The translations under genes were made by a program, and so were the position numbers. DNA of 39,529 nucleotides from Candidatus Peribacteraceae bacterium (GTDB taxonomy: Bacteria; Patescibacteriota; Gracilibacteria; Peribacterales; Peribacteraceae). Below the pieces are notes generated by a model, which saw only the letters and a list, made by a program, of their open reading frames with translations, did not search any database and was not told where the DNA came from. The stretch is taken from positions 1 to 39,529 of the forward strand of contig JAQTQU010000006.1 of NCBI GenBank assembly GCA_028712095.1, given 5' to 3'. Positions 1-39,529 of the stretch are shown here, piece by piece (position 1 is the first letter of the stretch; each line of letters opens with the position of its first letter).

Positions 1-1388
1 CATCCAACGCTGCCTTCCATTTCAAGTTCTATCAAGCGGTTCATTTCGACGGCATACTCAAGGGGAATCTGCTGCATCACCGGTTCGACGAACCCCCGCA
101 CGATCATCGTCTTGGCTTCGGTTTCGCTCAAACCGCGCGACATGGCGTAAAAGAGATCTTCTTCCGATAATTTGCCCACCGTGGCTTCGTGCGCGACGGT
201 TGAATCGTCCGTGCCAACCTGTAAATCCGGAACAGTCGCGGTGCTGCTTTGCGCGTCCAGCAGGAGCGCATCGCACTGAATACTGGCCGTGGTGCCTTTT
301 GCCTCAGGCATCACCTTCAGGAATCCGCGATACACCGTGCGGCCCCCATCTCTGCTGACGGATTTACTCACGACACTGCTCGATGTGTGCGGGGCCATGT
401 GGATGACCTTGGCGCCCGTATCCTGCCACTGATTCCTGCCGGCCATAGCCAGCCCCAAATGAGAACAGCCCGCCCCTTCGCCATTCAGCACCGAACACGG
501 ATAGAGCATGGTGACACCGCTCCCAAGATTCCCTCCCACCCACTCCATCGTGGCTTCGCGCTCCACGATTGCCCGCTTCGTATTCAGGTTGTAGGTGTTC
601 TGGCTCCAGTTTTCGACGGAGGAGTAGCGCATGTGCGCACCCGGCTTTACAAAAATTTCCACGCACCCCGCATGCAGCGACGGACTGGCATACTTCGGCG
701 CGGAGCAGCCTTCGATGTAGTGCGCCTGCGCCCCCTCCTCGACAATGATGAGCGTGTGCTCGAATTGGCCCATGCCCCGCGCATTCATCCGGAAATACGA
801 CTGCAACGGCTCAAATACTGTCACACCGGCCGGCACATACAAGAACGTTCCTCCTGACCACACGGCACCGTGCAGCGCGGCAAACGCATGATCCGTCGGT
901 CGCACGCAGCGCATGAAGTATTCGTGGACGAGATCGGGAACCATCTGCACCGCCTCATCCATGTCGAGAAAAATAACCCCGCGCTCGGCCCACTCCTCCT
1001 TGAGCCGGTGATAGATGACGGAACTTTCGTACTGCGCGCCCGCTCCGCCCAGCATCCGGTATTCCGCCTGTGGAATGCCCAGCCGCTCATAGACCAGACG
1101 GATGTCTGCCGGAATGTCTGCCCAGTCATCGGTCGGCGCAATGCCGGGAGGGGCGTAGAAGAGGATTTGCCCAAGATCGAGCGCAGAAAGATCCGGACCC
1201 CACGTGGGCAGAGGGGATGCCTGAAAGAGACGGAAACAGGCGATCCGGTGCCGGAGCATCCACTGGGGCTCCCCTTTCTCCGCGCTCATCCGGCGAACGA
1301 GCTCCTCGGTGATGCCGCGTTCAAGTCCCTCGGCATACGGGGCGGGATTGGGATTCTGCAGTGCCGGGCGTGACGGACGGCGGACCAT
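1..1388 (-). CDS. sufB: Fe-S cluster assembly scaffold SufB (lacks only the last stop base)
   Basis: SufB is the core scaffold subunit of the cytoplasmic SUF complex (SufBC2D), on which new Fe-S clusters are built. The reading frame runs from ATG at 1388 leftward and ends in EMEGSVG, the usual SufB C-terminus. The first two bases of a TGA stop are positions 2 and 1, so the protein is 462 residues and only the final base is outside the window. Family landmarks are RYSSVENWSQNTYNLNTK, SIQCDALLLD with the cysteine expected to bear the nascent cluster, and AHEATVGKLSEEDLFYAMSRG with the HE pair. The N-terminal residues are less conserved. No Shine-Dalgarno is seen; a possible -10 (TAGACT) lies about 15 bases upstream. 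sufC is 7 kb away on the same strand, so the usual sufBCD cluster is split here. The start could be slightly further in. Confidence 0.96.
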   Translation of the reverse strand, partial: MVRRPSRPALQNPNPAPYAEGLERGITEELVRRMSAEKGEPQWMLRHRIACFRLFQASPLPTWGPDLSALDLGQILFYAPPGIAPTDDWADIPADIRLVYERLGIPQAEYRMLGGAGAQYESSVIYHRLKEEWAERGVIFLDMDEAVQMVPDLVHEYFMRCVRPTDHAFAALHGAVWSGGTFLYVPAGVTVFEPLQSYFRMNARGMGQFEHTLIIVEEGAQAHYIEGCSAPKYASPSLHAGCVEIFVKPGAHMRYSSVENWSQNTYNLNTKRAIVEREATMEWVGGNLGSGVTMLYPCSVLNGEGAGCSHLGLAMAGRNQWQDTGAKVIHMAPHTSSSVVSKSVSRDGGRTVYRGFLKVMPEAKGTTASIQCDALLLDAQSSTATVPDLQVGTDDSTVAHEATVGKLSEEDLFYAMSRGLSETEAKTMIVRGFVEPVMQQIPLEYAVEMNRLIELEMEGSVG

Positions 1389-1551
1389 GCGGTATGCCGG
1401 AGTCTACGGCAGAGAGCAGAGGGAAAGAACCCCTGCCCGTAGAGACGGAAACGGCATAATTTTTGCCAAAAAGGCCAATAGCTGAACAGGATGAAAAGAG
1501 TACTTTCCATCAAAAATTCGTGAGAAAATGCAAAACAAATATATTGTGATG

Positions 1552-1560
1552 TGGTATAAT
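1552..1560 (+). promoter_or_regulatory. Extended -10 promoter (TGG-TATAAT) for the efflux operon
   Basis: A perfect TATAAT with a TGn extension ends 14 bases before the ATG at 1575. No convincing -35 is visible in the AT-rich stretch upstream. The expected transcription start leaves a leader of only about 7 bases, with no Shine-Dalgarno. Confidence 0.7.
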
Positions 1561-1574
1561 TATAGGACAGTATT

Positions 1575-3356
1575 ATGTGGTCCCCCCTCCCCCTGCTCCG
1601 GCGCGTCTGGACGGCCCTGAAATCCTTCGTGCTGCGGCATCCCGTCTGGTCTGTCGTGCTCGCGATCGTCATTCTGCTCTTCAGTCTGCTGCTGTGGTAT
1701 ATCTTTTCGCCGGTTCAGCCCGAAATGATCACCGAAACGGTGCGGCGGGGCGACCTCGTCCAGAAGGTGGAAGCGGTGGGCATCATCACGTCGGACCGTG
1801 ACGTGAACATGAAATTCCCCGTGACGGGCATCGTCGCCAGTGTGTCGGCAAAAGAAGGCGACAAGGTGCTTGCCGGTCAGGAGCTGGCCAGACTGCGCAA
1901 CGAATCATACGCAGCGGATCTGGCTTCCGCAGCCGCGCAGTACCGGCAGGCGCAGGCAAGTTATCAGGAACTGGAGGAGGGAACCCGGCCGGAGGATCTC
2001 GCCATCGCCGAGGCTGAAGTGGCCAACAAGCGCGCGGCGCTCGAGGCGGTCAAAGGGGACCTGAAGAGCGCGCAGGAAAAACTCCGCACATCGGAAGAAA
2101 AGCTCTCTGCGATCAGGGCGGAGGCAACCACCAACCTTGCCGGCTATCTCGTGACCTCATCGAGTACGTGCGCCCAGCAGATTTCCCTGACGAAGACCGC
2201 TCTCGCGACGCTTGACGATGTCTTCGCGAGTTCCGTCATCACCGACATGGCGAAGCAATACCGTACGATCGCGTATGGCATCTTCCGGGCAAACTGGACA
2301 TCGGCACAGAATACTTTGGATGCTTTCTCCGCGGGCAGCAACTTCACGACCTATTCCGATTCGCTTGCCTCCCTGCAGCGCGCCACGACGGTCATCGCGC
2401 AATCCGCCGGTGTTCTGCAGGAAGCCTACGCCCTTGTTTCGGATCTGCCGCTCACATCAGCCTTTGATTCTTCTGCGCGTGAGACGGCCAAAGCCACGAT
2501 TGCAACGGAGAGGGCGTCTGTCCAGACGGCCCTGAGCGCCGCCAATACGGCACTGAAGAATCTTCAGGACGCTTCGGCAAGCTATACGGCAAGTATCGCG
2601 ACGGAAGAAAATACGTACGCAGCCGCCAAAGCCAGCGAGCAGTCGGCGCAGTCGGCAATTCTCACCTACGAAACTTCTCTGCGCACGCAGGAGGCGCAGC
2701 TGGCCCTCAAGAAGGCCGGCCCGCGCGAAACGCAGCTGGCAGGCTCCCGCGCAAACATGAATGCAGCGGCGGCCAGCGTCGCCCGTGCCCGCGCAAAGCT
2801 GGAAGACACCATCATCCGCGCCCCCACGGACGGCGTGATTACCAAAGTGGATTTCAAAGAGGGGGAATTTACCGGCGACGCGGACAATATCAGTCACTCG
2901 ATCACGATGCTGGGCACGTCTCCCTTCCGCGTCGAAATGTTCCTCTCGGAAGTGGATATCCCCAAAGTCCTGCTCTCGCAGAGCGGCTCTATCGAACTGG
3001 ATGCCTTCCCGGGTGTCAACTATGCCCTGCAGGTCATGTCGATCGAACCGGGCCCCACGAAAATCGACGGCGTTTCAAAGTACCGCGTCAGTCTGAATTT
3101 TGTCTATCCGCACGATGAATTCAAGATCGGCATGACCGGCGATGCCGAAATCATCACCGGTGAACGCAAGGATGTGCTCCTCGCCCCCGTGCGCTCCGTC
3201 ATCCAGAATAATGGTGCAGGAAAGATCATTCGTATCCTCGAGAACGGCAAAGTCGTCGACAGGACGGTGGCCACCGGCATGGAGTCCGATACGGACATCG
3301 AAGTTGTCAGCGGTCTCAGCGAAGGGGAAACTGTGATCGTTCTCATTAAGCAATAA
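1575..3356 (+). CDS. HlyD/MacA-family adaptor (membrane fusion protein) with long helical insertion
   Basis: Likely extracytoplasmic adaptor of a MacAB-like ABC exporter; it would link the permease to substrate or to outer envelope layers. The 593-residue protein has a single membrane anchor at about 25-44. A barrel-sandwich/lipoyl half follows at about 62-105 (TGIVASVSAKEGDKVLAGQ), then a long alanine/glutamate-rich helical region at about 110-405. The returning lipoyl half with IIRAPTDGVITKVDFKEG is near 413-432, and beta-barrel and membrane-proximal domains reach the C-terminus. MacA of E. coli is about 370 residues. The excess here is a roughly 140-residue helical block (about 190-330) between the two coiled-coil arms. 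It is first in a four-gene operon with the ATPase and two permeases. No TolC-like gene is in the window, so the adaptor may work without an outer-membrane channel. Confidence 0.88.
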   Translation: MWSPLPLLRRVWTALKSFVLRHPVWSVVLAIVILLFSLLLWYIFSPVQPEMITETVRRGDLVQKVEAVGIITSDRDVNMKFPVTGIVASVSAKEGDKVLAGQELARLRNESYAADLASAAAQYRQAQASYQELEEGTRPEDLAIAEAEVANKRAALEAVKGDLKSAQEKLRTSEEKLSAIRAEATTNLAGYLVTSSSTCAQQISLTKTALATLDDVFASSVITDMAKQYRTIAYGIFRANWTSAQNTLDAFSAGSNFTTYSDSLASLQRATTVIAQSAGVLQEAYALVSDLPLTSAFDSSARETAKATIATERASVQTALSAANTALKNLQDASASYTASIATEENTYAAAKASEQSAQSAILTYETSLRTQEAQLALKKAGPRETQLAGSRANMNAAAASVARARAKLEDTIIRAPTDGVITKVDFKEGEFTGDADNISHSITMLGTSPFRVEMFLSEVDIPKVLLSQSGSIELDAFPGVNYALQVMSIEPGPTKIDGVSKYRVSLNFVYPHDEFKIGMTGDAEIITGERKDVLLAPVRSVIQNNGAGKIIRILENGKVVDRTVATGMESDTDIEVVSGLSEGETVIVLIKQ

Positions 3357-3376
3357 TATTGAATTCGCCCGCCACC

Positions 3377-4117
3377 ATGATAAAAAAAGAACCCGCACCC
3401 CTGATCGAAACCAAAAGTCTGTTCAAGTCGTACTTCAATGAAACCATTGAAACGCCTGTGCTGTTCGACATCAACCTGCGCATTGATGCGGGGGAATTCG
3501 TGGCGATCATGGGGCCCTCCGGATCCGGAAAATCGACCCTCATGCACATTCTGGGGTTTCTGGATGTACCGACGGCAGGCCACTACCACTTCAAGGGGGA
3601 ATCGACGGAGGAAAAAACAGAGGATGAACTGGCCCGTATCCGATCCACGAACGTGAGTTTCGTATTCCAGTCGTTCAACCTGCTGCCGCGGACAACGGTC
3701 ATCGATAACGTGTCACTGCCCTTGCTCTACCACAGCGGGACGCGCCCGTCGGACCGTCCCGCGCGTGCCATGAAGGCCATCAATGCCGTAGGCCTCACCG
3801 AGCGCTCCACGTACCTCAGCAACCAGTTGTCGGGCGGGCAGCAGCAGCGCGTGGCGATTGCCAGAGCGCTCGTGACGGAGCCGGAGGTGATTTTTGCCGA
3901 CGAGCCGACGGGCAACCTCGACTCGGCTTCGGGAAAGCACGTGATGGAAATCCTCCAGAAGCTGCACAAAGAGGGACACACCATCATTCTCGTCACGCAC
4001 GAAAAAACAACGGCGGAACACGCCGAGCGCATCATCCATATCATGGACGGACATATCGTGAAGGATGACCGTTCGTTCGCCCGCCGCATCGCAAGTCAGG
4101 TGAAAGAGCTCAAATAA
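3377..4117 (+). CDS. ABC transporter ATPase, MacB/LolD type
   Basis: Cytoplasmic ATPase that powers the adjacent FtsX-type permeases; probable efflux or lipoprotein/peptide export. From ATG 3377 the protein is 246 residues, the usual size for this class. It shows Walker [10 protein letters not shown] (about 46-54), signature LSGGQQQR (about 150), Walker [10 protein letters not shown] with the catalytic Glu (about 170-178) and the switch histidine in VTHE (about 205). The N-terminal A-loop region and [10 protein letters not shown] match the LolD/MacB subgroup. A TTG at 3359 would add six residues directly after the upstream stop; ATG 3377 is preferred because family proteins start near the [15 protein letters not shown] stretch. 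It lies 20 bases after the adaptor and 9 bases before the first permease. Substrate cannot be told. Confidence 0.93.
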
Positions 4118-4126
4118 CTTCCATCC

Positions 4127-5364
<1,238 letters not shown>

Positions 5365-5365
<1 letters not shown>

Positions 5366-6582
5366 TGCGCACGCAAGACATACTCCGATCGGCTGTGGAA
5401 GGACTGACCCGCAACATCTCGCGGTCGCTGCTGACGACACTCGGCATCATCATCGGCGTGGGATCGGTCGTGCTGATGGTATCGCTTGGTGCGACATTCC
5501 AGAGATTCATTCTGGACCAGGTGAGCACCTTCAGCGGAAACACGTTCGAGATCCAATCAAAGGGTCTGGAGCAATTCGGCAAGGAAACGAATACGCTTAC
5601 CGAAGCGGATGCAGAAGCCCTCGCCAAGCTCTCCACGGTGAAAAATGTAGCGGCCGTGATCTTCGTCGCCCAGAAAGTGAAATACGGATCGGAGGAAGTA
5701 AGCCCCATGCTCCTTGGAACCTCCAAAGAAATTTTTACGAACTGGTCCATGAAGCTCGCGCGTGGACGGCTGCTCACGGATGGCGATGTGAAGGGCGGAC
5801 AGAGTGTGGCCGTGGTGAGCAGCAAGACGGCCGAAGATCTCTTTGGCAATGCCGATCCTCTGGGCAAGCGCATCAGTGTCGGCGAGCGGAAATTCACCGT
5901 GGTTGGCGTGCTCAAAGCCTTGGGCGGTGCCATGGGCACACAGATGGATACACCGGTATACATCCCCTTCACCGTAGCAAAAACGATGACCAGTAAGGGT
6001 CAGTACGTCGACTACATTTCGCTGCAGGCTTCTGGCAATGTCGATCTTGCCTCCGAGGACATTAAATCGCTGCTGCGGCAGCGGCATAACATCGACAACC
6101 CGAAGGATGACCCCAAGAAGGATGATTTCATTTCACGTTCATTCGCGCAGGCAACGGCGATCATCGGAACGGTGACGCTCTCCATTACGATCTTCCTTGG
6201 CCTCATCGCCGGCATTTCCCTTATCGTCGGCGGCATCGGCATCATGAATATCATGCTTGTATCCGTTTCGGAGCGGACCAAGGAAATCGGCCTGCGCAAA
6301 GCGGTTGGCGCCAGCCGGAAAGATATCCTCTTGCAGTTTCTCATCGAGGCAGTGGCGCTCACTGTGCTCGGAGGACTGATCGGCATCGTGGGCGGCGGCA
6401 TGCTCGGGTTCCTTCTGACGAAGCTGGCGGCAAAATTCCTCGGCAATTTGTCCTTCGCGCTCACTATCGGTTCCGTGCTGCTCTCCGTCGGCATGGCGGT
6501 GGGGACGGGTCTCGTCTTCGGTCTCTACCCCGCGCAGCGTGCTGCACGACTCCATCCCATCGAGGCAATGCGCTTCGAGTAG
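5365..6582 (+). CDS. MacB-like ABC permease (MacB_PCD-FtsX), copy 2
   Basis: Second permease of 405 residues, clearly paralogous to the upstream gene. Both share the N-terminal SLLT-x-LGIIIGVG-x-VVLM pattern, the GGIGIMNIMLV core, an EIGLRKA block and the RKDILLQFLIEA run. The extracytoplasmic domains are more divergent. The pair probably arose by tandem duplication and may form a heterodimer on one ATPase dimer. The start codon overlaps the previous stop by one base. The stop (6580-6582) is followed at once by an inverted repeat array. Substrate unknown. Confidence 0.92.
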
Positions 6583-6707
6583 CTACGTAGCTTGTTGGCT
6601 TTTCCGCTGTTTGGCTTGTTAGGAATGGAAGTAATGAGAGGGACAACCGTGAGTGATAGTAAGACAAAGAACCTAAGAAGCTAACCAGCTAACAAGCTAA
6701 GAAGCTC
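6583..6707. repeat. Facing arrays of degenerate AGCTTGTT / AAGCTAAC units
   Basis: The left arm (6583-6622) begins at the permease stop and contains AGCTTGTTGGCTT and TTGGCTTGTTAGG. The right arm (6671-6707) has 8-nt units AAGCTAAC, CAGCTAAC, AAGCTAAG, AAGCTCGC in the complementary orientation. The arms could pair across a roughly 50-base spacer. This fills most of the gap to the next gene and may act as a terminator-like structure. Confidence 0.65.
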
Positions 6708-6774
6708 GCAACCCCCCTCTTGCACGCGAAAGAGCAGTCGGGAGACAATGTGCTTCCCTTCCCCTCTTCTCTCT

Positions 6775-6897
6775 ATGGAAGAAACCACATGTGAGCTCTG
6801 CGGCGAACCCATCTGTGAGTTATGTGGCGGCTGCCAATGCGAAGAAAACGCCTGTACCTGCGACACCGCGGAAGAAGAGGATAAAGAAGAGGCCTGA
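6775..6897 (+). CDS. 40-residue cysteine-rich acidic protein, possible metal-binding
   Basis: A small open frame from ATG 6775 to TGA 6897 encodes 40 residues with eight cysteines at 6, 9, 14, 17, 20, 22, 27 and 29. They are arranged as C-x2-C, C-x2-C-x2-C-x-C and C-x-C. The C-terminus is almost all Glu/Asp/Lys. The regular spacing looks like a small zinc- or Fe-S-binding (rubredoxin-knuckle-like or metallothionein-like) peptide. No known family is recognised. It ends 18 bases before the next gene. The upstream bases are pyrimidine-rich with no Shine-Dalgarno. The cysteine pattern is unlikely to arise by chance, but expression is unproven. Confidence 0.6.
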   Translation: MEETTCELCGEPICELCGGCQCEENACTCDTAEEEDKEEA

Positions 6898-6900
6898 CCG

Positions 6901-6909
6901 TGGTAGGCT
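6901..6909 (+). promoter_or_regulatory. Extended -10 (TGG-TAGGCT) upstream of the small membrane protein
   Basis: The hexamer TAGGCT with a TGn extension ends six bases before ATG 6916, the spacing expected for a leaderless mRNA. It overlaps the end of the preceding small gene by none and has no clear -35. Confidence 0.4.
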
Positions 6910-6915
6910 GTCTCC

Positions 6916-7317
6916 ATGCTGAAGATCCTTGCGTTGCTCGCATTCCTCTGTGCGCAGTTCATCATCACATGGTTCGGGTATGTTCTGGGCAAAGTTCCCG
7001 CAAAAGGTTCCGTGTTCGGCGTTTCGTATGCCTCCCCTCTGGCCGGACTGCTGATCACCCTGATCGCGTTCATCTGGATTCCCGTTCTGATCAATCTGCT
7101 TTACGGCATCGGGTTCCAGTGGGGCAACCGCGCATTCGGGAGCTTTCTCGTGGTGATTTCGCTGTGGATTGCCGCCGCCCCCATCGCCGCGCTCCTCTTC
7201 AATCTGCTGGTTGTACGGGAAAAAGTTGATTTTCCGCTTCTGCTCGGCCTTTGCTGTATCACGGCTGGAAGCACTCTCGTCGCAACGCACAGAGAAATTA
7301 CCACGCTCTTTTCATGA
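6916..7317 (+). CDS. Small four-helix integral membrane protein, unknown function
   Basis: The 133-residue protein is almost entirely hydrophobic, with predicted membrane helices at about 2-25, 41-65, 73-98 and 105-123. The last helix (FPLLLGLCCITAGSTLVA) loosely resembles the final helix of small multidrug-resistance/DMT proteins, and the overall size fits that class. The key charged residues of SMR proteins are not clear, so no transport role is claimed. Its stop overlaps the next start (ATGA), so the two are probably translated together. Confidence 0.7.
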   Translation: MLKILALLAFLCAQFIITWFGYVLGKVPAKGSVFGVSYASPLAGLLITLIAFIWIPVLINLLYGIGFQWGNRAFGSFLVVISLWIAAAPIAALLFNLLVVREKVDFPLLLGLCCITAGSTLVATHREITTLFS

Positions 7318-7679
7318 GCATGCAAACTCCGAAAGGAGGGTGGAAAGATGCACTCTGCAGATGGAAAAGCGGTGAGCGCGACAGGCAAATTCTTCTGGCT
7401 TTTCGTGCCACGGAGCATGCTGTGCAAATTCTGCTCAGGCAGCACGGCCCCGCAATGACGCTCGCCGAGGCCGCCCACATTGCCGACTACATCCGCGCAC
7501 AACGGGATCTCATTGAACAGGTATTGGAACGTGGACAGCCGCGACGTGTGCGCCTTCTCGATAAGAAACGGCAACGGCTCCGTACGGAGTTTCTCGCACT
7601 GGCCAACAGCGCGGGTCTGCAGGTGGACATACTCAAAGAGCGCTGCAGAACGTACATGGGTTCCATAGCGCTCGATTGA
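7314..7679 (+). CDS. Hypothetical 121-residue basic helical protein
   Basis: This frame overlaps the upstream membrane-protein gene by four bases (ATGA). A longer frame from 7251 would lie inside that gene and is not favoured. The protein is soluble, basic and mostly helical, with a block of arginine-rich helices (RGQPRRVRLLDKKRQRLR) near 80-97. No family is recognised. The 4-base coupling suggests it works with the membrane protein. It is convergent with the SIMPL-domain gene, whose stop lies 11 bases away; no obvious terminator separates them. Confidence 0.65.
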   Translation: MSMQTPKGGWKDALCRWKSGERDRQILLAFRATEHAVQILLRQHGPAMTLAEAAHIADYIRAQRDLIEQVLERGQPRRVRLLDKKRQRLRTEFLALANSAGLQVDILKERCRTYMGSIALD

Positions 7680-7690
7680 GAACAGTCTGA

Positions 7691-8443
7691 TTACTCCAAT
7701 TCGTAAATCAGCGACACCGAAACATTGACCTCCTGCTCCCCGGCCGGAACGGGAATCGAATCGGGCGTGGCACCGCCACCGACGCTCTCCATCATCACGT
7801 TCGCTTTGCGGTAATCCATCGGGACGTATCCGCCGCCTTCCGAGAAGCCCTTGAGCCGCTTGATACTCTTCCCCAGTTGATCCGCAAGCAGCCCGGCCTT
7901 CGCTTCCGCCTTTTGAATTGCCTTTGCGCGCGCGGCGGCCTGCAGGGCCTCGGGGTCATCCATGGTGAAATCAACCCCGCCAATCTGATTCACCCCCTCC
8001 CCTGTCACCGCAGAGAGCAGATCGCCGATCTTATCCAGATCACGCACTTTCACGTACAGAGTCTGCGTGGCCTGAAACCCACGCGGAACCTGTTTGCCAT
8101 CCTGCCAGTCATACTCCGGCTGAAGCGAGAGGGAGTCGGTGGTGACATCTTTGTCTTCAATGCCCTGTGTCTTCACTGCAGCCACCACGGCTGTCATTTT
8201 CCGGCTCAGCTGCTTCATCGCCTGCGCGGCGGTTGTCTGACGTCCCGTCTGCACGCCGAAACTCACCATGGCGATATCCGGCGGCGCCGAGACTTTGCCG
8301 TCGGCGTTCACCGAGATGGTCATCGGCGTGAAGTCCTTCTGCTCGATGATTTTGCCGGTCAGATAGAACCCACCGGCGAGCAGAATGGCAACGAGCATCA
8401 TCCAGCATGCCGGCTTGCGCGGGGAACAACAGGTATCTTCCAT
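7691..8443 (-). CDS. SIMPL-domain (DUF541, BP26/OMP28-like) exported protein
   Basis: The protein of 250 residues has a short cytoplasmic N-terminus, a membrane anchor at about 12-30 (MLVAILLAGGFYLTG), and a SIMPL/DUF541 domain over the rest. Recognised features are ISVNADGKVSAPPDIAMVSFGV, a DVTTDSLSLQPEYDW segment and A-x-A-KAIQKAEAKAGLLADQLG, a run typical of this family. SIMPL proteins are extracytoplasmic and mostly of unknown role; some form channel-like oligomers or are linked to oxidative stress. A GTG at 8467 would add eight residues but directly abuts the -10 at 8468-8476, so ATG 8443 is preferred. The gene stands alone. Confidence 0.88.
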   Translation of the reverse strand: MEDTCCSPRKPACWMMLVAILLAGGFYLTGKIIEQKDFTPMTISVNADGKVSAPPDIAMVSFGVQTGRQTTAAQAMKQLSRKMTAVVAAVKTQGIEDKDVTTDSLSLQPEYDWQDGKQVPRGFQATQTLYVKVRDLDKIGDLLSAVTGEGVNQIGGVDFTMDDPEALQAAARAKAIQKAEAKAGLLADQLGKSIKRLKGFSEGGGYVPMDYRKANVMMESVGGGATPDSIPVPAGEQEVNVSVSLIYELE

Positions 8444-8467
8444 AGATGCGTGGGGGAAAGAGGTCAC

Positions 8468-8476
8468 ATGATAGCA
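8468..8476 (-). promoter_or_regulatory. Extended -10 (TGC-TATCAT) for the SIMPL gene
   Basis: On the minus strand TGCTATCAT ends 24 bases before ATG 8443. It fits the recurring TGC-TAnnnT pattern seen upstream of several genes here. Confidence 0.45.
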
Positions 8477-8529
8477 GCAACGACGATCTGCGAATAGGGT
8501 CGAAGCTTGGGCTTGTCAATGCGATCAAG

Positions 8530-9285
8530 TCACTTTCGTCCAGAGGCGTAGCACGCAAACCCGTCCCGCTCCAATGTGCGGGCGAGAGCGGGCCCCCCGC
8601 TCTTCACAAGTGCGCCCGCAAGCATGACGTGCACACGATCGGGCTGCAGGATGGAGAGGAACCGGATGTTGTGCGTCACGAGCACGGCTGCAAAAGACGG
8701 CTGACGTTTGCGCAGTTGTTTCAGCCCCTCGGCAACCACCTGAAGCGCATCCAGATCCAACCCCGAATCCGTCTCGTCGAGCAAAGCCATTTTCGGCTCC
8801 AGAACGAGGAGCTGGAGCACTTCGAGCTTCTTCTTCTCGCCGCCCGAAAACCCATGATGGACTGCCCGGTCCGCCCACGACGGATCAATGTTGAGCAGAG
8901 CCATTTCTTTGGCCAGACGATCATGAAATGCAAGTGGTGTCATGTGTTTCTTCTGCGCCGTGAGAGCGGTGAAGAGAAAATTCCTGATACTCACCCCGGC
9001 AATCTCCCGCGGGTGCTGGAATGCCAGAAAGAGCCCCGCCTGTGCACGTTCGTTTGGAGGGAGATTGAGGAGGTTTTTGCGGGTAAACCGCACCGTTCCC
9101 TGTGTGACGCGCGTAGAGGGATGTCCCATGAGAGAGTGGACGAGAGAGGTTTTGCCGACCCCGTTCGGCCCCAGAATCGCATGCAGCTCGCCGGGACGCA
9201 CGTCGAGTGCGCATCCGCGCACCACTTCTTTGCCCGCAACGGAGACAGACAGATTTTTGATGGAAAGGAGTGGCTGGTGCGCCAT
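8530..9285 (-). CDS. sufC: Fe-S cluster assembly ATPase SufC
   Basis: SufC is the ABC-type ATPase that drives conformational change of the SufBC2D scaffold. The 251-residue protein shows Walker A GPNGVGKTS (39-47), a Q-loop in LAFQHPREIAGVSI, signature FSGGEKKKLEVLQLL, Walker B/D-loop MALLDETDSGLDLDAL and the switch histidine in VTHN. The FSGGEKKK and DETDSGLD runs are diagnostic of SufC rather than transport ATPases. It is 7 kb from sufB on the same strand. A ferredoxin gene is divergent from it across a 106-base region filled by a facing heptamer repeat, suggesting shared control of Fe-S genes. Confidence 0.96.
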   Translation of the reverse strand: MAHQPLLSIKNLSVSVAGKEVVRGCALDVRPGELHAILGPNGVGKTSLVHSLMGHPSTRVTQGTVRFTRKNLLNLPPNERAQAGLFLAFQHPREIAGVSIRNFLFTALTAQKKHMTPLAFHDRLAKEMALLNIDPSWADRAVHHGFSGGEKKKLEVLQLLVLEPKMALLDETDSGLDLDALQVVAEGLKQLRKRQPSFAAVLVTHNIRFLSILQPDRVHVMLAGALVKSGGPALARTLERDGFACYASGRK

Positions 9286-9293
9286 GAAGGAGA

Positions 9294-9384
9294 AGTATGC
9301 AGGGATTAGTATGCAGTATGTGACGGGAAAGGGTAGGAATTTTGCTGTATACTGCGTACTGCGTACTTTGTACTACATACCTCC
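9294..9384. repeat. Facing heptamer arrays between sufC and ferredoxin
   Basis: The left array (9294-9321) reads AGTATGC, AGGGATT, AGTATGC, AGTATGT. The right array (9350-9384) reads TACTGCG, TACTGCG, TACTTTG, TACTACA, TACCTCC. Both keep strict 7-nt period and are inverted complements of each other. They fill the divergent promoter region of two Fe-S genes. Several units contain -10-like TAnnnT hexamers (for example TATACT at 9348-9353). Confidence 0.8.
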
Positions 9385-9391
9385 ATCCTTC

Positions 9392-9673
9392 ATGCCCAAA
9401 GTCACCTTTCTCGTAAACGGCCAGGAAAAAACCGTCGATACCGCAACGGACCAGACCATTCTTGCCATCGCTCAGGCAAATGGCATCCCCATGGAGAGTG
9501 CCTGCGGCGGTAACGGCTTCTGCATGACCTGCAAGTGCCACGCACGTAAAGGCGCGGAGAATCTGAGCCCCCGCAATGAACGCGAAGAAGCTATGGGCAT
9601 GACCGGCGACGAGCGGCTGGGCTGTCAGGCCACGGTGAAGGGGGACGTAACGGTGGAACTGGAAAACGCCTGA
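9392..9673 (+). CDS. [2Fe-2S] ferredoxin, adrenodoxin/Isc-Fdx-like
   Basis: A 93-residue electron carrier with a plant/vertebrate-type [2Fe-2S] fold. Cluster cysteines are C38, C44, C47 and C78 (C-x5-C-x2-C-x30-C) within ESACGGNGFCMTC and RLGCQA. C49 is an extra cysteine beside the cluster loop. ATG 9392 gives the natural family N-terminus (MPKVTFLVNGQ). The same frame stays open upstream through the antisense of sufC, but that extension is not coding. The gene is divergent from sufC, so a role in supplying electrons for Fe-S assembly is plausible. No reductase is nearby. Confidence 0.92.
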   Translation: MPKVTFLVNGQEKTVDTATDQTILAIAQANGIPMESACGGNGFCMTCKCHARKGAENLSPRNEREEAMGMTGDERLGCQATVKGDVTVELENA

Positions 9674-9690
9674 CGGTGCTTCAGATAATC

Positions 9691-10455
9691 TTATGCCCTC
9701 GCAAGCGCTGAAATTTTTTGTTTCACCGATTCATCGTACGGCTCCAGCCGGTTGATGCGGCGGTAGACCTCTTCAGCCTTGTCGGCGTGACCCAGCTGCA
9801 GGTAGCACTCCGCCAGCAGGTGCAGGAGCGCCGTATCGCGGCTGAGCCGGACCGACGCTTTTTCGAGGAGCGGCGCGGCCTCTTCGAAGCGCTTGGCGGC
9901 GATGCAGGCGCGTCCCAGAGCCGCCGTGCGTTCGGGAGATTTGGGATCGCGGTTGAGCGCATCCTGATACGAGTGACAGGCTTCTACGTACTTGCCCTGC
10001 CTGTAGTAGGCAAGCCCCAGATTGGCGAAGTACGAAACATCATCCCGGTGCTGCAGAAGCTCGCGATACATGGCCTCAGCCTTGTGATCCCGGTCAGTGA
10101 GGAGATAGAGCTTGGCCAGTTGCGCCTGCACGTCGAACGCCTTGGGATTGATGGTGAGTGCCTGGATGAAGAGATGTTCCGCTTCGTCAAATTTGCTCTG
10201 TGCCACAGCCTTCTCCGCGTCGCGTGTGAGGGAACGCACCTGCTGCATTTCGATAGCCGATACGCGCGGACTCTTGCGAGGTTTTTCGATCTTCGTCTCT
10301 TCCAGAATCACCGCCCCGCGTTCACCGGCAGATTCTGTGCGCTGGCAGATCCCGCGTACGAAACGGCGAACGGCATGGTGGCGGACGAGCACGCGACCGC
10401 CCAGAATCAGGCAGATGCCGAAGAGGGAGCCGAAGAGAACGTACACATACACCAT
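9691..10455 (-). CDS. Membrane-anchored TPR-repeat protein
   Basis: The 254-residue protein begins with one membrane helix (about 2-22) followed by a basic stretch, then a run of about five tetratricopeptide repeats (roughly 70-250). Repeat landmarks include AEHLFIQALTINPKAFDVQ, ANLGLAYYRQGKYVEACHSY and LLAECYLQLGHADKAEEVY. TPRs act as protein-interaction scaffolds, here facing the cytoplasm or the outside depending on topology; the Arg-rich segment after the helix suggests a cytoplasmic domain. It follows the delta-prime gene on the same strand with a 76-base gap containing its own -10 and a leader hairpin. Partner unknown. Confidence 0.85.
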   Translation of the reverse strand: MVYVYVLFGSLFGICLILGGRVLVRHHAVRRFVRGICQRTESAGERGAVILEETKIEKPRKSPRVSAIEMQQVRSLTRDAEKAVAQSKFDEAEHLFIQALTINPKAFDVQAQLAKLYLLTDRDHKAEAMYRELLQHRDDVSYFANLGLAYYRQGKYVEACHSYQDALNRDPKSPERTAALGRACIAAKRFEEAAPLLEKASVRLSRDTALLHLLAECYLQLGHADKAEEVYRRINRLEPYDESVKQKISALARA

Positions 10456-10462
10456 GGAAAAT

Positions 10463-10477
10463 GCCGCAGGATGCGGC
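10463..10477 (-). promoter_or_regulatory. Leader hairpin before the TPR gene
   Basis: A GCCGCA stem, a 3-base loop and TGCGGC lie seven bases before ATG 10455, between the predicted -10 and the start codon. It could limit ribosome access; no other evidence supports a function. Confidence 0.35.
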
Positions 10478-10482
10478 GAAGA

Positions 10483-10491
10483 AGGCTAGCA
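10483..10491 (-). promoter_or_regulatory. Extended -10 (TGC-TAGCCT) for the TPR gene
   Basis: On the minus strand TGCTAGCCT ends 27 bases before the start codon and matches the recurring TGC-TAnnnT pattern. Confidence 0.4.
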
Positions 10492-10531
10492 TCTGCGGGG
10501 ACTGCGGGCAAGAAAAGGGGCAGAAAACTCC

Positions 10532-11494
10532 TTACGAAACCCGCATACCGAATCGCTGTACCATCAGGCCCCGATGGGCATTGGTATGCAGGCACGCCGC
10601 CAGCTCGCACAGGGCATGAACGGCAACGGGAGGAGGAGACGGCTGCTCGCGGAGTGCCAGAGTGAGGTGCAGAAGCAATTGTTCCGCCTCTGCTCCGCGT
10701 TCCCGCATCGGCTCGAGAATCTGCAGCCGTTCCTTGAGGGAATGCGTGCGCCAGAACGACACCGCCTTTGAATGGACGAGACGATGGGCGCGCAGGATTT
10801 CGGGATCATCTCTGAGCTGCCGAACGATACCGGGGGCCCCCTGCGCAAGATGCAGGATAAACTGCTGGTCTTCCTCCTCCACCCCTTTGAGAAGCGGCGC
10901 GAGCGCACGATGCGCAAGCGGATGGAAACGGATCACACGCATGCGTGAAACGACGGTAGAGAGGAGCGAAGAGAGTGCCTGCGTCGTAAAGATGAAGACC
11001 AGTGAGGAAGGAGGCTCTTCCAGAATTTTGAGGAGCGCATTCGCCGCTTCCGCCTGCAGCCGTTCCGCCGACCGGATGATGCAGCACCGATAGCGACCCG
11101 AAGCGGTTTCCTGCAGGCGCTCCTGCAGGGAGCGGATGTCATCGATACCGATCGTGTCGGTCTTGACCTTCTTCTTCTCGCGCTCCTGCTGGGGAGCATT
11201 GGACGTCCGTGCGATCACCGCCCAATCCTCGCACTGCCCGGCGATCCAGAGCTGGTCGAGGATAAAGAGATCGGGGTGTGTCATGCGCTCGCAGTCATGC
11301 CCGATGCGCTCGAGAGCGTCTTCGGGTTGTCCGAAGGAAAGGAGCTCCTGCGCGAACCATCGCGCCATCGTCATCTTGCCGAGGTGGCGCGGCCCCGCGA
11401 AAAGGAAGGCATGGCTGACATTATCCATTGCAATGTCGCGCTCAAGTTCTTCGAAAATTGTCTCGTGACCGACGAAAGCCGAGGGGCGGGGCAT
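10532..11494 (-). CDS. holB: DNA polymerase III delta-prime subunit (HolB-like)
   Basis: Clamp-loader AAA+ subunit of 320 residues. Landmarks are SHAFLFAGPRHLGKMTMARW (P-loop region, degenerate but with GK), CERMTHPDLFIL, the IGIDDIRSLQERL stretch that matches the delta-prime/gamma family, and AANALLKILEEPPSSLVFIFTT, the classic sensor-1/SRC region. The four-cysteine zinc module found in many DnaX/HolB proteins is reduced to one nearby cysteine. The start ATG 11494 follows a TGC-TACCAT element by eight bases. dnaE and ssb are in the same window but in separate transcription units. Confidence 0.9.
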   Translation of the reverse strand: MPRPSAFVGHETIFEELERDIAMDNVSHAFLFAGPRHLGKMTMARWFAQELLSFGQPEDALERIGHDCERMTHPDLFILDQLWIAGQCEDWAVIARTSNAPQQEREKKKVKTDTIGIDDIRSLQERLQETASGRYRCCIIRSAERLQAEAANALLKILEEPPSSLVFIFTTQALSSLLSTVVSRMRVIRFHPLAHRALAPLLKGVEEEDQQFILHLAQGAPGIVRQLRDDPEILRAHRLVHSKAVSFWRTHSLKERLQILEPMRERGAEAEQLLLHLTLALREQPSPPPVAVHALCELAACLHTNAHRGLMVQRFGMRVS

Positions 11495-11502
11495 GGGGGA
11501 TC

Positions 11503-11511
11503 ATGGTAGCA
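11503..11511 (-). promoter_or_regulatory. Extended -10 (TGC-TACCAT) for holB
   Basis: On the minus strand TGCTACCAT ends eight bases before ATG 11494, spacing that predicts a leaderless or nearly leaderless transcript. No Shine-Dalgarno is present. Confidence 0.5.
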
Positions 11512-11528
11512 CCATCCTCACCTGGCTT

Positions 11529-12041
11529 TTACTCTTTGTCTGCCCCCTCTTCGCATGCCCCGGGGAAATGCAGAAGGGCTTGCTGTGCAGAAGCCCTGGC
11601 TGATTCGCGGCATTCCCGTACAAACTGCTCAAGTGACGGCTGCCCGTTCTTTGCGCGCAGCGCATCGAGAACTGTAAATCCCAAGGGAGTCAGTGATGCA
11701 GCCGGATCCCCATTGTAGTAATACGTGGACCGCCGCAGAGTAGTCCCAGGCACACCTCCAAGATATTCACGCCGCCGGGTCTCTTTGACACGCACCAATC
11801 CAAGTTTGGCCAGAATATCCGCAGCCCTCCGGAGTGCGTCATCCTTCAGTTCCAGAGGACGCGGACCATTCATGACATAAGCGGTTGTGACAAACGTTTT
11901 TCCGATGGCATGATGCTCTTCCAGCAACATAAGGAGATTTTGTGCCTCCGGTGCTTGTTCGACCTGAGCGATGAGGGAGGCAGGATCCGGTTGTGTTTCC
12001 GCACCGTTTTCCGCACCGGTCGATGCTGGAATATGTTCCAT
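11529..12041 (-). CDS. Hypothetical protein, possible winged-helix domain
   Basis: The protein has 170 residues. The central part has helix-helix-strand character (DDALRRAADILAKLGLVRVKE) followed by a basic hairpin (RRREYLGGVPGTTLRRSTYYY) and SLTPLGFTVLDAL, a phrasing common in winged-helix transcription regulators where a final helix follows the wing. The N-terminal 30 residues and the acidic C-terminus look disordered. No specific family is recognised. A consensus TATAAT lies 29 bases upstream. A second unknown gene sits 54 bases upstream on the same strand; the pair may be co-expressed. Confidence 0.65.
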   Translation of the reverse strand: MEHIPASTGAENGAETQPDPASLIAQVEQAPEAQNLLMLLEEHHAIGKTFVTTAYVMNGPRPLELKDDALRRAADILAKLGLVRVKETRRREYLGGVPGTTLRRSTYYYNGDPAASLTPLGFTVLDALRAKNGQPSLEQFVRECRESARASAQQALLHFPGACEEGADKE

Positions 12042-12070
12042 AAGCGTTAGCGGAAGGAAGCAGGAAGAGC

Positions 12071-12076
12071 ATTATA
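12071..12076 (-). promoter_or_regulatory. -10 hexamer TATAAT upstream of the winged-helix-like gene
   Basis: A perfect TATAAT on the minus strand, 29 bases before ATG 12041, in the short gap between two unknown genes. No clear -35. Confidence 0.45.
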
Positions 12077-12095
12077 CTGCTGGCGCAAGACCGGA

Positions 12096-12680
12096 TCAAG
12101 CTCCGGTGGACGAAGCATCTGTGCCGAGTCGGCGTCGCAATTGTTCGCGGGCCCGCGCCAACAGCTCCTGTTGTTCAGGGGAGGGTGGGACAGGTGGCTT
12201 ACAAATTTCGCCAAAGGCATCAAACGACAGCATGAACCGAACCATATCCTCCTCTGTCGGCTCTGCCAGCCTGACTTCACTGACTTCGCCTGCAAACATC
12301 ACCTTGGAGGACCCGTCCGTCCGGACCAGCATTCCATCTCCGTCACTCTCATGTACAGAAACAATTGTGTGCACATGCCCGGCCGAGCATCCCCGACGCC
12401 GCCATTCCTGCATCCCCGCCCTGAGTATTGCATCTGGAAGTGGCGATGGAAAAGGAACGAGTTCACGCAAGGGGATCGACTCTGTAGCAGCCATATCCAA
12501 AATCTGGGATCTAGTATGACGTGCGCAGAAAGCGACAGGATTTGGTCGGGCGTCTGCCAAATCCTCATGAAGCACATGGACAATGTGGGCACACAGACCT
12601 TCGTGGGTCATACCCAAAATGGAATCCTCGCCGCCGAAGAGTGGCGGCAAACGATCTGGCGAGACAGGAAATCTTTCCAT
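12096..12680 (-). CDS. Hypothetical 194-residue protein
   Basis: No family is recognised. Visible features are a histidine-rich segment near 26-38 (THEGLCAHIVHVLHE), a central beta-rich part (VHTIVSVHESDGDGMLVRTD, then KVMFAGEVSEVRLAEP) and a C-terminal helical arm rich in Glu and Arg (EQQELLARAREQLRRRLG). It is probably cytoplasmic; no signal peptide or membrane segment is present. A -10-like TAGGAT lies nine bases before the start, the spacing seen at other likely leaderless genes here. It is upstream of the winged-helix-like gene on the same strand. Confidence 0.65.
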   Translation of the reverse strand: MERFPVSPDRLPPLFGGEDSILGMTHEGLCAHIVHVLHEDLADARPNPVAFCARHTRSQILDMAATESIPLRELVPFPSPLPDAILRAGMQEWRRRGCSAGHVHTIVSVHESDGDGMLVRTDGSSKVMFAGEVSEVRLAEPTEEDMVRFMLSFDAFGEICKPPVPPSPEQQELLARAREQLRRRLGTDASSTGA

Positions 12681-12689
12681 AGGAAAAAT

Positions 12690-12695
12690 ATCCTA
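12690..12695 (-). promoter_or_regulatory. -10-like TAGGAT upstream of the 194-residue gene
   Basis: Minus-strand TAGGAT nine bases before ATG 12680, without a TGn extension and without a clear -35. Confidence 0.3.
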
Positions 12696-12719
12696 TCCTG
12701 ATTCCAAGTCAGACAACAC

Positions 12720-12770
12720 TCACATTCCCTTCCCGTGGCACTTCTTGTACTTCTTCCCGCTCCCGCCCAT
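12720..12770 (-). pseudogene. Stray SEC-C zinc-motif tail downstream of secA
   Basis: On the minus strand, 46 bases after the secA stop, an ATG-initiated frame encodes MGGSGKKYKKCHGKGM and stops at TGA. GSGKKYKKCHG is the canonical second half of the SecA SEC-C zinc motif, yet the functional secA gene already ends with its own complete version. A TTCGAC...GCTCAGGG repeat lies immediately upstream, where the CPC half of the motif would be expected. It may be a remnant of a duplicated secA 3' end broken by the repeat, or a 16-residue peptide gene. Confidence 0.6.
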
Positions 12771-12796
12771 TCGACTTGCTCCGCTTCGCTCAGGGC
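12765..12796. repeat. Dispersed TTCGACTT...GCTCAGGG element, copy 1
   Basis: The element reads TTCGACTT, ten bases, GCTCAGGG, flanked by GCCC and GGGC. A related copy is at 20701-20724. The family resembles the CCTTCGAC...GCTCAGGG type repeats found in many bacterial genomes. Confidence 0.7.
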
Positions 12797-12816
12797 TCCG
12801 CTTTGTTTATGACAAA

Positions 12817-15591
<2,775 letters not shown>

Positions 15592-15603
15592 GTCCGAGAC
15601 GCG

Positions 15604-15612
15604 AGGATAGCA
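15604..15612 (-). promoter_or_regulatory. Extended -10 (TGC-TATCCT) for secA
   Basis: Minus-strand TGCTATCCT ends 12 bases before ATG 15591 with no Shine-Dalgarno after it. It sits in the 58-base gap below tsaB. Confidence 0.5.
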
Positions 15613-15649
15613 GCCCGAAAGCGATCTTACGAGGAAAGGCGGGTCTTTC

Positions 15650-16318
15650 TTACCATCCCCTTCCGTACCACGGCTCCAGCAATGCCGATCCGTATTTCTG
15701 CCGCGCAAGGAAAGAAGGGAGTATTCCAACAAGAGACCGAAGCAGTGCCGGCTGCAACTGTGTGTCCTGGAAGAGTGCAACATGTTCGGGAATCAATTCT
15801 CCAGTCCACAATGCTCCTTGTGGCAGACGCTCCAGGAATGCATCGATCGTGACATGCGAAGGTTCCGGCCAGAGTGAAGCAAAAGAACCGAATCCCCGCA
15901 CGAAAAGTTCATGCTTCTTGGTGGAGTGGAGCCAGAGAAAATCCTCCTGTGTTTTACCCCTCTCCCGGCGCTCCGCACCACCCTCCCCCGGCGGGAGAGG
16001 GCTGGGGAGAGGGGTCCTCGCTGCATACAAATCACTCAGGTGAATCCCCGCTCCCGAAATCTTCAACTGGTGGATGAGCGTATTGGCGAATGCCACGGCA
16101 ACGCGCAGGCTCATGAACCCTCCGGGACCGGTGACGCACGCACAGTGAGTGAGATCACCGACCTTCCATCCTGCCGCCTGGAGAGTTTTTTCGAAAAGCG
16201 GAATCAGCTCATGATCGCCGACGCGGTGATCGCTGTCTTCTGAAGCAATGACCCGCTCCTCCGTAACACAAGCGAGGAGACCTGAATGGCTGGCCAGATC
16301 GACGAACAAACAACGCAT
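15650..16318 (-). CDS. tsaB: t6A modification protein TsaB with in-frame repeat insertion
   Basis: TsaB (YeaZ) is the non-catalytic partner of TsaD in making the t6A base of ANN-decoding tRNAs. The 222-residue protein begins MRCLFVDLASHSGLLACV and has the diagnostic VTGPGGFMSLRVAVAFANTL, equivalent to the TGPGSFTGLR loop. Between DLYAAR and the DFLWLHSTKKHELFV strand lies a proline/glycine-rich stretch (TPLPSPLPPGEGGAERRERG) that is the translation of a CCCTCTCCC-type palindrome at 15957-16014. The insertion keeps frame and lies in a loop. The longer frame to 16396 comes from the upstream heptamer array and is rejected. tsaC, another t6A gene, is at the other end of the window. Confidence 0.9.
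   Translation of the reverse strand: MRCLFVDLASHSGLLACVTEERVIASEDSDHRVGDHELIPLFEKTLQAAGWKVGDLTHCACVTGPGGFMSLRVAVAFANTLIHQLKISGAGIHLSDLYAARTPLPSPLPPGEGGAERRERGKTQEDFLWLHSTKKHELFVRGFGSFASLWPEPSHVTIDAFLERLPQGALWTGELIPEHVALFQDTQLQPALLRSLVGILPSFLARQKYGSALLEPWYGRGW
15957..16014. repeat. CCCTCTCCC-type palindromic repeat inside tsaB
   Basis: The element starts CCCCTCTCCCGGCG and ends GGGAGAGGGCTGGGGAGAGGGG, giving a strong hairpin. It is the same family as the intergenic copies at 17406, 17481, 23011 and 34126. Here it is translated in-frame within tsaB. Confidence 0.8.
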
Positions 16319-16324
16319 GGAGAA

Positions 16325-16401
<77 letters not shown>

Positions 16402-16407
16402 CTCGTT

Positions 16408-17304
16408 ATGCCCTCCCTCTCCGTCGTCATCCCCACATACCGGCGACCGAACATCCTGAAGCTGTGCCTGAAGTGTCTCGAGACGCAAACCATCGCCGAT
16501 GAATTGGAAGTGATCGTGGTGAGCGACGGTCCGGACCCCGCCACAGCCGCGCTTTTCAAAAACCCTACACCCTACGCCCTACGCCCTATCACCTACCTCG
16601 AGATTCCCAAATCCCAGCAGGGCGCGGCCCGGAACGCAGGAGTGAAACGCGCAACGGCTCCCTTTGTTCTGTTCATCGGTGACGACACTCTGCTGGAACA
16701 GAATGTGTGTGAAAAACATCTCGCCGCTCATCGGGCATCCCAATCTCTAATCCCCAATCCCCAATCCCCAATAGTCGTCCTCGGCTTCGTTACCTGGGAC
16801 CCCGTTGTGGAGATCACTCCCGTTATGCGTTGGCTCGAGAAAAGCGGCTGGCAGTTCGGGTATCCGAAAATACGCAAGTACGCGCACGGATTCCTTCCTG
16901 CAAAGATTCAGGAACATTTCACGTACACAAGCAATATCAGCGTACCCACGGAAGTCGCGCGGCGGTTTCACTTTCGGGAAGATCTCTCGCTCTACGGATG
17001 GGAGGACATCGAGTGGGGTATGCGGATGAAGCAGGCAGGTGTGCGCCTGTTCTACGAGCCGGATGCGAAGGCACTGCACCATCACCACATGACACTGGAA
17101 CAGTCACTCGCACGCATGGAAACGCTGGGGCAGTCTCTCGTCCTGCTCGCGCAGAATGTTCCGGATTTCCGAAAGCAGATTTCTGCAATCAGACGACTCG
17201 CCCTTCGCGTACGATCACTTCTGCCGACGATGGCTGGAAGGCATCAAAAAGCTTTCTTGCGGGGAATTTCGCAAACACTCTGTATAAAAAATACAAAAAA
17301 ATAA
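16408..17304 (+). CDS. Family 2 glycosyltransferase with repeat-derived loops
   Basis: The 298-residue protein has a GT-A fold start (LSVVIPTYRRPNILKLCLKCL), a nucleotide-sugar region VIVVSDGPD, SQQGAARNAGVKRA, and an IGDD acidic motif (about 90-93) in place of DxD. A later WEDIEWGMRMKQAG matches the ED catalytic-base region of GT2 enzymes. Donor and acceptor are unknown; a surface glycan role is likely. Two loops are translated heptamer arrays: NPTPYALRPITY (16562-16596) and SLIPNPQSPIV (16740-16774). Both lie between predicted strands, so the fold is probably tolerated. The gene stands alone, divergent from tsaB. Confidence 0.88.
   Translation: MPSLSVVIPTYRRPNILKLCLKCLETQTIADELEVIVVSDGPDPATAALFKNPTPYALRPITYLEIPKSQQGAARNAGVKRATAPFVLFIGDDTLLEQNVCEKHLAAHRASQSLIPNPQSPIVVLGFVTWDPVVEITPVMRWLEKSGWQFGYPKIRKYAHGFLPAKIQEHFTYTSNISVPTEVARRFHFREDLSLYGWEDIEWGMRMKQAGVRLFYEPDAKALHHHHMTLEQSLARMETLGQSLVLLAQNVPDFRKQISAIRRLALRVRSLLPTMAGRHQKAFLRGISQTLCIKNTKK
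16562..16596 (+). repeat. ACCCTAC/GCCCTAC heptamer array inside the glycosyltransferase
   Basis: Five 7-nt units: ACCCTAC, ACCCTAC, GCCCTAC, GCCCTAT, CACCTAC. The same unit is used at 25192 (intergenic) and 38425 (inside tsaC). Confidence 0.85.
16740..16774 (+). repeat. CCAATCC heptamer array inside the glycosyltransferase
   Basis: Five 7-nt units: CCAATCT, CTAATCC, CCAATCC, CCAATCC, CCAATAG. The translation contains IPNPQSP, the phrase produced by cyanobacterial STRR heptamers of the same sequence type. Confidence 0.85.
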
Positions 17305-17668
17305 ATCAGAGATGGGTTATCAGCCGCAAGTTTCATGCATCTTCATTATTAGAATGGGGGTGGCGCGACACGGGGGGTGAAGGGGAAGGCCCTGAAATAC
17401 TTCAACCTCTCCCCCTCGCCCCCTCTCCCGAGGAGAGGGGGAATGTTTGTTTTTTGTAGTTGTTTGGCTACTGCAAGGGAGCTCTCCCCTTCCTCCTCGG
17501 GAGGAAGGGGCTGGGGGATGGAGGTTTGTACAAAAAAAGGTACAAGGCTGAAAGCAACTTACCGGCCGTAGCAGAAGCTATGCGTAAGGGAACTGGCGTC
17601 CACCCTTTGCCACCGGAAAAGGGTGGAAAAGAGTAACGGTCGTCATCCCATGCTATGCTTCCGGCCTC
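17305..17668. repeat. Repeat-filled 364-base intergenic region upstream of ftsW
   Basis: No gene is seen. The region holds a 38-nt dispersed element (17357-17394, core GTGAAGGGGAAGGCCCTG, second copy at 22392-22429) and two CCCTCTCCC-type palindromes (17406-17441 and 17481-17516). It also has a perfect 9-bp hairpin CCACCCTTT/AAAGGGTGG with a 9-base loop (17600-17626) about 40 bases before ftsW. Confidence 0.75.
17651..17659 (+). promoter_or_regulatory. Extended -10 (TGC-TATGCT) for ftsW-murG
   Basis: TGCTATGCT ends nine bases before ATG 17669. It lies downstream of the 17600-17626 hairpin, so the hairpin would not be in this transcript. Confidence 0.5.
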
Positions 17669-18853
17669 ATGTTCCGCCGGACGGACTTTCTTCTGCTCGG
17701 CATTACTGTGGTGCTCACGCTCTTCGGGCTCGCCATGATCTCGAGCGTGAGCGTGTTCGAGAGTTACCAGATCACCCAGCGACTCGTCACGCAGGGGCTC
17801 CGTGATGCACCGGGCAATTCCTTCTACCTCTGGCGCAGTTTCCGGCACGTGCTCTTCGGATTCGGGGCGATGGGCATCGTCATGCTCGTTCCCTACCGCG
17901 TCTGGCAGAGACTGGCATTCCCCCTCTTCGGGGCAACACTGCTCCTGCTCTTCGCCGTCTTCCTCCCCGGGCTGCGCGCGGAGTACGGAACGGCACAGAG
18001 CTGGCTGAGGCTGGGATTCTTCTCCATGCAACCGTCGGAACTGCTCAAGCTCACTCTCATCTTCTATCTCTCGCTGTGGCTGCAGAAACGCGAACAGCTC
18101 ATCAGTACATGGAAAGAAGGGTTTGTCCCGTTCGCAACGCTCCTGAGCTTGAGCACGGTGCTCGTGGCACTGCAGCCCGATCTGGGATCGTTTCTCGTAC
18201 TTTCGTCGATTGCCGTCATCATGTTCTTCGTGGCGGGCGGCAATATCGGGCACGTGATTCTGGGCGGTACGATGGCGGGGATTCTCGGCTTACCTCTCAT
18301 TCTTCAGAAGGATTACATCCGTAACCGCTTTCGCGCCTTCCTCTCGCCGGAAGATCCTTCGATCTCCGAGACGATCGGCTTTCAGATCAAGCAGGCGCTC
18401 ATCGCCATCGGCAGCGGAGGGGCATTCGGGGTCGGCTACGGAAAGTCCGTGCAGAAATTCGGATACCTTCCCGAGGTGCAGGCCGACACGATCTTCGCGG
18501 CTATGGCGGAGGAACTGGGATTTTTCCGGCTGCTCATCATCCTCGCGATGTTCGGCATTTTCATCTGGCGCGGCTACAAGATCGCGCGCGAGGCGCCGGA
18601 TCGCTTCGGCTTTCTCGTCGCCACCGGCATCACGACCTGGATCGCCTTTCAGACCGTGCTCAACATCGCCGTGAATCTTGCGCTCTTCCCGCTCACGGGT
18701 ATCACGCTGCCGTTCATCAGTTACGGAGGCTCCTCGCTCATTTCCCTGCTCATCGCCGTTGGCATTCTGCTCAATATCTCGATGTATTCGACGCAGGCCG
18801 CCGCCAGTGCACGGAGAACGGAGAAAAGAACAGCGTCTTTCTCGCGCGCATGA
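17669..18853 (+). CDS. ftsW: SEDS-family peptidoglycan polymerase FtsW
   Basis: FtsW/RodA proteins are multi-pass membrane glycosyltransferases that polymerise lipid II. The 394-residue protein has about ten membrane helices and the family runs SWLRLGFFSMQPSELLKL, VALQPDLGSFLVL (with the catalytic-type Asp after QP), YGKSVQKFGYLPEVQADTIFAAMAEELGF and NLALFPLTGITLPFISYGGSSL. The assignment to FtsW rather than RodA rests on the murG gene directly downstream, overlapping by ATGA, which is the arrangement of division/cell-wall clusters. The C-terminus is a short basic tail. A cognate PBP2/3 transpeptidase is not in the window. Confidence 0.9.
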   Translation: MFRRTDFLLLGITVVLTLFGLAMISSVSVFESYQITQRLVTQGLRDAPGNSFYLWRSFRHVLFGFGAMGIVMLVPYRVWQRLAFPLFGATLLLLFAVFLPGLRAEYGTAQSWLRLGFFSMQPSELLKLTLIFYLSLWLQKREQLISTWKEGFVPFATLLSLSTVLVALQPDLGSFLVLSSIAVIMFFVAGGNIGHVILGGTMAGILGLPLILQKDYIRNRFRAFLSPEDPSISETIGFQIKQALIAIGSGGAFGVGYGKSVQKFGYLPEVQADTIFAAMAEELGFFRLLIILAMFGIFIWRGYKIAREAPDRFGFLVATGITTWIAFQTVLNIAVNLALFPLTGITLPFISYGGSSLISLLIAVGILLNISMYSTQAAASARRTEKRTASFSRA

Positions 18854-19938
18854 ACGTGTCGGCCCTGTATGATGAAAAGCCCAAACTCAGCATGTCTGCG
18901 CAGTGCATTCTCTTCGTCGGCGGCGGTTCGATCGGGCATGTCGCCCCGGGCATCGCAGTCGCCCGGGCGCTCCAGCAGCTCCGTCCCGGCGTTCATGCAC
19001 ACTTCATTGTGAGCGCACGAGCCGAAGATGTCCCCTTTGTCGAACAGGCAGGCTTTGCTGCCACAGCGATCAATGCCCCGCGACTGTCATGGCGATTCCC
19101 ATTTGCCTTCATGCACGCTGTGCGGGCGGCACGGCGGATCATTCAGGAACACAGGCCTGCGGTGATTGTGAGCAAAGGGGGATACGTGAGTCTTCCTGTG
19201 TGCTTCGCTGCCAGGCGGATGCGGATCCCCATCATCCTCCACGAATCGGATGCAGTGAGCGGCTGGGCCAATTGGATCGTTGGACGCTGGGCGGTGACGA
19301 TCTGCACGGGCTTTGCAGACAGCATCAACAATTCTAAGGCTGTCTGCACAGGCATCCCCGTCCGGGGAGACATGACAGCAGGATCACGCCAGAAAGGGCT
19401 GGGTATCACCGGCCTGTCGCGGACACGGCCGGTGCTCTTGGTTGTCGGCGGCAGTCAGGGCGCACTGGCGCTCAACCAGGCGGTTGCACATCACCTGCAG
19501 GATCTGCTCGACTGCTGCGAGATCATCCATCTCACGGGCCGGGGGAAAGAAACAGTCGTCGGCGATGTTCCCGGCTACTGGCAGTGCCCGTTCGCCACGG
19601 ACGAATATCCCCACCTCTTCGCGGCTGCCGACCTTGCCGTAAGTCGTGCGGGAGCCACAACACTCATGGAGTTGGCCGCCGTAGGATTGCCCGCGATTCT
19701 CGTCCCGCTGGAGGGAGTGGCACACAACCACCAGCGCAGGAACGCGGAAGTCGCCGTGGCATCAGGCGGATGCATCCTCCTGGAACAAAAACGATTGGCG
19801 CATGCCCTTGTCCCCACGGTCCGTCACTTGATCGAAGCACAGGATTCAAGGCACATCATGAGCAGCGCCATACGCACCCTTCACCACCCGGAGGCGGCTC
19901 GACAGATTGCCGAAGTCATTGCACGGCAACTTGCCTGA
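18850..19938 (+). CDS. murG: UDP-GlcNAc:lipid I transferase MurG
   Basis: MurG adds GlcNAc to lipid I on the inner membrane face to give lipid II, the FtsW substrate. The 362-residue protein has a GT-B fold with the first glycine loop ILFVGGGSIGHVAPGIAVA (canonical form GGTGGH), VIVSKGGYVSLPV, IILHESDAVSGWAN, a second glycine-rich loop LLVVGGSQGALALNQ and the donor-binding SRAGATTLMELAAVGLPAILVPL. The first loop carries S-I in place of the usual T-G, which is unusual for MurG. Its ATG overlaps the ftsW stop by four bases. An internal Met at residue 15 is a possible alternative start, since the glycine loop normally lies within ten residues of the N-terminus. Confidence 0.93.
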   Translation: MNVSALYDEKPKLSMSAQCILFVGGGSIGHVAPGIAVARALQQLRPGVHAHFIVSARAEDVPFVEQAGFAATAINAPRLSWRFPFAFMHAVRAARRIIQEHRPAVIVSKGGYVSLPVCFAARRMRIPIILHESDAVSGWANWIVGRWAVTICTGFADSINNSKAVCTGIPVRGDMTAGSRQKGLGITGLSRTRPVLLVVGGSQGALALNQAVAHHLQDLLDCCEIIHLTGRGKETVVGDVPGYWQCPFATDEYPHLFAAADLAVSRAGATTLMELAAVGLPAILVPLEGVAHNHQRRNAEVAVASGGCILLEQKRLAHALVPTVRHLIEAQDSRHIMSSAIRTLHHPEAARQIAEVIARQLA

Positions 19939-19972
19939 TCCTGAGGGGACGGGTAGCCTGCCGCGGTCACAT

Positions 19973-20650
19973 ATGAAAAAGTACTACGTCTTCCTCATCC
20001 CGCTGTTTGCGCTTGCACTCCTCGTCGGATGCGGGCAGCAAAATACTCCGGCTGCGGAGAACCCTCCTCCCGCGGCAGAACTCTCGCCTCCCGCCGAAAA
20101 TCCATCAGAAGAACCTTCCCCCGAAACTGTGACCCCCCCCTCTGCAGACGCCTTCGACGGAACTCTGCTCACCGGCATGCACACGGTGATTCTCAAGACC
20201 AGTCTGGGCGACGTGACGCTGGAGCTCGATGCCGACAGCGCGCCCAAGGCCGTGACGAATTTTGTCGTGCTCAGCCGCACCGGCTTCTACAACGGCCTCA
20301 CCTTTCACCGGGTGATCGAGTATTTCATGATTCAGGGAGGGGATCCGAATGGAGATGGAACCGGAGGCGAAAGCGTATTCGGACCGACGTTCGAAGATGA
20401 AACCGCCAATAATCCCATCCCGCTCGTGCGCGGCGTGATCGCCATGGCGAATCGCGGACCCGACACCAACGGAAGCCAGTTCTTCATCATCACGCGGGCC
20501 GACGGCACGCCGTGGCTCGTGGGCAAGCACACTCCCTTCGGGCGCGTGACGGGCGGAATGGACGTTTTGGATGCCATCAGCGCCGTTCCGACGGGAGCGA
20601 ATGACAATCCGGTGGATCCGGTGACGTTTACAGTGGAAGTGGTGAATTAA
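19973..20650 (+). CDS. Lipoprotein peptidyl-prolyl isomerase (cyclophilin)
   Basis: The 225-residue protein is an exported cyclophilin. A type II signal peptide (MKKYYVFLIPLFALALLVGC) ends in a lipobox with lipidated Cys20, followed by a Pro/Glu-rich linker (about 25-60). The cyclophilin domain then has FHRVIEYFMIQGGDPNGDGTGG with the catalytic Arg, GVIAMANRGPDTNGSQFFI and GRVTGGMDVLDAI. It probably assists folding of secreted proteins at the cell surface. ATG 19973 is chosen because it starts the signal peptide; the frame is open further upstream without coding character. The last 27 bases are repeated 101 bases downstream. Confidence 0.93.
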   Translation: MKKYYVFLIPLFALALLVGCGQQNTPAAENPPPAAELSPPAENPSEEPSPETVTPPSADAFDGTLLTGMHTVILKTSLGDVTLELDADSAPKAVTNFVVLSRTGFYNGLTFHRVIEYFMIQGGDPNGDGTGGESVFGPTFEDETANNPIPLVRGVIAMANRGPDTNGSQFFIITRADGTPWLVGKHTPFGRVTGGMDVLDAISAVPTGANDNPVDPVTFTVEVVN

Positions 20651-20753
20651 ACGGGAAAAGCCACGTCCATGAGAAACACTGTCTCCTGTGTTTGTGCAGT
20701 CACCCTGAGCAAAGTCGAAGGGTGACGTTTACAGTGGAAGTGGTGAAGTAAGG
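20620..20753 (+). repeat. Direct duplication of the cyclophilin 3' end around a dispersed repeat
   Basis: The string GGTGACGTTTACAGTGGAAG plus GTGGTGAA occurs at 20620-20646 (end of the gene) and at 20721-20747, followed by TTAA and GTAAG. Between them, at 20701-20724, is CACCCTGAGC...GTCGAAGGGTG, the second copy of the TTCGAC...GCTCAGGG family; its end overlaps the second copy of the duplicated string. Confidence 0.9.
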
Positions 20754-20766
20754 GAGAGGGAAGAGA

Positions 20767-20863
20767 GGTATAGTAGGTACTGTACGTAAGGCACGTGGAG
20801 TTCTCTGTCGTCTGTCGTACCTTCTTTGCCTACTGTACTTTCCCTGCCTACCGTACCTTCTGC
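20767..20863. repeat. Facing heptamer-like arrays upstream of gltX
   Basis: The left arm reads GGTATAG, TAGGTAC, TGTACGT, AAGGCAC. The right arm (about 20816-20862) has GTACCTT, CTTTGCC, TACTGTA, CTTTCCC, TGCCTAC, CGTACCT in the complementary orientation and ends at the gltX start. Periodicity is 7 nt but units are more degenerate than in other arrays. Confidence 0.65.
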
Positions 20864-20865
20864 AC

Positions 20866-22338
20866 ATGCGTACCCGCTTCGCCCCTTCCCCAACCGGCTT
20901 TCTGCACGTAGGCGGGCTGCGCACCGCCCTCTTTGCGTATCTCATTGCCAGGCAGACCAAGGGACGTTTTCTGCTGCGCATCGAAGATACGGATCAGGGA
21001 CGAAGCGTCGAGGGGGCCGTGGAGCATATGCTACGCACGTTGCACTGGGCGGGGCTTGATCCCGATGAGGGAGTGATGATGCGCAAGGGCATCATTGCGC
21101 AAGAGGGAACGAAGGGTCCGTACATCCAATCGGAACGTTTGGAGCTCTACCGGAAATACGCCGAACAACTCCTGAACGATGGACACGCCTACCCCTGTTT
21201 TTGCACTCCCGAACGTCTGACGCAGATGCGCGAAGGCCAGATGGCCCGCAAGCAGGCACCCATGTATGACCGGCACTGCGCCCATCTGCCCAAAAAGGAA
21301 GTGGAGGAGCAGCTGGCCCGGGGGGATGCGCACGTCATCCGTCTGCTCGTGCCGCACGAGCGCGTTTTCACCTACACCGATGAAATCCGCGGGGAGGTCG
21401 CTTTTCAGGGACACACGATAGATGACCAGGTGCTGCTGAAGAGCGACGGGTTCCCCACCTACCATCTCGCGCACGTGGTGGATGATCACCTCATGGAAAT
21501 CGACCTCGTGATCCGCGGCGAGGAATGGCTCAGCTCCACCCCGAAGCACCTGCTGCTCTTCGAGCGATTGGGATGGACGCCGCCGAAGTACGCGCACGTG
21601 CCGCTGCTGCTCAACGCCGACCGTACCAAACTCAGCAAGCGTCAGCAGGACACCGCGGCGGAAGAGTACATGACAAAAGGATATCTGCCGGAGGCACTCA
21701 TCAATTTTCTCGCGCTGCTCGGTTGGAATCCCGGCACGGAGCAGGAGCTGTTTTCTCTCAAGGAACTGACAGAAGCATTTTCGCTGGAGCGCGTGCAGAA
21801 GGCGGGGGCGATCTTCGATCTGGCCAAACTGGACTGGCTGCAGGGCCAGTGGATCCGAAGATTGCCGCTTGCGGAATTCGCCGACCGGCTGCAGGAGCTC
21901 ACGGCGGAGCGCTTTCCCGAGGCCGCTCATGATGCCCACTTCAAAGACAAGGCAGCTCTCATTCACGAACGTGTAACTTTTCTCAAGGAAGGACCCGATA
22001 TGCTCACGTTCTTCTATGTGGACCCGAAAGTTGATCTGGATCTTCTCGCCAACGGAAAGCAGAGAGTTACACGGGAACTACTGCCGAAGATTTTTAAAGT
22101 GCTGGTGGAAACCCTAGAGAAAATTTCTGAGGATGAATGGACGGTCGATTCGCTCAAGGAAAAGCTGCTCGCCCGCGCCAAGGTAGAGGAACTGACGCAG
22201 GGACAATTGCTCTGGCCGCTCCGCGCTGCTCTTACGGGCCTTCCCTACAGTCCCGGAGCATTTGAAGTGGCCGTGGCATTGGGAAAGGAGACGACGCTTC
22301 TGCGGCTGGAAGTGGCCCGGACCAGCCTCCAGAAATAA
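20866..22338 (+). CDS. gltX: Glutamyl-tRNA synthetase
   Basis: GltX charges tRNA-Glu. The 490-residue class I synthetase shows the HIGH-type motif in RFAPSPTGFLHVGGLRTALF, RIEDTDQGRSVEGAVEHM, TYHLAHVVDDHLMEIDLVIRGEEWLSSTPKH and a KMSKS-type motif KLSKRQQ (about residue 256). The C-terminal third is the helical anticodon-binding domain. ATG 20866 gives the family N-terminus. It is preceded by a heptamer array rather than a Shine-Dalgarno and followed by a hairpin. Whether it is discriminating or also charges tRNA-Gln cannot be told; gatCAB genes are not in the window. Confidence 0.97.
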   Translation: MRTRFAPSPTGFLHVGGLRTALFAYLIARQTKGRFLLRIEDTDQGRSVEGAVEHMLRTLHWAGLDPDEGVMMRKGIIAQEGTKGPYIQSERLELYRKYAEQLLNDGHAYPCFCTPERLTQMREGQMARKQAPMYDRHCAHLPKKEVEEQLARGDAHVIRLLVPHERVFTYTDEIRGEVAFQGHTIDDQVLLKSDGFPTYHLAHVVDDHLMEIDLVIRGEEWLSSTPKHLLLFERLGWTPPKYAHVPLLLNADRTKLSKRQQDTAAEEYMTKGYLPEALINFLALLGWNPGTEQELFSLKELTEAFSLERVQKAGAIFDLAKLDWLQGQWIRRLPLAEFADRLQELTAERFPEAAHDAHFKDKAALIHERVTFLKEGPDMLTFFYVDPKVDLDLLANGKQRVTRELLPKIFKVLVETLEKISEDEWTVDSLKEKLLARAKVEELTQGQLLWPLRAALTGLPYSPGAFEVAVALGKETTLLRLEVARTSLQK

Positions 22339-22343
22339 CATAA

Positions 22344-22364
22344 AGACGTCCCGATGGGACGTCT
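22344..22364 (+). terminator. Perfect hairpin after gltX
   Basis: AGACGTCCC, three-base loop GAT, GGGACGTCT forms a perfect 9-bp stem five bases after the gltX stop. There is no U-tract on the plus strand (it is followed by CAACAAAAC), so intrinsic termination is uncertain. Confidence 0.5.
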
Positions 22365-22391
22365 CAACAAAACAGAACGCAACAACCGTTG

Positions 22392-22461
22392 GGGGTCCGC
22401 CGTCACTGGGCGTGAAGGGGAAGGCCCTGCTGAGTAGAGTCATGGCATGCCATGACCCTAC
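22392..22461. repeat. Dispersed 38-nt element and adjoining 28-nt palindrome
   Basis: 22392-22429 matches 17357-17394, with an identical 18-base core GTGAAGGGGAAGGCCCTG and about 13 of 20 upstream positions shared. It is followed by a palindrome at 22434-22461. Its inner 18 bases (GTCATGGCATGCCATGAC, 22439-22456) are perfect, extended by GTAG/CTAC after one mismatched pair. Confidence 0.75.
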
Positions 22462-22504
22462 ATGCCGGCGAGTCGGCTCCGGAGCAATAGCCAAAGGGAA
22501 TTCA

Positions 22505-22513
22505 TGCTAAGAT
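22505..22513 (+). promoter_or_regulatory. Extended -10 (TGC-TAAGAT) for the small membrane protein
   Basis: TGCTAAGAT ends 23 bases before ATG 22537, matching the TGC-TAnnnT pattern. Confidence 0.4.
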
Positions 22514-22536
22514 CCCTTCTGCCTTCCCCTCCTCCA

Positions 22537-23001
22537 ATGCCCGAAACAGCCGATCTCGAAATCGAGCTTAAGACAGAAAGCAGTAAAGCCGTGATCACCG
22601 GAAAAACATCCGTGCCCTTCCGCACGTTCGTCGGTCTGGTCCTGCAGCGCAAAGTGTTCCAGCTCTTCAGGCAGTGGGATAAGGAGCCCGTGATTCTCTC
22701 GAGCGAACTCCTCACGCAACTCGCGAGCGCCCCGCAGGACAGCCAGGAAAACCGCGCGCACCTCATCATCGTCACGTTGGGAGTGGGGGCCCTGTTCGGC
22801 GTCTTCGTCTTCGCGCTGGGACAAGTGGCGCTCACGGCACTGGGGTACAACCTCGGTTCCGCGGAACTCATGCTCATCGCCGGAGGACTGGTCTGTCTGG
22901 CCGTGCTCACGGTGGTTTTGGCGCGCCTGCAAAAACTGGCCCGCGCCCAGCGCATCGCGGACATCATGGAGCGCACGGCTTCGTTCCTCTCGAGAAAATA
23001 G
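22537..23001 (+). CDS. Hypothetical two-helix membrane protein
   Basis: The 154-residue protein has a soluble N-terminal half (about 1-75), two membrane helices at about 76-98 and 108-130, and a basic C-terminal helix (LQKLARAQRIADIMERTASF). No family is recognised. ATG 22537 (MPETADLEIELK) is chosen; ATGs at 22504 and 22462 are in frame, but the first follows within the -10 element and the second lies in repeat DNA. It ends nine bases before a palindromic repeat that leads into murB. Confidence 0.7.
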   Translation: MPETADLEIELKTESSKAVITGKTSVPFRTFVGLVLQRKVFQLFRQWDKEPVILSSELLTQLASAPQDSQENRAHLIIVTLGVGALFGVFVFALGQVALTALGYNLGSAELMLIAGGLVCLAVLTVVLARLQKLARAQRIADIMERTASFLSRK

Positions 23002-23010
23002 CTTACTGCC

Positions 23011-23047
23011 TTCCCTCTCCCCCGGGAAGAGGGCTAGGGTGAGGGGG
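23011..23047. repeat. CCCTCTCCC-type palindrome abutting murB
   Basis: The element TTCCCTCTCCCCC-GGGAAGAGGG followed by CTAGGGTGAGGGGG ends one base before the murB ATG. Its G-rich end (GAGGGGG) is the only Shine-Dalgarno-like sequence near that start, though very closely spaced. Confidence 0.8.
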
Positions 23048-23048
23048 A

Positions 23049-23912
23049 ATGCAGATCCAGGAGCTCATCCCTCTCGCGCCCCGCACCACCATGCGCATCG
23101 GCGGCAATGCGCGATACTACGCGGAATTGCAGACGCAACGGGATGCGGAAGAAGCGTGGCAGTTTGCACAACAGAACAACGTACCGATGATTGTGCTGGG
23201 TGCCGGGTCCAACACGATTTTCGCCGACGGAACAATCGGGGCTCTGGTGGCGCGCGTACTTGCGAACGCCACCGACGTAAGCGGCAATACCGTGCGTGTT
23301 GATGCGGGTGCTTCGCTCGCCACCGTCGTGACGCAGCTCGCCAAACGCGGACTGGATCTTTCTCCGTTGACGGGAATCCCGGGAACGGTGGGCGGAGCGC
23401 TCTTCGGCAACGCCGGACAGGGACCGCAGGGAATATGGATCGACCATTTCGTGCAGACGGTGACCGTCCTGCTGAACGGGGAATGGAAAACATTCTCGCG
23501 GGAGGAGTGTGAGTTCCGCTACAGGGAAAGCATATTCAAGCATCTGGACCATCCTCTCCTGTGGAAGACGACACTCTCTGTGCCGTCGCGCGCGGCGAAG
23601 GAGATTGAGAGTGATATCAATACGCTCCTGAAAAAGCGCTCCATTGCGCAACCGTTCACCCGTACGGCCGGCTCCTGCTTCAAGGCAATGAACGGCACGC
23701 CGGCCTGGAAGATCATCGATGCCGCCGGCCTGAAAGGCGCCAAAGTTGGCGACTTGCAGGTGAGTGACAAGCACGCCAACTTCCTCATCAATACAGGAAA
23801 CGGCACCTACGACGACGCCAAGAGCCTCGTCACGGAAATCCGCGAGAAAACAGGGTCGCCGCTCGAACTCGAGATGCGCTTCATCGAAGAGTCGGGGGCG
23901 CTGTTGCAATAA
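23049..23912 (+). CDS. murB: UDP-N-acetylenolpyruvoylglucosamine reductase MurB
   Basis: MurB is the FAD/NADPH-dependent enzyme that makes UDP-MurNAc. The 287-residue length and absence of the extra loop fit type II MurB. Landmarks are the FAD-binding VLGAGSNTIFADG, GLDLSPLTGIPGTVGGALFGNAG, EECEFRYRESIFK with the catalytic Arg-type residue, and RTAGSCFKAMNG. The Ser209-Cys210 pair of that last motif supplies the proton donor. A C-terminal Glu (EMRFIEE) is in the expected place. The start directly follows a palindromic repeat. Its promoter is not obvious and it may be read with the upstream membrane-protein gene. Confidence 0.95.
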   Translation: MQIQELIPLAPRTTMRIGGNARYYAELQTQRDAEEAWQFAQQNNVPMIVLGAGSNTIFADGTIGALVARVLANATDVSGNTVRVDAGASLATVVTQLAKRGLDLSPLTGIPGTVGGALFGNAGQGPQGIWIDHFVQTVTVLLNGEWKTFSREECEFRYRESIFKHLDHPLLWKTTLSVPSRAAKEIESDINTLLKKRSIAQPFTRTAGSCFKAMNGTPAWKIIDAAGLKGAKVGDLQVSDKHANFLINTGNGTYDDAKSLVTEIREKTGSPLELEMRFIEESGALLQ

Positions 23913-23917
23913 CACCG

Positions 23918-23935
23918 TGCAAAGACGGCTTTGCA
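23918..23935 (+). terminator. Hairpin after murB
   Basis: TGCAAAG, loop ACGG, CTTTGCA is a perfect 7-bp stem starting six bases after the stop. No U-tract follows, so it may be a weak or factor-dependent terminator. Confidence 0.45.
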
Positions 23936-23966
23936 TCCCACAGAGAAAGAGGTATAGATTCTCTCG

Positions 23967-24155
23967 ATGCTCCGCCCGATGCACCCGGACATTCACATGT
24001 GTCTCCACCCGCCTGTGCGGAACGATCGGCTGCCACAGCAATCCCCGACACCGCAGCAGCAACTGCAAACGGCACTGAATCGCCGTCTTGCCCTGGACCG
24101 CGCACAGCTGGCACAGTGCATCCGGTTTGAGCAGAGGAACACCCGTCCCTCCTGA
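23967..24155 (+). CDS. Possible 62-residue small protein
   Basis: A short frame from ATG 23967, preceded eight bases upstream by a -10-like TATAGA (23953-23958) in the usual position for this genome. The protein is rich in Pro, Gln and Arg and ends in a predicted helix (QLQTALNRRLALDRAQLAQ). No family is recognised. It fills the gap between murB and the convergent ssb, ending ten bases before the ssb stop. The GC-rich DNA could leave such a frame open by chance. Confidence 0.35.
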   Translation: MLRPMHPDIHMCLHPPVRNDRLPQQSPTPQQQLQTALNRRLALDRAQLAQCIRFEQRNTRPS

Positions 24156-24165
24156 TGCGGGAATA

Positions 24166-25062
24166 CTAGAAGGGAAGATCTTCGACTTTCACTTCCGAGG
24201 CGTACTGGATCTCGGGGATATCGGGGGAAGAAACGGCCGCGCCGGAAGGAGCCTCCGTCAGTGCGGTGCCGGATTCCTGAGGAACGCCGCTGCCACGTCG
24301 GTCGCGACCGACGTGGCGCTGCGCACTCGTCTCGACGGTTTCAAGCGCTGCGGCATTGCGCACACCCAGAAGCGCGCACTGATCGGCGACGATCTCGGTT
24401 GTAGTGCGCTTCTGGCCTTGCTGCGTCTCCCAGCTGCGCGTCTGCACGCGGCCCGATACGAAGACACGGCTGCCTTTGCGCACGATTTTGCCCACCTCCT
24501 CCGCCAGTGCGCCCCAGATGACGACGTTGTGGAACTCTGCGCGTTCCTTGGTCTCGCCGGTGGAACGCTCCTTCCATCGGTCATTGGTCGCCACTCCCAG
24601 CGTGAGCACCTGCTTGCCTCCTGTCGTCGTGCGGATCTCGGGATCGCGCGTCACGTTGCCCACGATATCGGCACGGTTCACCGCGGCCAGTGTGAGTTTG
24701 GCTCCTTCGGGAGTCGGCTGCTGCCCGTCCTTCGGATCGAGCAGAATCATGTCGAGCGCCACGATCTTGGTCTTGCTGCGCTTCTCGTGCGTGGTCTGAT
24801 CTTCCCAGGAATCCGTCTGCAGCCTTCCGCCAATGAAAATCTGCGCGCCCGGACGGACGTACTGGCCGGCAAAATCCGCCATGGAACCCCAGAGCGTCAC
24901 CGTATGGAATGCGCGCCCCGAAAGCGCCTCACCTTTCTCGGACTGAAAGGAATACGGCACGACCAGATTCAGATCAACCACGCTCGTACCGCCTGGGGTC
25001 TGCCTGAGTTCGACGGGTTGCGTCTGATAGCCGATGATGTGCACACGATTGAGGGAGAACAT
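24166..25062 (-). CDS. ssb: Single-stranded DNA-binding protein with two OB folds
   Basis: SSB coats single-stranded DNA in replication and repair. The 298-residue protein contains two tandem OB domains. The first is at about 1-115 (NRVHIIGYQTQPVELRQTPGG, FHTVTLWG, GAQIFIGGRLQTDSWED). The second is at about 125-235 (NRADIVGNVTRDPEIRTTTGG, FHNVVIWGALAEEVGKIV, GSRVFVSGRVQTRSWE). A Ser/Gly/Pro-rich linker then leads to the acidic tip VKVEDLPF, equivalent to the DDDIPF partner-binding tail. Ordinary bacterial SSB has one OB fold per chain and works as a tetramer; two per chain implies a dimer, as in Deinococcus-Thermus. ATG 25062 is chosen from the OB-fold start; a longer frame to 25122 has no family match. 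Confidence 0.95.
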   Translation of the reverse strand: MFSLNRVHIIGYQTQPVELRQTPGGTSVVDLNLVVPYSFQSEKGEALSGRAFHTVTLWGSMADFAGQYVRPGAQIFIGGRLQTDSWEDQTTHEKRSKTKIVALDMILLDPKDGQQPTPEGAKLTLAAVNRADIVGNVTRDPEIRTTTGGKQVLTLGVATNDRWKERSTGETKERAEFHNVVIWGALAEEVGKIVRKGSRVFVSGRVQTRSWETQQGQKRTTTEIVADQCALLGVRNAAALETVETSAQRHVGRDRRGSGVPQESGTALTEAPSGAAVSSPDIPEIQYASEVKVEDLPF

Positions 25063-25191
25063 GCTGTATGGGAGAAAATAAATAAAGGAGGCCACGCACG
25101 ATCGTGGAAGGGGAAGGTACACCAGCGAATGCCCGGAGCAAACGAATGGAGTTGAACAATGACGGGAACCGCTGTGAAATTGATTTCGAAT

Positions 25192-25226
25192 TCCTACGCC
25201 CTACGCCCCACGCTCTGCGCCTTAAC
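25192..25226 (+). repeat. CCTACGC heptamer array upstream of the secreted-protein operon
   Basis: Units CCTACGC, CCTACGC, CCCACGC, TCTGCGC, CTTAACA end two bases before the TGC-TACGAT element. The unit is the same as in tsaC (38425) and the glycosyltransferase (16562). Confidence 0.8.
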
Positions 25227-25227
25227 A

Positions 25228-25236
25228 TGCTACGAT
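25228..25236 (+). promoter_or_regulatory. Extended -10 (TGC-TACGAT) for the five-gene exported operon
   Basis: TGCTACGAT ends ten bases before ATG 25247. The heptamer array occupies the region where a -35 would be. It is the only clear promoter before 34021, as the next four genes are spaced by 3 bases or overlap. Confidence 0.5.
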
Positions 25237-25246
25237 ACCGGCCACG

Positions 25247-28200
25247 ATGCGCGTGCGCCTGCAATCCCCTCTCATCATTGTGGCAGGTCTGCTGACGGCA
25301 GCTTCTCTCTCGGTGCGTACTGCGAACGCCCTCAAGATCGACGAGCCTGTTGATTTCACCGCCGTGCAGCAGAATGTGAGTGAAGTGCAAGCGGATATTG
25401 AGAGTGCCCAGTGCGGTGGATGGAATTTCAACGAGCATGTGGAAAGCAGAATCCCCACTGTCACGGGCGCTCCCGGTCGCAAGGGCATCGTCATGGATGC
25501 CGGGGCGCTGGTTCCGGAAGTGGCGGAAGGAGGTCTTGCGAAGCGCGACGAGACGTCGGGAGCATTGGAAGACGGCTTTATCTTCCCGTCTTCGGAGAAG
25601 GCGACTGGCTGGTCCACGGTGTGCGAAGTGTTCGAGTGCGGCAACAGTTACCCATATTTCAGCGAATGTCCAAGAGAACCCCCCTGTAGAAACCCCGAAG
25701 AATGCCGACAGATGTGCCATGATCTGAACGCGTGGGTGAAACGCCACCAGAAGTGCACCGCGCAATGGATACAGCTTGCCGCGGATGGCACTCCGTTCCC
25801 GGCATCCGAGACCATGGAAGAAATGAGCCCCTGCCGGAACATCGACAACGGCGACTGGTGCCTACCGGGCGACGAGTTATGGGCGGGTGTGGACGCCCGT
25901 TTGCAGGATATGCATCCGGATGCGACTGTGACGTGTGCCGTCGATGAGTTGCTCTACTGCTGCTCTGACGCGAAAGTCGATGACCGCGAAACCGATGCGG
26001 AACGCAACTGCATCGCCTGCAGCGGCGACGGCCTCGAGGACCGGAATAATCCGGGCTTTGATGACAACGGAGAGGTTCCCGCTGACCTGGAACAGACCGG
26101 TTGCCGCAAGGGTAAGAACGCGCCCAATGGCCGGGAATACGTCTCCATCTATCGACGTTACCTGGTGAGCTTCGTCCGCGACGCCGTACCGGACGTTCCG
26201 CAGGATGACACGCACCGAGACGACATCCCGGTGGACTGCTACTGCCGGTACGAAGAGTTCGATCCCAAAATCCACCGGACCAAAGAAGAGGATTATCGCT
26301 GTGTCATCACGCTGGACGATGCGAGCAAACGATTCGACGATATGAAAAATTCCCAACAGGGAAAAGGGGAGTACGGCCAAAATTCAGACTTGGCCGACCC
26401 GGCCTACGAACGCGACGCCGGGCGCGATACGCGCAACAATCTGTGGGTCAATGGCTTCAGTGATGCATTTTCGTTATTGAATGGAAAAACGCTCCAATCT
26501 TCACCCAAAGACAACCTCTTTCCCCTACTGCAACTCGACAACGCGGACCTCGTGGCGACGGCGCAACTGGATGCCGGGCGCCCGCTCTCGAGCGGAAGCC
26601 TGATTCGTTCCACGGATGATTCCGTGAATACGAACCGTCCCGGCCGCCGTATGATCACGGAATGGTGGCAGGAACAGCAGACACAGTCCCACAAGCTCTT
26701 CACGGCTTCCGTCCTGCGCCTCATCCTGCCGACCCCGGCTTCCGTCGGGCTGGATCTGTCCGATCCGTTCCTGACCCCGCGAAGTAGTAGCTCCCGGAAT
26801 GCGCGACCCGCGAACCAGCAAATGATCGATGTTCAGATTCACTCCTCGCCCGAGGACCTGCTATCGGAGGTCAGCGCCTACCTGCAGAACGGGCTCCTCC
26901 TGCATGTGCGGGAGGAACCGGTGCCGCTCGTCGTGCCGCTCGCCTCGCCCGTGGAACTGCGCGCGCTCGCGCAGGGCTGGAAACGCTGGGGCGAGGAGCA
27001 GGGACCATTGGATGATGAAGCAAAGATCAAAGCTGCAAGTGCAGCCCAAAAGTTGGAGGACTACGCGGAGCGCATCGATCAGGTGCGGGCACTCCGTGGG
27101 GAGCTGGCCCGGTACATCGGGCGGCTGCTCACCTACCAGGGAACCATGATGCGGGCGATCGGTGATTGGCTGACGCAGAATTACGGAGCCTGGCAGCGCT
27201 ACGCCGCCGTGCGGCAGCAGAGCCTCGCCCTGAAGCCGAAGTGGGAGGAAATCCAACAGAAGTACCGCGTCTTCCATGACCGGACCAACATGCCCTGGTG
27301 CCGCAATGATCGTTTCACGACGCCGGTCTACTCGTTCCTGGATGATTGGATGCCGGGCCCATCCGACAATGACGTGCGCGATCTGCAGTTGAACATCGAC
27401 GATCCCCCGGCTAACGATCTGGAGGAAGAAAAACTCCCGCGCCTGTCGATCGAAATGCTGCCGGACCTCGTGTATGACTTTACGGCATTGCGGGTTTCGA
27501 CCGGCACGGTTCTGTTGCCCGTCCTGACCCCCATCCAGATCCGGCTGAAGCAGTCGCTGTTCAATCCGCCTGCGTTCTACGAAGATATGAACGATGTCTT
27601 CGCGCAGCTCAATGAGTTAATCCAGCTTCCGGATCTTCCGCCCGTGCCATCAATTTATCAGGAGGTGCTGGATAATCTCTTCCCGACCGAAATCATTCAC
27701 CTGTCTTCTCCCTCTCTCATCAATCCGGTCATCGCGGATCTGCCGCCCGAGATCGGGCAGGTGATGGACCGCATCTCGGAAATCATCACGAAAATGGATG
27801 AGACGTATAAAACGTTCTGGGACAGCATCACGACCTACCCGGAACAGGATGTCCCCGAGAAAAAATGGGACTGCCGGAATCTCAAAGTGATGCCATGTAT
27901 CCACGTCGAAATGGATCTCCTGGAGCGCTTCACGCGTATCGGAGCCCGCCCTGCCGTTCAGCTGAAGGAGGACCTTGATGCGCGAGGCCTGCAGCGGACG
28001 GCTGTCGTCAAAGATACGCATTCAGATGAACGGCTCCCGAGCACGAAATTCGTCCCGCCGACGGCCAATCCCCCCTGCCCGCGCGAGGACTGGGCCTGCC
28101 AGATCCTCAATGTGCAGAAAACATTCGCCCGCGAGGGATGGCGTGTGGAGGGCATAAAGGAAGATTTGAACAAGGAAGATCTTGCCAACCTGCGTAACCG

Positions 28201-28345
28201 GCTGAGAAAGCAAACAATCCCCGGCAACAGCAGTAGTTCCTTCCCCTACACCGTCACGCCGGAGGATATGCTGCCTTCTTTCAACCTGCCCTCCCCCATC
28301 TCGCTCCCGACCACCCGTTTCCGGCAGAGCAGCTCTTCCCCGTAA
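25247..28345 (+). CDS. Large exported cysteine-rich protein (operon gene 1), unknown function
   Basis: The 1032-residue protein begins with a classical Sec signal peptide (hydrophobic core about 8-22, likely cleavage after TANA at 28). Residues about 45-370 are cysteine-rich: about 19 of 24 cysteines are here, in patterns such as VCEVFEC, SECPREPPC, LLYCCSD, NCIAC and DCYC, suggesting a disulfide-stabilised domain. The middle (about 530-680) is helical with PVPLVVPLASPVELRALAQ and a long amphipathic stretch. The C-terminal third is Pro-rich with further Cys pairs (CRNLKVMPC, PCPREDWAC). Three short serine runs (SSSS) and a C-terminal SSSSP look like linkers. No known family is recognised. Gene 2 starts three bases after the stop. 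Confidence 0.85.
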   Translation: MRVRLQSPLIIVAGLLTAASLSVRTANALKIDEPVDFTAVQQNVSEVQADIESAQCGGWNFNEHVESRIPTVTGAPGRKGIVMDAGALVPEVAEGGLAKRDETSGALEDGFIFPSSEKATGWSTVCEVFECGNSYPYFSECPREPPCRNPEECRQMCHDLNAWVKRHQKCTAQWIQLAADGTPFPASETMEEMSPCRNIDNGDWCLPGDELWAGVDARLQDMHPDATVTCAVDELLYCCSDAKVDDRETDAERNCIACSGDGLEDRNNPGFDDNGEVPADLEQTGCRKGKNAPNGREYVSIYRRYLVSFVRDAVPDVPQDDTHRDDIPVDCYCRYEEFDPKIHRTKEEDYRCVITLDDASKRFDDMKNSQQGKGEYGQNSDLADPAYERDAGRDTRNNLWVNGFSDAFSLLNGKTLQSSPKDNLFPLLQLDNADLVATAQLDAGRPLSSGSLIRSTDDSVNTNRPGRRMITEWWQEQQTQSHKLFTASVLRLILPTPASVGLDLSDPFLTPRSSSSRNARPANQQMIDVQIHSSPEDLLSEVSAYLQNGLLLHVREEPVPLVVPLASPVELRALAQGWKRWGEEQGPLDDEAKIKAASAAQKLEDYAERIDQVRALRGELARYIGRLLTYQGTMMRAIGDWLTQNYGAWQRYAAVRQQSLALKPKWEEIQQKYRVFHDRTNMPWCRNDRFTTPVYSFLDDWMPGPSDNDVRDLQLNIDDPPANDLEEEKLPRLSIEMLPDLVYDFTALRVSTGTVLLPVLTPIQIRLKQSLFNPPAFYEDMNDVFAQLNELIQLPDLPPVPSIYQEVLDNLFPTEIIHLSSPSLINPVIADLPPEIGQVMDRISEIITKMDETYKTFWDSITTYPEQDVPEKKWDCRNLKVMPCIHVEMDLLERFTRIGARPAVQLKEDLDARGLQRTAVVKDTHSDERLPSTKFVPPTANPPCPREDWACQILNVQKTFAREGWRVEGIKEDLNKEDLANLRNRLRKQTIPGNSSSSFPYTVTPEDMLPSFNLPSPISLPTTRFRQSSSSP

Positions 28346-28348
28346 ACG

Positions 28349-29182
28349 ATGACCCTTCGTCCATTTCTTCTTTGGCCTCTCGCGCTCCTGCTGCTGATCC
28401 TGCCGGTGATCAGCTGGTCGGAGCCTGTCGTCAACGCCGATGTCGCAACATGCCGTGCGCTGGTGGAAAAAGCTCTCTCCAAAGAGCAGCGCCTGTACCG
28501 CAGCGTCCTCTTCGGTCAGAAGAAAGCACAAGATGCTCCGATCAACGAAATCCGCTTCGACACGGACGGCATTCCGTGGATCAAGGAAAAGGATAATACC
28601 TGGCGCTCGGTCTCGCCGGGTTACGAAGATACGGATCGGAGCGACACGCAGATGAGTGACCGGAACGAACTGCCTGTGCGCAAAGGGATTTTCGAAACCC
28701 GCCGGGTCGCGACTTCGGATCTGGTGCCCTACCTCACGCAGGCATACCGCGCTCTCAAGTGCCGTTCCACGATCGTCTGCAAGGTTGTGGAGAATTCCCT
28801 GGGACAGGGGAGCGCCGAGCCGCAGGAGGTGATCGTGACTGTACCCGGGTGCATCGAGGAAAAGCGAAAAACCTTCCCGGGCTGTCACCTGTACGCAGCG
28901 GAACGCAGCAGGGTGGAGGAGGCCGATCTGCTTACCTATTGCCGCCTGGTGCGGGACGGTATGGTGGAGCGCGAGAAAGATCTGCTCAAGCTGACGACGG
29001 AATATGACGCCTCGTATCGCTCCCTACTCCAGCTGTCGGGGCACATGGATGCTTTCCTGCAGGAATTCCGCTGGCCGCTCACAAACTCTCTGCGCAAGAC
29101 CGCAGAGCTTGTCGGCGCCCTGTATCGCATCCCCTGCTTCATCGCCAGTTGCGATGAGGCCCCCGCACCCAATCCGGATTAA
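28349..29182 (+). CDS. Exported helical protein (operon gene 2), unknown function
   Basis: The 277-residue protein has an N-terminal signal or anchor segment (about 6-22, FLLWPLALLLLILPVISW). The rest is mostly helical, with paired cysteines near LKCRSTIVCKVV and GCIEEKRKTFPGC. The C-terminal part contains YDASYRSLLQLSGHMDAFLQ and a C-x4-C pair (C263, C268) followed by DE, then a short Pro-rich tail. The same C-x4-C plus acidic/amide pair occurs at C477/C482 of gene 5. No known family is recognised. It is three bases downstream of gene 1 and its stop overlaps the next start by one base (TAATG). Confidence 0.8.
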   Translation: MTLRPFLLWPLALLLLILPVISWSEPVVNADVATCRALVEKALSKEQRLYRSVLFGQKKAQDAPINEIRFDTDGIPWIKEKDNTWRSVSPGYEDTDRSDTQMSDRNELPVRKGIFETRRVATSDLVPYLTQAYRALKCRSTIVCKVVENSLGQGSAEPQEVIVTVPGCIEEKRKTFPGCHLYAAERSRVEEADLLTYCRLVRDGMVEREKDLLKLTTEYDASYRSLLQLSGHMDAFLQEFRWPLTNSLRKTAELVGALYRIPCFIASCDEAPAPNPD

Positions 29183-29967
29183 TGATTTCCCGCAATGCGC
29201 GCATCGTCGGCCTGATCGTCTTCCTCCTGCTGGCGGCGCTCTGTGCCGGCATCGTCGCCAACTCGAAAAAACTCACGGCGACGAGCGTCAGCCTTCTCAT
29301 GAAACGCGAAGCCGAGAATTCCATCCTGACCCCCTGCTCCCGCTTCACGGAGAGTTACATGCAGCTTCCCTTCGGGGATACCAATTTCGCCCGGTGGCCG
29401 AAGCTGTACCACGAAACCGCCGCGGCCGTCATCGAAGAGCACCTTCAGTCGTTTTCACGCGCGCCGCAGTGCGCCGCGGCAACGGGGAATGACGTGCTCC
29501 CGGGCGGACCCAAATTGCAGGAGCTGTCCAAAAAGCTCCCCAGTTGGAAAAGCACATCCGTCAGTCAGTGGGAGATGAGTTCCGTTCTGCTGGAGTATCT
29601 GCGCGCGTACGAGTGCGCCCTGGAGGAGAGGCTCTACTTCCTCCACCCGGATGCGATGAAGGAGCTGGAAAGCAAACTGGAAGCCAAGGGAGAGTCCACT
29701 GATATCCTGCTGGGAGGACTGATCGCGGAGGTGGCGGAAGAGGATCGAATCATCGCTCAGGAGCTCGTGACCGCCCGGCCCACGCTCAATCGCTCGCTTG
29801 CCGTGTTGGCAGGCCTGAGCCGTCTGCTCCCGCTCCATACGGAGCTGCAGTGCATCGAGCGCGCCTCAATCGACATCCGTAATGCTCTCGCCCTTGGTGC
29901 GGAGGCCGGGTCCTGCCTGCCCCGCATCTGGAATGCCAAAGATCCGCTTCGTGATCTGCCCCAGTGA
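29182..29967 (+). CDS. Exported or anchored helical protein (operon gene 3), unknown function
   Basis: The 261-residue protein has one N-terminal hydrophobic segment (about 8-25, IVGLIVFLLLAALCAGIV) after a basic start, fitting a signal anchor. The outside part is helical with few cysteines: CSRFTESY, PQCAAATG, YECALEE, ELQCIERA and GSCLPRIW. LLEYLRAYECALEERL resembles the VPYLTQAYRALKC helix of gene 2, suggesting related folds. No family match is recognised. Translation starts one base before the previous stop and its TGA overlaps the GTG of gene 4. Confidence 0.8.
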   Translation: MISRNARIVGLIVFLLLAALCAGIVANSKKLTATSVSLLMKREAENSILTPCSRFTESYMQLPFGDTNFARWPKLYHETAAAVIEEHLQSFSRAPQCAAATGNDVLPGGPKLQELSKKLPSWKSTSVSQWEMSSVLLEYLRAYECALEERLYFLHPDAMKELESKLEAKGESTDILLGGLIAEVAEEDRIIAQELVTARPTLNRSLAVLAGLSRLLPLHTELQCIERASIDIRNALALGAEAGSCLPRIWNAKDPLRDLPQ

Positions 29968-32456
29968 AACGCCTCTTCGCTTTCGCCGGCTTCGCTTTGC
30001 TGCTCCTGACCGCAGGCGGTGCTTGTGCTCAAAGTCTCGGCGACCTGCAACTCTACGAAAACATGCATACAATCACTCTGCAGGAACGCACGCTGGAGGG
30101 CGTCGACGAACAAATCATCAGCTACGTCGTTCAACTGGCGCAGCAGGAGAATATGATCCCTGAAGGTAAAACCGCGTCAGATATGACCGAGGTGGTGAAA
30201 GCGGCTTTCGAAACGCGGCTCGATGATTTTTGCGAGAAATATAACGGCACATTTGACGCCTGTCCGCAGACGTACCAGATGTTCCGCGACTGGGGCATGG
30301 ATATCATCGACACACGCACGCTCTCGACGGATCTGCTCCACATTGCGGCAGGCTACGAAACGGGTGTGATCGGAAACATGGGTGAAATCTTCACCATTGC
30401 GGAACGCACGCTCACAATCCGGAATCTCTGGCGCAGCGCGGATGACGCCCTGCTGACCCCCGAGGTTTTTCCGCTCATCCGTGCCGTCCCCCGGCCGGAT
30501 AGCGTGACGGACGGCATGTTCGATGCCGTGTCAGAGGCCCTTGGACGGGAGCAGGCATCTGCGGGAAGTGTCAACCGGTACCGCTACGGCATCGCCGTAT
30601 TCGACCGAGAGCCGTGCAGGGAATCCCAGGGACCGAATGAGCTGTTTGAGGCAACAGAAGCACGTAATTGCACATTGGAACGCGCCCTCACCGCTATCCG
30701 CAACGCGCTTCCGCAAGACCCCCTTACTTTCGATCCCCCTCTCGCACGGGGAGAGATCGTCATCTTCCCTCTTCGGATTCTGGAGACTCCGCCCAACGTC
30801 ATCGTCTGGATGATGGTGGAGAATGTGAACAGCGAGATCAGACGGGACGTTGGTCTTGGCTGGCAGTTGATGCTCGAAACAGTGCCCATCGGAATATTGG
30901 GTGGCGATAACTGCGATCCGGGCAAGATGGGCGAATCATACTGCACGGTCTTTGACCGCTTTCTGATCCGCCCCGGCGGCAGGTACGAAGACCCTCCCAG
31001 GGAACCCACGGAACAGGAGGGGGGCCTGTGCCATCTGCCCTTCGCACGCGACGGCTACCTCTGCCGCCCGATGCGGCATGACCGGTGCAATGCCGACATT
31101 GAGGATAAAGAACCCGACTCGATCGTGTTGACGGAATGCAAGCCCGCACAGGCCAAGCAACCCGTCGCACTCACAGAATCCGGTCCCGATATCTGCCGCA
31201 CAAGCTGGTGGCGCATCCCGTCAGAGGAACTCAAAAATATGTCACCGCCATCGGCAGATCAGGATGGGCCGCTGCCACTGGGAGACTGTGCTCTCTGCCG
31301 CCTCGATGTGCGCTGCAAGGATGATTGTATGGACGGGGCTTCGGCCGTCACCGAACCCAAAGACGACAACGGCGTGATTCACATTTGCATTAATAGAAGC
31401 GCACCACGCGCGGTCCTGCGCACCAATCTCATCCACGAATTGGTGCATACCCAGCAGTTGTGCAACCTGCCGCCGCATACCAAGATTTTCGACACCGTCG
31501 AGCGTTGCTGCGCAAGCGAGATGGAAGCCAATACGGTTTCCTGCCGTGTGCTCGCCGAGGACGGTGTGCTCGATGAGGCCGGTGTTTCGATTGAGGAATG
31601 TACCGGAGGATTGGCAAATATCAGTTGCAAGAATTACGGCGAGAAGCCGTGCTCGGATCTCAGTGCTGCGGATGTCAAAGACAAGATCGAGGAGGTGCTG
31701 AACCGCAAAGAGCGGGAACCCGGCAGTAATTTCCCCTCCTGCGACGAAGTCAGCGCGGAATGGTTGAAAGGCATCGCCAAACTCGATGCCCGCATCATCT
31801 CGATGATCGAGGGTCTCAACGGCGCCTGTTCCCCCGGCTGCCAGACCAAGTACCAGAACACTATCGGCAACAATCTCTGCTACATCGGCCAGTGCGTGGA
31901 GCAATCCATCGAGCAATCGCGCGTCATTCCGGGCCGTATGGCGCTCAACGTGGGCGATGAATCTTTCCCTTGGGATTCCTGCGCGGCGACGGATTCGCTG
32001 ACGGGCGGGTTGATCACGCTCCCCGCCGTCTCGCCGCCTCTCACCCCCGCCTACAATCCGCGCCTGCTCGTGGAGTCGCTGGATCGCGCACTCTGTCAGC
32101 TGAACGGTCTCCCTGCCATGACCCCGCCGATTCTCTGCCAGTTCGACTACGAACGGAGATTGAGTATCCCCACCAGCGATTATGTCTCGACCGCTCTCAG
32201 CTTCGCATCGCAGATCGAGGAGAACGACACGCCGACCGCCTCGCTGCAGCGTATGACCCAGGGCATGGGAACGCGTATCGGCACCTCGCTGCTGACGCGT
32301 TACCTCTCATGGGCGAGCATGGCGCTCTCCGATTCCCTGCGCGCGGGCAATCAGCTGCTCAATGCAATGGAAAATACAAAATTCCCGCTCTCGACCTGTC
32401 CGCGTACCGCGACGGAAAAACCTGATTTCTGTACTGCTTCGTCTTCCTCGGATTAA
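29964..32456 (+). CDS. Exported cysteine-rich protein with HExxH metallopeptidase motif (operon gene 4)
   Basis: The 830-residue protein starts at GTG 29964, overlapping the previous TGA by four bases. A signal peptide (MKRLFAFAGFALLLLTAGG, cleavage near ACA at 22) leads to a helical N-terminal half and a Cys cluster DCALCRLDVRCKDDC (about 441-455). It then has LIHELVHTQQL, with H491, E492 and H495 forming an HExxH zinc site, and ASEMEANTVSCRVL, where E519 or E521 could be the third ligand as in gluzincins. The spacing and E-x-EAN form recall ImmA/IrrE-type peptidases, but the surroundings differ. About 37 cysteines in total suggest heavy disulfide bonding. It ends SSSSD. It may process or degrade surface proteins; substrate unknown. 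Confidence 0.85.
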   Translation: MKRLFAFAGFALLLLTAGGACAQSLGDLQLYENMHTITLQERTLEGVDEQIISYVVQLAQQENMIPEGKTASDMTEVVKAAFETRLDDFCEKYNGTFDACPQTYQMFRDWGMDIIDTRTLSTDLLHIAAGYETGVIGNMGEIFTIAERTLTIRNLWRSADDALLTPEVFPLIRAVPRPDSVTDGMFDAVSEALGREQASAGSVNRYRYGIAVFDREPCRESQGPNELFEATEARNCTLERALTAIRNALPQDPLTFDPPLARGEIVIFPLRILETPPNVIVWMMVENVNSEIRRDVGLGWQLMLETVPIGILGGDNCDPGKMGESYCTVFDRFLIRPGGRYEDPPREPTEQEGGLCHLPFARDGYLCRPMRHDRCNADIEDKEPDSIVLTECKPAQAKQPVALTESGPDICRTSWWRIPSEELKNMSPPSADQDGPLPLGDCALCRLDVRCKDDCMDGASAVTEPKDDNGVIHICINRSAPRAVLRTNLIHELVHTQQLCNLPPHTKIFDTVERCCASEMEANTVSCRVLAEDGVLDEAGVSIEECTGGLANISCKNYGEKPCSDLSAADVKDKIEEVLNRKEREPGSNFPSCDEVSAEWLKGIAKLDARIISMIEGLNGACSPGCQTKYQNTIGNNLCYIGQCVEQSIEQSRVIPGRMALNVGDESFPWDSCAATDSLTGGLITLPAVSPPLTPAYNPRLLVESLDRALCQLNGLPAMTPPILCQFDYERRLSIPTSDYVSTALSFASQIEENDTPTASLQRMTQGMGTRIGTSLLTRYLSWASMALSDSLRAGNQLLNAMENTKFPLSTCPRTATEKPDFCTASSSSD

Positions 32457-34021
32457 TGACACGCATGTCTTTGCTGCTCACCGGCCTCTCGTTGCTCACG
32501 TTCCCTCCGATGGTGCTGGCGGCCGGAGATCAGTACGCCGATCTGCCCCCGGTCTCACCCTACATGGAGCGCGTTGTGCGCCGCGTCCGCGCGGGGCTCG
32601 ATGCCGCAGGGGGCGGCAATACCTCCTCCGACCGTGCACTCAAGCTGTTCTGGCTCGACAGGATCACCGGCGCCATCCTGCTGACGGTCGATACGGATCT
32701 GCGCATCGTCGAGCAGCAGCAGGATCTGATTGAGAATTCCCCGTGCCTGCGTCTCGATACGCTGATCATCGAGGGATGGATGGAACGCGCGAGAATCCGC
32801 AAGAATGATGCCATTGATGCAGGACGCATTTCGGAAGCCGTGAAGTTGATCTCTATGCAGCGGTACCTGAACAACCGCTACAAAGCACTCCTGCTGGGCG
32901 CACGGGATCCCACGTACGTGGATGAAGAGGAGGGAGAAGTGTACTCCTTCGATCCACCGCCCTTCTGGTGCTGCCCCGGAGATACGGACCAGGAAGGGGA
33001 GGAAAGGAATACCACCTGTGCACAGGTGGACGAGAATGGATATACGGAATGCATACAGAACAGAGGAACTGCCTTCAAGCGACGGTACGCGTGCGTACAG
33101 GCAGGATGTACCTCGACGGAAACGGGGGGGGAGGATGAAGAGGAGCCCTGTCCCTTCAGTACCGATTATCTGCCGCCCACCGGAGTGGGATACGGTTGCG
33201 ATCTCTCGGTGCTGGAGAGCCGATCGAACGGTCCTGAAGGCATCAGCAGGGAAATAGAAGGCCTGAAGAAACTGGTGGAAGACCGGGATGCCGCCATTGC
33301 GGACATCGGCACGGTCAAAGACACCATCGTGAATCTCGAGCGGCTTCTGGGCGGAGGAGAAACGGACCTTTCGAATTTCGGAGCGGGGGCGGGCAGCAAG
33401 CGGACACACAAAGTGAAGAACGGTTGCCTCGCGGAAGACGAGAAGCTCCCCGAAGGGATCACCTTCTGGGAGCGGCGCGGGCCTTTCTCGTTTTCATCGA
33501 ACGAAATCGTTCTCATGCCCAAGCTCGCCCTCCTGTGGAACAGTTGGGGCAGCCAGCGCCTCCCCCCCGCGTATCTGCGCAATGCCAACGAACTACAGGA
33601 TGGCACCCCCGAGAAAGAGGCCGCGCAGAACATGGAAAACAGCATGCTCTTCTGGCTTCTGGGCGCGCGCTTTGATGTGCAGCAATACCTGCAAAAATTC
33701 AGTCTGCAGCAAGCCAGGGAGGAGAGCATGCAGGTCGCCAAAACCATCGACGCCCCTCTCCGGGTGATGGAAACATTGGTGCCTCTGCGTAAAGAGGTGC
33801 GTAATCTCGCCCTGACCGTGCAAGCATCGGATACAGGTATACGAAAATTCGTGCGCGATTTTGCCGCCTTCCTGCGCACCTCCTGCATCTTCCGTCCCTG
33901 CAACGAACAACTGGACCGTGTCCTCAAGATCATCTTCAAAGATGAATGCTTCCCCTACATCAATGGCGCGGCCTTAGACGAGGATGTCGCAGATAAGTGT
34001 AAAAATGCAGCAGGACTGTGA
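32456..34021 (+). CDS. Exported protein with helical repeats (operon gene 5), unknown function
   Basis: The 521-residue protein has a signal peptide (MTRMSLLLTGLSLLTFPPMV, likely cleavage after LA at 22). A helical domain (about 30-145) is followed by a compact Cys-rich segment (about 160-240: FWCCPGD, TCAQ, YTEC, YACVQAGC, PCPF, YGCDL). A coiled-coil-like stretch (about 260-305) and a helical C-terminal domain follow, with C477-x4-C482 then NE as in gene 2. No known family is recognised. It starts one base before the gene 4 stop (TAATG) and closes the operon; a repeat-filled gap follows. Confidence 0.83.
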   Translation: MTRMSLLLTGLSLLTFPPMVLAAGDQYADLPPVSPYMERVVRRVRAGLDAAGGGNTSSDRALKLFWLDRITGAILLTVDTDLRIVEQQQDLIENSPCLRLDTLIIEGWMERARIRKNDAIDAGRISEAVKLISMQRYLNNRYKALLLGARDPTYVDEEEGEVYSFDPPPFWCCPGDTDQEGEERNTTCAQVDENGYTECIQNRGTAFKRRYACVQAGCTSTETGGEDEEEPCPFSTDYLPPTGVGYGCDLSVLESRSNGPEGISREIEGLKKLVEDRDAAIADIGTVKDTIVNLERLLGGGETDLSNFGAGAGSKRTHKVKNGCLAEDEKLPEGITFWERRGPFSFSSNEIVLMPKLALLWNSWGSQRLPPAYLRNANELQDGTPEKEAAQNMENSMLFWLLGARFDVQQYLQKFSLQQAREESMQVAKTIDAPLRVMETLVPLRKEVRNLALTVQASDTGIRKFVRDFAAFLRTSCIFRPCNEQLDRVLKIIFKDECFPYINGAALDEDVADKCKNAAGL

Positions 34022-34312
34022 GAGAGTATTGGAGTATTGGAGTATTTGGAATACTGGAATATCGGGAAATTCAGTGCAAGGAAAACCTGATACGCAGTTG
34101 CATGTAAAACATGACGAATGTTGAGTCCCCTCACCCCCCTCTCCCCCTTCCCGAAGGGGAGAGGGGATAGCGGAAAAGTCCGAACTCACTCGGCTGCATA
34201 GGAGCTGTTGGATTGGTAGCGATTTGAATGCAAGTTGGTATGAGCAGTCCCTAATATTCTGATACTCTGATATTCTGGTACTCCTGATGAAAAACCGCAT
34301 TTCACCCCTCTC
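34022..34312. repeat. Composite repeat region between the exported operon and dnaE
   Basis: No gene is seen in these 291 bases. They hold an 8-nt array of GGAGTATT-type units (34024-34066), a CCCTCTCCC-type palindrome (34126-34168) and a second 8-nt array TAATATTC, TGATACTC, TGATATTC, TGGTACTC (34252-34283). The second array is the inverted complement of the first and ends 29 bases before the dnaE start. Confidence 0.8.
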
Positions 34313-37300
34313 ATGAAAGCAACGGACTTTGTTCATCTCCACTGCCATAGCACCTACTCTCTCCTCGAGGCGCTCCCCGGTCCCGAAGAGATCGTGGAAC
34401 GTGCGAAGGAACTCGGCGAGAGCGCAGTCGGCATAGCGGATAAGGGCTATGTCTACGGTCTCGTGGAGTTCTATCAGGCATCCAGAAAAGCGGGGCTCAA
34501 GCCGATACTCGGTCTCGAGACGTACATTGCGACACGTACGCGTTTCGATCAGGAGAGCGGCACCGATACCAAGCGCTATCCTCTGGTGCTGCTGGCCGAA
34601 ACTGATGAGGGGTATCTGAATCTGCTTCAGCTTGCAACGCACGCCGCACTCGAAGGCATGTACTACAAGCCACGCGTGGACAGCGAGCTGCTCGCGAAAT
34701 TCGGGAAGGGGCTCATCGCACTCACGGGCCCCATTTCGGGGGCCATTCCGCAGGCGGCACTCGTGGAAGACGGACAGCGTATCCGGGAACTGACGGAGCT
34801 GTACTGGTCCTTCTTCGGCAAAGGCAACCTCTACTTTGAACTCAACGATCTGCCGCATGTCACGGGGCAGAACGAAGTGAACCAGCAGCTCATTGCCTGG
34901 GCGAACACACTGGATGTCCCACTGGTTGCCACGTGCAACAGTCACTACTGCCGGCCCCTGGACAGCGAGGCGCACGACGTTCTGCTCTGCATCCAGAAGA
35001 ACGCGAACGTCGCCGACCCCACGCGCTTCTCGATGCGCGACAGCGACTTCTCTATGCGACCATTTGCGGAACTGGAACAGGCCTTCGCCCATGTGCCGGA
35101 AGCCCTCGCGAACACCCGCGTCATCGCCGATCGCTGCTCCGTGACCCTGGAGCTCGGCAAGTACCGCATCCCCCGTTTTCCCGTGCTATCTGGCGAAACA
35201 GAGGAGTCAACGCTGCGACGCATGGCCGAAGAGGGATTCAAACGGCGTTATCCGAACGCGACCCAAGAGCAGCGCACTCGCCTGGATCACGAACTCTCCA
35301 TTATCAAGCGCATGGGATTTTCGGGGTACTTTCTGATTGTCGCCGACTTTATCAATGAAGCCAAACGCCGCGGCATCGCAGTGGGGCCGGGGCGCGGATC
35401 TGCCGCAGGATCCATCGTCTCGTACTGCCTCAATATCACAACGCTCGATCCATTGGAACATGGCCTGATCTTCGAGCGCTTCTTAAACCCGGAACGCATC
35501 TCCATGCCGGATATCGATACGGATTTCGCAGACACGCGTCGCGATGAAGTGCTGGAGTACGTCCGCGAGAAATACGGACGCGACCGCGTGGTGCAGATCT
35601 GCACATTTGGAACGCTCGCCGCGCGGGCGGCCGTGAAGGATGTCGGGCGAGCCTACGGCGTGCCATTTCTTGAAATGAACAGCCTGGCAAAGCTCATCCC
35701 GGAACGCCCCGGCACCACTCTCAAAGACGCCATGGAAACAACGGAGCTGAAGGCGGCGTATGACAGCAACGAAACCTACCGCAAAATCATCGATACGGCG
35801 TTCAAGCTCGAAGGCAAAGCGCGTCACGTTTCCGTGCACGCGTGCGGCGTCATCATCACGCCGGAACCGACCGTGCAGTATTCGGCTCTCCAGCGCGCGC
35901 CCAAAGATGAAGAAATCATCATTACGCAATATGAAGCGAAGCCGCTTGAGGCGCTCGGACTTCTGAAAATGGATTTCCTCGGTCTCACGAACCTCACGGT
36001 GATCGAGACCACGCTCGAGATTATCGAGCGGCTGCACGGCATCAAGCTGGATATGACTTCACTGCCGCTGGACGATCGTGAAACGTATCAGTTGCTGCAG
36101 CGCGGCGACACGACGGGCGTCTTCCAGCTGGAATCCCCGGGCATGCGCCGATACCTGAAGCAGCTTGTCCCGACAGCCTTCGGAGATATCACCGCGATGG
36201 CCGCCCTCTATCGTCCCGGCCCCATGGACTGGATTCCCAGCTTCATCAAGCGCAAGCATGGCCGGGAGCAGGTGGAATACATCCACCCGGATCTGGAGAC
36301 AATCTTCCGCGAAACCTACGGCATCGGCGTGTATCAGGAGCAGATTCTGCAGCTGGCACGCGTGTTTGCCGGCTACTCACTCGGAGAAGCGGATATCCTG
36401 CGCAAGGCGATCGGCAAGAAGATCAAGAAGGAACTGGACGCGCAGCATGACAAATTTATCAAAGGAGCCGTCGGAAAAGGGTACGGCCAGCCGCTTGCAG
36501 AACGCATTTTCGAGGACGTCATCATGCCGTTCGCAGGTTATGGTTTCCCCAAGGCCCATGCCGCGTGCTACGCGCGCATCGCGTTCGAGACAGCCTACCT
36601 CAAGGCGCACTTCCCGACGGAATTCATGGCGGCGCTCCTCTCGAGTGACGCACAACGGACGGATCGCGTCATGATCGAGATCGAGGAATGCCGCCAGATG
36701 GGTATTCAGGTGCTTCCTCCGGACATCAACGAATCGCTCCGGCACTTCACCGCGCTACCACCCACCGGAGCTAAACTCCAGCGCGGCACCGCCCAGAAGG
36801 GATCCATCCGGTTCGGCTTAAGCGCCATCAAGGGCATCGGGGATGCCTCGGTGCAACAGCTCATTGCTGTCCGCGAAGAGGGGGGCAAATTCATGTCCAT
36901 CGAGGATTTCGCTCATCGTGTGCCATCGAAGGTACTCAACAAAAAACTCCTGGAGGCCCTCGCCAAATCCGGCGCCCTCGATTCTCTCGGAGAACGCCGG
37001 ATGCTGGTGGAACACTACGAGAAGATTGTGGACTACGCCAAATCCTGCGGCGACGTTTCCGCGGCCCAGCATGACCTCTTCGCTGCAACGACCGACGGAC
37101 TGCATGACGCGCATATTGATTTCCCCAAGACGCCCGAGGCGACCCCCTTGGAGAAACTCCAGTGGGAAAAAGAGACGCTCGGCATGTACGTCAGCAGCCA
37201 TCCTCTCGCCGGACTCAAGAAATACATCGGCAAGAAAGCTCAGCTCATCGCCGATCTGACGGTGAAAGACAGCGGAAAGAAGGTGAAGATCGCCGGCCTC

Positions 37301-38110
37301 GTGGAGAGCATCAAGCGCATCACGACGAAGAAGGGGGAGACGATGGCCGTCATCCTGCTCGAGGACCCGACGGGGAAAATTGAGGCAACGCTCTTCCCGC
37401 GTGTGTACGCCGAATTCGTCCAGCTGCTGGAGCTGCCGGACTCTGTGATGGTCGTGGGCGGCACGGTGGATCTGCGGGCCGGGCAACTCCAGATTCGTGC
37501 CGATGCTCTCAAGCGCGCCGTCCTCTCCACCATGATCGCACACGCGCGGACGGAAGGGTTCTTCGATGAAGAGGAGGCGCGCCACGGACTCACCATCACA
37601 CGCAAGCGCCTCGACGAAACGGAAGAGATCGAGCTCGTGGATGAAGAGGGCAATGTCATCGCAGGCGAAACGGCAACAGTGGGCGAAACGGCGGCGGCCG
37701 ATGATTTCCACGGACCCCTGAGCGCATGGATTCTGAGCGGGATGCCCGTCACAGACCTGTTGCAAAACATGGGCTTCATCGATGTTGAGGCTGCGAATCC
37801 CGTCACTCCGGCGGATGTAAAACCCGGAAAGAAATCTTCCCAGCCCAAAGAGAAAACAAAGGATCCTCCTGCGGAACCCAAAACCTACTCCACCGAGATT
37901 TCCATTCACACCATCGCGCTCCCCGAACGCGCTCCCAAGAAACTGCTGCTGGATCTGAAACACGTGCTCGAGACATTCCCGGGAAAAGAGAAAGTCCAAC
38001 TCAAGATCGGTGACCAGCTGATTCCGCTCCCTCTCACGATCAACATGTCGACGATTCTGGAAAAGAAAATTGAAGATGTGCTGAGCGCCTACGCCTCCTC
38101 CATCACGTAA
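34313..38110 (+). CDS. dnaE: DNA polymerase III alpha subunit DnaE with eroded PHP site
   Basis: Replicative polymerase, 1265 residues. The N-terminal PHP domain (about 5-280) keeps HLHCH but has E19, K44 (ADKG), Pro in place of His after RY, Pro in place of Cys in ALTGP, and N in ATCNSHY. The palm motif PDIDTDF gives D400/D402/D404 and D554 is in KMDFLGL, so the polymerase site is intact. The fingers, the HhH region and an OB fold (about 985-1060, VKIAGLVESIKRI...GQLQIRADAL) are present. A long acidic/Lys-rich linker and an extra C-terminal domain (about 1190-1265) follow. It starts after a repeat region with no Shine-Dalgarno and its stop overlaps tsaC by one base (TAATG). Confidence 0.96.
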   Translation: MKATDFVHLHCHSTYSLLEALPGPEEIVERAKELGESAVGIADKGYVYGLVEFYQASRKAGLKPILGLETYIATRTRFDQESGTDTKRYPLVLLAETDEGYLNLLQLATHAALEGMYYKPRVDSELLAKFGKGLIALTGPISGAIPQAALVEDGQRIRELTELYWSFFGKGNLYFELNDLPHVTGQNEVNQQLIAWANTLDVPLVATCNSHYCRPLDSEAHDVLLCIQKNANVADPTRFSMRDSDFSMRPFAELEQAFAHVPEALANTRVIADRCSVTLELGKYRIPRFPVLSGETEESTLRRMAEEGFKRRYPNATQEQRTRLDHELSIIKRMGFSGYFLIVADFINEAKRRGIAVGPGRGSAAGSIVSYCLNITTLDPLEHGLIFERFLNPERISMPDIDTDFADTRRDEVLEYVREKYGRDRVVQICTFGTLAARAAVKDVGRAYGVPFLEMNSLAKLIPERPGTTLKDAMETTELKAAYDSNETYRKIIDTAFKLEGKARHVSVHACGVIITPEPTVQYSALQRAPKDEEIIITQYEAKPLEALGLLKMDFLGLTNLTVIETTLEIIERLHGIKLDMTSLPLDDRETYQLLQRGDTTGVFQLESPGMRRYLKQLVPTAFGDITAMAALYRPGPMDWIPSFIKRKHGREQVEYIHPDLETIFRETYGIGVYQEQILQLARVFAGYSLGEADILRKAIGKKIKKELDAQHDKFIKGAVGKGYGQPLAERIFEDVIMPFAGYGFPKAHAACYARIAFETAYLKAHFPTEFMAALLSSDAQRTDRVMIEIEECRQMGIQVLPPDINESLRHFTALPPTGAKLQRGTAQKGSIRFGLSAIKGIGDASVQQLIAVREEGGKFMSIEDFAHRVPSKVLNKKLLEALAKSGALDSLGERRMLVEHYEKIVDYAKSCGDVSAAQHDLFAATTDGLHDAHIDFPKTPEATPLEKLQWEKETLGMYVSSHPLAGLKKYIGKKAQLIADLTVKDSGKKVKIAGLVESIKRITTKKGETMAVILLEDPTGKIEATLFPRVYAEFVQLLELPDSVMVVGGTVDLRAGQLQIRADALKRAVLSTMIAHARTEGFFDEEEARHGLTITRKRLDETEEIELVDEEGNVIAGETATVGETAAADDFHGPLSAWILSGMPVTDLLQNMGFIDVEAANPVTPADVKPGKKSSQPKEKTKDPPAEPKTYSTEISIHTIALPERAPKKLLLDLKHVLETFPGKEKVQLKIGDQLIPLPLTINMSTILEKKIEDVLSAYASSIT

Positions 38111-38706
38111 TGCGTATCGCTCTGTTCTCACCGGAGGCAATGGACGGGGCCCTGCAGATTCTTGCCGCAGGCGGCGTCGTGGCCCACGCCACCGAGACCT
38201 GCTACGGGCTCGCCTGTGACCTCACGAACCCTGCTGCGGTAGAGAAACTCTTTGCCATGAAAAACCGCCCTGCAGATCAGCCCGTGAGCGCATTATTCCC
38301 ATCCGTTCAGGAGGCGCAGAAGTACGTGGAATGGAATGACCGCGCCGAAGCACTGGCCCGGAGCCATCTTCCGGGTCCGCTCACCCTTATCCTCCCGCTG
38401 CGCCAGGATGCCCCTCCTGTTTTTCCTACGCCCTACGCCCTACGCCCCAACCCTACATTGGGCCTTCGTGTTTCCAGTCATCCTCTCGCCATGGAATTAG
38501 CCACACGCTTCGGAAAGCCGCTCTCCACCACTTCGGCCAATCTGCACGGCAAACCAAATACCTACTCGACTGTCGACATCACGGAACAACTCCAGAACCA
38601 CAAAGGTCCCGACCTCATTATCGATTCCGGTGATCTCCCGCTCAATCCTCCTTCCACCATAATGGATCTCACTACAGACGGGACGGTGCGAAGAGGGAAA
38701 ATTTGA
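38110..38706 (+). CDS. tsaC: t6A synthesis protein TsaC (Sua5/YrdC family) with repeat-derived loop
   Basis: TsaC makes threonylcarbamoyl-AMP from threonine, bicarbonate and ATP, the first step of t6A. The 198-residue single-domain form has GGVVAHATETCYGLACD, MKNRPADQPVSALF with the K-x-R pair, LPGPLTLILPL and STTSANLHGK with the S-x-N motif. The loop after LILPLRQDAPP is PTPYALRPNPT, translated from a CCTACGC heptamer array (38425-38459) that is also found intergenically. The frame and the following GLRVSSHPLA strand are intact, so the protein is probably functional. It is translationally coupled to dnaE. Confidence 0.93.
   Translation: MRIALFSPEAMDGALQILAAGGVVAHATETCYGLACDLTNPAAVEKLFAMKNRPADQPVSALFPSVQEAQKYVEWNDRAEALARSHLPGPLTLILPLRQDAPPVFPTPYALRPNPTLGLRVSSHPLAMELATRFGKPLSTTSANLHGKPNTYSTVDITEQLQNHKGPDLIIDSGDLPLNPPSTIMDLTTDGTVRRGKI
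38425..38459 (+). repeat. CCTACGC heptamer array inside tsaC
   Basis: Units CCTACGC, CCTACGC, CCTACGC, CCCAACC, CTACATT with 7-nt period, in-frame within the tsaC coding sequence. Confidence 0.85.
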
Positions 38707-38720
38707 ACAGCTCCTCTGCA

Positions 38721-39110
38721 TCATGGTGCATCTGACGATTGCGTACCGTCGTCTTCCCGAAAAATGATGCGGATCATTTCATGGAGATCTTCCCCAATGG
38801 ATCGCTGATCGGCTTCAAACCCCCTGAGCCATCCTTCCGCCCGATTGCGCAGTGCATCAGGATCATTTTCTTGCAACCACCGAATACGCATAACGAATGC
38901 CCCGTAACTCGCCAGCGCTCTTTCTTTGGGGATATGCCCTGCATCGAGGGCCTCGTCCGCTTTTTTTGTCTGTACAGCATAGAAGTACCGCCGGTATGCA
39001 TCGTAGAGCTCCCTCGTTGGCTCGATCCTGTCCGCCCCTTCCGGACCGCCATTGATACACATATCGATCATGGTAGAGACACTCAGGAAAACCTCAAGAA
39101 GGACGCTCAC
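38721..39110 (-). CDS. Hypothetical 129-residue helical protein
   Basis: The protein is mainly helical, with tyrosine- and arginine-rich helices (LYDAYRRYFYAVQTKKADEAL, YGAFVMRIRWLQE) and an acidic C-terminus. No family is recognised. The start is uncertain: GTG 39110 lies seven bases after a TATACC hexamer, suiting a leaderless transcript, while ATG 39071 would drop 13 residues. It is convergent with tsaC (14-base gap) and divergent from a small basic-protein gene. Confidence 0.6.
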   Translation of the reverse strand: MSVLLEVFLSVSTMIDMCINGGPEGADRIEPTRELYDAYRRYFYAVQTKKADEALDAGHIPKERALASYGAFVMRIRWLQENDPDALRNRAEGWLRGFEADQRSIGEDLHEMIRIIFREDDGTQSSDAP

Positions 39111-39116
39111 CTTAGG

Positions 39117-39123
39117 GTATACT
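39117..39123. promoter_or_regulatory. Shared GTATAC -10 core for two divergent genes
   Basis: The palindrome GTATAC (39117-39122) gives TATACT on the plus strand (39118-39123), 22 bases before ATG 39146, and TATACC on the minus strand, seven bases before GTG 39110. One site could serve both directions. Confidence 0.4.
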
Positions 39124-39145
39124 GACTCTTACTTCCCCCCGGCCC

Positions 39146-39286
39146 ATGACAAAGAATGAACGGACCAGCCCCCGCGTGGCGCGCATTGCCGCACGGCTGC
39201 TCAGGCGAAGCAAAAGCAGGAAAGTGCGCGCCGTCTCGGCCAGCGCCCTCACGCAGGCCCCCGACCGCCGCAGAAAGCGCCGTTAA
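39146..39286 (+). CDS. 46-residue highly basic protein
   Basis: The frame runs ATG 39146 to TAA 39286. The protein is over one-third Arg/Lys, with RVARIAARLLRRSKSRKVRAV followed by SASALTQAPDRRRKRR. The pattern of S-x-x-VA-x-x-A-x-x-L, then ASALTQ, is like a widespread family of very small bacterial proteins with an AASALSQ-type ending, whose function is unknown to me. A nucleic-acid-binding role would suit the charge. It follows a TATACT hexamer by 22 bases and precedes nrdR by 60 bases. Confidence 0.6.
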   Translation: MTKNERTSPRVARIAARLLRRSKSRKVRAVSASALTQAPDRRRKRR

Positions 39287-39310
39287 GAGCATTGGCGGGA
39301 AAAACTCGAT

Positions 39311-39345
39311 CTACCAGCTACAAGCTACTAGCTGTACGCTGGTGC
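39311..39345 (+). repeat. CTACAAG-type heptamer array upstream of nrdR
   Basis: Units CTACCAG, CTACAAG, CTACTAG, CTGTACG, CTGGTGC with 7-nt period, ending at the nrdR start codon. The unit TGTACGCT within it gives a -10-like TACGCT (39335-39340) six bases before ATG 39347. Confidence 0.8.
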
Positions 39346-39346
39346 C

Positions 39347-39529
39347 ATGCACTGTCCGCGCTGCAAAGCGGAAGACACGGCCGTTATTGATTCACGCATT
39401 GCGGAAGACGGCCGCGCGATCCGTCGTCGTCGTGAGTGTGCCAAGTGCAACCACCGCTTCACCACGTTCGAGCGGCAGGAGCTGAGTAATCTCATTGTCA
39501 TCAAGCGTGACGGCACCCGCGAACCCTAC
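39347..39529 (+). CDS. nrdR: Transcriptional repressor NrdR, 3' truncated by the window end
   Basis: NrdR represses ribonucleotide reductase genes, sensing nucleotides through an ATP-cone. The 61 visible residues are the zinc ribbon with C3, C6, C31 and C34, the diagnostic [17 protein letters not shown], and FTTFERQE, followed by the start of the ATP-cone ([13 protein letters not shown]). The rest, about 90 residues, lies beyond the right edge. No ribonucleotide reductase gene or clear NrdR box is in the window. ATG 39347 follows a TACGCT hexamer by six bases, without a Shine-Dalgarno. Confidence 0.95.

What the first reader, a model, noticed from the sequence alone, without database searches (positions are those of the whole stretch)
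25228..34021. Five-gene operon of large exported proteins with no recognisable family
Five consecutive genes of 1032, 277, 261, 830 and 521 residues are separated by 3, -1, -4 and -1 bases, so they are almost surely one transcript. Each starts with a signal peptide or anchor, most are rich in cysteine pairs, and none contains a domain I know apart from an HExxH site in gene 4. This is about 22% of the window and the clearest candidate for an undescribed surface or secretion apparatus. Coupled translation suggests a fixed stoichiometric complex. A role in a cell-surface structure or contact with other cells is speculation.
Basis: partly seen in the sequence, partly recalled or inferred. Interest (0 to 1): 0.8.

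Follow-up and report, generated by a model that had tools for sequence, protein, structure and literature searches.

The report
Gracilibacteria-wide five-gene exported surface complex
Five back-to-back genes in this tiny bacterium make exported proteins of unknown type, and the same five-gene set, usually built around a giant protein with cell-wall-anchoring parts, turns up across its whole class and in none of the other genomes sampled, so it is probably a shared cell-surface device of these host-dependent microbes.

Summary
In detail: five same-strand genes (1032, 277, 261, 830, 521 aa; gaps 3, -1, -4, -1) under strong purifying selection, each with one N-terminal export segment and no other membrane helix. 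The window is Candidatus Peribacteraceae (Patescibacteria). The operon lies between SSB and DnaE in the 11 other family genera read, order unchanged; a few genomes lack it. Profile comparison shows it is a short form of a class-wide system: in at least 15 other families a giant g1 (about 4,500-5,400 aa where read whole; SLH, TSP3, FG-GAP, DUF11 domains in various members) is followed by g2, g3, g4, g5. The g1 core occurs in 288 of 353 class genomes and 0 of 343 sampled genomes of other Patescibacteria classes. Slot-for-slot homology is firm for g1, g2, g3, g5 and weak for g4. No Pfam, NCBIfam or PDB sequence match explains the five. The HExxH in g4 belongs to a Peribacteraceae-only insertion, lost in several relatives. 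Most likely g1 is the scaffold of an extracellular complex carrying helical subunits g2-g5, used in attachment or cell contact. Export and deep conservation are shown; complex formation and role are inferred. A secretion-linked role is the main rival.

The parts
25247..28345 (+). g1, 1032-aa exported protein; short Peribacteraceae form of the class-wide giant scaffold protein
   Evidence: core matches giants, hhalign 97.8%
26804..27676 (+). conserved core of g1 (aa 520-810): helical segment, Cys-containing CxxxRF motif, beta segment and Pro-rich LPDLPPxP stretch shared with the giants
   Evidence: alignment A11; 288 of 353 class genomes
28349..29182 (+). g2, 277-aa exported helical protein with 8 conserved Cys
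   Evidence: AlphaFold2 model mean pLDDT 81
29182..29967 (+). g3, 261-aa exported protein; its class-wide family is paralogous to that of g2
29964..32456 (+). g4, 830-aa exported Cys-rich protein; homology to slot 4 of other families weak (54%)
31434..31448 (+). HELVH zincin-like motif inside g4; Peribacteraceae-only and lost in several relatives
32456..34021 (+). g5, 521-aa exported protein with conserved C-terminal Cys module

Best explanation
The operon encodes an extracellular protein complex of the cell surface that is ancestral to, and so far found only in, the broad class Gracilibacteria. Shown: all five proteins have an export signal and no further membrane helix; the five genes form one tightly packed, vertically inherited block; in most other families g1 is a giant protein with adhesin-type modules and, in several cases, an SLH wall-anchoring domain near its C-terminus. 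Inferred: g1 is the scaffold or stalk, held to the wall by its C-terminal end in the giant form, and the elongated helical, Cys-bearing proteins g2-g5 assemble on its conserved core, because that core is what remains in Peribacteraceae, where the rest of the giant is not found but all four partners are kept. Inferred, less sure: it serves attachment to or contact with host, prey or surface.
For: Order g1-g5 in 11 Peribacteraceae genera and most of 20 further family loci (one genus, L024, shows only g4-g5 at a contig end). Same order, same strand, mostly overlapping or under 50 bases apart, in 19 loci of 14 other families plus L079 and L080 and L193-L195. Slot-for-slot profile matches: g1 97.8, g2 96.2, g3 96.4, g5 90.6, while off-diagonal class-to-Peribacteraceae comparisons stay under 15. 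Core in 288/353 class genomes, 0 of 343 outside; g3 in 215/353, 0 of 211 outside. SLH, TSP3_bac, FG-GAP, DUF11-type repeats in giants. Export signal and no TM. Purifying selection, and distances among g1-g5 correlate at r 0.76-0.87 against 0.63-0.80 with DnaE. Partners kept as a block even where g1 lies elsewhere (L190, L191). The g2 model is an elongated helical protein.
Against: No physical interaction, localisation or expression data. SLH is absent from the Peribacteraceae g1, so how the complex is held in the window's organism is unknown. SLH was not detected in every giant (L184, L181, L183 lack it at E 0.01). g4 homology across the class is weak. Attachment rests on domain company and lifestyle only. 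Some family members do without the operon.
Confidence: 0.5

Rival explanations
1. The proteins are exterior components of a secretion or DNA-transfer machine of these bacteria (type IV secretion-like), g2/g3 being minor helical subunits.
For: In three f134 genera a g3-like gene directly follows a coupling-protein-like ATPase (about 60% identical among them), in one case next to a T4SS pilin gene. T4SS pilin genes lie about 6 kb after the giant in L174. The window's genome has several T4SS pilin arrays.
Against: No VirB4, VirB6 or pilin gene was found among the window genes scanned, and none was recognised beside the five-gene operon in the loci read, though most of those neighbours were not scanned; none of the five families matches a T4SS subunit; those f134 places hold only g3, not the block.
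Confidence: 0.2
2. It builds or organises the general protein coat (S-layer) rather than a contact device.
For: SLH domain near the C-terminus of several giants; Peribacteria genomes encode S-layer proteins (PMC4736985).
Against: Proteins of about 4,500-5,400 aa are unusual S-layer subunits (general knowledge); the Peribacteraceae form has no SLH; the own genome has about 35 other SLH matches that could serve the coat.
Confidence: 0.15
3. An extracellular zinc protease complex, with g4 as the enzyme.
For: HExxH followed by a conserved Glu in most Peribacteraceae g4; faint M76 similarity.
Against: Motif lost in L020, L025 and L040 and the whole domain missing in L026 and L027 while the operon persists; no HExxH in any of 21 slot-4 proteins of other families.
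Confidence: 0.05
4. Five exported proteins with separate roles in the envelope, kept together only for co-expression.
For: Conserved order alone does not prove physical interaction; neighbours are housekeeping genes.
Against: Partners stay together as a block where the giant lies elsewhere, and only the core of g1 is kept with them in Peribacteraceae.
Confidence: 0.1

Closest known systems
Giant surface proteins of Vampirococcus lugosii (PMC8080830) and huge proteins enriched in Peregrinibacteria (PMC11573180)
   Same: Very large proteins, in Vampirococcus with DUF11 or integrin-type modules and proposed there to act in host recognition.
   Different: The passages read name no conserved core, operon or partner genes; whether those proteins contain the g1 core was not tested here.
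Large cysteine-rich extracellular proteins of Candidatus Peribacter (PMC4736985)
   Same: Same bacterial family, exported, Cys-rich, proposed for attachment; DUF4215-type Cys repeats occur in slots 4 and 5 of some relatives.
   Different: [quoted passage not shown] the present genes have 2-4% Cys and the passages read do not describe this operon. Its supplementary gene table could not be read.
SLH-domain, S-layer associated proteins
   Same: g1 of several other families has an SLH domain near its C-terminus.
   Different: The window's g1 has none; g2-g5 have no counterpart in any known SLH system found here.
Peptidase M76 / DUF6782 metallopeptidases
   Same: HExxH region of g4 aligns weakly (14.3 and 12.9 bits).
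   Different: Far below the curated cut-offs (25.2, 27) and not conserved in the system.

Membership tests
SLH-anchored surface proteins | SLH domain in the window's g1 | tested here: not met
   No Pfam match at E 1
SLH-anchored surface proteins | SLH domain in homologous g1 of other families | tested here: met
   L079 6e-8, L080 3e-7, L179 2.6e-7; not detected in L184, L181, L183
Type IV secretion system | VirB4-type ATPase, VirB6 or T4SS pilin in the locus | tested here: not met
   Pfam scan of the main window genes; pilin arrays are on other contigs
Type IV secretion system | Operon proteins match a T4SS subunit family | tested here: not met
   Pfam, NCBIfam and PDB sequence searches; a very remote relation is not excluded
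Peptidase M76 / zincin | HExxH motif in the window protein | tested here: met
   HELVH at g4 aa 491
Peptidase M76 / zincin | Score above the curated family cut-off | tested here: not met
   14.3 bits against 25.2
Peptidase M76 / zincin | Motif conserved across the system | tested here: not met
   Lost in several Peribacteraceae, absent in 21 of 21 other slot-4 proteins
Class-wide g1-g5 system (defined here) | Core of g1 followed on the same strand by g2, g3, g4, g5 | tested here: met
   g4 correspondence rests mainly on position (54%)
Class-wide g1-g5 system (defined here) | Physical complex of the five proteins | not testable with these tools
   Needs pull-down or multimer modelling

The most novel reading that the evidence does not exclude
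A lineage-defining extracellular machine: one giant wall-bound scaffold with four co-evolving helical subunit families, present in the last common ancestor of the broad Gracilibacteria and used to engage host or prey cells, with no counterpart in other bacteria.
Probability: 0.35. Interest if true: 0.85.

Novelty: new variant of a known kind. Interest (0 to 1): 0.66.

Why it matters
The broad Gracilibacteria include bacterial predators and presumed episymbionts whose means of holding on to other cells is largely unknown, and giant or huge proteins of this group were noted but not explained (PMC8080830, PMC11573180). A five-gene set with a recognisable core, found in about four fifths of class genomes and in none of the sampled Patescibacteria outside the class, gives a family, a partner list and a concrete target for localisation and structural work.

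Tried and rejected
Fold route: the g2 model (pLDDT 81) gave no Foldseek match under E 0.001; the VIA second look put ribosome recycling factors first at Z 11, below the level the tool advises for helical bundles, so it was read as a common three-helix arrangement. The full g1 model was poor (pLDDT 56) and its hits, toxin-like rows included, were ignored as meaningless. Profile searches of A1-A5 against PDB gave only chance or coiled-coil-like hits. The N-terminal domain of the giants looked to me like a C25/caspase-like fold by eye, but Pfam and PDB sequence searches gave nothing and it was not found in 12 Peribacteraceae genomes (no positive control); left open. The idea that the giant is split into several genes in Peribacteraceae found no support, but was tested only with the N-terminal profile.

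Full report
Observation. The five ORFs are real and placed as described: 25247-28345, 28349-29182, 29182-29967, 29964-32456, 32456-34021, all on +, gaps 3, -1, -4, -1. No Pfam or NCBIfam family passes in any. dN/dS against L029 and L031 is about 0.1, so all five are genes under constraint.

Where it lies. Related contigs are named Candidatus Peribacteraceae / Peribacteria / Peregrinibacteria. In the 11 other family genera read, the block sits beside DnaE, and in the ten read in full also beside SSB on the opposite strand, with GltX, MurB and Sua5 usually kept further out; the eleventh (L024) starts inside g4. Proteins are mostly 25-45% identical while DnaE is 61-73%, so the block evolves fast but is vertically inherited; distances among g1-g5 correlate at 0.76-0.87. 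In G188, G437, G438 and G439 DnaE and SSB are neighbours with nothing of the operon between, and profiles find no g1 core, g3 or g5 elsewhere in those genomes, so it can be missing.

A class-wide system. The g5 profile gave faint hits in two other families, and next to both lay a g1-like ORF of over 2,300 aa and three more exported genes in between. The shared core of g1 (A11) then matched 288 of 353 class genomes, 172 of 208 genera, in standard-code families mostly in open frames of 3,000-5,800 aa; in a phylum sample of 380 genomes all 35 hits are in the class, none in the 343 others. Reading the DNA downstream showed giant g1, then proteins of about 180-260, 200-310, 490-920 and 330-650 aa, same strand and mostly overlapping or close, in 19 loci of 14 families. 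Profile-profile comparison with the Peribacteraceae set matches slot to slot: g1 97.8, g2 96.2, g3 96.4, g5 90.6, g4 54; off-diagonal pairs stay under 15. A test of g4 through intermediate sequences did not strengthen it. g2 and g3 are paralogous within the class set (94.7). In f148 and f141 the g2-g5 block stands away from the giant. In UGA=Gly lineages the giant is present, mostly without adjacent partners, with g3-like genes lying elsewhere; one genome, L217, shows the giant followed by four exported genes, two of which match slots 3 and 4. The g3 profile finds 215 of 353 class genomes and 0 of 211 outside.

Anatomy. Every member of the five families examined has one N-terminal hydrophobic stretch and no further TM-like segment. 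Long giant ORFs were read in six genomes, 4,171-5,462 aa (two in code 25, and the longest, L182, reaches the end of the stretch), with an FG-GAP match before the core in the four scanned and in L179 an SLH match near the C-terminus; L079 and L080, which are partial, carry SLH and TSP3 after the core. An N-terminal domain is shared by all six and is unidentified. Peribacteraceae g1 keeps the core but has no SLH, TSP3 or FG-GAP match; the data do not show whether it was shortened or the others extended, though the wider spread of the giant form favours shortening. g2 is predicted as an elongated helical protein with a 70-residue helix. g4 carries an HExxH-plus-Glu insertion in most Peribacteraceae; it is altered in L020 and L025, not found in L040, absent with its domain in L026 and L027, and absent from all 21 slot-4 proteins of other families. 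In L081 slot 4 is a 2,623-aa ORF with 259 Cys and DUF4215 repeats.

Mechanism. What is shown is export, operon structure, deep conservation and a giant, in several cases SLH-bearing, form of g1. That g2-g5 bind the core of g1 is inferred from the core being the part of g1 kept together with all four. That the complex serves attachment or cell contact is inferred from adhesin-type modules and from the host-dependent lifestyle reported or proposed for relatives (PMC8080830, PMC4736985). A secretion-linked role is not excluded: in three f134 genera a g3-like gene directly follows a coupling-protein-like ATPase.

Known work. Anantharaman et al. 2016 (PMC4736985) noted large Cys-rich extracellular proteins in Peribacteria, Moreira et al. 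2021 (PMC8080830) giant membrane proteins in Vampirococcus, and PMC11573180 an enrichment of huge proteins in Peregrinibacteria. Searches of the held papers found no description of this operon; subscription papers are mostly not held and supplements could not be read, so novelty in the literature is not proven.

Limits. Many genomes are fragmented, so absence in one genome means little. Start codons were chosen by rule. Searches outside the class were samples, and no genome outside Patescibacteria was searched with the class profiles; the only wider scan was the g4 pattern over 84,980 species, whose 20 confirmed loci are Peribacteria/Peregrinibacteria or unspecific titles, with one contig filed under Kiritimatiellales that may be misbinned.

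Noticed in passing
G000 contigs C13:43544-44775, C5:10671-11775, C28:1013-1560, C65:7224-7397, C43:8575-8775 (L220-L224): The window's genome has several T4SS_pilin (PF18895) domains, some in tandem arrays, on other contigs.
   Followed up: no
G000, many ORFs, e.g. on C1, C4, C44: About 35 SLH domain matches in the own genome, so wall anchoring by SLH is common there although g1 of the window lacks it.
   Followed up: no
L081:11505-19376: Slot-4 position holds a 2,623-aa ORF with 259 Cys and eight DUF4215 matches; DUF4215 also in slot 4 of L163 and in one Peribacteraceae g5.
   Followed up: partly
L189:6072-9463, L212:9923-13563, L218:6152-9498: g3-like gene directly downstream of a coupling-protein-like ATPase in three f134 genera.
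   Followed up: partly
L179, L180, L181, L182, L183, L184, first 300-500 aa of the giant: A shared N-terminal domain (VVLVGDIPLPVV...FPYVDF...PEIWHG) with no Pfam or PDB sequence match.
   Followed up: partly
window 22462-23001: A 179-aa ORF without family is kept between GltX and MurB in most genera of the family.
   Followed up: no
L214, L215, L216: In f135 genomes the g3-like gene sits near a 439-449-aa gene and a 370-377-aa gene with similar starts in all three.
   Followed up: no
L044: A contig filed under Kiritimatiellales carries the Peribacteraceae-type operon, probably a misbinned contig.
   Followed up: no
window 25228-25247: A TACGAT box about 11 bases before the g1 ATG, which would fit a leaderless start; the promoter scan found nothing above chance.
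   Followed up: no
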